Below are positions 1 to 64,000 of a stretch of 64,000 bases of DNA, piece after piece; positions within the stretch are counted from its first letter, which is position 1, and each line of letters begins with the position of its first letter. The notes beneath the pieces are model-generated. The model was not told where the DNA came from. It did no database searches and saw only the letters and a program-made list of their open reading frames with translations. Source of the stretch: Candidatus Altimarinota bacterium (GTDB lineage: Bacteria > Patescibacteriota > Gracilibacteria > BD1-5 > UBA6164); contig JAQVGG010000002.1 of the NCBI GenBank assembly GCA_028696815.1, positions 1-64,000 on the forward strand, read 5' to 3'. The position numbers were made by a program, and so were the translations under genes.

Positions 1-135
1 AAGCCATATTTAAGTGTTATGAATTCTAGTAAAATTTTTAACCTTGTTTTTGCTCTCATTCTACCTTTAGGTAAGCTATTTTTGAAGGTTTTTAGGTGGT
101 CCGATTTGAGTGGGACGATACATTTTTTAACATAA
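1..135 (+). pseudogene. C-terminal fragment of an unidentified reading frame
   Basis: The first frame is open from the window edge to a TAA at 133-135 and could start at an ATG at 19. It would encode a basic, hydrophobic tail ending in KVFRWSDLSGTIHF. The stretch at about 90-115 is clearly richer in GC than its surroundings, which is unusual here and would fit an imported or insertion-sequence remnant. I do not recognise the family. The frame may be the end of a real gene that begins outside the window, or it may be chance. Confidence 0.2.
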
Positions 136-266
136 AAAAAACTATTATCCTTTACAAAATAGAATAGAATATAGAATATAAACAATAGAATATTGGATAT
201 TGAATTTAAAAAAAAATTCTATATACTATTACTTTTAACTTTATACTTTAAACTTTGAACTATTTT
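136..266. repeat. AT-rich intergenic stretch with short degenerate repeats
   Basis: Upstream of the clpC start the sequence is built from short, imperfect, recurring words: TAGAATA-type words at about 157-200 and ACTTT(A/T)AAC-type words at about 230-260. This looks like decayed short-period tandem repeat rather than a gene. Comparable short-period repeats precede tgt and the ribF-like gene and flank the S23 gene. Confidence 0.45.
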
Positions 267-2822
267 ATGGTATACAACAATTTTTCAAACTGATATAAAA
301 AAGCTTTAATAAACTCTGAAAATAAGATAAAAGAAATCTGACTTAAGGATTTAAGGATTGAAGATGTTTTCCTGGAGCTAATAAAGCATATAAACTGAGT
401 AACAAAAGAACTTTTTACTATTTATGGTATTGATGAAAAACTTGTACTTGAAATAATAAACAAAGGTATATTTAATGAAAAACCAGAAAAAAGAAAATGA
501 GTATACTGAGGAATGAACTCAAAATTAAAAGAAGTAATTTTATCTTCAGTAAAAGTTGCTGCATCATTTTCAAAACCAAAAGCTTCTATAGAGGACTTTA
601 TAATAGCACTATTAAGAAATGATACTTGGTTAACATCTATCCTAGACTATATCTGAATAACTCCAAGTGATTTAGAAACTAATCTTATAGATATAAATAA
701 GATGTGAGCTCTTGATTGAGAAACAAAAGAGCCTACAAGTGATAGTATGTGAGATATAGATTCTATTTTATGAACTCTAACAGAAAACTTACTTTGAGGT
801 TTGTGAGAAATGCAAGCTACTCCTTTTGATCAAAACCAAGCTCCTACAAAAGAAAAGAACGAAGAATCAGATACTCCTGCACTAGACTTTTTTTCAACAG
901 ATTTAACTACTGAAGCTAGAGAAAAGAAACTTGATAAAGTTATATGAAGAGAAACTGAAATAGAAAGACTTATAGCTATACTAAACAGAAAAACTAAAAA
1001 TAACCCTGCTTTAGTTTGAGAACCTTGAGTTGGTAAAACGGCTGTAGTAGAATGACTTGCGATGAGAATAGCAACTTGAGATGTGCCATTTTCAATGAAA
1101 AATAAAAGAATTTTATCTCTTGATATGAGCTCTCTTGTCGCTTGAACAAAATATAGATGAGAGTTTGAAGCTAGGATAAAACAAATAATAGAAGAAGCTT
1201 CAAAAGCAGAAAACGAAATAATACTTTTTATAGATGAGATACATACTATAATCTGAGCATGAGGTTGAGAAGGAACTCTAGATGCTTCAAATATATTAAA
1301 ACCTGCAATGGGTAGATGAAAGATAAGAGTTATCTGAGCTACAACATTAAATGAATATCAAAAATATATAGAAAAAGATAGTGCATTAGAAAGAAGATTT
1401 CAAAAAATAGAAGTAGCTGAACCAAACAAAGAAACTGCTAACTCTATACTATCAGGTTTAAAAGATGTATTTGAAGAATACCATAATTTAAATATATCTG
1501 CTGAAGCTATAGATGAAGCTATTAATCTATCAATAAGGTATATAACTGATAGATATTTACCAGACAAAGCTATTGATTTAGTTGATGAAGCTTGTAGTTT
1601 AAAAAGCATGAAGTACAACTTTGATGAAAAAGAAACTACAAAACTAAAAGCAAAAGTTGTTGATCTAAATAAACAAATAGAAGCTGCAGTTATCTCTGGA
1701 AACTACAAAAAAGCTAGTATGTTAAAAGAAAAACAAGCACAACTAGAAAAAGAAATAATTAAGATAAGAAAAAAATTTAAAATACCAAAAGAAAAAAGAT
1801 TAACGATTACTTCTGAAGATATACAAAGAGTATTAAGTATATCAACTTGAATTCCTGTATCAAATCTGAGTAAATCTGAAATCACAAAACTAAAAAAATT
1901 ACCAAAAACACTTAATGAAAATATAATCGGTCAAGAAGAAGCAATCGAAAGTGTCGTTAAATCTATCATGAGAAATAAAGCTGGTATATCAGATAAAAAT
2001 AGACCTACTTGAAGCTTCTTATTTCTATGACCAACCTGAGTTGGTAAAACTGAGCTCGTAAAAGTATTAGCAAGAGAATTTTTCTGAGATGAAAACTCAC
2101 TTATAAAAATAGATATGAGTGAATACTCAGATAAAACTTCAGCCTCAAAACTTATATGAGCAAGTGCATGATATGTAGGTTATGAGGAAGGATGAATGCT
2201 AACTGAAAAAGTAAGAAAAAAACCATATTCAATAGTATTATTTGATGAAATAGAAAAATGAGATTTTGATGTTTATAATCTACTTTTACAAATACTTGAA
2301 GATTGAGTTTTGACAGATAATAAATGAAGAAAAGTAAGCTTTAAAAATACTATTGTCATAATGACTTCAAATATATGACAAGAAGAGTTTAAAGAACAAG
2401 CTAAAAAAATAGGTTTTGATGTAACAGAAAGCGAAGAGGAAAAAGTCTTAAAAGATTTTAAAAAAGCTAAAGAAAATATAATCTCAAATTTATGAGACTA
2501 CTTTTCTCCAGAGTTTATAAATAGAATTGATAAAATAGTTGTATTTAATCCTCTTGATAAAACTATAATCAGAAAAATAGTAAAGCTACAACTTGAAAAA
2601 CTTGAAAATAAATTAAAAGAAAAAAATCTAGAGTTTAAGTATGATACAAAAGTACTAAATCAAATAACTAAAAAAGTTTATAATCCAGAGTTTTGAGCAA
2701 GAGAAGTTAGAAGATATATAACTGATAAGATAGAAGACGAAATAGCAGAACTTATAATAAATGATGCAAGTAAAAAAACTTTTGAAGTTTATACAGTAAA
2801 AGATGAAATAAAAGTTAAATAA
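267..2822 (+). CDS. clpC: ClpC-type AAA+ protein unfoldase
   Basis: This is an ATP-dependent Clp unfoldase of 851 residues that remodels proteins or feeds them to ClpP in the cytoplasm. The N-terminal ~200 residues contain a weak Clp-N-like repeat. The first AAA+ module has Walker A GEPGVGKT near residue 252 and Walker [10 protein letters not shown] short middle region carries a UVR-like coiled coil ([12 protein letters not shown]) near residue 485. The second module has LGPTGVGKTE near 588 and VLFDEIEK, followed by the C-terminal small domain. The short UVR-bearing middle favours ClpC over ClpB, which has a long coiled-coil M domain. Many TGA codons fall on invariant glycines, including both Walker A loops, which fixes the genetic code. 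A strong terminator follows the stop directly. No clpP is in view. Confidence 0.93.
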
Positions 2823-2857
2823 AAAACAAGTCCTAATGCATTAGGGCTTGTTTTTTA
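2822..2857 (+). terminator. Rho-independent terminator of clpC
   Basis: A perfect hairpin of about 15 bp (AAAACAAG..CTAATG / CATTAG..CTTGTTTT) ends in a T-rich run and starts inside the clpC stop codon. Confidence 0.9.
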
Positions 2858-2901
2858 TTTGTTATTAATATACTAATACAAATAAAACTAACTCCAAAAA
2901 A

Positions 2902-3423
2902 ATGACAAAAGTATTGATACTATATAGTTCTATTGACGGACATACAAAAAAAATAGTTGAAACCATTAAAGAAAATTTAGATAGTAAAAACATAATATCT
3001 TTATCAACTATAAATAATGCTCCAGAAAATATAGAAAACTTTGATAAAATACTTATCGCATCAAGTATACGTTATTGAAAAATACTTCCAGTAGCAAGAA
3101 AGTTTGTACAGGAAAATCACCAAATATTAAACACCAAAAAAACTGCTTTTGTAAACATAAATCTTACTGCAAGAAAAACATGAAAAGATACTCCTGAAAC
3201 AAATGCTTATACAAAAAAATTTCTGCTAAAAACTCCTTTAAAACCTAAACTTACATGAGTTTTTGCATGAAAACTCGATTACAGTCTATATGGACCATTG
3301 GACACTTTAATGATAAAATTAATAATGAAAATAACTTGATGACCAACAAAAACACCTGAACCGATAGAGTACACAAATTGGGAAAAAGTAAAAGAGTTTG
3401 CAAGAGATTTTGATACACTTTAA
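2902..3423 (+). CDS. hemG: flavodoxin-type protoporphyrinogen oxidase HemG
   Basis: This 173-residue protein, close to the usual HemG length of about 175-180, belongs to the flavodoxin family. The FMN-phosphate loop is near the N terminus (YSSIDGHTKK), followed by the IASSIRYGKILP segment. HemG oxidises protoporphyrinogen IX to protoporphyrin IX, passing electrons to quinone or another acceptor, so it acts at the membrane. The C-terminal ITGGPTKTPE motif and the preceding hydrophobic helix are typical of HemG and separate it from plain flavodoxins. It faces the convergent hemN-hemE-hemD-hemC operon and lies about 4 kb from hemH, so context supports the call. A shared terminator separates it from hemN. 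Confidence 0.88.
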
Positions 3424-3453
3424 AAAGATAGACACTTTATATGTCTATCTTTT
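3422..3453. terminator. bidirectional terminator between hemG and hemN
   Basis: A 12-bp perfect stem (AAAAGATAGACA / TGTCTATCTTTT) with a 7-nt loop sits between convergent genes. The A-run before and T-run after it allow it to work on both strands. Confidence 0.85.
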
Positions 3454-4826
3454 TAGATTCACTTAGAAAATACTTTTTTATCGCTAAAATCAGGGTCAAC
3501 TAGAGCAGATATATTTCTTATAAAAAATTTTCATTCTTCAGTTACTATTATTACTCCTTTTTGATATTTTAATAGTCAATCATTTTGCATATCATCAAAT
3601 GTATCATCATTTATTCTTAACATATCAAAAAGTCCTTCTATTGAGACATCAAACTTTTTTGCAATTAAACTAAAATCAAGATAATAGTTGCACATAAGTT
3701 GCTCTATAATCTCTCAAACTATTTTTTGATTTAGAGATAATTTTAATCAAGTTTTAGTAGCCATCTTAGAGTCTTGTAGTAAATCAATATATTCTTTTAG
3801 ATCTTTTGTATTTTGTGCAAATCAAGAATCGAGTTGACTTATAGCAGAAACTCAAAAAGCATAAACTTGACCTGTAGTTTCTCTTGTACAATATCATTGA
3901 AAGTTACGATGGAGCGCATGAGATTCAAAAGCTTTATTTAATTGATCATCTTTTAAAACATAATGATCGAGTCAAATTGGTACATATCAAGCCTCTATTA
4001 AAAGCTCTCTTGATACTTGAAACATTGCAGATTTTTCCTCAGCTTTTGGTAATCATTTTGATTCAAGTATTTTTTGATGTAACTTAATTGATGGAACATG
4101 TGCATAAGAAAAAGTAACCAAACGATTAGGTTTTAGTTCTATAGCTTTTGAAATCGTCTCTTTAAAACTATCGATACTCTGCCCTGGTAATCAATATATA
4201 AAATCAAAATTTATACTTATATCTTTCTTTTTACTTCTAAATAATGATACTATTTTTTCTATACTTATAACTGGAGCTAAACGATTTATGTTTTTTAAAA
4301 CATGAGTATTAAAATCTTGTATTCAAATACTTACACGATTAAATCAAGCTTTTATTATTCAATCTATAGCTTTTTCATCTAAAAATGCTGGATGAGATTC
4401 AATTGCTATTTCAGCATTTTCTATACAAGTAAAATTATCAAAAAATATCTTATTTATTTTTTCCAGGTACTTTAAATTTACAAAATTTGGTGTTCATCAT
4501 CCATAATGAATTTGTGCAAGTTTTCTTGTTTTATCTATATTAGGTAAAACAAGATTTATTTCATTTATTAAAGCTTCAAAATAATGCTCTACTATTTTTT
4601 CTGAGTTATATACAGACATATTACATCAACAATAGTAACACAACTGTTTACAAAAAGGTATATGAATATAAATTGATATGTGTGATAATCAATCTTTATT
4701 AGATTCCTCAACTAGTTTTAGATAAGATTCTCAAGACAACTCTCAAAAATAGTTAGCAGGTGGATAACTAGTATATCTTGGAACTGGATAATTATACTTT
4801 TCTAAAAGATTTTTTGAAATATTCAT
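3453..4826 (-). CDS. hemN: oxygen-independent coproporphyrinogen III oxidase
   Basis: This radical-SAM enzyme of 457 residues, the same length as E. coli HemN, decarboxylates two propionates of coproporphyrinogen III to vinyls without oxygen. The N terminus carries PVPRYTSYPPA, typical of true HemN. Near residue 60 is IHIPFCKQLCYYCGCN, which gives the CX3CX2C iron-sulfur cluster site plus the extra cysteine found in HemN. GGGTPNF and the substrate-side motifs follow, and the full HemN C-terminal domain is present, which argues against the shorter HemW. The start lies 7 nt after the hemE stop, so it is the last gene of the hemC-D-E-N operon. Conserved glycines are written as TGA. Confidence 0.93.
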
Positions 4827-4833
4827 AATTACA

Positions 4834-5853
4834 TTATTTTTTATAATTTTTTACAGCATCAACAAATGCTCTTACTCACTCGATTGGAGTATTTTTTGTA
4901 ATACCATGTCACAAGTTTGCTATATAATTTTTTACTCAAAATTCATCTATCATTTCAATAGTTTTCTTTTTTATTTCATTTGGTTCCAGAAATAAATATG
5001 CAGGATCTAAGTTTCATTGTAAACAAGTATTTTCTCATACTAAACTTCTAGCAACACTAGGCATTATACTTGAATCAATTCATAAACAAACTCAAAGTTT
5101 AGATAGTTTTTCTAAAGCATGATTACTTCCTTTTTCAAATAATATAATAGGAGCTAGTGGCTTTATTTCTCTAATTATTTTTTCAACAAATGGTAATATA
5201 AAAGTATCAAAATCATTTGGAGATAAAACAGAACTCCAGCTATCAAATATCTGTACAGCATCAACTCATGCTTCAATTTGTTTTTTTAGATATACAATTG
5301 TTACATCTGTTATTTTTCAAAGTAATTCTAAAGCTAAATCTATTTGAGTAAAGCAAAACTTTTTAGCTTCTATAAAATCCTTACTTCACTTACCCTCTAT
5401 CATATAACAAAGAATTGTAAAAGGAGCTCAGGCAAAACCTATAAGTGGAGTTTTTCAACTTAATTCACTTTTTATAAGTTTTATTGCATCATAAACATAA
5501 GTTAACTTTTCAGAAGCATTAATATCAAGAGCATCGATATCAGCTTTATCTTTTATAGTTTTTTCAAAAATTGGCCCTTTGCTTTCTACGAGTTCTATAT
5601 CAAGTCACATCTCAAGTGGCACTACAAGTATATCCGAAAACAATATAGCAGCATCCATATCAAATAGTTTTATAGGCTCAAGTGTAATCCTAGAAGCAAG
5701 TTCTGGGGTTTTTACTCTTGTCCAAAAATCATACTGATTTTTTATAGCGCTATAGTCAGGTAAGTATCTTCATGCTTGCCTCATACACCAAACTGGTGGA
5801 CGAGAAACTTTTTCTCAAGCTAGAGCTTTTAGTAGTAAAAAATTATTTTTCAT
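4834..5853 (-). CDS. hemE: uroporphyrinogen III decarboxylase
   Basis: HemE removes the four acetate carboxyls of uroporphyrinogen III to give coproporphyrinogen III in the cytosol. The 339-residue protein opens with the signature [16 protein letters not shown] near residue 20, has the [11 protein letters not shown] segment with the catalytic aspartate, and ends with [13 protein letters not shown], both standard for the family. The ATG overlaps the end of hemD by 11 nt, which suggests translational coupling. Length and both signatures are complete, so the gene looks functional. Confidence 0.95.
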
Positions 5854-6529
5854 TTATTTTATAATAATCATATAAGGATTTAAGCATAGCTTCTTCACTA
5901 TGTTTTTTAGATACAATAATTTTATTTGTGCACTTTTGTTTTAAGTAAGATGCTGTGGTTTCTCATATACAAAAACATATAACATCTTTGGGTAATTTGT
6001 TTATTTCTAAAAAAGCTTCAACTTGACTAGGACTAAAAAACAAAATAGCATCATAAGCAAAATCAACTTTTATTGGTTTTAATTGTTTTTGATAAACTTC
6101 TATAGTTTCTACTTGTACATTTACACTTTCAAGGTAATTATAAAGCTCATTTCTACGAGGATTAGAAGCTAAGTGACAAACTTTTTTTTCTCAGGTTTTA
6201 TTTATAACTTTAGCAAGTTCTAAGGCATTATCTCAAGTTCATAATATCTCAAATCATCTTTTTTCAGCTTGTAGGCTTGTTTTTCAACCTATACAATAAG
6301 CTTTTTTTGTTTTTAGTTTTTCTATGTCATCAATTGCATTAATAGCATGGATGCTTGTAAATACAAATGAATCTTCATTACTATATAATTTATCTAAAAT
6401 TTTATTGTCTTTTATATAAGTAATTTGCACAAAATCAAAATCAAAAATATCTATTCATTTTTTTTTAGCTTCTTCTATATTAGAAATATCTAATTTTCTT
6501 GCACTTATGATTTGTACTTTATTTTGCAT
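5843..6529 (-). CDS. hemD: uroporphyrinogen-III synthase
   Basis: This protein of 228 residues closes hydroxymethylbilane into uroporphyrinogen III with inversion of ring D. HemD sequences are very divergent, so the call rests on size, two alternating alpha/beta halves, short family-like segments (FTSIHAINAI, YCIGGKTS, LFFSPSQVEAF) and its place between hemC and hemE. It starts 3 nt after the hemC stop and overlaps hemE by 11 nt. Sequence motifs alone would give only moderate confidence; the operon makes it firm. Confidence 0.85.
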
Positions 6530-6532
6530 ATA

Positions 6533-7453
<921 letters not shown>

Positions 7454-7581
7454 AATTTATAATTATTTTTTTATATATAGCAGTGTAAAAAAAAATCATT
7501 TAAAATCAAATAAAATAAATAGTTTTGTTTTTTATTTTATTTTTAGTAAATTATTTAAAATTTATATTTCCAAAAAATAAA
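7454..7581. promoter_or_regulatory. divergent hemC / hemH promoter region
   Basis: This 128-nt, almost purely A+T gap separates the divergent starts of hemC and hemH and must hold both promoters. No clear operator or hairpin stands out, and the extreme base composition makes individual -10 or -35 boxes impossible to assign. Confidence 0.4.
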
Positions 7582-8505
7582 ATGAAAGCACTAGTACTAC
7601 TAAATATGTGAGCTTCTAGAAACAAAGAGGAGTTTAAGGTATTTTTAAAAAATATGTTTAATGATAAGTATATCTTAACTATAAAAAATAAATATCTAAG
7701 AAGACTAGTTGCTTTTTTTATTGTAAGAAAAATACTTAAAAACTCATGGGAACATTTTGAAAAAATATGATGAATGTCTCCAATGTACAATTTAACAGAA
7801 AGACTGGTTTCTAAACTACAAGAAATGTTGCCAGAATACTATGTATGCTATACTATGAGATATACTTCTCCTTTTTCATTTGAAATCATTAAAAATTTGC
7901 AAGAAAAAAACATAAAAGATATAACTTTGTTATCTCTATATCCACACAACTCAACTACTACAAAGGTATCAAGTGAGCAAGATTTTTTAAAACATAAAAC
8001 TAAAGATTTAGATATAAAAATCCTAAACTATTTTTTTGAGAATCCGCTTTATAATAAAGCTATAGTTGAAAATATAAAAAAATCACTTGTATGAAAAAAT
8101 TACAATAATTATAACTTAATCTTTTCTGCTCATAGCTTACCCCAAAAAGTTATTGATTCTTGAGATAGCTACAAAGATCACATAGAAAAAAATGTTGAGA
8201 TTTTAAAAGAAAAATGTGCTGATGAAAATATGGATTTTGCTTCTATAGCTTTAGCTTATCAATCAAAAGTTTGAAGAGCAAAATGGTTAGAACCTAGCTT
8301 GTCAGATGTACTAAAAAGATATAAATGAAAAAACATAATAATTTATCCTATCTCTTTTATAATTGATAATAGTGAAACCATTTATGAACTTGATATTGAG
8401 TACAAAGAACTAGCCTTAGAGTTATGAGTTAAAGATTACATCAGAGTAGAATGTCTAAATGACAATGATATATTTTGTGAGATGATAAAAAATATGCTAG
8501 AATAA
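7582..8505 (+). CDS. hemH: ferrochelatase
   Basis: Ferrochelatase inserts Fe2+ into protoporphyrin IX, the last step of protohaem synthesis. The 307-residue protein starts MKALVLLNMGASRN. It has IGGMSPMYNLTE, the CYTMRYTSPF segment, the LYPHNSTTTKVS loop that matches the family YPQ-S-T region, and FSAHSLPQKVID with the metal-binding histidine near residue 183. The late family glutamate region (FIIDNSETIYELDIEY) is also present. Finding HemH with HemG favours the classic protoporphyrin route over the coproporphyrin (HemY/HemQ) route. It is transcribed away from hemC. Confidence 0.92.
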
Positions 8506-8572
8506 TAATAAATTAATTTTGTTTTTATGATAATTTTCATAAAATAAAAAGGGCAATTTATAATACTTAAAA

Positions 8573-10138
8573 ATGAGCATCAAAAAAGTTATTAAACATC
8601 TTTTTTTAATAGCAGTTATACTTTTTGCATTGACGATAAATGCAAAGGCTTTTTTAGGTGAAGATACTTGAATCAATTTATATAAAAATATAGACCAATG
8701 ATTATATGATTTAGAAGTAAAATTATTTCAAAAAGAGTTAAGATGATGAGATGCTTCTAAAGAGATATCTGACAATCTAAATAGATTTGTAATGGAGTTT
8801 TATAATCTTCCTCCTTGTTTTAATGAAAATATAAGTATAATCTCTAAAGATGATATCATAGAAACTGCTCAAATATATAATTTTATAGATGATGCATGTA
8901 AAGACTGAGAATGAAATGTAGCAATATCAAGTATAAATTCATATCAAAAAGCAATAAATGATTTCATAAAATATTCTGATAATATAAGTAAAGAAAAAAC
9001 TAAAAATATATATCAGATATCTAGAATTTGATTATATAGCGATTGAGATCAAGATAATTCTCCATTTGATATAATTACTGATTTACAAGAAATAGATAAA
9101 ATAATCTTTTGAGAAGAGTTGAAATATGAATGAGAGGAGCAAGGATTTTTAAAAAATTTTGAAAATTACCCATACATATCTCCAGTATCAGTAAGTGATT
9201 ATAATTTAGACTATTATAATAACAACTATAAAATAAATAATTCTGATTTACTTAAACAATTAAATTTAAATTTAGAAGCATGTGAAAATCAATCTTGATT
9301 ATCATTAAATGATCTAAATGAACTAATTTGAACATGAGAAAATAGTGACTCAGACTGAAATACTAGTTCATGATATTTAAGTAATCCAGAATTTATGTGA
9401 GTTAACTTTAATTGAACTTGATATAATAGTGCAAATGATAATTCTATGTGGCCATGCAATAATTTTTTCTGCATTAAAATAAATTTTGCAACATATAATT
9501 ATTCAGTTTTATGATATTGAGAAACAAAAAGCATTCAGTGAGTCTTAGAAAAATCAAATGAACATCTAAAAAAATGAGCTAATACATCGCTTCAACAATC
9601 AAAAATGACAACAAACAATTTTGAATTTTCTCTAAGAGATGTTGATTTTGCTAGTATGTTTCATCTTTGAGTTGTTATACAAACTAAATCTCCACCATTA
9701 CTTGATTTAGAAAATGCAATTGAAAGTGACAACATACCTAAAAATTATAAGGATGCGAGAACTTCAATAAGCATATGAGTTGCGGAAAAATTAAGAGAAT
9801 ATTATAAAAATTTATGACTTGACTATGATAGAGCAAATGACTTAAGCATATATTCAAAATATGAACAAGAGTTAAAAAATATAATATCATCAGCTGAGTT
9901 AAATCCAAACTTCTTGCTTGCAAAAGAAGAAGAATTAAGAAAAATTGAAGAAATAAAAGCAAAACAAAATGAATATATAAATGATAGTATAGATAAAAAA
10001 ATAAATAAAGATATATTAAAAGAATTTAATTTAGAATTTGTAGAACTTGAAAAATTTACTTGATCTCTAAAAGATTATGTAGACACTCTATATTGATTAA
10101 TAAAAAAACTTAACGAAATACCAATATTTGTAGAATAA
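8573..10138 (+). CDS. exported protein of unknown function (521 aa)
   Basis: The protein starts with a clear Sec signal peptide (about residues 1-24, basic KKVIKH then a hydrophobic core, cleavage near AKA). The mature part is polar and rich in Asn, Asp, Ser and TGA-coded Gly, with a few cysteines that could form disulfides outside the cell. The C-terminal third is predicted helical and coiled-coil-like (KEEELRKIEEIKAKQNEYI). No family is recognised. It lies 6 nt upstream of a second exported protein, so the two are probably co-transcribed and may act together on the cell surface. Confidence 0.75.
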
Positions 10139-10144
10139 AATAGC

Positions 10145-11392
10145 ATGAAAAAAATTATTATTACATTTTTTGTTTTACTTTTCTTCTCAAATCCTTTTAC
10201 TGCTTTTTGAGAGTCTTGTAGTATAAAAGATTCTACTCCTGAAGAATTAATCGAGTATGTTGTTAATGTAAGAAAAATAGTTTCAAATATAACTACAAAT
10301 GCTACAAAGACTGATAGCTCACTTAAAAAAACACAAAATCAATTTTTAAGATGACTTAATACTTTAAGCTCATGGAATAATTACAAAACAGAGTTTGATT
10401 TCTTTGTTCTTAAACCATTAACTAGCGAAATACCTACTCCAATTAAAAGAGATGATAAGTATTTATGAAATGAGATAGACTGATTAAATAGTTATTTATG
10501 AAGTATAGTAAGAAGATGATATTATAATAGTTTTATAGAAAAAGATGTTGCTTGTAGTTGAGTAAGTGAACAATGTGATTTAGAATGAACTGCATGAGAA
10601 ATAGTAATAAAATTAATCGAAAATACAAATAATATAAGACATTTACTTCAGTTATCAGTTACATGACATCCATGAGATTTTAATTCTAGTTTAATCTTAG
10701 TTAACAAAAATTTTAAAAACACTATTACTTCTCTTTATTCTGAAAACCAAGTAATAGCTTGTTCAAATATTGAATGATGATTTTTTGATCAAATTGCTAA
10801 AGCTATTTCAAATTTATCATTAAATGATAAATATGCCGAAAAAGGGATACAAAAATGGAAAGATGCATGGGCTTTACTTATATGAAATAAAGTAGATAAA
10901 GAAGAAGAAAAAAACTTATTATTAAGAGAGTTATGAAGACAATGAGTTTCTTGAGATTATACAAAAGCAATTTTAAAAAATTTAGATGATTATAATGGTG
11001 CTTGATGATACACTATGGAAAATAATTTTATAGTAAATAGTTTTAATAGAATTCAAAATTCAATAAATAAACAAATTAATGCTTTTTCTGAATCTATTAA
11101 AAAGAATTTTTGAACTGATAAAAATAAAAAATCAACAAGTATAAGCGAATTTACAAAAACAAGTGAGGAAGTTGATAATAGTAAAAAAATAGAAATAAAA
11201 ATCGAGGAACTATATAAATCCCAAATTCCGTTGGCTCAGATGCAAGATTTAGATACAAGTAAAATTACTACTCAAATAATCAAAATGCATGCTGATATTT
11301 GAATAAGCATAAATACACTTAATAAAGCAATTCCTATTAGTCAAAAGGTTTGTAGAGATCAATGATTTGGACTATGAAAATGTGAATACTAA
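10145..11392 (+). CDS. exported helical protein of unknown function (415 aa)
   Basis: An N-terminal signal peptide (MKKIIITFFVLLFF then SNPFTAFG) precedes a mostly helical polar protein with an early cysteine (ESCSIKD), a CSGVSEQCD pair and a C-terminal VCRDQGFGLGKCEY pair, consistent with an extracytoplasmic, disulfide-stabilised fold. No domain is recognised. It is tightly linked to the preceding exported protein and is followed by a strong terminator, so the two form one transcription unit. Confidence 0.75.
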
Positions 11393-11412
11393 ATATACAT
11401 AATATAATTGTT

Positions 11413-11443
11413 AAAAAAGAGTATTTGCAAAATACTCTTTTTT
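11413..11443 (+). terminator. terminator of the exported-protein pair
   Basis: The stem AAAAGAGTATT / AATACTCTTTT has a short TGCA loop and a T-run. Confidence 0.88.
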
Positions 11444-11480
11444 AGTTATTCTATATAAAATATAATATAAATAATTTTTA

Positions 11481-12224
11481 ATGTTAAACGAGAAAGAGTT
11501 AGAACAATTAAGAAAAAATGCTCTAGTTCACAAAAAAGTTTTTAAAACTATCTTAGAAATAATTAAACCTTGAACTACAGCAATAGAAATAAATAATTTG
11601 TGTTGAGCTATAGCAAAAGAACATGATGTGCTTTGCTGATTTAAATGAGTCTATGATTTCCCTGCTAATATATGTATAAGTGTAAATGATGTTGTAGTTC
11701 ACTGACTTCCTAGACCATGACTTGTGTTTAAAAAGTGAGATTTAGTAACTTTTGATTTTGGTATAAAAGATAATAAATATTGAGTAAATACAGATGCTGC
11801 AATAAGCTTGATAGTATGATGAGATGAAGCAAATCCTATCTGAGCTAAGCTTATAAATGCAAATAAAAAAGCACTTTACGCGGGTATATCAAAAGCTAGA
11901 GCTTGAAATACAGTATGAGACATAAGTGCTGCAATACAAGCAGAAATAGAATGAGCATGATTTTATGTAGTAAAAGACTTAACTGGTCATGCTATCTGAA
12001 AAAAACTTCATGAGAAACCGTATATTCCAAACTTTGGTAAAGCTTGAGCATGAGTAAAATTGGTTCCCGGTATGACGCTTGCCATAGAACCAATTCTATG
12101 AGAAACAAGTTGAAAAATAGTTGATGAGTGAGACTGGGAAATATATATAGAAGATTGAAGTCTTGGAAGTCAGTATGAACATACTATCCTAGTTACTGAA
12201 TGAGAACCAGAAATAATAGTGTAA
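11481..12224 (+). CDS. map: type I methionine aminopeptidase
   Basis: Map removes the initiator methionine from nascent proteins. The 247-residue length is standard. The five metal ligands are visible in order: DFGIKDNKYGVNTDAA gives two aspartates, LTGHAIG gives the histidine, AIEPIL the first glutamate and SQYEHTILV the second. CISVNDVVVHGLP holds the substrate-side histidine. There is no N-terminal zinc extension, so it is type Ia. Glycines in the fold are largely TGA. A small hairpin follows the stop. Confidence 0.95.
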
Positions 12225-12241
12225 AAAGACTATTATTTTTT
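12212..12241 (+). terminator. probable terminator of map
   Basis: The hairpin AATAATAGT / GACTATTATT has a T7 run and overlaps the map stop codon. Confidence 0.65.
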
Positions 12242-12297
12242 TGCCTAAATTTCATTTTTACATAATATACATAACATAATACCTTTATCACAATATT

Positions 12298-13218
12298 ATG
12301 TTATTTACTGATGCACATATTAAATTTTTAGATTACCTAGAAGTAATCAAAAATAAATCTCCAAAAACTATTGAACAATATGATAGACACTTAAAAAAGT
12401 TTAGTGAATATTTGGAAGATAAAAATATAGATAGCTTTAAATTTGATGTAAAAAATATTACTCTTGATTTAGCAGAGTGATTTAGAAGTTATTTATATAA
12501 ACTAAATTGAAAAATAAGTATAAAAACTGCAAACGCTTATATGATAACATTAAGAGCATTTTTAAAATATTTAGAAAAAAAATGAATTAAATCAATATCC
12601 CCTACATCTATTGACCTAATAAAGGCTGACCAAAGACAAGTAGAATTTCTAACTGAAGATGAGCTTGAAAGACTTTTTACTACGCCAAAAACAAATACAA
12701 TTATATGAACAAGAGATTTGGCTATTATGGAGTGTATTTATTCAACTTGACTCAGAATCTCTGAACTCACAGCACTAAATAGAAATGATATAGATTTAAA
12801 AAGAAAAGAGTTTGCCGTAAGAGGTAAGGGTAGGAAGATTAGAGTAGTTTACCTAACAGATCATGCAGCAGAACTTATAAAAAATTACCTAGAAAAAAGA
12901 ACAGATCACTTATCTCCCCTTTTTATAAGACATAATATAAAACTAGAAAATATAGATGCTTTAAACGATGAAAATGTAAGACTTACAAGATTTTTTATAA
13001 CAAATATGATTAAAAAGTATGCTATAAAAGCCTATATACTAAAAGATATATCAGCTCATACTTTGAGACATAGTTTTGCAACTACGCTACTAAACGCTTG
13101 AGCTGATCTAAGAAGTATACAAGAGATGTTAGGTCATGCTAGCATAAATACGACTCAGGTATATACTCATGTAACAAATCCTAAATTAAAAGAAGTACAT
13201 AAGAAATTTATGAAATAA
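12298..13218 (+). CDS. xerC: XerC/XerD-type tyrosine recombinase
   Basis: This 306-residue site-specific recombinase is expected to resolve chromosome dimers at a dif site. The N-terminal SAM-like core-binding domain spans about residues 1-95. The catalytic domain shows the full set: Arg in STGLRISEL, Lys in [22 protein letters not shown] and the nucleophilic Tyr in TQVYTHV near residue 294. Length and lack of extra domains match chromosomal Xer rather than a phage integrase. No integron or phage genes lie next to it. XerC and XerD cannot be separated from sequence alone, and CPR genomes often have a single Xer. Confidence 0.88.
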
Positions 13219-13279
13219 AACTTGATTTTGTACGAAAAAGCTGTAATATAAGCGTGTTTAAAATAATAACTTTATACAT

Positions 13280-13684
13280 ATGAAAAAAATTGGTGTAGTT
13301 TTATTACTATGTTTACTTTCTACTTTTACTATAAATAATATATATGCTTCAACAGTAGAAGATGACCTATCAGCACTTTTTAGTGAAATAATGAATAGTA
13401 CTTCTATATCAGAAGAAACAGAATTAAATAGTGCTTGGGAAGAAGATATTATTAATGAATTAAATTGATGAGAAGATAATTCTACAGTAATTTCTGCTGA
13501 ACAAAACATAGAAAATGATGTAGAAGTAGAATTAAATAGCGCTTGAGAAGAGTCAATAACTACTACAAATAATGTAGAAATTAAAGTTTTACCTAAAACA
13601 GGACCAACTGAGATATTACTTTTACTTATCTCATTACTTATTGCTTGAGTTTTATTTTACAACAAAAGAAGAAAAACAATATAA
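13280..13684 (+). CDS. small LPxTG-anchored surface protein
   Basis: This 134-residue protein has an N-terminal signal peptide (MKKIGVVLLLCLLSTF, cleavage near YAS) and a short acidic, Ser/Glu-rich spacer in which an EELNSAWEED-like segment recurs with ELNSAGEES. The C-terminal sorting signal is LPKTGP near residue 100, followed by a hydrophobic helix and KRRK. This is the classic layout for sortase anchoring or, if no sortase exists, a single membrane anchor. The exposed part is only about 75 residues. No sortase gene is in the window. Confidence 0.8.
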
Positions 13685-13699
13685 TAAATCCTTTTAAGT

Positions 13700-13731
13700 A
13701 AAAGCAGTCTTCTATAAGAAGACTGCTTTTA
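13700..13731 (+). terminator. strong terminator after the LPKTG gene
   Basis: The perfect stem AAAAGCAGTCTTCT / AGAAGACTGCTTTT is one of the most stable hairpins in the window. Confidence 0.9.
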
Positions 13732-13799
13732 AAAATGAAAAATTTTGCTTAAAATAATATATTTTATATAATATTTTAAATATTTTTAGATAAATAGAT

Positions 13800-14327
13800 A
13801 TGAAATTAATAATTTGACTTTGAAATCCTTGAGATAAATATAAAAACACAAGACATAACTTATGATTTATATTTCTTGATTATTTTGCTATAAAAGAAAA
13901 CTTTTCAGATTTTAAGTATGAATCAAAATTTAAAGCAGATATCTCAGAGTGAAATTTTTTATGAGAAAAAACAATTCTTCTAAAACCTCAAACTTTTATG
14001 AACCTTAGCTGAGAAAGTATTAAAAAAATCGCTGATTTTTATAAAATAAATACTAATGATTGGATAGTTATATTTGATGACATAAGTTTAGAGTTTTGAA
14101 AAGTTAGATACAGAGATAAGTGATCTGCTTGATGACATAACGGCTTAAAAGATATTATTAAGTACTTTTGAGAAGATTTCAAAAGAATAAAAGTGTGAAT
14201 TTGATATGATAAAAAATTTGAAACTTCTGACTGGGTATTATCTAAATTTAAAGAAGAAGAATTAATTGATTTAGATAATAATATATTTATTGAGATTCTT
14301 GATATATTAAAAGAAAAAATAAATTAA
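13800..14327 (+). CDS. pth: peptidyl-tRNA hydrolase
   Basis: Pth frees tRNA from peptidyl-tRNA that drops off the ribosome. The 175-residue protein carries IIGLGNPGDKYKNTRHNLGF with the catalytic histidine, LLKPQTFMNLSG, the [28 protein letters not shown] block and RIKVGIG. Nearly all of the many conserved glycines are TGA, so this short gene alone demonstrates the recoding. Family length is normal. Confidence 0.95.
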
Positions 14328-14342
14328 CTTTTATTTTTTCTT

Positions 14343-14582
14343 TTAACTCTCATTAACTATAGTTTGTTTATCTTTCGTATCATTATTTGATTTATTGTCT
14401 TGTCTTTCTTTTTCTTCTATTTTTTCTAACAATCCTTCTTCATAACCTATAGAAAGTTTTACACCATCTAAATTAAATAAAATATAAACTAAAATCATTA
14501 AAATCATTGCAGCAGGAATAATTACATATGTAACAAATTCAAGTCAATTTAGCTCAATTCACAGTATATATATATGATACAT
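14343..14582 (-). CDS. small single-pass membrane protein
   Basis: A 79-residue frame on the minus strand has one strong membrane helix (about residues 15-37, LEFVTYVIIPAAMILMILVYILF) quoted here only as its hydrophobic core, followed by a charged cytoplasmic-like tail rich in Glu, Lys and Asn. No family is recognised. It lies in the gap between pth and murC and is convergent with pth. The start ATG is near a divergent region with murC. Coding is plausible because of the sharp hydrophobic/charged partition and a TGA at a glycine-like position, but it is short. Confidence 0.5.
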
Positions 14583-14704
14583 AAAAATATTTAAATAAAT
14601 AATTTGAACTATTTTAACATATTTATAAAAAAAATGGTAATTTTGTGATTTATATAATTGATTTATACTATAAAGTAAATAAAATCTTAAAAATAATATA
14701 ATAT

Positions 14705-16024
14705 ATGGATAAAAAAATCTATGTTATCTGAATATGATGAATCTGAGTATCAGCCATAGCAAGATACTATTTGTTTATGTGATGGAAGGTATTTTGAAGT
14801 GATAAAGTTGATTCTGAATTAATTAAAAAATTAAAAATAGAATGATGCGATATAATAATCTGAGAAGATGAAAATAGATTAGACAATAATTTTAATTTAG
14901 TAGTTTATACAGAAGCTATTCCTCAAAATCAAATAGAATTAAAAAAATCAAAAGAGTTTTGAATCAAAACTCTAAGTTATCCAGAAGCTCTAGCTAGTAT
15001 TGTAAACGATAAAAAACTAATAACAATTGCTTGAACTCATGGTAAATCAACTACTACTTCCCTAACTAGTTTAGTACTAAAAAACTCTAGTGAATGAGTT
15101 AATTCTATAGTTTGAACGATCTTAAAAGAGTTTTGATCAAAAAATACTTATTTTTCAGATTCACCTTACTTTGTAATTGAGGCTTGTGAATACAAAAGAA
15201 GTTTTTTAAAATATAAACCAACTGTTGCTGTTATAACAAATATAGAAGCTGATCACCTTGATTACTACAAAGATTTAGATGATTATATGCTTGGGTTTAA
15301 AGAATACATAGACAATGTAATACTTGGATGATTTGTTATACTCAATTGAGAGGATATAAATTGTAGAAAATTAATCTGATTAAGAAAAAATATTAGTTAT
15401 ATAGAAGTATATAATAAATATTTCATATTTAGAAATGAGATAATAGCATTTCCAGAGATAAAGATGCAAGTACCTTGAGAACACATACTATATGATGCTC
15501 ATATAGCCTATATAATATGACACATGGCTTGAATAAAAAATGAAGAAATAATAAAATCTCTTGAAAATTACTCCTGAGTATGGAGGAGAATGGAGATAGT
15601 TTGAACTACTCAAAATTTAAATACACTTATGAGTGACTATGGACATCATCCTACAGAGATAAAAGTTACTCTAAAAGCTTTAAAAGATGCTAATCCTGCT
15701 AAAACTATATTAACAGTCTTTCAACCTCATCAGTATAATAGAACTATAGAACTTCTTGATGATTTTAAAACTTGTTTTTATGATACAGATAAACTTATTG
15801 TTCCAGACATCTATGAATCAAGAGATAGTGAAGAAGATAAAAAGAAAATTAATTCAAAAATATTTGTTGAACAAATAAAACATCCAGATAAACTAGACTG
15901 ACAATGATTAGAAAATACTCTAAAGTTAATTGAAGATTTTGATAATACCTATACTAACTCAATTATCTTGCTTCTTTGAGCATGAAATGTTGATGACTTA
16001 AGGTATAAAATAAAGACTGATTAA
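14705..16024 (+). CDS. murC: UDP-N-acetylmuramate-L-alanine ligase
   Basis: MurC adds L-alanine to UDP-MurNAc, the first peptide step of peptidoglycan precursor synthesis. The N-terminal Rossmann loop is IGIGGIGVSA, with four of the residues encoded by TGA or TGA-adjacent codons. The ATP loop is [12 protein letters not shown] near residue 110. A central [13 protein letters not shown] block and a late [12 protein letters not shown] block are diagnostic of MurC. The C-terminal domain retains FQPHQYNRT. Its 439 residues fit the family. A terminator overlaps the stop. This supports a peptidoglycan wall. Confidence 0.94.
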
Positions 16025-16037
16025 TCAGTCTTTATTT
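16012..16037 (+). terminator. terminator between murC and secD
   Basis: The stem AAAGACTGA / TCAGTCTTT with a TTAA loop overlaps the murC stop; its right end touches the secD stop, so it may serve both convergent genes. Confidence 0.8.
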
Positions 16038-17662
16038 TACTTTCCTATAAAACTATTTCTGTCTTTCATTGATTTAGCAAGAAGCATAATAAGTACTCTT
16101 GATATCCACATTACTGAAAAAAGTGACACGACTATACCTATAGCAAGCATTAATCAAAATCATTTAATTAAATTTATACCAAATACAAAAAGTATTATAG
16201 CAACTATAAGTCAAGTTACATTTGAATCCCATATAGCTGACCAAGATTTTTTAAATCAAATCCTGCAAGCCTCATCAAGTTTTTTTCAATTATTTAACTC
16301 TTCCCTAACTCTTTCAAATATAAGTATGTTTGCATCTATAGCCATACCTATAGATAAAATCAAACCTGCAATTGAAGCCAGAGTTAATGTAACTCAAAAT
16401 AATTTAACTACAGCTAATACTATAATTGTATATAAAAACAATGCTATAGCTGACATAAGTCATGATAATCTATACACATAAACAAGAAAAACAAAAATAA
16501 GTACAAATCATAAAATTCAAGCAACAATTAATTTTTCCAATGAATTTAGTCAAAGTCTAGAATCTATTGATTTTTCTGAAGTAAGATAAATTGGTGCTGG
16601 TACAACTCAAGTGTTTATATCTGTTGATAATTTTTTAGCCTCTTCTGCTGTATAGTTTCCAGTTATAACTGCTTTTCAGCTTAGAATTGGTTCATTTACA
16701 TTTGGAGCAGTAAGCATCTCTCATCAAACAAATATTGCAATTTGTTGTCAAACTAATCTTAAAGTCAGTTCTCAAAATATTTTTCATCACTCATCATTAA
16801 ATGTTAGTTCAACCATTGGTTTAAAAGCTTGGTCAAATTGAACTGATGATTTAACAAAATACTTATCATTTAAAATTCTTCCTTCAGAATCTTTTGCTTC
16901 AATCCACTCAGAGGGTTCATCTGCTACAAATACATAGTTAATTTTAGTTTCTGAATTTTCCTTAGTAATTTCTAATACATATTTTCACTCTTCTCAAACT
17001 TCATTTGTTCATTCTACTTTATCTCAAACCAGTCACTCATTTTCTAGTAAATTTGTATCTGTAATATTTAACTCCGCAAGAGAATCTACAGTTCAAACCT
17101 CTACTTTTTCATAATTATCTTTATATTTATTAGCACTAACAAAAAAACCATATTGACTTGTTTGTAGCTCATTTAATAAATCAGTTGATATTTTTTCTCT
17201 CATAGCTAAATCATCTTCTGTTATCTCTTTTCTTCTTTCTTTAAAAACTATTTTTACAACTCTACCAATTGCTTCTTTTGCCCTTTTAATATTTTCACTA
17301 TTTTCTAGAGTATTATTTCATTTTAAAGGGATTTGAACTATTATATGTTGTTCTCCACCATATGAAGCTGATGTTATTACTGAGTCATTTATATTTAATG
17401 TTTCTACTCTTTTATCTATTATAGATTTTAATCACTCTATAATACTTTTTTCTTTTTGTTTATTATAATCAGCTTCCTCCTTCACTTCCTCTAAATCAAT
17501 TTTATAATCAAGTTCAATACCTCATTGCAAATCAAGACCTAGTTTATAGTCTTTTCATGAAAAAGGAACTTCTATATTGTAAGCAGACCAAGGAAATACA
17601 TAAACAAAAAGCATTGCTCATGCTAGTGTAAGTAAAAATAATTTAATAATTAAATTTTTCAT
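16037..17662 (-). CDS. secD: protein-export membrane protein SecD
   Basis: SecD works with SecF as a proton-driven RND-family partner of SecYEG. This 541-residue protein has an N-terminal membrane helix, then the D1 signature [15 protein letters not shown], a periplasmic P1 domain of about 300 residues, and a C-terminal five-helix membrane block. The block includes [24 protein letters not shown], given here only by its core [13 protein letters not shown], and [14 protein letters not shown]. These are the standard SecD D4-D6 regions. No secF follows, so SecF must be elsewhere or absent. The gene is convergent with murC and 69 nt downstream of rlmN, so the two may share a transcript. Confidence 0.92.
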
Positions 17663-17731
17663 TGCTAAAATTTTATAAATAAGTAAAAAAATCGGGAAAG
17701 AATATACTTTTTTTTATGAAAAAGTAAAATT

Positions 17732-18814
17732 TTAATCCTTTTTATTTGCAAGTTGTCAACAAGCTGCATCTATATCATCTCACATAGTAGCTCTTATAGT
17801 TGATACTACTCAGTATTTTTCTAATATATTTTGAAACTTTTCAATTATAAACCTAGGAGTTGGTTTAAATCAGTCTGAACTAGTTCACTCTCAAGGATTA
17901 TATGGTATAAAGTTCACATGAGCAAGCCTGCCTTTTAGAAGTTTTCAAAGTTCATCAGCTAATATTATATTATCATTTACTCAGTTTATCATTATGTACT
18001 CATAAAATATTCTTTTATTTGTTTTTTGCACATAATCATCAAGTGCCTTCATAAGATCTTTTAAAGGATAAGTATGATCAACTGGCATTATCTTTGATCT
18101 TATCTCATCATTTGGAGCATGAAGTGATATAGCAAGGCTAGTCTGAGGAAAATCTAAAGTAAATTTTTTAATTCCTGGAACTATTCAACAAGTTGAAATT
18201 GTTACTCTTCTATTTGCTATATTTATCTTTTTTTGAGCTGTTGCTATATCTATTGATTTTTTAACATTATCATAGTTAAGCATAGGTTCCCCCATACCCA
18301 TATAAACTATATTTCTCAAAACTCCTCCTTGCTCATTTACTAGTTTAGCAGCATACATTATTTGTTCAACTATTTCATAAAACTCTAAATTTCTTTTCAA
18401 CCCTAGTTTTCAAGTTGCACAAAAACTACATCACATAGGACACCCAACCTGACATGAAACACAAAGAGTTATTCTACCTGTTAGATGCCTCATAATAACA
18501 GCTTCGATATATTCGTACTGTTCCCTCTCCTCTCAAAGGAGAGGGTTAGGGTGAGGGCTTTTTGTTTTAAAAAGTATTTTTGTAGTTTGCCCATTTTCTG
18601 AAGTTTTTTGCATATCAATTTCTAAAGAATCATAAAAAAAGTTTTCTTTAAGCTTTTCTCTTAAATCTTTAGGAATTGTCTCTATTTTATTAAAATCAGT
18701 AATAAAATTTTTATAAATAGCATTTTCTATCTGGCTATATCTAAAAGGTGGGATTTTATTTTGAGATAAAAACTCTTTTAATTTATCTTCATCATGTATT
18801 GAAATTTTTTGCAT
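17732..18814 (-). CDS. rlmN: 23S rRNA/tRNA A-C2 methyltransferase RlmN, with an in-frame repeat insertion
   Basis: RlmN is a radical-SAM enzyme that methylates C2 of A2503 in 23S rRNA. The 360-residue protein has the cluster motif GCPMGCSFCATG (CX3CX2C) near residue 122, VYMGMGEPMLNYDNV, RVTISTCGIVPG, SLHAPND and the C-terminal IRATMGDDIDAACGQLA with the second catalytic cysteine. A GC-rich palindromic repeat lies inside the gene (18522-18558) and adds a peptide reading SPHPNPLLGEEREQ. It replaces the usual short turn between the N-terminal domain and the strand leading to the cluster. The frame is kept and one codon of the insert is TGA, so the insert is read in the host code. All catalytic parts are intact, so the enzyme is probably active. 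Confidence 0.93.
18522..18558 (-). repeat. palindromic repeat unit (family I) inside rlmN
   Basis: A GC-rich hairpin of the form CCTCACCC(T/C)AACCCTCTCC / GGAGAGGG lies within the coding sequence. In the coding direction it translates to SPHPNPLLGEERE. The base composition differs sharply from the surrounding gene. The same unit recurs in rseP, a GT4 gene, galE and recG. Confidence 0.9.
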
Positions 18815-18880
18815 TTAATTAATTATTTGATATATTATTTAAAAGTATATAAATTATATTGATTTTTATCAAATGTAAAT

Positions 18881-19483
18881 ATGAAACTAAACAAAAAAGC
18901 AACTTCAATTATTGAAGCTATGATAGTTATGCTTGTTATAATAACATGAGTTATTTGAATGTATAGCATATATGATAGCTCTACTAAACTATCTGCTTCA
19001 ACAAAAAATAGAATAGAAGCAATTGAAATAGCAAGAGAATGAATTGAGGCTATGAAAAATATAAGAGATACAAACTGGCTACTTTTCAAGGCTGATCCAG
19101 ATAACTGCTGGAATACTTTAAACTATAATCCAAACTGTGTTTGAGATGATACAAGTACAAATGATATAATAGCTTGAAGTTATATAATTTATCAAGATAT
19201 AGATAATAGATGGAAATTAAATTCTCAAAGTTGATGAACTTTTTGAAGTTGATCATACATAAGTGATTTTAGAGTTAAAAAAGATATTAACTGACTTTAC
19301 ACTCAAACTTGATGAATTGATTTTACTCCGATTTTTACAAGGGAAATAAAAGTTAACTATCCTAGCTGAGATTCAAATAATCAAAAAATGGAAATATCTT
19401 CAATAGTTCAATGGAAAGATAGCTCTTCTAATGCACCACATAAAGTAGAGCTTAATCATACATTAACTAACCGGGAAAACTAA
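18881..19483 (+). CDS. type IV pilin-like (pseudopilin) protein
   Basis: The 200-residue protein starts with a short basic leader (MKLNKKAT) and a hydrophobic helix SIIEAMIVMLVIITG with the +5 glutamate typical of class III prepilin signals, followed by an alpha-helical spine (RIEAIEIAREGIEAMKNIRD). The extracellular domain contains two cysteines in a CWNTLNYNPNC loop. This is the PilV/minor pilin layout common in CPR. The leader lacks the usual Gly at -1 and instead has Thr or Ala before Ser, which is a mild departure. It is divergent from rlmN and is followed by a strong terminator. Confidence 0.78.
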
Positions 19484-19514
19484 AAAACTCAAAGCATAGC
19501 TTTGAGTTTTTTAG
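19482..19514. terminator. bidirectional terminator after the pseudopilin gene
   Basis: The stem AAAAACTCAAAGC / GCTTTGAGTTTTT with an ATA loop lies between convergent genes. Confidence 0.9.
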
Positions 19515-19517
19515 TTT

Positions 19518-22500
19518 TTAATCTTCATCTGACTCTAATAGAGTATTATGTGTTGCTCTTTTTGTAGATTCTGTTACTTCAAACATCCTAGAGTAATCTG
19601 TATCTTCTACGAGTGCTTCGCTAGAATAATCTTTTCCAGATGTCATATTTTTAACATACTTTTCAATTAATCCATCAACTGGGGATTTTACACCTCATCT
19701 TGATGATTTTAAAATCCTTCTATAATCTGTAAGTCTTGATAATTCAAGCATATCTATTCACCAATATCTTAATTTGTATCATATTGCAGAAGATTTCTTT
19801 ACAATTGCTTTTAACAAATCATCTCTAGAAGAATGAAGCTCAAGTAATCATGATAAAAACTGTCTTAAATCATCCTCAAGAAGCTTTTTCTTTGCATCTT
19901 CTCAGTACATACTATAATCTCTTTTTACAATAGCATCAAATTCATCAGATATTTCCTCCCACATATATACTCACATCTCCAAATTTCTAAAACCTCATCA
20001 TTGATCTTGTTTAACATTTTTACTTGCATTTTGTAAATGAAATCAAGAAGTTCAAGCCTTTCTAAATGCATCTGTCATGGTATCTTTATTGTCCCATTTT
20101 GTATCTGCATCTATCAATGTTCTAAATGTATCATAATAAGATTTAAATACTTGGTTTCATTTTTCTTGTTTAATTCACTTTTCATCTACATATCAAGCAT
20201 CTTTTTCAAAAAAGATTATTTTTGATAGAGAAGAATCATCGTCAGTTTTTCAATCATTAAGCATATATAAAGATCTAGTAAGCACTTCTCAGTATTTATC
20301 AAAAAATTTCTCAGTTTTTTTAATTTTATCAAAGTCTTTAATAGAATTATCTTTCATCTCGCTAAAAATCTCTGTAGCCATTGTTCACATTCAATCATAC
20401 TTACCTCAAGATCTTGCCTCTATTCTAATTGCTAGTTCTCTTATAGTTTCATTTAATAGATTCATGTCAGACACATGGGACATAAACCTAGTAATAGGTA
20501 AAAGATATCACTTTCCATTAAAACTTTTTAAAGCATCAAGTATCAATACATGATCAAATCCATAAGCAATTCAAGAAAATGCCATTATAAATGGGATTTT
20601 ACTCATAACATGCATAGATCATCATTTTTCTACTACTTTTTCAAGCCAACCAATAGCATTTGGGTATGTTCATCATTCTAGTTCTCACATACCTCATTTT
20701 ACTCTTCATTCTATATTTCTCTCATCAGCTGCATCATTTCTTCAAGTATCCATCTCATCTTTTTTTCATTGAGCTCTTAATCTCTTATACTCTTTATGCA
20801 ATCTAGTTCTTCTAACTGGTTTTAATTCTCATTTACACTGTTTAACTAGAAGTCTATATACTAAATAATCTTCGTTAAATGGAAGATCACCTGCTTCTTG
20901 TTCAGCTTTTATATCATTGTATAGTGCATCTCATACTTCTCAACCAAGAGCTCTATACCATAAAAATTTTCATTTATACTTAGCAAGTCATCACTTTGCA
21001 TAAAGTGTTCAGTATTTTTCCATCATAAATATAAGTCAAGCCTCCTTTTTATATTCTGGAGAACTTTTGTTTAGCAACCATGATTCTATCATAAAACTAG
21101 CATCAGAAGAATCAACAGATTTTAATTTTTCTATGTATTCATCTTGTGCTTTTTTTTCAGTTTGTTCCACTCTAGCTTTCAAGTCTCTTCTAACTCCCTC
21201 TGGTAAAAATTTTCAAAATACTCCTGATGCAAACTTAGCAGCATGGTTATCATTTCACTCTTTTAGATAATTTTGCAAAGCCTCTAATCACATCTTTGAT
21301 CAAGATATGATTTCAGCAATACTAAAATTACTAAATAAACTTGAGAAAAATTTCTTTTTTCTTCCTTTTATTTCTGGTATATTTTCTTCTCTTTCATCTA
21401 TTCACTCTTTTTCAAAATTTCTTGGTACTAGTTTATGATTTTTTATATATGTATGTAACCATCACAAAGTAACTGTAAAAGTTCTTGATTTATCTACTCA
21501 ATAACTTGTTATTGATTTTTTAGTTTTTTCATCTTTTTTCGATTTTATATCTCATGCATAAAAAGTGACTTTATCTCAAGATATATTTTTGATTTGTAAA
21601 AGTTCTTCAGAGTCAATAGATGCCAAAAATGGATACTCCACTTTTTCTTTTGCTGTTCATTCTTTTTTCTGAATTGCTCAATCTTTAAATTCGAACTGTT
21701 TCCAAATACTACTTATTGGATCATCTAAACCAACAGCTTCTATTAATCCTGAAAAATCTATACAAACATTTGAAGTTCTTTTTGCTTTTTTTTCTTTAAA
21801 TGCATTATAAAAATCTTGATAACTTATTGGAGGTTCTCTTCATATAATAGATTCAAGTACTATTTCTCAATTATCTGTAGATACAACAGTATAAATTCAA
21901 AAATCTTTTGATCACTCTTGTCAAACTTGAAAAGTAACTCATTTCCCAAATAAATATTTAGTTCAAGCTTCATCAAGCTCATCTATTTTTTTTGTAAGTC
22001 AAGATAAATTTAAATCTGGTGCTTCTTGTATTTCTTTATCTATTTTCTTTAGTTCTTCATCTTCTTCAAGTAACTCTTCTATCTTGTTATCATCCCATTT
22101 TTTATTTCAATGTTCATCCAATTCACTTTCTAATCTTTCTTTTATCTCTGCATATTTTAATTTTCTTTGCTCTGTTAACCTTTCAATACTTACTGGAGTA
22201 AATTTATCAGTATCTTCTTGTATTTCTAATTTTTGTATCTTTTCATTTATTTCTTCAGGAGTAAAAGATTCTACTTTTGCTGCAGTTACTGTTCTAACTG
22301 GTTCTCAATAATCATCAACTACATCTAATCACCTTGTTAAAAGAGAGATAAATTTATTATACTCTAGATATATTGGTTTATCTAAAGATGTATCATAAGA
22401 AGAGCTTGTTCATCTTGGAACTAACTTCATTTTTCACGTTTCTACTCAATCATCTTCTAAAACAAAGTATCTTGTAGTATCCTCTCTTTCTGCAATTCAT

Positions 22501-23642
22501 TGTTCTTTTTTGGTTGCAGAAGTGCTTCTTTCTGTTATAGCTATTATATTTCAAGTTTTGAACTTCTCTAAACTTTCAAAACTCATTTTTCAAAGCTTTG
22601 ATATATCAGCTTTTAGTTTATCAAAATCTCTTGATAATCATTTTTCATATAATCATTGTGCATTTGCAATTACTGCATTAAAATCATCTCTTATATTTTT
22701 AATTGATTCTCATCTTGAGCTCATAATTCTCATAGCATCCATAGGACTCTTAACAACTTTCTCAATGTCTATGTAGATTTTTTCATCTCTAAGACTATTT
22801 AATAATGAATCAACATCAGTTTCATCTAATTTTATATTTTCATTTCAAGCTAATCATTTTAAAATAACTGCTTTTTTATACTCTTCAGCAGTTTTTTTGT
22901 TAATTAGTTTTAACTTTAAAGCTTCAGCTAAAGTAATAGCAGGTAAAAACTGTTTTACAAAATCTATTTTTTCTTCATTTCTAAAAACTCATAATGCAAA
23001 TAATTCCTGAATATCAAAAGTAGATAAACTGTAAAAGTTATTAACTTTATTGTAAAAAAAAGCTAAAGCATCTTTTGCCTTATCAGGAAGTTTATCATAT
23101 CTATCTTTAGATAAATTAAAATTTTTTAATTTATTTAACAACTCTTTTCTATCAGGTCTCTTTCATAGTAGTTTTGCTAAAAAATTTCAAGTTAATTCAT
23201 CAGACACTATAAATTTTTTTATTTCTTTTTCATTGAGTTGTTCAACATGTTTAAGTATTTCTAAAGTATATTTATGGGGTGTTATATCATATTCATTTAG
23301 TATCTTCTTTTTAAATTCTACTCTACAATTATTTAAATGTAATAATTTTCAAGTTATTTCTGACATCAATTCATTATAAGTTATTGAATTTAAGTCAATT
23401 CACTTAAACTCCTCTATTCATGAAGAATATCTCTCAAGCATTTTAGTTATCTGAGTATTTTTTTCTCAAGCTTTTGAAATAGTATTTAAAAACTCAGTTC
23501 ATCATCATTTTTCTCTGTTGTAATGAAATTTGATGAAGCTTTTAATAAACCTATTTTTTAATGATTCTTTCTTTACATTTTGTTCAGGAGTTATCTCTTT
23601 CCCCTCTTGTTTTTCTTTTCAATTATGATTATCTGATACCAT
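19518..23642 (-). CDS. giant protein of unknown function (1374 aa)
   Basis: A single uninterrupted frame of 1374 codons under TGA=Gly, with about 85 in-frame TGA codons. I recognise no family. There is no signal peptide. The N-terminal ~450 residues are highly charged and helical. A middle region (about 550-650) is acidic with coiled-coil tendency (KIEELLEEDEELKKI). A more beta-like region with repeated KDGxxxYxV patterns follows. One weakly hydrophobic segment (PFIMAFSGIAYGFDHVLILD) lies near residue 1040. The rest is helical and polar. Very large lineage-specific proteins are typical of CPR genomes. It starts 134 nt from the SAM riboswitch on the other strand and appears monocistronic. Confidence 0.85.
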
Positions 23643-23775
23643 AATACTTTTATTTTTAAAATATATTTTATTTAGTATACCATTTTAAAGCTAAAAAATC
23701 AAATTGTCTACTATAAAAAATCAAAAAAATTTGAAAAAAAAGTTTTTTTAATTAACATCAGCTCACTTGATTAAA
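23643..23775. promoter_or_regulatory. promoter gap upstream of the giant gene and the riboswitch
   Basis: This A+T-rich, gene-free stretch separates the divergent transcripts of the 1374-aa protein gene and the metK leader. It must contain both promoters. I see no operator-like palindrome. Confidence 0.4.
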
Positions 23776-23937
23776 AATATATCAAGAGAGAGTGAAAGAG
23801 AATAGGCTCGCATAAATTAAGTCTATAATTATATTTTTCAAATAAATTATGTCTTAAAATTAATCACTCCAGCAACCTACCCCAAATATAGGACAAGGTG
23901 CTAAATCCTATCCCGCTAAAGCGGGAAAAGATATAAT
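23776..23937 (+). ncRNA. SAM-I (S-box) riboswitch in the metK leader
   Basis: The conserved S-box elements are present in order. P1 5' strand TATATC and the ATCAAGAGAG motif are at 23778-23790, an AGTGA/TCACT P2 stem follows, then CAGCAACC at 23870-23877 and AAGGTGCTAA at 23895-23904. A P4 hairpin CCCGC / GCGGG comes next, and AAAGATATA closes P1 at 23927-23935. The P2/P3 region is longer and more A+T-rich than usual. It precedes a terminator and metK, so it should switch off SAM synthetase when SAM is abundant. Confidence 0.9.
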
Positions 23938-23958
23938 TCAATTAATAATTTAAATTTG

Positions 23959-24001
23959 AAAAATAACTTTTCCTGTTTTTGTAGGGAAAAGTTATTTTTT
24001 T
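23959..24001 (+). terminator. expression-platform terminator of the SAM riboswitch
   Basis: The stem AAATAACTTTTCC / GGAAAAGTTATTT is followed by a T-run, 24-60 nt after the aptamer and 21 nt before the metK start. Its place fits SAM-dependent transcription attenuation. Confidence 0.88.
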
Positions 24002-24021
24002 ATTATTTAATAAATTTCCAA

Positions 24022-25146
24022 ATGAAACACTATATAACTTCAGAATCAGTAACAAGCTGACACCCAGATAAGATTTGTGATCAGATAAGTGACGCTGTAC
24101 TTGATGCATGTTTAAAAGAAGATTCAAACTCTAGAGTAGCTTGTGAATGTTTAACTACAACTTGAACTATAATTGTAAGTGGTGAAATAACTACAAATGC
24201 TTGGGTAAACTTCCAAGATATAGCAAGAAAAGTAGTAAAAGATATAGGTTATGACAGTTTAGAAGCTTGATTTAGTGCTGATGATGTATCTGTACAAATA
24301 CTTATAAATTCTCAATCTCCAGATATAGCTCAATGAGTTGATACAGGTTGAGCATGAGACCAATGAATAATGTTTTGATATGCTTCTCATGAAACAGAAA
24401 ACTATCTTCCTCTTCCTATAAGTCTTGCTCATAAACTAAGTAAAAAACTAGAAGAAGTTAGAAAAGACGGTATACTAGACTACTTATTACCAGACTGAAA
24501 AACTCAAGTAACAGTTGAGTATCACAACAATAAACCTGTAAGAGTTGATACTATAGTAATCTCAAATCAACATAAAGCATCGATTTCACAGGAAGAATTA
24601 AGAAAATGAATTAAAAAACATGTTATAGAATGAGTACTTGGAGATTTGATAGATGAAAACACTACTATACATATAAACCCTACTTGAAAATTTACTATTG
24701 GTTGACCAAAATGAGATTGTTGACTAACAGGTAGAAAGATAATAGTTGATACTTACGGATGAATAGGTAGACACTGAGGTTGAGCTTTTTCTGGAAAAGA
24801 TCCTTCAAAAGTTGATAGAAGCTGAGCTTATATGGCAAGATACCTAGCAAAAAACATAGTAGCATCAGGTATATGTGATAAATGTGAGGTACAACTTGGG
24901 TATGCTATCTGAGTAGCCGAACCAGTTTCTGTTTTTGTTGATTGTTTTGAAACTGAAAAAGTCAGTAGAAAAGATATAATCAAAGCTATCAGAGAAAATT
25001 TTGATTTAACTCCAAATGGAATAATTAAAAAACTAGATTTAAAAAGACCAATTTACCAAAAAACAGCAACTTATTGACACTTCGGTAGAGATGATGTTAG
25101 TTGGGAGGAGTTAGATAGTGTGGAAATATTTAAAAAATTAGTATAA
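24022..25146 (+). CDS. metK: S-adenosylmethionine synthetase
   Basis: MetK makes SAM from methionine and ATP. The 374-residue protein carries [20 protein letters not shown], the GAGDQGIMFGYAS hexapeptide region, the [24 protein letters not shown] block and the [20 protein letters not shown]-loop, all with several TGA-coded glycines. Length and catalytic residues are standard. Expression is governed by the upstream SAM-I riboswitch and terminator. SAM supplied here would serve HemN, RlmN and the methyltransferase in this window. Confidence 0.96.
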
Positions 25147-25166
25147 TATACCTAGGCATCAATTAT

Positions 25167-25240
25167 GGTACCGGTCTCTATTACTTGAAAGTTAAATAAA
25201 AAATTAAAATTATTGCTTTCTAAAACTAGAGACCGGTACC
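25167..25240. repeat. 14-bp perfect inverted repeat with 46-nt loop
   Basis: GGTACCGGTCTCTA at 25167-25180 is exactly inverted at 25227-25240. It lies between metK and rseP and has no T-run, so it is not a typical terminator. The decamer CCGGTCTCTA recurs in the terminator hairpin at 34716-34749. Confidence 0.8.
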
Positions 25241-25274
25241 TAATTTTACATTTTACACCTTATATTCTATACTT

Positions 25275-26543
25275 ATGATCTTCCTTTGAATAATCGTTGC
25301 AATAATTATATTTTCAATTGTGATACTAGTCCACGAATGGGGACACTTTGCTTCTGCTAGAAAGTTTTGAGTAAAAGTTGAAGAGTTTTGACTTGGTATA
25401 CCACCACGTGCTAAAAAACTTTTTACTGATAAAAAATGAACATTGTTTAGTTTAAATCGGCTACCACTTTGAGGTTTTGTGAGATTGTATGGAGAAAATC
25501 CACAACTCTTGCAAGATAAAAACTCAAAAGAAGCTTTGTTTAACAAACCAGCTTGGCAGCAAAGTATTATCATACTTGCCTGAGTATTTATGAACTTTGT
25601 GCTAGCTATTTTTATATTTTCACTACTATTTTTCTTTTGAGTAAAACCAGTATGAGTTAACACAGTCATCCCTACTGAAGTTGAATCAAAACTTATACCT
25701 ACTTACGAACAAGCTTTAGAAAGTTGAATTTTAATAAAGTGAGAGTGAGTAGCTTTGTATCCAATAGAGGATTCTATTGCAAAAAATGCTTGAATTAATG
25801 AAGGAGATATACTTACTCATGTAATAGTTAATAATGAGCAATTAACAATTAATAGTCCTAATGAAGTAATAGATTTAGTTTGAAAACATGCTTGAGAAGA
25901 GATTGAGTTAATATTAAATACCTCATCCCAACCTTCTCCTTTGGAGGAGAAGGAGCAAGAACAATCTTCTTCCCCCTCTCCTAACAAAGGAGAGGGGTTA
26001 GGGGTGAGGTCTGTCAAAGTAACTCCATCTTCTGATTGAAAGATTTGAGCTTACTTGTGAGATAATATAAAGATAAATGAAAATTTTGAATACAATTATT
26101 CTATTTTTGAGTCTATAAAGTACTGAACAACTGAGACTTATAGTCAAATAGTCCTAACATTTAAATGAATCTGATTATTAGGAAAAAAGATATTTAATCC
26201 TGATACTCCAGAGCAAAGAGAAGAAGCTATTAGTCAAGTAAGCTGACCAATTTGAATAGTTGATTTTATAAGTAATTCTGTTGAAGCTTGATTTAAGTTT
26301 ATACTTATAATCTGAGCTATCATAAGCATAAATCTTTGAGTTTTTAACCTACTTCCAATACCAGCTCTTGATTGATGAAGATTTGTCTTTATAACTCTAA
26401 ACTGATTAATTCATAAGACATTTTGATTTAAATTTATTTCTGAAAAATCTGAAAATATAATTCACTTATTATTTTTTATTCTTTTAATTGCATTAAGTTT
26501 AATCATATGATACAATGATGTTATTAAAATTATTAGTAGATAA
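25275..26543 (+). CDS. rseP: site-2 membrane protease RseP, PDZ domain carrying an in-frame double repeat
   Basis: This intramembrane zinc metalloprotease cleaves membrane-bound regulators or signal peptides. HEWGH near residue 20 gives the zinc ligands and NLLPIPALDGGR near 365 gives the second catalytic block. A PDZ domain lies between them (about 150-235), with the usual GINEGDILTHV turn. In the PDZ domain the coding sequence at 25921-26010 consists of two GC-rich palindromic units in inverted arrangement. It reads SSQPSPLEEKEQEQ, then [14 protein letters not shown], and the PDZ strand resumes at VKVTPSS. The protein is 422 residues, and all catalytic motifs remain, so the insertion seems tolerated. 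Downstream is an HD protein 5 nt away, so the two are co-transcribed. Confidence 0.93.
25921..26010 (+). mobile_element. MITE-like pair of inverted family-I units inside rseP
   Basis: The left unit (25921-25962) matches the left flank of the DUF559 insertion in recG, including the trailing AGGAGCAAGAACA. The right unit (25971-26010) matches the right flank of the same insertion, CTCTCC..AAAGGAGAGGGG followed by TAGGGGTGAGGT. The units are in opposite orientation and only 8 nt apart. This is the structure expected if the endonuclease cargo had been deleted from a recG-type element, or if the element moves as a short non-autonomous form. The whole insert is in frame. Confidence 0.75.
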
Positions 26544-26548
26544 AAAAT

Positions 26549-27181
26549 ATGCAAGAAGACATTTTACATAAAGCAAAAAAATACGTAAATACCCTGTTAT
26601 CTCCGCTTGAACATCATTATTATCATCAATATTGACATGCTATTGAAGTGATGCAAAGAGCTATGTATTTAGGGGAAAAAGAATGATTAAGTAAAGAAGA
26701 AATTGAGATGCTATGAATTGCATGAATTTTTCATGATACATGATTTATCATACAGTATGATGACAATGAGCCTATTTGAGCTAAAATTGCAAAAAATTTT
26801 TTAAGAGCATCACTTTATCCTGAAGACAAAATCAAGATAGTAGAAGAGTTGATTTTGGCTACTGACCCAGAATATAAAAATCCTAAAAACATAATGGAGG
26901 AAGTTATTAAAGACTCTGATTTGGATAATTTATGAAGAGAAGATTTTTTCCAAAAAACAAATAACTTGAAAAAGGAGTTAGAAAACATCAAAAATATAAA
27001 AATAAGAGATCCTGATTGGCATCATTCGGCTCTTGATTTCTTATATGAACACAATTTTTACACAAATACTCAAGAACAAGAAAGGTTTATTAAAAAAGAA
27101 GAAAATAAAAAAATGCTTGAAAGTATGATAAATGAGCTTGATGAGATGGAAAAAAATGAAAAAGTTAAAATAGAGTTGTAA
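26549..27181 (+). CDS. HD-domain phosphohydrolase
   Basis: The 210-residue protein has the HD-superfamily metal site: H in YHHQYGHAIEV near residue 29, the HD pair in GIFHDTGF near 63, and a late aspartate in VIKDSDLDNLGRED. HD proteins of this size cleave phosphate esters of nucleotides, but the substrate cannot be read from the sequence. The C terminus is a charged helix (MINELDEMEKNEK). It is 5 nt downstream of rseP, suggesting one operon, and is followed by a long hairpin. Confidence 0.85.
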
Positions 27182-27209
27182 AATATAGGTACTAGGTTTT
27201 TGGTTTAAG

Positions 27210-27252
27210 TATATAAAAAGCATATTTATTAAAAATAAATATGCTTTTTATA
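27210..27252 (+). terminator. terminator after the HD phosphohydrolase gene
   Basis: The long stem ATAAAAAGCATATTTA / TAAATATGCTTTTTAT ends in a T-rich stretch. Confidence 0.85.
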
Positions 27253-27308
27253 TTTCTACTAAACTTAAAATCCGTACTTGCATTTTTTTTCTTTTTATCT
27301 AAAATCCT

Positions 27309-27340
27309 ATAGTCTACAACCTATAACCTGCAACCTATAA
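27309..27340. repeat. short-period CTACAACC/CTATAACC repeat before tgt
   Basis: The words CTACAACCTATAACCTGCAACCTATA (positions 27313-27338; core unit (A/T)CAACCTAT) repeat about three times with single-base changes and end 2 nt before the tgt ATG. A related stretch precedes the ribF-like gene. Confidence 0.6.
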
Positions 27341-28504
27341 ATGTTTGAATTTAAACTAGAAAATACTGACTCTAACGCTAGAGCTTGAGAGTTTTTTACT
27401 GCTCATGGGAGTTTTAAAACTCCTGTTTTTATGCCTGTATGAACAAAAGCAAGTGTAAAAGCTATAACAAAAGAAGATTTAGATAATATGTGAGCTGAAA
27501 TCATATTAAATAATACATATCACCTATATTTAAGACCATGAGATGAAATAGTAAAAGATTTTTGATGAGTTCACGAGTTTCAAAATTATCACAAACCAAT
27601 ACTTACAGATTCAGGATGATTTCAAGTATTTTCATTGTGACAAACTGCTTGAAACTGATACAAAAGTAGTGAAAGTCTTGTAAAAATTACTGAAGATTGA
27701 GTACATTTTAGAAGCTTTATAGATGGTTCAAAACATTATTTTACTGCTGAAAATGTGATGGATATACAATCAAATCTTTGAGCTGATATCATAATGGCAT
27801 TTGATGAATGTGCACCTTGAGATAGTACAAAAATATATGCAAAAGCTGCTATGGATAGAACTCATAGATGGGCAGTTAGATGTGTAGAAAGATGGAAAGA
27901 AAATGAAAAGAAAAGAGCAGAGGCTTGATTGTATCCTCAAGCACTATTCCCTATTGTGCAATGAGTTATATATGATGATTTAAGAAAAGAGTCAGCAGAG
28001 TTTATAGGAAATCTTGATACACCTTGAGTTGCAATATGATGATTGTCAGTTGGTGAATCCAAAGAAGATATGTACAGAATACTTGATATAATGAAGGATA
28101 CGCTACCAGAAAACAAACCAAGATACCTAATGTGAGTATGAACTCCAGAAGACTTGATAGAGTGAATATATAGATGAATAGATATGTTTGATTGCGTTTT
28201 ACCTACTCGTCTTGGTAGACACTGAGTTGCGTTTAGCAGCACTTGAAATATAAAAATCAAAAATGAGCAATGGAAAACATCAAAAGAGCTATTAGACACT
28301 GACTGTGATTGTAAAACATGTAAAAATTACACAAGATGATATCTTCGTCATCTTATAACTGAAAACGAGATACTTTGAATGCACTTACTAAGTTATCATA
28401 ATCTTTATTTTCTTGTAAATCTAGCTAAAAAAGCAAGAGTTGCTATTCTGGAAAACAGATTTGAAGAGTTTAGAGAAAAGTTTTGGGAAAAATATAAGGT
28501 TTAA
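27341..28504 (+). CDS. tgt: tRNA-guanine transglycosylase
   Basis: Tgt swaps G34 of GUN anticodons for preQ1 or queuine. The 387-residue protein has ARAGEFFTAHG, LTDSGGFQVFSLG with the catalytic aspartate near residue 90, [40 protein letters not shown] with the nucleophile region, and the zinc site [17 protein letters not shown]. All are complete. Under the standard code the gene would break into many pieces. No queuosine biosynthesis gene is in view, so the base is probably salvaged. A short tandem repeat abuts the start. Confidence 0.96.
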
Positions 28505-28522
28505 TTTTTAATCAAAATAAAA

Positions 28523-29098
28523 ATGTTTACTTGAATTATAAGCTCAAAAGCAAAAATATTATCAATAGATAACTGAACTTTCACGATTGAAAATACTTTT
28601 TGAAGGAATATGGAGATATGAGAAAGCATAGCTCATGACTGAGCTTGTATGACTATTGAAAAAGCGGATAAAGAAAAATATAGCTTTTTTGCTATGAAAG
28701 AGAGTCTTAAAAAAACCAATTTTTGAGAGAAAAAACCTTGAGATTATTTCAATGTAGAAGAAAGCTTGAGATTATGAGACAAGATGGGATGACATTTTGT
28801 TACTGGACATGTTGATACAACTTGAAAAGTAGAAAAAATAGACTTTATAAGTGATGGTTCATTGATTTTGTATATTAATTTTGATAAACTATACAAAAAC
28901 AATATAATCGACAAATGAAGCATAACAATCAATTGAGTAAGTCTTACAATAGTTGATAATTGAGATGATTTTTTATCTGTAAGTCTTATTCCTCTAACTC
29001 AAGAAATAACAAATCTTTGAGAATTAAAAGTTTGAGACGCTGTAAATCTTGAATTTGATATGCTTGGTAAATATGTTCAAAAAATAACTAAAAATTAA
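28523..29098 (+). CDS. ribE: riboflavin synthase alpha subunit
   Basis: This enzyme dismutates two 6,7-dimethyl-8-ribityllumazine molecules to riboflavin. The 191-residue protein starts MFTGIISSKAKI and shows the duplicated lumazine-binding fold: first half with GESIAHDGACMTIEK and GGHFVTGHVDTTGKV, second half with KGSITINGVSLTIV and FDMLGKYVQ. Length is slightly below the usual 200-215. It begins the ribE-ribH-ribF-like run, 18 nt after tgt. Confidence 0.94.
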
Positions 29099-29121
29099 TT
29101 TTAATATTTAAAAACAAAAAA

Positions 29122-29577
29122 ATGTCTGATTATAAAACTCCTCTAAAAGATATAAACAAAATAGATAAAAATATAAAAATAGTTTTTATAACTTCAGAAT
29201 TTAACAGAGATTATACTTCTAGATTGGAAGCTTTAAACGAACACTTTTTAAAAGAAAACTGATTTTCAAATATTGAAAGATACAATGTACCTGGAGCATT
29301 TGAAATACCTGCTTTCACAAAAAAAATAATTGAGATTAAAAAACCTGACTTAATTATATGTTTATGAGTAGTTGTTAGATGAGAAACTACTCACTATGAT
29401 ATGGTTGCTTGAGAATCAGCTAGAGGTATTATGAATATAAGTATTGAAAGTAAAACAGCAATGATTAATTGAATACTAACTTGTGAAAATTTCGAACAAG
29501 TAGAAGCTAGAGTAAATTATTCAGCAGCAGTTAGTTGATTAAATTTACTTAGTGAATTAGTAAAAATAAGAGGATAA
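29122..29577 (+). CDS. ribH: 6,7-dimethyl-8-ribityllumazine synthase
   Basis: RibH condenses 5-amino-6-ribitylaminouracil with dihydroxybutanone phosphate. The 151-residue protein contains ITSEFNRDYTSRL, the GAFEIPAF substrate loop, CLGVVVRGETTHYDMV with the catalytic histidine, and GILTCENFEQVEAR. This is the standard short lumazine synthase that forms pentamers or 60-mers. It sits 23 nt after ribE. The genes that make its substrates (ribA, ribB, ribD) are not in the window. Confidence 0.95.
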
Positions 29578-29587
29578 TTTTTCACTA

Positions 29588-29621
29588 TTGTCACCTACTA
29601 CCTGTCGCCTACAACCTAAAA
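29588..29621. repeat. short-period CACCTACTACCTGTCGCCTACAACC-like repeat
   Basis: A run of CCTAC(T/A)A-type words lies between ribH and the ribF-like gene and resembles the repeat just before tgt. It may be a decayed short tandem repeat. It ends 11 nt before the next ATG. Confidence 0.55.
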
Positions 29622-29632
29622 TCTATTTATAA

Positions 29633-30388
29633 ATGTATCAAATAATTAAATGAACTGTTATTAGATGAAAAACTCTTTGAAGCAAGATTTGATTTCCTAC
29701 AGCTAATATAGACCTTGATAATAAAGACATAGAAGATGGGACATACAAACTAAACTTAATAATTGATGGAAATATATATGCTTGAGCATGAGTTTATCTA
29801 AAAGAAAAATGACTTTTTGAAGCTCATTTTTTTGGTTTTGCAAGTGATATTTATTGAAAAGAGATAGAAATAGTACTTTTGTATAAGATAAGAGAAAATA
29901 AGAAGTTTGATTCTCTAGAAGAATTAAAAAATCAGATACAAAAAGATGTAGATTTTGCAAAAAGCAACACTGATTATATAGTCACTTTTGGAACTTTTGA
30001 TATAGTTCACCCAGGACATGAATTTTATCTAAATAATGCGAAGAAGTATTGAGACAAGCTGATAACTATAATAGCAAGAGATGGAAATGTAGAAAAACTA
30101 AAAAATACTACTCCTCTTCATGATGAACTAACTAGACTTGAAAATATAAAGAAACTATGAGTTTCAGATATAGTTTTACTTTGAGATTTAGATGATCCTT
30201 TAAAAGTAATCAAACAGTACAAGCCAAAAGTGGTATGTCTTTGATATGATCAAGTAGGTTTTATTGAGCTACTTAATAAATACATTAAAGAAAACAATCT
30301 TGAAACTCACATCATCAGACTATCTCCTTACAAAGAAAATATCTATAAATCATCTATTTTAAAACAAAAAAGAGACTTAAAAAAATAA
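29633..30388 (+). CDS. riboflavin kinase / FAD-synthetase-like nucleotidyltransferase fusion, reversed domain order
   Basis: The 251-residue protein should convert riboflavin to FMN and then FAD. The N-terminal ~115 residues are a bacterial flavokinase domain: GTVIRGKTLGSKIGFPTANI with the PTAN motif, YAGAGVYLKEKG and FEAHFFGFASDIYGKEIEI. The C-terminal ~135 residues are a Rossmann nucleotidyltransferase with TFGTFDIVHPGHEFYL (HxGH) and ARDGNV, closer to archaeal RibL or glycerol-3-phosphate cytidylyltransferases than to bacterial RibF. Canonical RibF has the nucleotidyltransferase first and the kinase last, so both order and type differ here. The ribE-ribH context supports a flavin role. The exact nucleotidyl substrate is inferred. 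Confidence 0.82.
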
Positions 30389-30398
30389 GCCTCTTTTT
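30366..30398 (+). terminator. terminator of the riboflavin gene run
   Basis: The stem AAAAAGAG / CTCTTTTT, with inner CTTA / TAAG pairing, overlaps the stop codon. Confidence 0.65.
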
Positions 30399-30490
30399 AT
30401 ATATTAAACGATAAAAAAATATATTTGAAATCTTTTTAAAATTAATTATAATTCTTTTTCCAATTAAAATTTAGATTGATATAAATTATT

Positions 30491-31237
30491 ATGAATAGAA
30501 GTATTGCAGATAAACATAATTACCCTCAATATTCTGTAGAAACTCTTTTAAGCACTATTTTTGAAATAGAAGATAGTTTTTTTATAAGTGAAAAAGAAAA
30601 ATCAATAATAACAAGAAATTTCAAAAATGCATTTAAGTTTGCAAAAGAAAGACATAAAGGACAAACTCGTAACTCATGAGAAGATTATATAGAGCATTTA
30701 AAAAGAAGTTTACATATTGTATTTAAAGAATTAAGACAATGTATTCCTGAAGACTATATTTCTCAACTTATTTGTGCTATTATACTTCATGATGTAATAG
30801 AAGACACTGAAGCAACAAGGGAGGATATTGAATCTATATTTGAAGATAAGCAATTATGAAAAGATGTCGCAACTATTGTTGAATATGTAAGTAAAAAACC
30901 ATTAGCAGATTTTGCAAGTAAAAAAGAGAGAGATGAAGAATATCATGCTAGGCTTAAAGAATTAACAAAGTTGGATTGAGACTGACATGAAAACATTTTA
31001 AAAATATTAGCTCTATTATTAAAAGCTTGAGATAATATAGATAACCTTAGAACTCTACATAGTTTAAGTCCAGATAAAATTAGAGAAACTATAGAAAGAA
31101 CAAATGCAAATATACTTACACTTTTTTCTATGAGTTATCATGATAACATAATATGAGTTTTAGTCGAGACTATTCATGAAGCTAATAGAGTATTAGAAGA
31201 AAAAGAAGCTAAACTTTTACAAAAATGCTGAACTTAA
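30491..31237 (+). CDS. SpoT-like HD hydrolase (small alarmone hydrolase type)
   Basis: The 248-residue protein matches the HD half of RelA/SpoT proteins: AKERHKGQTRNSGEDYIEHLKRSLHIV, AIILHDVIEDTEATRED with the HD pair near residue 98, and a late KAGDNIDNLRT that supplies the last metal ligand. These motifs are those of (p)ppGpp pyrophosphohydrolases. There is no synthetase, TGS or ACT domain, so it would be a stand-alone hydrolase. The KPLADFAS stretch resembles the family's K-P segment. Regulation by other alarmone enzymes cannot be seen from this window. A perfect terminator overlaps the stop. Confidence 0.85.
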
Positions 31238-31253
31238 GTTCAGCATTTTTATT
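31221..31253. terminator. bidirectional terminator after the SpoT-like gene
   Basis: The perfect palindrome AAAAATGCTGAACTTAAGTT / CAGCATTTTT overlaps the stop codons of two convergent genes. Confidence 0.92.
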
Positions 31254-34200
31254 ATCTTATCTCAAAAAGTACTCTTGCTCAGTGTGGTGCAAATTTTGAT
31301 ACTTCATAAACTTGTTTTTCTTCAGTATCAAGCTCATCTTTTTTAGATATTAAAGTATCTTTTATCTCATTTAGATACGAGTACTTATTTTTTAAAACTT
31401 CTCATGAGTTAATTGTGTTTATAATTGATTGATAACAATATATTTGTTTATTTTGTCTTCAAATAGTCTCTCAATCTTCTGTATAGCTTTCAAAATTAAC
31501 TCCTGCAAGAATCATATATTCTTTTAAATCTTCATCTGTTTTATCAGATAAATTATATTTTTCTAACGCATACTTTAAACATATACTATCAGTTTCTACT
31601 AAAGTTAATCTTTCAGAAGTAAACGTTTTAAGTAGATTTTCATATCTCCTTGTTAGATCATGTCTTGGATCTTGATCTATTGTAGCAGCATTTAAATCCA
31701 CAAGTAAATAACTTAATCAAATTTTTTTCATTTTATCTACTGTCTTATCTACATTTTCACTATTGATATACTTATCAAAACTTACTATCAATGCATCCTC
31801 ATATAGTCTTTTATTATTATCAACTATAAAATATCTTAAAAACGTTCAGATTCTATATACGCCTTCACTATTCTTATATTCTAAAGATGGTTTTAATATT
31901 CCGTTGTATATAGCTAGTTTAGACTCTCTAGCTTTTTGCTTTAGTAGGTTTAATTTATTTTGATCAAACTTAGCTAATACATCTTTTGAAAATATCTTTT
32001 CAAAAGATCATGCTTCAATTATTTTTAAGATTTCACTTACTGCATAGATATCTCAAGTATAGTTTTGAATTATATTTTTTAAATTATCATCATTTAGTTT
32101 TGATAATATAAACTCTTCTCTTTTATCCTTAGCTATATTTAGAGTAAAAAGCATTTTTAAATAATCATGGTGGTATCCAAATACAAGTTCTTCTTTTGTA
32201 TATTGAGAAGATTTATAATACGGATATTGTGCATTTTTCAAATTATTAAATGCATGTGGTACTACTGAAGCTAAAAACCAAACTCAAAAAATAATAAGTA
32301 TAATACCCGCTCAGAAAAATTTAGCATTTAGCTCTTTTGTATCTTTTTCATCATTATATCAAGTCATATAATGCAGAGATATACCTATCATAATCAAAAA
32401 TCCAAAATACATCATGATACCATACCATACAACTCAAAATGCTGATATAGCCCATAGAAATACATAAAATGATGTAAATACTAAGTTTATCCTAAAAAGC
32501 GTCATCAATTTACTGTGTTTCAGTAAAAATAGTAAATATGACGTAATAGCTATAAATATTCATAAAAGTACCAAGTATCAAAAAGGTAAAGTTATACTAG
32601 ACATAAGTCATGTAAGGTACTCTTTAGTAACAGGTATCAAAAATAATAAAATTTCTAATACCAAAAAAGTAACTACTGCTAAACTATAGTACTCTTTTCT
32701 AAAAGGTAAAAATATAAGTATAGCTGGAAGTAAAGCTAAAAATAGAAATCATATATTTGTAAATTCACCTCCTTGATTTAATTGAAGTGTTAGATTCCAT
32801 GGAAGTTTTACATAATTATTTATTCCCTCTTCATATCAAAAATATCTTCAAAAATCTTCATTTGTTGTTTGTCATACATCTGACATCTTTCAAAACGAAT
32901 AATTATTATCGATTTCTTTTTTCTCTTCAGGAGTGTATATTTTTTCATAATCAACTACAAATCTTTCAGCACTACCATTTAATATTTTAGAAATAGATAT
33001 ATCTCATCATGATTCGTATATATTTTTTGCTATCCACGGAGACATAGCTACAAAAACTCAAAGTAAAAACACACCTAATCTTATTAAAAGTTTTTTAAAC
33101 TCTCATATAGTATTTCTTTTTACTCAAATTGATAAAAATACAGCTCATATTATAAATGATATAATAGAAAAAGAGTTTATTAAAACTGTATTATCCACTG
33201 GATAAACTACATTCATGTATTTCCATAATCCAAATTTTGTAAATACAGCAAAAAATACTCAAAGATATCATATAAAACCAAATCATCCAGTTTTTATATA
33301 AAATAAAGCTCATATAATTGCTGATATAAGTAAAAGAGATGTAAATTTGATTGTAAAAGCAAGTCATGCCAATATTCAAATTAAAAACAATATCTTTAAT
33401 AATATAGTGCTTTTTTCTTTATCTTCTATACCTATTTTTTCTTTTAGTTTTGATATAATACTTTGTTTTTTCTCAAACAGCTCAGTAAAAAATGTTTTAT
33501 AAAGTACATAAAGAGCTATAAGACTTATAAAAAATAATCAAGCATCTAGTTTCATATCTTTTGCTTGTTGAAAAATAATCATTGGCAGAGATATAAAAAG
33601 AGTTGCAAGAAGTAAAGGTATATTAATCAGAGTTTTTCTTTCTGATTTGATTAAGTCTGATAATACTAAAATAATTAATATAAAACTAAGTATTCATCAT
33701 AAATTATTTAAGAAAAAAGCTTGATTTGGTTCTCAAATCATATAACCAATACCTGTAAAAACTTGCCAAGCATACATTCATCATAAACCAAAAATTTGTC
33801 ATGCATAAGCCATCTGTCTTGGATAGTTCATATATACTCATAAATCATCCCAACCAATAGGCATAGGTCTAACAATACTTATAAGATTTATAGATATGAT
33901 AAGAGTTGCTACTATAAATAAAAACTCTGTTGATAGTAGTTTAAGCGCTATATTTTTAATCAAACTATCAGATTTTAGATCATGATTTGTATATGTAATT
34001 CTATAATCCAAAAATCATCTCCAAACTTCTTTTAATTCTCTAAATGAAAATATTCCAAAAAGTATAATTAAAGCAGATACTGTAAATAAATTATAAAATC
34101 AGAAAATTCACAATACAGTTAATAAAGTTAAAAAAGAAAAAAATCAAAGACCAAGAGAAAATAAAAATGTATAAATTCAGTTTTTATCTTCTTCTATATG

Positions 34201-34608
34201 GAAACTGTATTTATCTCTATCTATTCAAGCTAAGTTTATAAGCTTTTTTCAAAAAGACACATTTAAAAAAACTATGATTATAGGAATTATGCTATATCAA
34301 ATTATTTTGAAAAACAAAGTTAAACCATATCAAAGTGAAAAACCATTATATGAGAAAAAAAGTGTTGAAAGTATAAAAAGATGAAGCAAAAAAAATCATA
34401 AGATTCAGACTAAACTAAACTTAACTTTATCACCTCCAAAACTTATTTGATAGTATTTATATATTGAGTAGATAACTAGCATAATTACAGCATAGCTCAT
34501 ATAACCATCAAAGTTTTCTACATGTCATAAAGATGGCATATAGTAGATAAATATCACAACAAATGAAAATACTATTAAAGCTAAAACTTTTAATAAATAA
34601 TTTACCAT
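31252..34608 (-). CDS. very large polytopic membrane protein, GT-C-like
   Basis: The 1118-residue protein has an N-terminal region with about 20 predicted membrane helices spread over ~830 residues and a C-terminal helical soluble part of about 280 residues (YKSSQYTKEELVFGYHH onward). An acidic loop after an early helix (MPIGWDDLGVYMNYP) resembles the catalytic first loop of GT-C glycosyltransferases, which use lipid-linked sugars. A second loop of about 80 residues (YESGGDISISKILNGS onward) faces the same side. No exact family is recognised. It neighbours a polysaccharide locus, so a role in glycan assembly or protein glycosylation is plausible but inferred. Confidence 0.7.
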
Positions 34609-34710
34609 GGTAATATTAGTAAAGAAATATATTTAAAAACGCAAAAGAGTTTATAAGTATATGAAAAAATGTAAAGCAGTTTTTAACATAAAAATAGAAT
34701 CTCAAAAATA

Positions 34711-34749
34711 TAAAAAGAGACTGGTCTTAGTAAATAAAGACCGGTCTCT
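34711..34749 (-). terminator. terminator of the YgjV-family gene
   Basis: The stem AGAGAC(T/C)GGTCTT / AAGACCGGTCTCT has a 8-nt loop. On the minus strand it ends in TTTTT, which fits termination of the gene ending at 34767. It shares CCGGTCTCTA with the inverted repeat at 25167-25240. Confidence 0.75.
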
Positions 34750-34766
34750 AAAAGTTTGTAAGTTTT

Positions 34767-35336
34767 TTATCCTAGCTCTGAAGCAGCTTTTTTAGTATCT
34801 TTATAAGTTCAAATTAATCAAGCTACAAGTAAACTCAAATCAGTCATTACTCATCCGATACTTCCAAATGCTAAGTTGTAAATAAGCCATGCGAGTACCA
34901 CAAGTAAAAATCATAATTTCATCTTTACTCATCTAACCATAAATACTAGATAAGTTGAAAATATGGCAGAAAACGTAGGAAGTAGTGAAAAATAATTAAG
35001 CTCTCATATAGTTAGAGTTAAAAAATCTATATTTAAGAATGTATATAGTCATATGATACTATAAGCAAATATAAACTTCCACATCCATGACTTTTGTCTT
35101 TCCCATTTAAGAGATGCTAGATTTTTAAATATATCAAAAAAGTTTATATAAGAAGCAACTAGTGCACCTATAGCAAAAAAGTGTATTCACCATACTAGTG
35201 AAGCGATTGCAGTAACGATTATAAATTTCTTATCTTTACAGAATAAAAAATTATAAATAGAGATTAGAAAAGCTATTATTCAAATAGTTTGACCAAAAGG
35301 ATTTTCTAAAAAAAGTTTTCAAATATTTTCAAGCAT
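34767..35336 (-). CDS. YgjV-family inner-membrane protein
   Basis: The 189-residue protein has five to six membrane helices, with FGQTIGIIAFLISIYNFL near the N terminus, LVWGIHFFAIGALVASYIN and a C-terminal WLIYNLAFGSIGGVMTDL. This order matches the Imp-YgjV family of small bacterial membrane proteins, whose function is not established. It is isolated between the large membrane protein and the flippase, and is transcribed away from the latter. Confidence 0.7.
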
Positions 35337-35505
35337 AAATTATTTTATATTTTAAAATGTTAATTCAATCATAAGAAAATAATTTAAAAATCAATTTTGT
35401 TTTAAGTTTTTTAACACTAAAATATTATTTACATTGATAAATATAAATATTGATTAAAATATCTTTAATCTCTTTACTTCTCTCTTTTTACTTTTCTTCT
35501 TGTAT

Positions 35506-37026
35506 ATGATAGAACAACACGCAACACTCACTGAAAAGTTCTTAAAAAAAGGTTTTTGGTTATATCTTTTTTCATTTATCATAGCACCTTTATGATATAT
35601 CATAAAGATAATAATTTCATGAGAACTTAGAGTAGAGGAAGTTTGAATACTTTATGGTATCATAAGTTTAATAACTCTCCTGTCAGGTTTTAGTGATTTC
35701 TGAATGACAGAAAGTTTAAAAAAATTTATACCTCAATATGTTATAGAAAAAAGATATGATAAAGTAAAGACTATATTGTTTTTAACAATTATTATACAAT
35801 TATTTACTTCTTTTCTTATATTTTTGTTGTTTTATTTTTGAGCAGAATTTATAGCAAATACCTATTTCAAAGATTCAGTTGCTATCGAAGTACTAAAAAT
35901 ATTTTCTATTTTTTTTATATGATCAAATATAAGTCAAGTCATATCAACATTTTTTTTAGCAATACAAGATACATTCTTAAATAAAATTACTGAGTTTATA
36001 AGAATGATTGCCTTACTAAGTTTTACTATATGAATATTTGTTCTAAATAAGTCTAGTATTATAAATTACTCTTATGCTTGGATTTTTTGACTTGTTATAT
36101 GAATAATATTTACATATATTTTTTTTCATTTCAAATACTATAAAAAATACTTAAAATGAGTAAAATTATCAATAGATAAAGAGTTATTTAAAATAGTTTT
36201 TAAATATGCTTTACTAGTACTTTTAAGTACTCAAGCAAGCACAATATTAAGTCAAATAGATATGCAAATGATTATATATTTACTTTGAAATAAAGATGCT
36301 TGATATTACACAAACTACCTGAGTATTATATCTATACCTATAATGATTATTGGACCTATTTTTATGTTTTTGTTCCCTGTTTTTTCAGAGATGTACAGTA
36401 AATGAGAGATAGAAAAAATAAAACTAGTAAAAAACATTTTTGTAAAAATATTTTTAGCTATTTGAATAGCTTTTAATACTATGTTTTTTGTACTTTGACC
36501 AGCTATAGCTTATACCCTTTTTTGAGAAAAATTTATAGATTCATGAGTTATACTTAGATACTCTGTATTACTTTTTATATTTAACTTTTTACTTCAGATA
36601 AACTGAAACATACTTGCTTCAATTTGAAAAATAAAAGAAAGATTAAAAATAGTATCTATAGGTATAATATTTAATTTTATAACTAATATTATACTTATTA
36701 AACTTATATGAGTATATGGAGCTGCTTTAGCAACATCTTTTTGATGGGTACTTATATGGTTTTTACAAGAAAAAGTACTTTGAAATGAATATAAAACTAA
36801 TTTAGATTTTAAATTTATATTTAATAACCTAAGTATTATGACTATAGTATGAACAATAATATATTTTTTTAGTTGAAATTTAGTTAATATAAGCAGAGTA
36901 GATTCTTTAATTTATTTATTCATAATCTGATTAATTTATTTTTGATTATTTGTAATAATTAATTATAAAGAGTTTAGATTTTTTATTTTAGAAATAAAAA
37001 GACTAAGAAATGATAAACATAGCTAA
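35506..37026 (+). CDS. Wzx-type polysaccharide flippase
   Basis: The 506-residue protein has about 14 membrane helices in the MVF/PST layout. The N-terminal block holds ISGELRVEEVGILYGIISL and the conserved SDFGMTESLKKFIPQY; later come TILSQIDMQMI and VYGAALATSFGWVLIW. Such proteins flip lipid-linked oligosaccharides to the outer face of the membrane. It opens the polysaccharide locus, and its end overlaps cysQ by 17 nt, so the locus starts as one operon. The start ATG is the first in frame after a clear upstream stop. Confidence 0.88.
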
Positions 37027-37771
37027 AAAAATAGTTTTAGTAGCTGGTAAAGAAATAATGAAAATATATGAGTGAGACTTTGATGTAGAAATAAAAGAAG
37101 ATAATTCTCCTATAACCATAGCTGACAAAAAAGCAAATGAGATTATACTTAAAGAACTAGAAAATACTTATATACCAGTGCTTTCTGAGGAAAAAAAGGA
37201 TAGCTTAAATAGACTTGACAGTGAATACTTATGGGTAGTAGATCCAATAGATGGCACAAAGGACTTTATAAATAAAACTTGAGAGTTTTCTATCATGATA
37301 TGACTAGTAAAAAACTGAAAACCTATCATGTGAGTAGTATATGCTCCAGCTAAAAATAAGCTATATTATGCACAAGCATGAAAATGAAGTTTTTTAGAAG
37401 AAAATTGAGAGACAATAAAACTGGAAATAAATAAAAAAAATCATAAGATACTCATCAGTAGAAATCATACTACTGATAAAGAGTTTAAACTTATAGAAGA
37501 ATTAAATCTTGAGGCTATAGCTTGTTGAAGTATATGAGTTAAATTTTGATTGATAGCAGAAGGTAAAGCTTGAAACTACTTAAATCTATCAAACAAACTA
37601 AAAGAGTGGGATTTAGTAGCTCCACAAATTATATTAGAAGAAGCAGGATGAAAAGTAACTGATACTCTTTGAAATTGTATAACATATAATACTAAACAGG
37701 TAAATCTTGAAAATTGATGTATTTGAACAAATAAAACAAATCATCAACTTATATTAGATAAATTAAAATAA
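37010..37771 (+). CDS. cysQ: 3'(2'),5'-bisphosphate nucleotidase
   Basis: CysQ hydrolyses PAP, the by-product of sulfotransferases, to AMP. The 253-residue protein belongs to the lithium-sensitive phosphatase family: PITIADKKANEII, PVLSEEK, the metal site WVVDPIDGTKDFIN near residue 82 and the late KEWDLVAPQIILEEAG. Its place next to sat and cysC and within reach of a sulfotransferase favours PAP over inositol phosphates as substrate. It overlaps the flippase gene and is 3 nt ahead of sat. Confidence 0.92.
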
Positions 37772-37774
37772 AAC

Positions 37775-38923
37775 ATGATAAGACAAAATATACAAGCCCA
37801 TGGAGGTAAATTAATAATTTTTGAAAAAACTAAGATAACAGAAAAACCACATTTTGAAATAACTCTAAATGATGAACAAATAGTTGATTTACACAATATA
37901 GCAAATGGAACATACTCTCCCCTTACATGATTTTTAAGAAAAGATGATTTTTTATCTGTACTTGTAAGTATGAGACTTACAAACTGAATAGTTTGGCCTA
38001 TACCTATAGTACTTGATATAAGTGAAACTGATAAAAAGCAAATAGAATTATCAAAGCAAAATTCTATACTACTTAAAGATAGCTCTTGAAATAAGTTAGC
38101 GATTTTAGAAAATATAGAGGTATATTCTTACTCAAAAAAAGATTTTGCTAATTATGTTTTTAAAACTATTGAACAAGATCATCCTGGAGTAAAAATGGTT
38201 TATGAATTAAAAGACTACTTAATTGGTTGAAATATAATTTTATTAGATGATATAAATCTAGATTTACCTAAGTATTTTTCACCAGTTGAAATCAGAAAAA
38301 TATTTCAAGATAAAAATTGGAATACAGTAGTGGCATTTCAAACACGTAATCCTCCTCATGTGTCTCACGAGTATTTACAAAAATGTGCTCTTGAGTGATG
38401 TAATGGGCTTTTTATAAATCCAGTGATCTGAAAGAAAAAATCATGAGATTTTAAAGATGAATATATACTTGGAGCTTATGAAAGACTTATAAAAAATTAC
38501 TATAAACCAGATAGTGTACATCTTTCAACTCTTCCTCTTACTTTTAAATACGCTTGACCTAGAGAAGCAGTACTACATGCTATTATCAGACAAAACTTTG
38601 GATGTACACATATGATAGTTGGTAGAGATCATGCATGAGTTTGAAGTTATTATGGTACATATGATGCACAAAATATCTTTAATAACTTTAGAGATGATGA
38701 GTTAAAGATAAAAATCCTTAAGTATGAAAATGCATGATTTTGTAACATATGTAATACAGTTACGACAAATAAAACTTGTCCTCACTCAGACTCAGATAAG
38801 ATGCATATATCATGAACAGAAGTAAGAAGAAAGATACAAAACAAAGAAATACTTCCAAGTAGTTTTATGAGAAAAGAAATAAGTGAATACTTGATAGAGT
38901 GAGAAAACCAATTTGTAAATTAA
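37775..38923 (+). CDS. sat: ATP sulfurylase
   Basis: ATP sulfurylase forms adenosine 5'-phosphosulfate from ATP and sulfate. The 382-residue monofunctional bacterial form has GTYSPLTGF, the adenylate site [14 protein letters not shown] near residue 187, the [17 protein letters not shown] block, and a cysteine cluster [16 protein letters not shown] that matches the small zinc site of some bacterial enzymes, followed by SGTEVRRKI. No reductive sulfate genes are near. With cysC next door, the product is probably PAPS for sulfation rather than for cysteine synthesis. Confidence 0.94.
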
Positions 38924-38983
38924 ACCTTTGTCATTCTAGACTCGTTTCAGAATCATTAAATTGTAACAACTAATTAAAATAAA

Positions 38984-39522
38984 ATGTCTAAAATACCTAA
39001 GAAATGATTTGTACTGTGGCTGACTTGATTATCTGGAGCAGGTAAATCAACTGTAGCTGATAATCTATACAACAGACTAACGGATGAGTGATTCACTCAC
39101 ATAGAAAGACTTGACTGAGATATTGTAAGAGAAAACTTGACTAAAGATCTGGGTTTTACAAAAGAAGATAGAAAAACCAACTTAGAAAGAGTTGCATTTG
39201 TAGCTAAACTACTTAGTAGAAACTGAGTATGAGTTATATCAACTTTTATATCACCATATGAAACAGAAAGAGCTATGGTTAAAAATCATGTTTCAAATTA
39301 TATAGAAGTATTTGTAAATGCAACTTTAGAAACATGTGAAGATAGAGATGTAAAATGATTATATAAAAAAGCAAGAGAAGGTATTATACCAAATTTTACA
39401 GGTATATCTGATCCATATGAAGCTCCTGCTAACCCTCATATAGAACTTAAAACTTGAGAAGAGTCTATTGATGAGAGTGTAAAAAGAGTTTATGATTATT
39501 TAGTTAATAATGGATATTTCTA

Positions 39523-39523
<1 letters not shown>
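38984..39523 (+). CDS. cysC: adenylylsulfate kinase
   Basis: CysC phosphorylates APS to PAPS. The 179-residue protein has GLSGAGKST near residue 18 (with TGA at a P-loop glycine), [47 protein letters not shown] and the GISDPYEAP lid, all typical. Its TAA overlaps the rmlB ATG (TAATG), linking sulfate activation to the rhamnose genes. The product would be used by the sulfotransferase about 5 kb downstream. Confidence 0.95.
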
Positions 39524-40473
<950 letters not shown>

Positions 40474-40479
40474 AAACTC

Positions 40480-41361
40480 ATGAAAGGTATAATACTTGCT
40501 TGATGAAGTTGAACTAGGCTATACCCTATAACTATGGCTATAAGTAAACAACTTATGCCAATATACGATAAACCTATGATTTATTATCCACTATGTACAC
40601 TTTTGACAGCTTGAATAAAAGATATTTTAATTATTACTACTCCAGAAGATAGTGATAGTTTTAAAAGGCTTCTTTGAGACGGAAGCAAATGGTGAATAAA
40701 ACTAGAGTATGCTGTTCAACCAAGTCCTGATTGATTAGCTCAAGCTTTTATTATATGAGAAAAATTTATTTGAAATGACGATGTTTGTCTTGTTTTATGA
40801 GATAACCTGTTCCACTGACAATGACTATCAAAACTATTAAAAAATAGTGTTGATATAGTTAAAAATGAAAGAAAATCAGTTGTATTTGGATATGAAGTAA
40901 GTGACCCCGAAAGATACTGAGTTGTGGAATTTGATAAAAATAAGAGTGCCCTTTCTATAGAAGAAAAACCTATTAATCCAAAAAGTGATTTTGCTGTCAT
41001 TTGATTATATTTTTATACAAATGACGTTATACAAATTGCTAAGCAAATAAAACCAAGTGACAGATGAGAACTTGAAATAACATCAGTTAATCAAATATAT
41101 CTAAATAAATGAGATTTAAAAGTAGAGTTAATGAATAGATGATACGCATGGCTTGATACTGGTACTCATGAATCTATGCTTGAAGCAAGTAATTTTATAG
41201 AAATAATTGAAAAAAGACAAGGTTTAAAGATATCTTGTCCTGAGGAAATTGTATGGAGAAACTGATATATCACGGATAGTGAATTAGAAAAACTATCTGA
41301 ACCTCTAAAGAAAAACAATTATTGAAAATATTTACTAAAACTATTAAAAAATAATGTTTAA
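40480..41361 (+). CDS. rmlA: glucose-1-phosphate thymidylyltransferase
   Basis: RmlA makes dTDP-glucose from dTTP and glucose-1-phosphate. The 293-residue enzyme has [41 protein letters not shown], the [13 protein letters not shown] segment and ends with the usual WRNGYIT helix. Length and motifs match the short RmlA class. Its end overlaps rmlC by 8 nt. Confidence 0.95.
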
Positions 41362-41923
41362 ATTCACAAAAACTAATATACCTGAAGTAATCATAGTCGA
41401 GCCTCAAGTATATTGAGATAAAAGAGGCTTTTTTATGGAGACTTATAGTAAAAAAGAATTTAAAAATGCTTGAATTAATACTGACTTTGTTCAAGATAAT
41501 CATAGTAAATCTAGTTTAGGAGTTTTAAGGTGACTTCATTTCCAAACTATAAATACTCAAGAAAAACTTGTTAGAGTAGTAGCTTGAAGTGTTTATGATG
41601 TAGCTGTAGATATCAGAAAAAACTCCCCAACATATGGTAAGTATGTATGAGTCTTACTTTCTGCTGAGAACAAAAAACAATTATTTATCCCTAAGGGATT
41701 TGCTCATGGTTTTCTTACATTAGAAGATAACACAGAGTTTGTATATAAGTGTGATGATTATTATAATCCTGAGTGAGATTGAGGAATTATTTATGATGAT
41801 GCTGATATAGCAATAGATTGGGAAAATATTATGTCTGAATATGGCATAAAAAAACTTAAATTATCAGATAAAGATAAAAATAATCCTACACTAAAAGGTT
41901 TTTATATAAATAATCCTTTTTAG
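41354..41923 (+). CDS. rmlC: dTDP-4-dehydrorhamnose 3,5-epimerase
   Basis: RmlC epimerises C3 and C5 of dTDP-4-keto-6-deoxyglucose. The 189-residue cupin has [31 protein letters not shown] with the catalytic histidine near residue 64, [30 protein letters not shown] and the [13 protein letters not shown] tyrosine/aspartate region. It overlaps rmlA by 8 nt and abuts rmlD directly (TAG-ATG). TAG is a rare stop in this window. Confidence 0.95.
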
Positions 41924-42775
41924 ATGAAAAAAATTCTTGTTACATGATCTAAATGAATGTTTGCTTCAGACTTTATTAAAAGGTATAATGATACTTTTGA
42001 TATTATTTGACTTGATAAAGAATATCTTGATATAACAAATATTTCAAGTATTGAAAAAACTATATCAAATATAAAACCTGACATAGTTTTAAATTGTGCT
42101 GCTTATACAGCAGTTGATAATGCTGAAGATATAGGTATGAAACTAAACTATGATATAAATACTTTATGAGTGTATAATCTAGCAAAGATAACAAAAAAAT
42201 ATGGTATAGATTTTATCACTATATCAACTGATTATATTTTTAATGGTACAAAAGAAGAAGGTTACAATGAATATGATGAATGCAATCCTATAAATGCTTA
42301 TGGTATGAGTAAATATTTATGAGAAAAACTTTCTAAAGAAGAAAACAATGAAACAATTATAATAAGAACAAGTTGGCTTTATTGATGATGAAAAGAATTT
42401 AAAAATTTCGTAAATACTATGATAAAACTTTCAGAAACTCACGATAATTTAAAAGTTATAAATGATCAGTTTTGAATTCCTACTTATACAGTTGACTTAG
42501 CGAATGCAATTATAGATATGATTTTAAATATAGATATGTATAAATGAAGTACTTTTCATTTTTCTAATTCATCCGTTGACAAAGTAACATGGTTTGATTT
42601 TGCAAAAGAAATCTTTAAACTAACCTGAAGAGAAATCAAAGTAAATCCTTGCGGAAGTGATGAATACAAAACCAAAGCTAAAAGGCCTCAATTCTCTAGA
42701 CTGCTAAACAATAGTGATATAAAGTTGAGGGATTGGAAAGAAGGATTAAAGGATTATATAAGTAATAATTATTAA
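41924..42775 (+). CDS. rmlD: dTDP-4-dehydrorhamnose reductase
   Basis: RmlD reduces the keto group to give dTDP-L-rhamnose. The 283-residue SDR protein has VTGSKGMFASDF, VLNCAAYTAVDNAED, ISTDYIFNG, YGMSKYLGEKL and RTSWLYGGGKEFKNF. It completes the rmlBACD set. Its last ~50 nt recur nearly unchanged 1.5 kb downstream (see the direct-repeat entry), which suggests that the following ATPase gene arrived by insertion with duplication of this end. Confidence 0.94.
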
Positions 42776-42786
42776 AACTATTTGAT

Positions 42787-42829
42787 TTATAGTATAAATT
42801 AACTATACTATAAATAGTTTATACTATAA
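42787..42829 (+). promoter_or_regulatory. palindromic operator-like site upstream of the ATPase gene
   Basis: TTATAGTATAAA at 42787-42798 and its exact inverse TTTATACTATAA at 42818-42829 flank a 19-nt spacer that includes a further ACTATACTATAAA copy. It ends 8 nt before the ATG and could be a repressor site or overlapping promoter elements. Confidence 0.5.
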
Positions 42830-42837
42830 AAATCAAT

Positions 42838-44214
42838 ATGAAATTCTATAATAGGAAAAAAGAAATTGATATTCTAAGTAAAAAAATACTATCAAATAAT
42901 TTTGAATTTATTTATCTTCTTTGAAAAAGAAGAGTATGAAAAACAGAACTTATAAATCACTTAAATAAAGATATATTAAAAAAAGATTTTTTATATATAT
43001 TTACTGAAAAATCTGACATAAACATATTTTTAAAAAAACTTGAAAATTATATTTATGAAAAAACAAATATAAAATATAGTTTTGAGAAAATAGAAGATTT
43101 TTTAGACTTTTTCTTTTTACAGGAAAAAATAGATTTACTTGTAATTGATGAATTTCAAAATTTTAACTATATAGACATTTCAATTTTTTCAATATTTCAA
43201 AAGAAAATAGACCAATATCACAATAATTCAAAAAATAAAATTATTGTCCTTTGAAGTATTCAATCAATGATGATAAAAATATTTGAAAATTCAAAAGAAC
43301 CATTGTACAAAAGATCTACATTTAACCTATTATTATCAGAATTTAATATAGAAACTCAAATAGAAATCCTAAAAGATATATTTTGAGAAAATTATAATCA
43401 TTCTATTTTACTTGATATTTACTCTATTTTTTGAGGAATAGCATATTATTTAAAATCTATTTATAGAGAAAATTACAAAGAATATGATTTAAAAAATATA
43501 TTAAAAGACTTATTTTTTGATGAATTTGCCATTTTGAAAAATGAGTGAAAAGAAGTACTTATAGAAGAATTTTGACAAAAATATAAAAGATTTTTCGCAA
43601 TATTAGAGGTAATAAGTAGATGAAAAAATAAAAGAAATGAAATAATGTCAGAAGTATGACTTTGAACTTGAGAAATAGATATTTATTTAAAAGAATTAAT
43701 AGATATATATAATATAATAGAAGTAAAATCACCTATTTTAGAAAAAAAGAGAAATATTACTAAATACTCTATAAGAGACAATTTTTTAAATTTTTGGTTT
43801 AAATATATATATTCAAATAAAGAAAAATTTGAACTTTGACTATATGATTTATGTCTAGATAATACACTAAGTGATTTTAATAAATATAAATGATTTAAGT
43901 TTGAAAACTTAGTAAAAGATTTTTTAATAGAAGAAAACAAAAAGTGAAATCTAGATTTTGTGTTTACAAAAATATGAACATGGCTTGATAGAAAAAATAA
44001 TGAGATTGATTTAATCTATACAGATGAAAAAAATAATATAGTTTTTTTAGAATGTAAATTAAATGAAACCAGGATAAACAAAGCTGAAACAAACCAACTA
44101 ATAGATAATGTAAACTTATTTCTAGATAAGCATCCTGATTTAAAAGATAAAAATATAAAAATTTGATTTGCAATATTTGATGAAAAAGATTTAATAAAAT
44201 TTAAGTATTTATAA
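42838..44214 (+). CDS. archaeal-type P-loop ATPase with DUF234-like C terminus
   Basis: The 458-residue protein has a STAND/MoxR-like P-loop LLGKRRVGKTEL near residue 30 (both glycines TGA), Walker B LLVIDEFQNF near 103 and a sensor-like IVLGSIQSMM. The middle is a winged-helix-like region (IEVISRGKNKRNEIMSEVGLGTGE). The C terminus holds a restriction-endonuclease-like core: FEN.VKDFL, RKNNEIDLIY and IVFLECKLNE, which reads as the E-D-ExK set of DUF234 nucleases. Such ATPases are common in archaea and mobile regions; their role is unsettled, with links to defence or toxin-like functions. The gene is bracketed by a direct repeat of the rmlD end, so it is probably a recent insertion. Confidence 0.82.
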
Positions 44215-44285
44215 AACAAAAGACCAAAGTTTTGAGGGACTAGAAAGAAGTATTAAAGGATTATATAAGTAATAATTATTAAGAA

Positions 44286-45248
44286 ATGAATAAACCAAAT
44301 CTCTTTATAGTATGAGCTCCAAAGTGTGGTACTACTTCTATGCACTATTACCTATCTCAGCATCCTGAGATTTTTATGAGTGAAGACAAGGAGCCATATT
44401 TCTTTTGTAGTGATATAATTGAAGAAGCAAAAAAATTTAATAATAACCACTCTAATTTAAACCAGTTTAAATATAAAAATTTAGATGAATATTTAACTAT
44501 CTTTAACACAAAGAAAACTTATAAATATTATTGAGAATCAACTGTGCTTAATTTATATTCTAAAAAAGCTGCTAAAAATATTTATAATTTTAATAAAGAT
44601 TCAAAAATAATTATAATGTTAAGAGAGCCTGTAGACTTTATTTATTCACTACATTCTCAATTCTTGCACAGCTATTATGAAGACGAATTATCATTTACAA
44701 AAGCCTTAGAATTAGAAAAGGAAAGAAAAAAATGGATTTCTTTGCCTAAGAATATTAATTCTCCATCAATTTTATACTATTCAGAAATATTAAAATTTTC
44801 AGAACAGATAAACAGATATTTAAAACTTTTCCCAATAGAAAATATAAAAGTAATATTATTTAATGATTTAAAAAATGATACTAAAGCAGTTTACAAGAAT
44901 ATATTGAAATTTTTGGAAGTTAATAATAAAAACTTCTTACCTGAATTTAGTATTCAGAATCCAAAAACAAAAGTAATATTTCCAAAAATTAAGAAAATAT
45001 TAGAATTTCCAATATTATGGAAAATACCAAAAATAATACTACCAAATAAAGTATATAATAAAATAAAAAATTTTATTAATTCCAAAATTACTATAGTGAA
45101 AAAATATGAATTAGATGAAAAGTTCAAGAAAGAATTAATGAAAAAATATAAAAATGAAGTTGTTGAACTAAACAATATATTACACGAAAATAATCTTATA
45201 AATAAAAATATAGATTTAGTAACATTATGGTGATATAATAAAATTTAA
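44286..45248 (+). CDS. PAPS-dependent sulfotransferase
   Basis: This 320-residue protein transfers sulfate from PAPS to an acceptor, here most likely a surface sugar. The 5'-phosphosulfate loop IVGAPKCGTTSMHYYL lies near residue 10 and the 3'-phosphate site IIMLREPVDFIYSLHSQFL near 110. HPEIFMSEDKEPYFF matches the acceptor-side segment. The C terminus has the basic, helical tail of carbohydrate sulfotransferases. PAPS is supplied by sat and cysC and the by-product PAP is removed by cysQ, all in this locus. The acceptor is unknown. Confidence 0.9.
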
Positions 45249-45271
45249 TATAATACATTAAAATAAAATTT

Positions 45272-45964
45272 ATGAAGAAAATACTAGATATTTGATGTTG
45301 AGGATGAAATAATAAATATAAAATTTATAATAAAAATTACAAAACTTATTGAGTTGATATAGATATTAATAATGTTAATACTTGTAGAAATAAGTTCCCT
45401 GATAGTATATTTCAATTAGTAAAACCATGAGACAAATTACCATTTGACAATAATTATTTTGATACACTCCACTCTTTGGATACACTAGAACATGTTGATG
45501 ATTTAAAGCAAATACTAGAAGAATCTACTAGAGTATTAAAAAAATGATGAAAGTTTATTATTGAAATTCCTTATTGGAAATCTGAACAATTTTTATTAAA
45601 AATTAAACCAGAATACTGGGAACAAGTTCATCATGTTAGAATGTTCAAAGAGTGAGAATTAGAAAATATAATGAATAATTTTTGATATGAGTTAATAAAA
45701 AAGAAAAAATTAAATTTTTTTGAAAATATAGTACTATATTTTCAATTTAAAAAATGAGATATAATAAGTCAAAAATGAGATTCAAATGTTAAAATACCTT
45801 ATTTTATTAAATTACTAAAGTATTGTACTGATAAAGAAAGTACTTTTAGAAATACAAAAACTTCTCTAATTCTATGACCTGTATTTTTAATTATTTATCC
45901 TATAAGAATAATACTAAATAGAGTTTTTCCCAAAAGTATATCATTCAACTTTATAAAAAAATAA
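45272..45964 (+). CDS. SAM-dependent methyltransferase
   Basis: The 230-residue class I methyltransferase has motif I LDIGCGGGNNKYKI near residue 5, the acidic YGVDIDINNV, FDTLHSLDTLEHVDD and the post-IV RVLKKGGKFIIEIPY. The C-terminal ~60 residues include a hydrophobic segment (SLILGPVFLIIYPIRIIL) that may attach it to the membrane. It lies inside the glycan locus and could methylate a sugar or lipid-linked intermediate. Substrate is not known. Confidence 0.85.
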
Positions 45965-45965
45965 T

Positions 45966-46904
45966 ATGCCTAGAGTCTCAATCATAACAACTACTTACAA
46001 ACACCAAGATTTTATAGCTGAAACTATTGAATCTGTTTTATCCCAAACTTTTACAGATTGGGAACTTTTGATTTGAGATGATTCTCCTGATGACTTAACC
46101 TGGAATATTATTCAAGAATATGTACAGAGATATCCGGATAAGATAAAAGCATGGCATTATAAACAAAATAAAGGAATAGTAAATAATATGAATTTTTTAA
46201 TTGATAAGATTTCAAATGAAAGTGAGTACATAGCTTTTTTAGAATGAGATGATTTGTTTACTCCTGATAATTTAGAAAAGAAAATAGATATATTTAAAAA
46301 ATATAAAGATGTGAAAATGGTATATAATAACTTAGATTATATAGACAAAGATTCTAATATACTTTTAAAAGATTTTTTTAAGGGACTTAACAGTGTAATA
46401 CAAAATAAAAAACTTGAATTAGAAAACTTTGTTAATTGAAATGGGTATTATAATTCATATTCAAGTTTAATGATTAAAAAAGATTTGTTTAAAATCTTTA
46501 AAATTACATGATTGGGAAATAAAAACTTTGTTGCATCAGATTGGTATTTATTTTGAAATATTGCTAATAATTATAATATTTATTGAATAAAAGATAGCTT
46601 AACATTACTTAGAAAACATTGAGAAAACACATCATCAGATTTTCTTAGAATGTATAAAGATGTAGTCACAGTATTTGAAAAATTTAAAGAAGAAAAACCT
46701 GAAATTAATATAAATTATAAAATTTTTCAACTAAAAACATATTTATCCTATTTAAACCATGAAAGATTAAGTACCATAAAATTTTGAATAATTTCTTTTA
46801 GATACTCTTTGACAAAAGACTTTCCACAAAGAATATGAATGATATTATTATCATTATTTCCAAAGAAAATAAATAATTATCTATATAATAAGTTAAAAAA
46901 ATAA
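45966..46904 (+). CDS. family 2 glycosyltransferase
   Basis: The 312-residue GT-A enzyme opens with PRVSIITTTYKHQDFIAETIESVLSQ, has WELLIGDDSPDD, and the metal motif FLEGDDLF near residue 94. It has no transmembrane region of note except a C-terminal amphipathic stretch. It should add one sugar to a lipid-linked glycan. Donor and linkage cannot be read. It overlaps the next gene by 1 nt (TAATG). Confidence 0.9.
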
Positions 46905-47671
46905 TGGAAACATTACTTTTAACATGAACCATTTCTCCTTCAAAGGATATAAAAAAGCAGTGATATAAATCAACTTCTATCAAACCTAAGGAGAGATATT
47001 TTGAGTACATAAATTCTATAATATACTATATAACCCAAAGTGATTTTAAAAATATAGTCTTTTGTGAAAATTCTAATTATAATTTTAAAGATTTAGATTT
47101 GATAAACGAACTTTGTAAATTATATAATAAAAACTTTGAACTATTACAATTTAATTGAGACCATAAAAAGTCTTTAGAATTATGATATTGATACTGAGAC
47201 TGAGAATGTATGGACTTTGCAGTTGATAATTCGCAAGTAATTAAAAGCTCTAAAAATTGGTATAAAATTTCTTGAAGATATATTATTAAAAACATAAATG
47301 AGATTATTAAAATATTTAAAGATAAAAATGTTTATTTTTTCAAGTGAACAAATATTGATTTAGCAAATTTTTCTATAGCACTATTTTCTATTTCTACTTA
47401 TTTCTTTAAAACTAATAGTTTATTTTATAAAGAAAATTTATATAATATAAAATCAAACATTCATCTAAAAACATCTATAGAATTTGAATTTTATAAAGAA
47501 CTTAGATTTTTACTTGACTATACTAATATCAAATCTAATATATTATTACCAATAGAAAATAGATATTATAAAAAATTTAAAAATATAAACTACTTATGAT
47601 TATTAGACTTATGATTTATTTCATATATAATTGATAAACTACTTTTTAATTTCTTACATAAAAAGTCTTAA
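46904..47671 (+). CDS. unknown polysaccharide-locus protein (255 aa)
   Basis: The protein begins METLLLTGTISPS and has a GT-A-like pattern: a Rossmann-style start, a region LELGYGYGDGECMDFAV and KISGRYIIKNI, which resembles the acceptor-side segment of some capsular sugar transferases. No DxD is obvious, and I cannot place it in a family. It is translationally coupled to the GT2 gene before it and 1 nt from the GT6 gene after it, so it is surely part of the glycan pathway. Confidence 0.65.
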
Positions 47672-47672
47672 A

Positions 47673-48398
47673 ATGAAAATTTGAATACTTTACATGTGCA
47701 GTTGAAAATACGAAAAATTTTTTGATTGATTCTACGAGTCCTCAAAGAGACTTTTCTTAACGGATAAAGAAAAACATTATTTTGTTTTTACTGATAGCAA
47801 AAGATTACTTGAACAATATTGAAATAACAAAGATATTACCTTTATAGAACAAAGGACTTTATGATGGCCTATTCATACTTTATTTAGGTTTTGGATGTTT
47901 AGATCAATAAAAGAACAATTATTAAATTATGACTTTTTGGTATTTTTTAATGCAAATTTTGTTTTCCTAGAAAAAATCTGAGATGAGTTTCTACCAAATT
48001 GAAGAAATGAAAAACTTATTGCATGACTACATGCTTGGTTTTATAACAAACCTAGTTTTCTATATCCATATGATAGAAATAGGAAATCTAGTGCATATAT
48101 TCCATATTGGAAAAGATGAAAATACTATCAATGATCTTTAAATTGATGATTTACAAATGATTATTTAAATTTGATTGAGACATGTTTTAATAATATTCAA
48201 ACTGAGCTTAACAAAAATGTAATTGCAAAATGGTTTGACGAATCTCATCTAAATAAATACCTTTTATGAAGAAGTGATGTAAAATCACTTGATGTTTCTT
48301 ACAATTACCCAGAATGATCTAATCTACCATTTAAACCTAAAATTATGCTCTTAAATAAATGATGATGAGATTGACATAAAGAAATTAGAAATATTTAA
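47673..48398 (+). CDS. family 6 (histo-blood-group ABO-like) glycosyltransferase
   Basis: The 241-residue protein matches GT6: KYEKFFDGFYESSKRLFL, KHYFVFTDSK, a HTLFRFWMF helix, LIAGLHAWFYNKP, YYQGSLNGGFTNDYL and the hallmark KWFDESHLNKYLL. GT6 enzymes add alpha-GalNAc or alpha-Gal with retention. The usual metal motif DxD is NAN (FFNANFVF near residue 95), as in described bacterial GT6 members that work without metal. No membrane anchor is present. GT6 is best known from vertebrates and a few bacteria living with animals, so its presence here is unusual and points to a terminal alpha-galactose-type sugar. galE in the window could supply the UDP-Gal. Confidence 0.85.
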
Positions 48399-48405
48399 TA
48401 AAATT

Positions 48406-49221
48406 ATGTTTAATAAAGAAATAACAATTGCCATAACTTCTTGTTGAAGATTTGAATCGCTAAAAAAAACTATAAAATCTATAGAACAAACTATAGATTT
48501 AACTTTGTATGAAAAAATATTAACAGAAGACTCTAAGGACGAAAATCATATAGAAAAGATGAAAGAAGCAAATAATAGTTGATTTCTTAAATGATGGAAA
48601 ATTATTTATACATGAGGGGCTAATCAAAAAGATTTTTATAAATGCCATTATTATGCTTTAAAAACTCTATATGATAACATAAGTACAAAATATGTATTTC
48701 ACTGTGAAGATGATCAAATATTTAAAAAAACTAATTTTGATTACATGAGGTTATCTTATAATATACTTGAAAGCAGTCAGGATATATGAATAGTTTTACT
48801 CAGAGATCTATTTAAGGATTTCTGACTTAAAAAGACATGACTAATGAAATCAAGATATTATGAGCTTTTAACTGATGATGAAACAGAACTATTTTGACAT
48901 AATTTTATATATTTAAATAAAAATGATTCTTTTACTCTGCAACCATGACTAAGAAGATTATCTGAAATGAAAGAAATGATGTTTTGATTTGAAGATTATG
49001 TAGATGAAAAGTTAATTTGAAACAGATTTAACAATAAATGATTAAAAACAATAGTTATAAATCCTTGAATATTTAATCATATAAATCCTGTTTTTAATAG
49101 TACAAAAAATATAAAAAATATGTGATTAACTAAATATATTTATGAAACTTTAAAAGGAACTATAAAATATAGATGATGACTTGTGATAAAATATATAGAA
49201 GATTTTATTATTAAAAAATAA
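48406..49221 (+). CDS. GT2-like glycosyltransferase
   Basis: The 271-residue protein begins ITIAITSCGRFESLKKTIKSI and carries KYVFHCEDDQIF near residue 105, which supplies the EDD metal motif. The C terminus has LGHNFIYLNKNDSF-like acceptor segments and FNHINPVFNST. It is a family 2-type GT-A fold of unknown specificity. Spacing to both neighbours is under 10 nt. Confidence 0.82.
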
Positions 49222-49224
49222 ATA

Positions 49225-50094
49225 ATGTCTAAAAAAATAGAAATATGTTTTTGTATAGATGATTGATATGTAAAGCACTGTTTAACAACAATTATTTCAA
49301 TAGTTGAAAATAGTAAGAAAAATTACTATCTTTCTTTTAATATTTTAACTGACTACATTTCAATAGATAAAAAAGAAATTATAAAAAATATTGAGAAAAA
49401 ATATTGAATTTCTATAAAAGTTATTGAAATAGATAATAAAAAGTATGAAAATATAAACTTATGAAAGTATTGAAAATATATATTATATAGATTAGATTGC
49501 TGCAATTATATTGAAGCAGAGAAAATCTTATATCTTGATTCTGATACTATAATCTTATGAGATATATCTGAAATATGGGATATTGAACTTTGAGAAAAAA
49601 TTGTTTGAGCAGTACAACAAGATAAGCCTAATAGTTTTCCTTTAAGTATTGATTATTTTAACTCTTGATTATTAATTATAAATAAAAACAATTGGTTAGA
49701 AAACAATGTAGCAAATAAAGTTATAGATTTTCTAAAATCAAATTGACATTATTGATGGCCTGATCAAGATGGATTAAATTTTGTTCTAAAAAATAATTGG
49801 ATAAAATTACCTAGCGAATGGAATTGTTTAAATTTTTATAATAAAAAATTAAATACAAAATTATTCCACTTTGCTTGACTTAAACCATGGAGATGGGAAA
49901 GCTTAAATCCTTACAATGTAGAATATTACAAATATTTATATAAAACCTGACTATATAATAAAACTGACAAAATACATTATATCTGGAACAAAGCTATAAA
50001 TATAATTCCATTATTCATAAGAATATTTATAGATAAAGTAATTTACCTAAATTTATATTATTTAAAAGAATACCTAAAGAAAAGATTATGATAA
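49225..50094 (+). CDS. family 8 glycosyltransferase
   Basis: The 289-residue protein follows the LgtC-like GT8 pattern: ICFCIDDGYVKHCLTTIISI, the metal motif ILYLDSDTIILGDI near residue 100, DYFNSGLLIINKNNW, GWPDQDGLNFVL and LFHFAGLKPW with the late histidine. GT8 enzymes retain anomeric configuration and often add galactose or glucose. It overlaps the next gene by 7 nt. Confidence 0.92.
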
Positions 50095-50774
50095 TTTGAA
50101 ATTGACTTATAGCAAAAGCCTTTAAATACTATGAATGGAACAATGATGTAATTATATTTGCATCAGGTGTTTCCAATTCTCAAAATAAAGATCTAAATGA
50201 ATTTAAAAGAGAAATAGATTTATTAGAAAAATCTCTAAATGAAAATAAAGATAAACTTTTTATATACATAAGTTCATGCAGTATAGATGATGAAACATTG
50301 AAAGACTCATTATACGTAAAACATAAGATTAATGCTGAAAATATAATTAAAAGTTCTTGAAATAAGTACTTAATTTTTAGAACTTCAAATCCTGTTTGAT
50401 TTACAAAAAACCAAAATACCATACTAAACTTTCTGTACAATAAGATTATTAATAAAGAAAGCTTCACTATTTGGAAAAATGCAAAAAGAAACTTAATTGA
50501 TATTGAAGATTTATTTAATATATCAAAGGAAATAATAGATAATGCCATATATATAAATGATACTATAAACATAACTAATAAATTGTATTTCCCTATATTG
50601 GATATAGTAAAGAATTTTGAAAATATAACTTGAAAGAAAGCAATTTATGAAATTAAAGACTTATGATGAACTCCAAAAATAGACACAAAAAAAATTGAGC
50701 CAATTATAAATAAAATATGAATTAACTTTAATTATAATTACCTAGAAAAGATTATAAAAAAATATTATCAATAA
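50088..50774 (+). CDS. NAD-dependent epimerase/dehydratase-like SDR protein
   Basis: The 228-residue protein is a short SDR: IIGNGLIAKAFKYY as a nucleotide loop, FASGVSNSQN, FIYISSCSIDD, then YVKHKINAENII, which gives the YxxxK catalytic pair, and FRTSNPVG. It lacks much of the usual C-terminal substrate domain (normal family length ~300). It may act on a sugar nucleotide or be a shortened paralogue. The start overlaps GT8. Confidence 0.75.
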
Positions 50775-50785
50775 TTAAATTATAT

Positions 50786-51745
50786 ATGCTTGCAGAATAC
50801 TTTACAAAAGTAATATTGAAATGAAATAATTTTCCATTTTTATTAAAAATAATCCTATTATTGATAGTTTTCAAAAGAAATATTTTATCAAAAAAGTATT
50901 GAAATTTTAAGAACTATGAAAACATTGAAAAAAATATAAAATATAATATAAATAAAGAAGCTTTTGATTTTTCGAAAAGAAAAAATTGAATTTCATTATT
51001 TGCTAGATTGAAAAATTCAGCTGATTTACTTGAAATAGCAATAGAGAGTCATATAGATTTTTATGATGAAATTATACTAGTAGATAATAACTCAATTGAT
51101 AATACTAGAGAAATTTGCAAAAAGATGAGATATAAATATCCTGATAAAATAAAATACTATGAATATAATGAAGAAGTTGTAACATATTGAGCCCCTAATC
51201 GGAATAAAATTCCTGAGAATTCAGTTCATAGTATGGTTTATTATTATAACTGGACATTATCAAAGACTACATATAAATATGTTGCTAAACTAGATGATGA
51301 TATAGTAGTTATGGATAAAAAATTAATTAAAGAAAAAACTAATTATATAAGAAAAAATTGAATTAATTATTTACAAATTATTCCTCAAATAAATGTTCAT
51401 ATCTCAAAGTGAAAACTTGTGACACCTTTAAAGTGACCAACTTCAAATATATTACCATTAATTGCATGAATATACTGTGATCACTGAATATTTCCTATAT
51501 CAGAAAACACTTACTTTATAAAATGACCCCAAGTAGAAAGCTTTATTTTTCCTTTTAGGTATAGAATCTCAAACTTAGGTTTTTTTCATCTAAAGTGATT
51601 AAAAAAGAAGTTATGAGCTTTTAATCAGAAATGAGAAGTAGCAAGAATTATCATGGATATAAATGATAATTCTACTTATATTCCTCTACCTGAAGAATAT
51701 AAAACTCAACTTGCAAAATGGGTTGATATTAAAGGCTATCAATAA
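50786..51745 (+). CDS. GT2-like glycosyltransferase
   Basis: The 319-residue protein has an amphipathic/hydrophobic N terminus, then ISLFARLKNSADLLEIAI, IILVDNNSIDNTREIC and YVAKLDDDIVVMDKK with the DDD metal motif near residue 170. This is a family 2 GT-A enzyme. The N-terminal ~60 residues (FPFLLKIILLLIVF) may bind the membrane. Its last 17 nt overlap the end of the convergent GT4 gene. Confidence 0.82.
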
Positions 51746-52877
51746 AGTTTTCCCATTTTGAAATAATAATACTTTTATCAAACTCTTTAACTTTTATTAA
51801 GTTATTTTTAGATATTTTTTCTCTTATTTTAGTATTTAAGTACATATTTTCCATAGCTTTACACATTTCATCTATATCTCAATTAGTTATTAATATAGCA
51901 TTATTTGTAACCTCAAATCCATCAGTATTTTTTCAAGATAGGATTTCAATAGGTCAACTAGGGCACTTTGTAGATATAATCGGAAGTCAAGCTACCATAG
52001 CTTCAATTAAAACTAATCAAAAGCCTTCAAATAAACTACTTAAAACAAAACAATCTGAATGCTTTAAAAAAGAAAACACATTTTCCTGTTTTCATAAAAA
52101 ATAAATATCATCTTTTGAACTTAAATTACTTCTAAAGTTATTCAAATCTTCTCTTAATTCTCAGTCTCACAAAATAATAAGCTGAGATTTATTATATTTT
52201 TTATGAAAAACTTCAAAAGCATCTAAAAGAAGTCTTTGATTTTTTTGGGGTGTTAATCTTCAAATATTTATAAAAGTAAATTTTCAATTTTTAAATATAT
52301 TTTTATATTCTATTGGAAGATTTTCTTGTATTTTTTGTGAATTTTCCTCTAAATCTATTGAATTATAAATAAATTCAAGTTTTTCTTTCTTAAATCAATA
52401 TTTATTTATAAATGTATTAAATTCTTCATTTGAGATTAAAACTATTTTATCATTCAAATTTAAAAAAAATCTAAGTAATAAATTTAGATATTTTGGCCAA
52501 ATTCAAATAGTTGTATGAACTACAGCTATACTTTTTCATTTAAATCACAATAGTTTTACTAATCCTGAAATCATAAAAAAATAATCTCATTGTCAAATTA
52601 AAACATCAATTTTTTCCTTTTTACAAATTCTAGATACTTTGAAAGCATTTGTAAAAAGTGACCATATTTTTTTAATTCAAAATCATAAAACAAATGGATT
52701 ATTAAGTGTGATTATCTCTCATTTATAATCATTTTTTGGTCAAATATCTTCACTTAAAATATGATAAAATTCATATCATAAATCTGTTAATCATATACTT
52801 AAATTTGCTTGTACCTTTTCAACTCATCATCATACCTTTAAAAAGGCAAAAAGTGAAGCTACTTTCTTCTTTTTCAT
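51729..52877 (-). CDS. family 4 glycosyltransferase
   Basis: The 382-residue GT-B enzyme begins KKVASLFAFLKVGGGVEKVQ, with TGA for each glycine of the GGG turn. The C-terminal domain has INIGRLTPQKNQRLLL and LSSLFEGFGLVLIEAMVAGLPII, the EX7E region that binds the sugar nucleotide. It is the downstream member of a two-gene minus-strand pair, with its ATG overlapping the stop of the next GT4 gene. It converges with the plus-strand locus. Confidence 0.92.
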
Positions 52878-54046
52878 TATTTTACTAAATTATATAACTT
52901 TAAAATATTATTCTCCCGAGAAAACTTATTTTTTATTTCCTCAAAACTAACTCACTTTAACTTACTATAATTTTCAACTGCATATATTAAATTCTTCTTT
53001 AATTCTTTTTCATCTCATGCTTTAAATAAGATTAAATCTTTATGATTTGTTATCTCTTTTGTTCATCATACATCAGTTGCTACAACTACATTTTTTGTAA
53101 GAAGTCATTCTATAACCGTTGTTGGCATTCATTCTGAAAAGCTTGGATTAACAAGTATACAATTATGTTTACTTAAAAAATCAAATACAAATTCTCTATT
53201 TTTATATCATAGAAAATGTATATTTTTTCATTTACTTTTTTCTTCTAGTTTTATTTTTTCCTCACCATCTCAAATAATAATTAATTTATTATTTATTCTT
53301 GAACTAATATACGCATCTATTAGATTAGAAACTCATTTTAAAAAGACTAATCTTCATATATAAACTATTTGTACATCATCGTTTTTTTCTTCTAGGTTAT
53401 ACAGAAAATCAAGTCATCTATAAAACACACTTATTTCTCTTTTTATAAATTTATTTAATATAAATTCTTTTGAGACTTTACTTATCGCTAGCACTCTATC
53501 AGCTTTTTTAAATACCCATTTTCATATAGTTTTATCATAAATAATAGATATATATGATTTTAACTTGCTTGATAATAAAACATAACTACTACCATGTTCT
53601 ATATGTATCCATTTTATTCTATTATATTCCCTCTCCTTGCTAGGGAGAGGGTTAGGGTGAGGGCTTCTTGCAGATAATCATCCGATAAAACTAGTTAAAA
53701 AAAATCTAGTATGAGTTATAACTCTCCAATAATTTTTATTGTCTCCAATTTTTTGTTTTAAATATTTTTTAATTATTTTGTACTCTTTTGACCAAATCTT
53801 GTAAACTGGGAAATTATTTATTATCTCTATACTTGGAACTACAAGTACTTCGCAATCATCTTTTTTATATCAAATTATTTCTCAATCAAAAATAATTTTT
53901 TCTATACTCCCATAATTTAAAAATAGTTCCTGTTCAAAATCAGTAACTACATTTATAAACTCTCAAAAATCATTTTTTGTCCAATTTTGTCCTATTTCCT
54001 CTCAAACAGTTTCCACTCATCATCTATGAGGCGGAAAGTATGGCAT
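52877..54046 (-). CDS. family 4 glycosyltransferase with an in-frame repeat insertion
   Basis: The 389-residue protein has MPYFPPHRGGVETVGEEIG at its N terminus and IYIGRLVFLKGVSNLIDAY and NPSFSEGMPTTVIEGLLTKN in the C-terminal domain, all GT4 hallmarks. A family-I palindromic unit (53629-53663) is in frame and reads SPHPNPLPSKEREYN between two strands of the N-terminal domain. Homologues usually begin a few residues earlier (KINIIQF-like), and that segment is present upstream in frame without an ATG, so an alternative start is possible. A 1-nt overlap couples it to the other GT4 gene. Confidence 0.88.
53629..53663 (-). repeat. palindromic repeat unit (family I) inside a GT4 gene
   Basis: CCTCACCCTAACCCTCTCC then CTAGCAAGGAGAGGG in the coding direction; translates to SPHPNPLPSKERE. 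The loop (CTAGCA) differs from the other copies, so it is an independent variant. A degraded copy of this variant lies in the recG insert at 60471-60491. Confidence 0.88.
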
Positions 54047-54119
54047 AAACTGAATAATGTTTATTTTATTTTTACTCAAAAATTTGCAATAAATAAATAA
54101 ATAAATATAATATATATAC

Positions 54120-54165
54120 TATCAAAGATTAAATCTTTGGACTACTTAAGTAATTAAGTAGAGAA
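54120..54165. other. two small hairpins in the gap between GT4 and mazF-like genes
   Basis: CAAAGAT / ATCTTTG (54123-54139) and CTACTTAA / TTAAGTAG (54142-54161) are adjacent perfect stems with 3-4 nt loops. They would fold in RNA of either strand, most relevantly the GT4 leader. No known riboswitch class is recognised. Confidence 0.45.
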
Positions 54166-54170
54166 CTGGA

Positions 54171-54211
54171 AAAATAGAGCAATATTTTAAATATTTCTCT
54201 ATTTTTTTATT
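54171..54211 (-). terminator. terminator of the mazF-like gene
   Basis: A long stem (AAAATAGAG..AATATTT / AAATATT..CTCTATTTT) overlaps the mazF-like stop; on the minus strand it ends in TTTTT. Confidence 0.75.
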
Positions 54212-54678
54212 CAAAAAATTAACTTTAACTTATTATCTATATCTGTAAAATCATTTATTTTTCAAACTCTATCTAATAATCTTTTTTTCGAAACTTGTCT
54301 AATTCAAGAAAAATCAATTATTGAGTCTTCATTTAAATTATTATCACTAGTTGCTTCTAAAAATAATTGAAAATTATTAATATTCTTTCAATTAAAAGAT
54401 TTTAAAGGAACAATAATAATTGTATTTCAAAAATTTGATTTTTTAATACTTATAACTAAACAAGGTCTTGTTTTATTTAATTCACTTCAAATATTTTGTC
54501 ATAATTCGACATAATATATATCTCATTTATTTATCTTTAAATTTGGTGTTTTTTTATTAAAATGAGTATTTATTTTTTCATAAAACCATCTTAAAAAATG
54601 AGATAAAAATTCATTATTTATATCACTTTTTAAACTTTCTACTAAATTTTTAAACCTATTTATTTTTTTATCAAACAT
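54199..54678 (-). CDS. MazF/PemK-type endoribonuclease toxin
   Basis: The 159-residue protein has an N-terminal helical extension (about 50 residues) and then a MazF-like SH3 barrel: DIYYVELGQNIGSELNKTRPCLVIS, the SFNGKNIN segment, FLEATSDNNLNEDSIIDFSGIRQVSKKRL, which matches the family's SxxxxDQIRxxDKxRL region. MazF toxins cut single-stranded RNA at short sequences. No MazE antitoxin gene is adjacent, so it may be a solitary member or use the N-terminal extension. It lies next to an AbiE pair, forming a small toxin cluster. Stop is TAG. Confidence 0.78.
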
Positions 54679-54990
54679 ACTTATTGTTATACACTATCTG
54701 AATAATATACTAATATTTTCATTTTATGAAAGATAGTTCACTAAAATATAGAAGTATATTACATAAAACTATTTATCATAGTTTATTTTATTTCTTTAAG
54801 TTGTCTCTTTTTTCTACCAAAATATATAAAATTAATCTGTAAAAATCTTTTCTAAACCAATTTTAGCTTAATCAAAACCAAAAATAGTATATGAATAAAT
54901 AATATATTTACAAAGAAAAATTCAAAAAGTTTTGATTAATTTTAGAAAATGTATATACTGTAAGTAATGTATTTTAATTACTTCTAGTAT
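54679..54990. promoter_or_regulatory. 312-nt divergent gap with two inverted repeats upstream of abiE
   Basis: The gap separates the mazF-like and abiEi genes. It holds an 11-bp perfect inverted repeat TTAATCAAAAC / GTTTTGATTAA at 54868-54878 and 54929-54939. It also holds TATACTGTAAGTAAT / ATTACTTCTAGTATA (13 of 15 matched) at 54954-54968 and 54977-54991. The second repeat ends on the abiEi start codon, where an autoregulatory antitoxin would bind. Studied AbiEi proteins bind inverted repeats at their own promoter; that this site does so is inferred. No gene is seen in the gap. Confidence 0.6.
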
Positions 54991-55557
54991 ATGAATGTAT
55001 TATTAAAACTATCTCAATCAAAAAATACAGTCTTTAGTTTTGATGAACTGCAAGATATTTTTTGAATAGAAAACAAACAAGTATTTAAAAATAAACTTTC
55101 AAGTTATGTAAAAAAATGAATACTTGAAAGAATAAGTAAGTGAATATATAGCTTAAAAGACAAAAAAATAGATAGATTTGAACTAGCAAACAAAATATAT
55201 TCTCCTAGTTATATATCTTTTTTTACAGCACTATATCATCACTGAATCATATTTCAGTATGAAAATGATGTATACCTAGCTTATAAAAAATCAGATATTA
55301 AGAAAATAGCTGATTTTGATATAAAGTTAAAATGTCTAAAAAAAGATATTTTATTAAATCCAACATGAATAGTTAATAATTGAACTTACTCAATAGCATG
55401 AGCAGAAAGAGCTTTTTTAGATACTATATATTTATACTGAGATATATATTTTGATAATTTAGATAAGATTGATTATGAAAAAGTATTAGAACTACTAGAT
55501 ATTTACAAAAAGAAAAGCTTAGAAAAAAAAGTTAAATCTTATTTTGATAAATATTAA
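54991..55557 (+). CDS. abiEi: AbiEi-family antitoxin / transcriptional regulator
   Basis: The 188-residue protein has an N-terminal winged helix (VFSFDELQDIFGIENKQVFKNKLSSYVKKG) followed by LERISKGIYSLK and the AbiEi C-terminal core (YISFFTALYHHGII, SIAGAERAFLDTIYLYG). AbiEi represses its own promoter and counteracts the toxin AbiEii. The gene is 4 nt ahead of abiEii, and a palindrome abuts its start. Confidence 0.87.
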
Positions 55558-55561
55558 TTAT

Positions 55562-56263
55562 ATGAACGCTATTATAACAAAGCTTGATAAACAGAAACAT
55601 AAATTAATAATTATGTCTTTATTGCTTGATATATCAAAAGATGAATTACTTAAAAAATCTTTAATATTTAAATGATGAACAAGCTTATTTTTATTATATA
55701 ATTTAGATAGATTTTCTACAGATTTAGACTTTGATTTTGAAGAAAGAATAAATAAAGAAGATATCTTAAACAGATTAAAAGATATTTGAAGTAAATACTG
55801 AGAAATAAAAGATAGTTTTATAAAAAGAAATACTATATTTTTACTCTTATCATATGGTGATATAGATCATAATATTAAAATAGAAATCTCTACTAGGTGA
55901 GTTAGTTGAGAGTATAGTATAAAAAGTTTTATGTGAATAGAACTAAAAGTTTTAAATATAGACTATATAACTGCAAATAAATTTATAGCTTTAACATCTA
56001 GGTCAAAGCTAGCAAATAGAGATATATATGATATCCACTTTATACTAAAAAATAACTTAGATATAAATAAAGAATATATAGAAAAAATAAGTTCTAAAAC
56101 CTTTGAAGAGTACATAAAATATATGATTTGTTTTTTAGAAAAACTATGAAATAAGTACAATATACTTGATTGACTATGAACTACTCTAGATGAAAAACAA
56201 AAAGCTTTTGTGAAAAATAATTTACTTAATGAAACTATATTTCTACTATATAGTTTGATCTAA
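55562..56263 (+). CDS. abiEii: AbiEii-type nucleotidyltransferase toxin
   Basis: The 233-residue protein has the nucleotidyltransferase core FKGGTSLFLLYNLDRFSTDLDFDFEE (given here by its motifs GGTSL and STDLDFD), with the two metal aspartates near residue 60, and SRSKLANRDIYDIHFIL further on. AbiEii-type toxins use nucleotides to block growth, with tRNA modification shown for related enzymes; phage protection is known for some. Paired with AbiEi it forms a type IV-like system. A strong terminator follows. Confidence 0.88.
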
Positions 56264-56303
56264 AAAAAATACTTTACAACAAATATTGTAAAGTATTTTT
56301 TTA
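56262..56303. terminator. bidirectional terminator between abiEii and galE
   Basis: The stem AAAAAATACTTTACAA / TTGTAAAGTATTTTTT lies between convergent genes and overlaps both stops. Confidence 0.92.
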
Positions 56304-57371
56304 CTTATTATAAAACTTCCAACTATTTCTCAAACTATCCTCTAAAGAAGTAGTAGCTTCCCAATCTAGGATAGATTTTGCTTTACTTGGATTACAATAC
56401 ACTTCACCTAAATCTCCCTCTCTTCTTGGAGCTATCTCATATGTTATATCTTTTCCAGTAACCTTTTTAGCAGCTTCCACCATCTCCAAAACTGAAACTC
56501 ATCTACCTACTCACAGATTAAAGTTATCTATAAATCCTTTTGTAGCTATCCTTTCTCCCTCTGGGGGAAAGTTAGATAGGGGGATATTTTCAAGTAATTC
56601 ATAAGCTTTTAAATGTCCATCTATCAAATCAACTACATCTATATAGTCCCTAACTCAAGTTCCATCTACTGTATCATAATCATCTCAAAAAACTCTTAAC
56701 TTTTTAAGTTCTCCTGTTGCTACTTTCATAATATACGGAAGCAAATTATTTGGAATACCATCTGGATCCTCTCATATATATCAACTCTCATGTGCTCCTA
56801 TAGGATTAAAATACCTCAAGTTTATAACATTGAATCCAGCAAATTTTGATAAATCAGTAAGTATAACTTCAAGCAAAAATTTTGTAGTACCATAAGGGTT
56901 TGATGTATTTCAAGTCACAAAATCTTCTTTAATTCAACTTTGTGCTTGCTCCCTCTCCTTCAAAGGAGAGGGTTGGGGTGAGGTATAGACTGTAGCACTA
57001 CTTGAAAATATGATATTTCTCACTCAATAATCTTTCATAAGTTCAAATAGTCTGATACTTCAAACTATATTATTATCAAAATATTCAAGGGGTTTTTCAC
57101 AAGATTCTCATACAGCCTTTAATCAAGCAAAATGTACAACTCAATCAAAATCATATTTTCTAAATACATCTTCTAGTTTAGTTTTATCTCTCAAATCAAC
57201 TTCAAAAAAATCAGGTCTATAACCAATTATTTTTTCTATACCATCGATAGTTTTTAGACTAGAGTTTGACAAGTTATCAACTATAACAGTTTTATAACCT
57301 GCTTGTTCAAAAGCAACTACTGCGTGAGAACCAATATATCCAGTTCCTCCTGTAATAAGTATTGTCTTCAT
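56301..57371 (-). CDS. galE: UDP-glucose 4-epimerase with two in-frame repeat insertions
   Basis: GalE interconverts UDP-glucose and UDP-galactose. The 356-residue protein has ITGGTGYIGSHAVVAFEQAG, VVHFAGLKAVGES, the catalytic SSSATVY and NPYGTTK, RYFNPIGAHESG and VRDYIDVVDLIDGHL. Two insertions are seen. A family-I unit (56951-56984) directly follows SSSATVY and reads [16 protein letters not shown] different repeat (56551-56584) reads IPLSNFPPEGERIATK near residue 265. Normal GalE is about 335-340 residues, so the excess matches the two inserts. Both keep the frame. The first lies very close to the active site. The gene is translationally coupled to the GT2 gene upstream. Confidence 0.92.
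56551..56584 (-). repeat. palindromic repeat of a second type (family II) inside galE
   Basis: The sequence CTTTCTCCCTCTGGGGGAAAG with a GTTAGATAGGGGGAT tail is GC-rich and unlike its surroundings. It differs from family I in the stem (CTTTC.CCC / GGG.GAAAG) but has the same style of hairpin plus purine-rich tail. Confidence 0.75.
56951..56984 (-). repeat. palindromic repeat unit (family I) inside galE
   Basis: In the coding direction ACCTCACCCCAACCCTCTCC then TTTGAAGGAGAGGGAGCAAG, read [14 protein letters not shown]. It is nearly identical to the left end of the recG insertion, including the GAGCAAG tail. Confidence 0.9.
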
Positions 57372-58399
57372 TATCTAAAAAATTTATTCCATATAATCCT
57401 AAGAGCTATAGATATAGCATTTGAACTTGATTGTCATTTTGCTAAACTATAGTCTGTATACTTTATAGTAACTGGTATTTCTTTATACATTATCTTTTCC
57501 TTCGCTATTATATCAAGTATTTCAGATGCATGTCACATACCATCAATTGTAATCCTTATCTTATCTAAAGCTTTTCTTTTGATAACTCTAAATCCGTTAT
57601 GAGTATCAGTAAGATTTATCTGACTTATAAAAAAAGTAAAAAGTATTCAAAGTTTAAGAATTATCTTTCTTGTAAGTGGTATTCAAACTTTTTTCTTTCA
57701 AAGAAACCTACTTCATAAAAGTACTTCAACATCTTCATGTTTATGTAAATATTTTTCAAATTCTTTTAGATCTTCTAAACTATGTTGCCCGTCAGCATCA
57801 AAAGTAATTACATAATCCACTTTACCATATCTTCTTACATATTCAAATCAAGTTTCAAGTGCTGCTCATTGACCTCTGTTTTTAAAATGATTAAGTACGA
57901 TGATATCTTCTGAAAGTTTTTTTATTCTAGTTCTCGAATCATCTTTTGATCCATCATTTACAACTATGATATTTTTATAACCATGTTCTATTATATTTTT
58001 CAAAGTGCTCATGATAACCTTTCCTTCATTATATGACGGTATGATAAAAACTTCTTTTCACTCTATCTCCTTTTTAGGACTATTTTCTATAGCTAATTCT
58101 CTAACAAGCTCAGTTATATCATCTTTATTTTCCACATGTTTTGAAAGAAGTAATAGTACAAAATACAAAAGAAATATAATAGAAGCATATACAAGTACAT
58201 CCGCTCATCTAGCAATTCAAAAAACTGCTCCTATAGCATTTAATATACCAGGGAAAAATGTAAAAACTAGAAGTCAAATTCAGATTCATAAAAACACCAA
58301 AAGATGCAAAGCATTAAACTTCTGTTTTTTTGAAACATCAAGAGCGATTATCAAAATAATCACTCCTGAAATGATAAAGAAAAATTGTAATAGATTCAT
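57371..58399 (-). CDS. DUF2304-GT2 polyprenyl-phosphate sugar transferase
   Basis: The 342-residue protein has an N-terminal three-helix membrane block (about 1-90, DUF2304-like, ending in RGADVLVYASIIFLLYFVLL and LLLSKHVENKDDI). A GT2 domain follows with VFIIPSYNEGKVIMSTL, IIVVNDGSKDDSRTRI and ITFDADGQHSLEDL, which carries the DxD motif, and SQINLTDTHNGFRVI. This resembles DPM/GtrB enzymes that load a sugar onto polyprenyl phosphate. DUF2304-GT2 fusions are common in CPR. It overlaps galE by 1 nt, so UDP-galactose or UDP-glucose is a possible donor. Confidence 0.88.
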
Positions 58400-58424
58400 G
58401 AGTTTTTTTATGTAAAATAAAAAA

Positions 58425-58472
58425 TCTAGTAACTAGTAGTTAGTAGCTAGTAACTAGTAATTCAGTAATTAG
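58425..58472. repeat. ACTAGT-type repeat, downstream flank of the S23 gene
   Basis: A run of TAGTAACTAGTAGT / TAGCTAGTAACTAGTAAT words with period 7-8 lies between the GT2 start and the S23 stop. A related run flanks the other side of the S23 gene. Confidence 0.8.
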
Positions 58473-58822
58473 TTTATTTTTTTTATAAATCAAGTCAAAA
58501 GTTTTGATATATCTATAGATAAGTTATATAATTGTCTATAATTATCATCATCAATATATCATAATTCTTTTCATATACTTAGCATACTTCTAACTTCTCC
58601 ACAAGATCATTTAGCTATGAATAAAAACTGTTTAAATTCTTTATTAGTCTGTCTTTCAAATCACTCAGCAATATTATTTGATATAGATATTCAAGCTCTC
58701 TGAATCTGATCTTTAAATCAATAATCCTTATTATCTTTAAATAACTTATAAATTATTACAGCTAATTCTTTAGACTTTTGCCAAGAAACTAAATCTTCAA
58801 AATCCATAACTCAATTACTCAT
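58469..58822 (-). CDS. S23-type four-helix bundle protein
   Basis: The 117-residue protein matches the 23S rRNA-intervening-sequence (S23/Avd-like) family: MDFEDLVSWQKSKELAVIIYKLF, DQIQRAGISISNNIAEGFERQTNKEF, FLFIAKGSCGEVRSMLSIGKELGY. These form small pentameric four-helix bundles of unknown cellular role. It is wholly bracketed by ACTAGT-type repeats and carries several TGA glycines, so it uses the local code. The unit looks like a mobile cassette dropped between the GT2 gene and recG. Confidence 0.88.
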
Positions 58823-58835
58823 GTATAAAAGTTAA

Positions 58836-58883
58836 GCAAATAAATTACTAGACACTAACCACTAGTCACTAGTTACTAGAAAG
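58836..58883. repeat. ACTAGT-type repeat, upstream flank of the S23 gene and end of recG
   Basis: The run ACTAGACACTAACCACTAG then TCACTAGTTACTAGAAAG has a 7-8 nt period. It overlaps the last codons of recG, and the recG stop TAG is itself read from a repeat word. Confidence 0.8.
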
Positions 58884-61472
58884 TTTATTAGATAATAAAC
58901 TTTCTATATCTTCCCTAATTTGTGAAATCAAATCAAGATCTCTCAAGTCAGCAACTTTTAAGTCTGGTACTCATGATTGCCTTACTCAATACACTTCTCC
59001 AGGTCATCTAAGCTCTAAATCTATCTCAGCAAGTTCAAATCAATTATTTGTTCTTTCCATAGCTCTAAGTCTATCTGTATAGTTTCATTTACTTGGGAAA
59101 AGATAACAATAAGATTGATAAGCTCATCTACCTACTCTTCATCTAAACTGATGCAATTGTGATAATCAGAATCTTTCAGCTCATTCTATGCACATGATTG
59201 TACTATTTGGTACATCAACTCAAACTTCAACTACTGAAGTAGATGAGAGTATTTGTATTTTATTTTCACTAAAATCTCTCATAGTAGATTCTTTTTCTTT
59301 TGCACTCATCTTTCCATGTAAAAGACCAACTTTATATGGTGAAAATATATCAACCAGTGACTCATAAGTTGCTATAGCATTTGCTAAATCTATCTTTTCT
59401 GATTCTTCTACAAGTGGAGAAATCCAAAAAATTTGTCTTCATTTTTCTAACTCAGTTCTGATAAAAAGCTCAACTTGATGTCTTTCTTCTTCATTTTTAA
59501 TCACTTTTGTAAATATATCTTTTCTGCCTTTTGGATACTCATTTATGATTGATAAATCCTGATCCCCATAAAGAGTCAAAGCAAGAGTTCTTGGTATAGG
59601 AGTTGCCGTCATATTTAAGCTATGTGGAATAAGTCAGCTTCTATTTCATAAACCAGACTCTAGTACATCTCTTTGACGTACTCAAAACCTATGTTGTTCA
59701 TCGATTACTACAAGTCACAAGTTGTTAAATATTACATCTTCTTGTACAAGAGCATGAGTACCAAAAACTATGTCTATTTGTCCATTTTTTAAATCAGTTT
59801 TCACTGCTTCTTTTTGTTTTTTTGTAGTACTTCATACTAGAAGATGTGAGCTTATACCATACTTCATCAAAAGTTCCTGAGTACTCTCAAAATGCTGCCT
59901 AGCAAGAATTTCTGTCGGAGCCATGATAGCGACTTGGATAGAGTCTCCCTTCGTCTTCACCCCCCCTTCAGGATTACCTCACCTAACATTAATAACCTCA
60001 CCCCTAGCCCCTCTCCTTTGGAGTAGAGGGGAATTTCTTAGTGCATCATAAATATAATCTTCAGAATTATTTAAAATATCTTCATTTTTAAATCTTATAA
60101 TCTCAAATCAATAATTTCTTAATAGGTTTTCTCTTTCCTCATCATATTCCTTTCTTACTTTTTCATCATGAATTTTTCAATCAAGTTCTATAATTAATCT
60201 TAATTCTTCTGAATAAAAATCAGCAATATATCTTCAAATAGGATGTTGCCTTCTAAACTTAATATTTTCTAAATTATTATTTCTCAGTATTCCCCATAAT
60301 TTTTCTTCACTATTAGTAGGATGTTGTCTGAATTCTTTTGCCAAATCAAAAACATATCCAGGAGATTTTAACTCTAGTTTCCTAACACTATGTTCTTGCT
60401 CCCTCTCCTCCAAAGGAGAGGGTTGGGGTGAGGTCTGTAGCTCTTGTCAAAGTTGGACTGAGTGAGAGCTTTCCTTGCTAGGGTGAGATCTACTCCTCAA
60501 CACCCCATGCATGGCAGCCAGGACTGCAACTATTGTCTTACCTGTACCTACATCTCACTCAAGTAGTCTAGCCATAGCATGTGTTTTCTCCATATCTTTT
60601 AGGATTTGGAAAAGTACTATCTTTTGTTTATCTGTAAGTTCAAATGGTAAATCTGATATAAGAGTTTTTACAAGTTCTGCATCAAGCTGGATAGCTCTAG
60701 ATTTTCATTCACTCAACTTAAATCATTCGTGTTTTTTTGTAAGAGCTTTGTAGTTTATATCAAATAACTCTTCATAAGCTAGCCTATGCTTAGCCTCCTC
60801 TATATCATGCTTATTTTTCGGAAAATGTATCTTATAAATAGCTTCTGCTCTAGAGATAAAATTGTACTTTTGTACAATACTATCAGGTAAAGTCTCTTCT
60901 ACCCCTTGAGCTACTCCCTCTCCTCTCAAAGGAGAGGGCTGAGGTGAGGTCTGTGGCTTTATATATTTTTTTAATAGCTCTATTTTACTTACTAACCATT
61001 TGCTTGGTATGTAGTTTAGCTCTGGATATACTGGAACTATCTCTCAAGCTACTTTTGAAAGATCTGTTTCTACTTCTGGAGACTGAAAAGTTACTTTTCA
61101 AAAAGCATATTTTACTTTTCATGAAACTATGACTTTTTTCTGAGTATATAGATTTAATTGAGTAGCTAGATATTTTCTATTAAACCAAACAGCTTCACTT
61201 AAAAATCAGTTCTTATCTTCTAAAACTGCTTTTGTTAGCAACTTCCCTCATCAAGTTTTTTGTGAAGTTATAGAAACTAGAGTTACTAAGATGGTATTTT
61301 TTTCTTTGATATTTATAAGTGAAAAACTGTCCAAGACATTTGTCCTATCCTCATATTCGCGAGGAAAGTGATTAAGTAGATCTCACACAGTCTTAAATCA
61401 AGCTTTTTCCAAAGCTTTTATATAGTTATCAGTTGTGTGCAAAAGTGATTTTGTAAGAGGTGTAGAAAGCAT
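58869..61472 (-). CDS. recG: RecG branch-migration helicase containing an in-frame DUF559 endonuclease insertion
   Basis: RecG unwinds stalled forks and Holliday junctions. This copy is 867 residues, against about 690 normally. N-terminal wedge domain ([12 protein letters not shown]), motif [13 protein letters not shown] near residue 302, motif Ia [16 protein letters not shown] near 515, [10 protein letters not shown] near 587, the [11 protein letters not shown] block, [13 protein letters not shown]-like motif VI and the C-terminal clamp are all present. Between motifs I and Ia lie about 190 extra residues (59937-60505) with a complete DUF559 nuclease domain between two inverted family-I repeats. 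A further family-I unit is in the N-terminal half (60914-60950, [12 protein letters not shown]). The whole gene is open, so host and guest domains are one polypeptide unless spliced or cleaved. The TAG stop lies within an ACTAGT-type repeat. Confidence 0.95.
59996..60032 (+). repeat. family-I unit, right end of the recG insertion
   Basis: The sequence CCTCACCCCTAGCCCCTCTCC with TTTGGAGTAGAGGGG lies opposite in orientation to the left end. In the recG frame it reads [13 protein letters not shown]. Confidence 0.9.
60030..60372 (-). other. DUF559 (VSR-like) endonuclease domain within RecG
   Basis: The ~114-residue domain reads [20 protein letters not shown], then [29 protein letters not shown] and [14 protein letters not shown]. 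It has the family order of E in the first helix, an RRQxP-IG-xIxDFY strand, an IELDGxxH strand and the closing FxIIRFxNxE. This is the PD-(D/E)xK-like core related to very-short-patch-repair nucleases. All expected catalytic positions (D of ADFY, E and D of IELDG) are present. Host proteins with this domain are usually free-standing and about 110-130 residues long. Confidence 0.9.
60391..60434 (-). repeat. family-I unit, left end of the recG insertion
   Basis: In the coding direction ACCTCACCCCAACCCTCTCC with TTTGGAGGAGAGGGAGCAAG; reads [14 protein letters not shown]. It shares its tail with the galE copy and the left unit in rseP. Confidence 0.92.
60914..60950 (-). repeat. family-I unit in the N-terminal half of recG
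   Basis: In the coding direction ACCTCACCTCAGCCCTCTCC then TTTGAGAGGAGAGGGAG; reads [15 protein letters not shown]. It lies in the wedge/linker region well away from the DUF559 insert, so recG has been hit at least twice. Confidence 0.9.
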
Positions 61473-61508
61473 GTAATTATTTTTTAATTATAGTTTATTA
61501 AAGAATAA

Positions 61509-61540
61509 TAAAAAAAGAGTATTTTGCAATACTCTTTTTC
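61509..61540 (-). terminator. terminator of the NhaD/ArsB-type transporter gene
   Basis: The stem AAAAAGAGTATT / AATACTCTTTTT ends in a T-run on the minus strand. It lies between the transporter stop and the recG start. Confidence 0.85.
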
Positions 61541-61556
61541 CTGTTGTGAAGTTATA

Positions 61557-62966
61557 TTAAAACAAATACCTAAAATAAAGTATAAGGAAAGCGATAAATG
61601 AATTTATAAATACAAGTGGTACTCAAATCACTAAATATTTTAAAAATCTGATAATTACTCAGTTTTTTTCTGCTTGACCAAGAGCTATAACGTTACATGC
61701 TGCTCATATAGGAGATCATGCTCAACCTATAGAAGTACAAGAGTTAAGTCACCATGCAAGTGCCATCCATGCTCATCAAGCTACTGCTCAACTATCTAAA
61801 AACTGATGTAAAGTACTAACCATTGCAATATTATATGGTACATTATCTATAAAGACAGAAAGTATTGCAGATCACATAGTAATCATAAGTAACAATAGAT
61901 TTTCACTTCAATCAGTTACGTATATCAATTTATTAGCTAGATATTCTATGACTCAGTTATACTCCAATGCTCAAACTACTATAAATAGCCCAGCAAAGAA
62001 AAACAAAGTTGCATAATCAACTTGTGATCTTAAAGTATTCCCTACATTACGATTTAAAAATAATATAGCTAAAAATGCTCAAAATAATGTTATGCTTCAA
62101 TTATCAAATCTGATTCAAGTTTTGTTAAAAATAAACTCTTTAAATACAACTAAAAGTATAACTATAAAAAGTATTGAAGTTGAAATAATTAATTCTTTTT
62201 TATCTGATAAAAAATGTTTCGGATCTATATCTTTTATCTCATCTAATTCTGGTTTTAGGTTAAAATCTTTTCTAAAAAGTAGATAAAGGTACAGTGAAGA
62301 AGAAAGTGATACAGTAAACATTATAAGTCCAGTATTTGAAAATACATCCCAAAAGCTAAATCACAAGTTTGTCGCTTGATAATAAGTAGTTGGATCACTT
62401 ATAGGAGTAACAGCTCATCCTAAGTTTGCAAATATTATTATTCCCAAGATATAAGGCATACTTGGTAAATCAAGCTTTTTTGTTATAAGTGTTACGATAG
62501 GAGCAAGTATGATAATCGTCGGGATATTACTAATAAAAACTGTAAGAAAAAAAGCCATATATGAAAATATGAAAAATAGTTTCTTTGGACTTCATTTTAC
62601 AGCCTTTGCTATCTTTATAGCCAGATAATTAAATATTCACGAATCTTTTGTAAATCATGATAAAATCATCATACCGATGATAAAAGCAAATATATCAAGA
62701 TTATGGTAAATGTACTGTCCTGCAATCTCTTGAGAACTTGGTCAATTAACATCTCACTGAGTAAAAACTTGTAAAAATATCAAAAGACCTGCAACTAGTA
62801 TAGATACAAGTGTTTTATCAACTTTTTCAGTTATAAGTATCAAAAAAAGCAGCGATAATCAAACTATAGAAACTAAAGCTTTAAATGAGAGAGTTGCTCA
62901 AGACAAAACTACTTCTGTTGCACTTGATGCATGTACCTGCGGAATAAATGTAAAAAAATCTAGCAT
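61557..62966 (-). CDS. NhaD/ArsB-superfamily ion transporter
   Basis: The 469-residue protein has about 12 membrane helices. Signatures are IFAFIIGMMILSG, VFISNIPTIIILAPIVTLI, ANLGGAVTPISDPTTYYQA, AMLSVFIDNVPYNIAMV and a late WWALAGGLNSCTSIGGAGSPIGAACNV, quoted here only as GGLNSCTSIGGAGSP. The paired NxP(T/Y) helices and the GG-PISDPT motif fit the NhaD Na+/H+ antiporter and citrate-transporter-like group. The transported ion is not certain; sodium export is the likely role. It has its own terminator and appears monocistronic. Confidence 0.85.
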
Positions 62967-63045
62967 TTTATTTTTGTTTTAAATAAGGGATTTATATATC
63001 TATTTATGATTTTGAAACAAGTTCAGAATGACAACTTTTTATATC

Positions 63046-63474
63046 TTATGCTAAACGTGTAAGTGTAAAAATACATTCATTTGTTTTCATCTCTTTAGCT
63101 TTATCTATTCTTTTTTTAAGTTTTCTTTTTAGTTTATCTACATTTGAAATAAAATTTCCTTGGACAGCTGCACAGTGAAATTCGTATGTAAATCATTTTT
63201 CTTTTATCTTTTCTCTGAGTCTATTATTTAAAATAAGAGCTCATCTAACAGTAGTCTCTTCAAGTATAACAAGTATTTTTTTCTTTGAAAAAGTAAACAC
63301 AGTATCTGAAATACGTAGATATTTAAGTAAAAATTCTCAAAACTCATCATAATAACTTGGATCATTTAAATCAAAAAGCATAGCAGTATATGATGCACCA
63401 TATCTTTCTGTTTCATACTTCAATTTTTCAAATAAATCAGGTAGTTCTTTTAAGTCATGAATGTATTTTATCAT
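63046..63474 (-). CDS. degenerate GGDEF-like domain protein (142 aa)
   Basis: The protein reads like a shortened GGDEF fold: LKYETERYGASYTAMLFDLND matches the start of the domain, FLLKYLRISDTVFTFSKKKILVIL replaces the active-site hairpin, and VRGALILNNRLREKIKE matches the following helix. The GGDEF signature itself is lost, so it should not make cyclic di-GMP. Such reduced domains occur in CPR and may bind nucleotides or proteins. It is encoded alone, 79 nt upstream of the transporter gene in transcription order. Confidence 0.55.
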
Positions 63475-63648
63475 AAGCTTTTAATTATACTTTTAAATTT
63501 ATCTAATTATATCATAAAATAAGGGTAAAATACAATTTTTTACTTGTATTTTATTTTTTAACCATATAATTTAGAAAAAAAAATCCCTCCCTCTCGTTCC
63601 TCGAGTACTCCCTTTGAAAAAGGGAGATTTTATAAAAAAACTAAAGTT
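63475..63648. repeat. gap before the DUF559 gene with a family-II-like hairpin
   Basis: The gap is A+T-rich except at 63586-63630, where CCTCCCTCTCGTTCCTCGAG is followed by a hairpin CTCCCTTT / AAAGGGAG (63608-63626). The GC-rich palindromic style matches the repeats found inside galE and recG. It sits 22 nt before the DUF559 ATG. Confidence 0.65.
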
Positions 63649-64000
63649 ATGAAAACACCTGATATTATAAAAGAAGCTGCTAGAAAGTTAAGAAATAAAA
63701 TGACTAAATCTGAGATTATACTTTGGAATAATATAAAATCATGAAAATTATGAATAAATTTCTTAAGACAAAAACCAATATATCTATATACAGAGGGATC
63801 ATGATTAGACAGATATATAATACCTGATTTTTATAATTTTGATAGAAAAATAATTATTGAAGTTGATTGAAGTATTCATTATTTAAAAGAAGTTTATATA
63901 TTAGACTTTGAAAAAGAAAAATTTCTTAATAGCATGTGATATAAAATTATCAGAATAAAAAATGAAGAGATTGAAAATGATATTAATAATGTTTTGCAAA
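63649..64000 (+). CDS. DUF559 (VSR-like) endonuclease, cut by the window end
   Basis: The 117 residues visible give nearly the full domain: AARKLRNKMTKSEIILWNNI, FLRQKPIYLY, LDRYIIPDFYNFDRK, IIIEVDGSIHYL and GYKIIRIKNEEIENDI. The catalytic D of IPDFY and E-D of IEVDG are intact. It is the free-standing relative of the domain inserted in recG. The two share layout but only moderate identity, so the recG copy did not arise by very recent duplication of this gene. Several glycines are TGA. A GC-rich hairpin repeat lies just upstream. The stop is beyond the window. Confidence 0.88.

Follow-up and report, generated by a model that had tools for sequence, protein, structure and literature searches.

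A double-hairpin insert in rseP of a Gracilibacteria-like genome, a probable nuclease-less form of a DUF559-bearing palindromic element

REP sequences are located between genes and carry a GTAG tag, and paired palindromes associated with a transposase are known from REP/RAYT systems (PMC8266576). Rickettsia palindromic elements are short palindromic sequences that lie in frame in unrelated protein genes (PMC10969869). Classical MITEs are short, gene-less copies that have terminal inverted repeats in common with a longer coding element, the autonomous insertion sequence. Small nuclease genes at conserved sites of core genes are a hallmark of the homing endonucleases of inteins and introns, whose nuclease-less remnants are found at the same sites.

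The insert described here resembles each of these systems in part. As in REPIN or BIME elements and their RAYT, two inverted palindromic units form one dispersed short element, a separate protein-coding form has palindromes nearby, a fold in single-stranded DNA is possible and there is no target duplication. It differs from them in that the protein is a DUF559 PD-(D/E)XK-like nuclease and not a Y1/HUH transposase, and in that the copies lie in frame inside genes and not between them; no conserved GTAG-type tetranucleotide was seen beside the palindromes in the aligned units. The Rickettsia elements are similar by description, being in-frame palindromic inserts in unrelated protein genes, but they differ in sequence and phylum. 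A nuclease-bearing long form is not described in the review cited for them, whereas ends, a nuclease and long and short states at the same site are found here. The MITE comparison holds for the shared terminal inverted repeats and the gene-less short copies, but not for the target-site duplication, which is lacking here, for the protein, which belongs to no transposase family, or for the internal hairpin within each end. Homing endonucleases likewise have nuclease-bearing and nuclease-less forms at the same core-gene sites; unlike them, the present element has no self-splicing host element and seems to be retained in the protein.

The window, a stretch of 64,000 nucleotides, is part of a Gracilibacteria-like genome of 1.19 Mb (G000) that uses genetic code 25, in which TGA encodes glycine. 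The genome was searched with a covariance model of a single palindromic unit, R1, and a model of the A-B pair, R2. The features discussed are collected in Table 1.

Table 1. Features of the rseP and recG inserts and solo units in the window
Feature	Position	Strand	Evidence
rseP, site-2 zinc metalloprotease, 422 aa, genetic code 25	25275..26543	+	TIGR00054 match; PDB RseP relatives 7w6x, 9j82
Whole paired element, RseP residues 216-246, 31 aa	25920..26010	+	R2 88.9 bits
Unit A, 5' end of pair: head ACCTCATCCC, hairpin CCTTCTCC/GGAGAAGG, tail GGAGCAAGAACA	25920..25963	+	R1 66.2 bits; own-stem compensatory changes among pairs
Spacer ATCTTCTT, 8 nt, between units A and B	25964..25971	+	Read directly
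Unit B, 3' end, inverted: hairpin CCCCTCTCC/GGAGAGGGG, head ...GGGGTGAGGT	25972..26010	-	R1 55.5 bits, match 25965-26012
recG with full-length nuclease-bearing element in frame	58869..61472	-	NCBIfam RecG and PF04480
Unit A of recG element	60391..60434	-	R1 71.4 bits
DUF559 PD-(D/E)XK-like nuclease domain of recG element	60048..60347	-	PF04480 106.7 bits
Unit B of recG element, head outward	59995..60040	+	R1 50.5 bits; R2 positions 42-89
Solo A-type unit in rlmN, in frame	18513..18559	-	R1 62 bits
Solo A-type unit in glycosyltransferase gene, in frame	53620..53665	-	R1 54.9 bits
Solo A-type unit in galE, in frame	56941..56986	-	R1 67.6 bits
Solo A-type unit in recG, in frame	60906..60952	-	R1 58.2 bits

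The insert in rseP is a 91-bp double hairpin that reads ACCTCATCCCAACCTTCTCCTTTGGAGGAGAAGGAGCAAGAACA, then 8 nt, then the inverted unit CCCCCTCTCCTAACAAAGGAGAGGGGTTAGGGGTGAGGT. R1 recovered units A and B with E-values of 4e-13 and 2e-10, respectively, for the whole genome. The original prediction of a left and an inverted right unit, 8 nt apart within the PDZ domain, was borne out with the limits adjusted from 25921-26010 to 25920-26010. So was the claim of an in-frame insert in an essential-type protease: the reading frame is open throughout RseP, the product scored 198.7 bits against TIGR00054 in a profile search (curated cut-off 147.55) and the insert is placed in a PDZ beta-hairpin by structure prediction. 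Folding of the 91-nt insert yielded a z of -6.5 relative to dinucleotide shuffles, both as DNA and as RNA, and the terminal heads ACCTCATCCC and GGGGTGAGGT pair with each other in the predicted fold. The AlphaFold2 model of RseP, the fold of which matches RseP structures, had a mean pLDDT of 85.3, with values below 50 only at residues 219-241. This stretch is flanked by strands at 210-215 and 244-249, and in the model the insert is at the tip of the beta-hairpin. The loop that bears it measures 39 aa here against 17-43 aa (median 27) in 29 orthologues. None of these 29 carried a palindromic unit of any kind, and none had the DUF559 long form; the best rseP relatives are about 60% identical.

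A search of the genome with R1 returned 85 matches at E<=0.1. The original prediction had called for a genome-wide search for the paired form, and this yielded at least 14 convergent, abutting A-B pairs of near-constant length against 0.08 expected when 74 units were placed at random. A further five pairs, mostly of a related subfamily, contained a second inverted palindrome that was not called by R1. Twelve main-family pairs aligned over 95 columns with a mean identity of 84%. Long open reading frames hold 17/19 pairs in frame, always with unit A upstream of unit B on the coding strand, and the opposite strand of each in-ORF pair also carries an open frame. Hosts identified, in addition to RseP, include PcrA/UvrD, an RsmF-like methylase, RimO, SufD, TsaD, RNase R, IleRS, a FemX-like protein, MnmA, Lgt, Mfd, UPF0489, a pilin-like protein and PriA, and the inserts occupy variable loops. 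Solo units in rlmN, galE, recG and other genes are in frame and behave in the same way. The UPF0489 genes of two genera carry paired elements of differing sequence, apparently in the same place (L128, G000:C4:1422; L230, G016:C28:4580-4683). The IleRS frame (L033, G000:C39) contains, besides its pair and a solo unit, an in-frame phosphoglycerate-mutase/alpha-ribazole-phosphatase-like domain at about residues 660-832.

Within the pairs, the own stem of each unit co-varies, one case being a change of UA to CG in unit A. Eight cells with double changes were counted in own-unit stems, a value reached in 0/500 shuffles, in an alignment that included one row made by joining the recG ends in silico. 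A long hairpin of A with B was considered as the conserved fold and rejected, as the cross-unit stems showed no co-variation. The A variant CCTTCTCC was present in 11/14 pairs against about 1/33 solo units (Fisher p 2e-7, hand-scored). No target-site duplication was present at rseP, and among 10 pairs there was at most one of 2 nt, in a single pair.

The window also holds a long form of the element, in recG. In the direction of the gene its order is A, DUF559, B, the same order and orientation as in the rseP pair. The DUF559 score of this copy (Table 1) compares with a curated cut-off of 20.6 bits, and nuclease-type motifs (ADFY...ELDG) are retained in the aligned recG copies, for which nuclease activity is predicted from sequence. 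A Hint domain was absent from the 867-aa recG product, in which Pfam identified only RecG/helicase domains and nuclease-type families. A second DUF559 gene, at 63670-64000 and continuing past the end of the window, scored 72.5 bits with no R1 units called nearby; it is probably of a different, free-standing type.

The rseP units had been predicted to match the two recG flanks in order, orientation and tail sequence. Order and orientation agree, and unit A (head ACCTCA) has the same tail, GGAGCAAGAACA, as the upstream unit of recG, but the right-hand tail bears no close resemblance to its recG counterpart. The identity of the right-hand rseP unit as B is the weaker point and rests on its B-type stem, the linker and 12 other pairs. 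The stronger proposal, that the insert consists of the ends of the recG element itself joined together, did not survive comparison with the remaining pairs, which are nearer kin. The rseP pair is identical to that of igrC4 at 84/92 positions and to those of sufD and tsaD at 83/93 (89-91%), against 79/95 (83%) for the joined recG ends. For rseP alone, a control made of two recG A ends scored 81 against 79 for A+B, so that its sharing of the recG A+B ends rests on the family of pairs, 13/13 of which score the A+B arrangement of the recG ends at or above B+A. The recG copy thus seems, from the sequences, to be a sister of the rseP pair and not its source. As the rseP pair is nearer to other pairs and its A variant is rare among solo units, pairs appear to multiply as pairs. 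The predicted description as MITE-like is apt for a short, gene-less element with terminal inverted repeats and ends shared with the recG element, but the name is a loose one, as a target-site duplication is lacking and mobilisation in trans is presumed.

Different states of a single site were found in other genes. Between GHYAR and KDQSYF, MnmA has 12-18 aa in 15 relatives, the empty state, and 26-32 aa with short palindrome-coded peptides in four others (G029, G042, G041, G025). The same stretch measures 43 aa in G000, where it is an A-B pair, a related pair being present in G040, and 183 aa (G016) or 200 aa (G028) in two genera in which it is A-DUF559-B. At its site in PriA, G000 has a pair and G031 the DUF559 form; in TsaD, a short unit in G000 and the DUF559 form in G029 occupy the same place. 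The existence, as originally proposed, of the recG-type element in a paired form that lacks the endonuclease is thereby upheld by its recurrence across the genome, by end-specific A and B units and by the same-site states of MnmA and PriA. It is on the series at these two sites that the reading of the rseP insert as a nuclease-less form of the DUF559 element is based; for rseP, with 29 orthologues that lack any unit, the link between long and short is made through the family and not through a same-site series.

DUF559 was present in 33/48 genomes of the family, with many copies bracketed by convergent units. It lies in frame at the same recG loop in 11 genomes (the window and loci L072, L076, L077, L078, L080, L081, L086, L087, L100 and L161). 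Other in-frame hosts are mnmA (G028, G016), tsaD (G029), priA (G031), recQ (G040) and leuS (G020), the last two of which were named from the translated sequence and not from a profile. In the nuclease tree, recG-borne DUF559 was polyphyletic: that of G025 grouped with the recQ copy of G040 (98/98) and that of G019 with the priA copy of G031 (97/91). Since the recG-borne nucleases do not form one clade, the element must move between host genes and the recG site must have been occupied more than once. Similarity of the nucleases was correlated with that of the A ends (Mantel 0.41, p 0.001) and of the B ends (Mantel 0.35, p 0.001), with shared ancestry not fully removed from either test; the B-end result is somewhat window-dependent, there being no signal when the window cut into B and a significant one after it was moved. 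The best match for unit A of rseP is with ends from the recG nuclease clade, and unit B of rseP is top-scoring with members of that clade.

Taken together, these data make it likely that the rseP insert is a nuclease-less A-B copy of a mobile palindromic A-DUF559-B element whose pairs multiply, presumably with the nuclease acting in trans. Each end has an outward-facing head (AGACCTCA...) and a small hairpin of its own, and in single-stranded DNA the heads could pair to give a closed structure with two hairpins. The DUF559 nuclease, which co-varies with its cognate ends, would recognise them and cut the DNA, and repair or template switching would then place a copy of the element at another site with no target duplication. 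All forms can be read, in the frames used, as a hydrophilic, Pro/Glu-rich peptide, so copies landing in frame in surface loops may survive, the host protein being translated through the insert as preservation of the frame would imply. Nuclease-less pairs would have arisen by loss of the nuclease and may now multiply as pairs.

DUF559 was found in 14/14 genomes with at least five units and a Y1 transposase match in 7/14. At genus level, unit number was correlated with DUF559 at a rho of 0.67 (p 0.001) against 0.31 (n.s.) for Y1 transposase, values from which shared ancestry is again not fully removed. Two of the three richest relatives, which have 49, 42 and 39 units under the stricter filters used for relatives, lacked a Y1_Tnp match (those with 49 and 39). 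G000 contains a single RAYT-like Y1 gene (L220:1366-1917; G000:C11:27918-28271), which scored 60.8 bits against an NCBIfam cut-off of 80 and 37.3 bits for PF01797, and no R1 unit was found within 1.5 kb of it. DUF559 is the better candidate for the mover because it is present in all unit-rich genomes, Y1 in half of them, and the RAYT-like gene has no units beside it. From this we infer mobilisation by DUF559, including cutting, copying and action in trans.

The alternative, that the pairs are REPIN- or BIME-like and are moved by the RAYT-like Y1 transposase with DUF559 as a passenger that also uses the ends, draws on the presence of that one gene and on the resemblance of head-out inverted palindromes to REPINs. 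Its isolation from any unit, the seven unit-rich genomes that lack Y1_Tnp while all possess DUF559, the co-variation of ends with the nuclease, the intragenic position of the copies and the lack of a GTAG tag in the ends make it distinctly improbable. A different order of events, in which the short pair is ancestral and was repeatedly invaded by the DUF559 gene in the manner of a homing endonuclease, so that the pair is not a deletion derivative, agrees with several observations. Pairs far outnumber long forms in G000 (14 to 19 against 1), the nucleases at the recG site are polyphyletic and R2 matches are abundant in Nostoc and Phormidium genomes, where many elements were counted on both strands as R2 is nearly palindromic. 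Each nuclease subtype nevertheless keeps its own ends from one host gene to another, a pattern that speaks for nuclease and ends moving together, and this order is considered somewhat unlikely.

Two further readings concern the insert itself. Many genes hold a solo A unit in frame, such units being common, and solo B-like units exist too, so that two unrelated palindromic units might have inserted independently, side by side, in rseP, the case named as contrary to the original prediction. The recurring pair architecture, with near-constant length, an invariant A-B order, at least 14 pairs where 0.08 were expected and an A-stem variant largely confined to pairs, leads to rejection of this coincidence as very improbable. 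Removal of the insert as an intron or intein or by translational bypass, such that it is never in the protein, would render insertion into conserved proteins harmless. It is nonetheless highly doubtful. The frame is kept in 17/19 pairs, for which neither RNA splicing nor bypass would call, the 31-aa insert shows no residues of a splicing domain, an Rfam search of the window found neither an intron nor any other family, and the inserts lie in variable loops.

The association of DUF559 with inverted repeats extends to other phyla. At 45/63 loci the inverted repeats flanking DUF559 exceeded all 100 shuffles, made by a simple two-base block shuffle, compared with one control window. These loci belong to Cyanobacteria, Zixibacteria, Nitrospirae, Chloroflexi, Armatimonadetes, Sphingomonadales and Clostridia, and the sequence of the repeat differs by lineage. 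The DUF559 genes of Clostridia (L183-L199) are flanked by inverted CCTCCCTTGTGTAAAGGGAGGTGGC-type repeats. In Planktothrix and Oscillatoriales (L160, L188, around 1501-1788) the DUF559 flanks read like an intein splicing (Hint) domain, which suggests that there DUF559 is also the homing nuclease of an intein. No link between DUF559 and palindromes appeared in the titles and abstracts of open-licence papers that mention DUF559, a weak sign of novelty. DUF559 may represent, as a tentative proposal held at slightly less than even confidence, a widespread and undescribed class of mobile element with a nuclease, double-hairpin ends and nuclease-less pairs amplified in trans, translated in frame in core genes of Gracilibacteria, with many of the abundant palindromic repeats of other phyla as its short forms.

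Few dispersed repeats are as common in bacteria as palindromic ones, and what moves them is seldom known except in REP/RAYT systems. Here one such repeat is tied to a specific nuclease family, and a single gene site is seen empty, with the short form and with the long form. These observations come from inside the core proteins MnmA, PriA, TsaD and RecG, whose inserts appear to be translated. A new-looking selfish DNA thus appears to spread through core genes without breaking them. The identity of the mover of the repeat is now directly testable, and the inserts amount to a naturally occurring set of loops lengthened to different degrees in essential enzymes.

Follow-up and report, generated by a model that had tools for sequence, protein, structure and literature searches.

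The gene at 29633–30388 (+) of the window, that is, of the whole 64,000-nucleotide stretch analysed, encodes a putative fused riboflavin kinase/RibL-type FMN adenylyltransferase. Our main reading, to which we assign a probability of about 0.88, is that the protein is a bifunctional FMN/FAD synthase that arose in one family using genetic code 25 (Gracilibacteria/Absconditabacteria-type) by the joining of separate riboflavin kinase (RFK) and RibL-like nucleotidyltransferase (NT) genes, in the order kinase–NT. The conversion of riboflavin to FMN and FAD is essential in all cells, and bacteria use one well-known enzyme for it, RibF. Here, a bacterial half and an archaeal-type half have apparently been put together, in the opposite order, to give the same enzyme pair.

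Read with code 25, the TGA-as-glycine code of Absconditabacteria (SR1) and Gracilibacteria, positions 29633–30388 form a single open reading frame of 251 amino acids with an ATG at 29633 and 12 in-frame TGA codons. Under table 11 the same interval yields no open reading frame, and that reading was rejected. TGA codons 7, 12, 16 and 20 occupy all four glycine positions in the flavokinase consensus (G-x-V-x-x-G-x-x-x-G and G-[FY]-P-T-x-N; PMC2573891), and support for TGA as glycine therefore comes from within the gene itself. The source genome (G000), placed in Patescibacteria by its genetic code, its size and its relatives, comprises 1.19 Mb in 41 contigs and is 98.8% complete and 6.2% contaminated.

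The original prediction described a bacterial flavokinase domain placed first, the reverse of the order in RibF, and the family assignments bear this out. Pfam Flavokinase (PF01687) covers residues 5–111 (E 3.5e-27; 95.5 bits, cut-off 19.6), followed by CTP_transf_like (PF01467) at residues 118–226 (E 5e-14; 53 bits, cut-off 21). The kinase part is assigned to residues 1–111 (29633–29965, +) and the NT part to residues 112–251 and the stop codon (29966–30388, +), with the HxGH nucleotidyltransferase domain extending over residues 115–247. An AlphaFold model of the fusion, based on a 23-row alignment, has a pLDDT of 88 and a pTM of 0.84, and structure searches with this model return RibF/RFK structures and 3glv as the top matches.

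The kinase domain is an ordinary bacterial/eukaryal-type flavokinase of the ATP-using kind. It carries GTVIRGKTLG, GFPTAN, the catalytic E63 and IRENKKF (consensus [LI]RxNxKF), and the predicted domain aligns with the RFK part of 3op1 at a VIA Z score of 18.8. GFPTAN (residues 20–25; 29690–29707, +), which fits the published consensus, corresponds to the ATP/Mg site of RFK. Across 23 aligned fused proteins, the invariant kinase residues include G7, G12, G20, T23, N25, E63 and R87. In the RFK tree, the fused kinases cluster with two separate kinases from the same order (L057 and L061; support 99/88).

Riboflavin kinase is joined to other partners in several of the genomes surveyed. It is fused to 5-formyltetrahydrofolate cyclo-ligase in two genomes of the same class (G046 and G242; L166:997-1851 and L169:1492-2373), shares a single open reading frame with riboflavin synthase in G082 (L156:763-1878) and is fused to an ABC-transporter ATPase in G057 (L170:676-1854). 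The last arrangement suggests that flavin uptake may be coupled to trapping. Similarly long open frames surround the kinase in G019 and G039. In G331, which belongs to the same order, the kinase is followed by about 300 amino acids with no Pfam match that look SIS (sugar isomerase)-like by eye (L061:1489-2724).

For the NT domain, the best match in the PDB by sequence is 3glv from Thermoplasma volcanium (E 8.5e-21), with TagD next (E 1.5e-5). The same protein is the best structural match (Foldseek E 2e-11; VIA Z 18.7, 1.9 Å over 122 residues), while the predicted domain also aligns with TagD (VIA Z 17.4) and HldC (VIA Z 14.6). The fold alone cannot tell the RibL, TagD and HldC families apart; the tree does. 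In an NT tree of 114 rows and 140 columns (no tree here exceeds 140 columns), with outgroups that were hand-picked and come mostly from Patescibacteria, the fused and standalone NTs of the candidate phyla radiation (CPR) form one patescibacterial clade (96/98). This clade joins the archaeal RibL clade (99/89) at a branch supported at 95/96, with TagD, HldC and HldE-like sequences outside; the archaeal rows carry the label RibL by homology, since they come from lineages whose known FAD synthase is RibL and are the closest homologues there. Immediately outside the fused NT clade lie two NTs of the same order (L058 and L059; 81/80).

Profile scores and motifs point to the same placement. An archaeal RibL profile gives higher scores than the outgroup profile for 23/23 fused and 43/43 standalone CPR NTs, with 107 against 69 bits for the fusion of G000. 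The motif G-x-[DN]-Q is present in all 93 RibL-side sequences (23/23 fused, 43/43 CPR and 27/27 archaeal) and in none of the 18 outgroup sequences. In the present protein it occurs as LGYDQ (residues 203–207; 30239–30253, +), which corresponds to the nucleotide-binding motif Gx(D/N) and is a diagnostic mark of the RibL side. The HPGH motif lies at residues 126–129 (30008–30019, +), and H.GH is retained in 22 of the 23 fused proteins. Invariant NT residues among these proteins include G128, H129, G204-Y-D-Q207 and K239-S-S241, with H126 nearly so. The cysteine pair reported for archaeal RibL is absent, the NT domain having a single cysteine (C202). These cysteines are not universal, since they are missing from many of the archaeal rows and from the Entamoeba enzyme (PMC11423594).

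As judged from the tree and these motifs, the NT domain is a putative RibL-like enzyme, sister to archaeal RibL and neither TagD-like nor HldE-type. The original prediction had likened it to archaeal RibL or to glycerol-3-phosphate cytidylyltransferases; the first likeness holds, whereas the second does not, the TagD family model (TIGR01518) scoring 36.6 bits against a cut-off of 165.4. The tree also places 3glv within the archaeal RibL clade. The deposited entry names 3glv an LPS core biosynthesis protein; by tree and motif it is a predicted RibL-type FAD synthase.

The genomic setting is that of flavin metabolism. On the same strand, the order is tgt (27341–28504, +; PF01702, 506.7 bits), the first gene of an apparent operon and syntenic also in several relatives, then ribE (28523–29098, +), ribH (29122–29577, +) and the fusion, followed by a hairpin over its stop codon. 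ribE encodes a riboflavin synthase of 191 amino acids (PF00677 in two copies, 135.6 bits) and ribH a lumazine synthase of 151 amino acids (PF00885, 121 bits). The hairpin (30367–30398) has 13 pairs with A and T tracts; it is a pattern match, called on the minus strand and near-palindromic, and is a possible terminator closing the operon. Between 24000 and 34000 there is no match to any Rfam family, the FMN riboswitch included.

Neither RibB (PF00926) nor the RibD reductase domain RibD_C (PF01872) is matched in G000, a genome 98.8% complete that does have ribE and ribH. In three relatives (G303, G290 and G320; L231–L236), a search of about 20 kb around the operon likewise found no homologue of ribA, ribB or ribD. 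Gene content thus seems to indicate that G000 keeps the last two riboflavin steps and the cofactor enzyme without the early steps, or that early genes were missed. One possibility for the precursor supply of such a truncated pathway is uptake from a host.

We infer the catalytic activity, ATP as donor, the split-to-fused direction and any channelling between the two sites. The N-terminal flavokinase would convert riboflavin, supplied by ribE/ribH or by uptake, and ATP to FMN, and the C-terminal RibL-type HxGH domain would then convert FMN and ATP to FAD and PPi. There is experimental precedent for the second step. A RibL homologue from Entamoeba has measured FAD synthase activity (PMC11423594), and RibL from Methanocaldococcus is a further biochemical precedent. 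According to PMC11423594, M. jannaschii RibL is reported to accept CTP as well, with a rate 40% of that for ATP, which leaves some room for a relaxed donor specificity, in which FMN is made and the flavin dinucleotide is formed with CTP, or with CTP as well as ATP. The Entamoeba homologue is ATP-only (PMC11423594), and the present sequence holds nothing that decides the donor; we regard a CTP-using enzyme as unlikely.

A cytidylyl- or adenylyltransferase acting on another substrate, such as glycerol-3-phosphate, heptose phosphate or a sugar, and fused by accident or for regulation while FAD is obtained otherwise, appears still less probable than a relaxed donor. The good fold matches to TagD and HldC would be compatible with it, as would the genomes that have the NT without a kinase and the sub-threshold hits to NCBIfam models for HldE/RfaE domain II (TIGR02199, 60.7 bits) and TagD. 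However, both scores are far under their cut-offs (181.5 bits for TIGR02199), TagD and HldE-like sequences fall outside in the tree, and membership of either family was rejected. The tree and G-x-[DN]-Q place the domain with RibL, and the gene shares an operon with ribE and ribH. No further FMN adenylyltransferase candidate was found in G000. This genome has one flavokinase, and its two other NTs have NAD-type motifs by eye, one of them adjoining NAD kinase; both look NAD-type.

A diverged, circularly permuted canonical RibF, with the ordinary bacterial FMN adenylyltransferase shifted to the C-terminus, would account for the same two activities, and the FAD_syn family (PF06574) does give a weak match over the initial 34 residues of the NT domain. 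That score, 21.1 bits, lies under the cut-off of 27, and TIGR00083 reaches 103 of the 184 bits required on the fusion, mostly from the kinase part. Of the motifs of the canonical RibF NT, FPHP at the flavin site and SSTxxR (PMC2573891, PMC3509593), the domain has no F-x-P-[HQ]-P and, of SSTxxR, only SS, within a KSS motif at the corresponding position (residues 239–241; 30347–30355, +) that is invariant in the 23 fused rows. The missing FPHP, thought to hold FMN in RibF, would be expected for a RibL-type domain, but it also means that the FMN site here is putative. The closest relatives of the NT are standalone RibL-like NTs of the same order and phylum, and FAD_syn exceeds its cut-off in only one of 286 sampled Patescibacteria genomes. 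A permuted RibF is already disfavoured by the family scores and the tree, and we consider it very improbable. Nor does G000 have a canonical RibF elsewhere, family searches finding no FAD_syn above cut-off.

The kinase–NT fusion extends well beyond G000. In a search of 60 genomes, comprising G000 and its relatives, the full-length fusion is found in 22 of the 36 sampled genomes of one family, G000 included, and in a genome of a sister family (G333). The homologues in the 22 other genomes span more than a dozen genera and are 44–53% identical in the search, and ribE and/or ribH lies directly upstream in 22 of the 23 loci. Two members of the same family, G292 and G294 (L055 and L056), have an NT match and no flavokinase match; others in the family have no match at all. 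The fusion is a common property of one family rather than of one genome, and its full-length conservation in 22 other genomes excludes a chance origin. An assembly or reading-frame artefact merging two genes, for which the 6% contamination of the genome bin might speak, is refuted by the same full-length fusion in 22 other assemblies, and the predicted model leaves just three residues between the final helix of the kinase and the strand that opens the NT domain.

The wider phylum suggests where the two halves come from. In the survey of 286 Patescibacteria genomes, a flavokinase is found in 82 and, with the threshold placed at 86 bits, where the ranked scores show a gap, a RibL-like NT in 86. 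Both are present in 69 genomes, the kinase alone in 13, the NT alone in 17 and neither in 187 (Fisher p 3e-36, a value that ignores kinship between genomes). Coupling of the two is not strict; FMN salvage or an unrecognised kinase is possible in the 17 NT-only genomes and in G292 and G294. The single genome with FAD_syn above cut-off, G008, is among the kinase genomes lacking a RibL-like NT, and its FAD_syn is a separate gene on another contig than the kinase (L145, L159). Kinase and NT genes lie within 2 kb of each other in 9 of 68 split genomes. At L018, L020, L028 and L030 they are adjacent separate genes with the NT upstream of the kinase, opposite to the order in the fusion.

Rather than having been acquired from archaea by G000 alone, the NT occurs widely across Patescibacteria as a gene of its own. 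Patescibacteria as a whole seem to rely on a split route of kinase and RibL-type enzyme, and one family seems to have fused both in reverse order. The fusion would have arisen from the split pair that other Patescibacteria use in place of canonical RibF. Its making within this order fits the trees, because both halves have separate closest kin there, although the separate kinases L057 and L061 could alternatively be secondary fissions. The interpretation in the original prediction is supported. It had proposed an independent fusion for the same two steps and would have given way to an NT grouping with cytidylyltransferases and a separate canonical RibF, neither of which was found.

Among known systems, the protein shares with canonical RibF the same inferred reaction pair, a homologous flavokinase with the same consensus motifs and the placement of both domains on one chain. 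RibF, however, has the order NT–kinase, an FAD_syn-type NT and about 310 amino acids, whereas the fusion is reversed, has a RibL-side NT and comprises 251. Archaeal RibL, including 3glv, shares the NT fold, HxGH, LG[YF][DN]Q, 35% identity (to 3glv) and a sister position in the tree, but it is a single-domain protein, whereas the fusion carries a flavokinase and lacks the RibL cysteines. The archaeal riboflavin kinase belongs to a different, CTP-dependent family. The RibL-like NTs and RFKs of other Patescibacteria are homologous to the two domains and their genes co-occur and are sometimes adjacent; they are nevertheless separate genes and, where adjacent, stand mostly as NT then kinase in those checked. 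The Entamoeba enzyme EhFADS is likewise a RibL-type FAD synthase that makes FAD experimentally and has a partner RFK of bacterial/eukaryal type, but it is unfused, eukaryotic and ATP-only (PMC11423594). We found no report of a reversed RFK–RibL fusion, or of RibL in Patescibacteria, in the open-access literature.

The fusion gives an already known enzyme activity a new architecture and is backed by a conserved family, its function being strongly inferred. Parcubacteria have been reported to lack FAD synthase and ribKL/ribF, though they encode FAD-dependent proteins (PMC4508563). Widespread RibL-like genes paired with riboflavin kinase may explain this puzzle; such genes would escape notice under labels like 'cytidylyltransferase' or, in the case of 3glv, 'LPS core biosynthesis protein'. 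More broadly, it is likely that a RibL-type enzyme took the place of RibF's FMN-adenylyltransferase half across the phylum and that the code-25 family re-fused the two separate genes in reverse. A bifunctional FAD synthase would then have been invented a second time, independently and perhaps with substrate passed on between active sites that have different neighbours, in cells where the early riboflavin enzymes seem to be missing.
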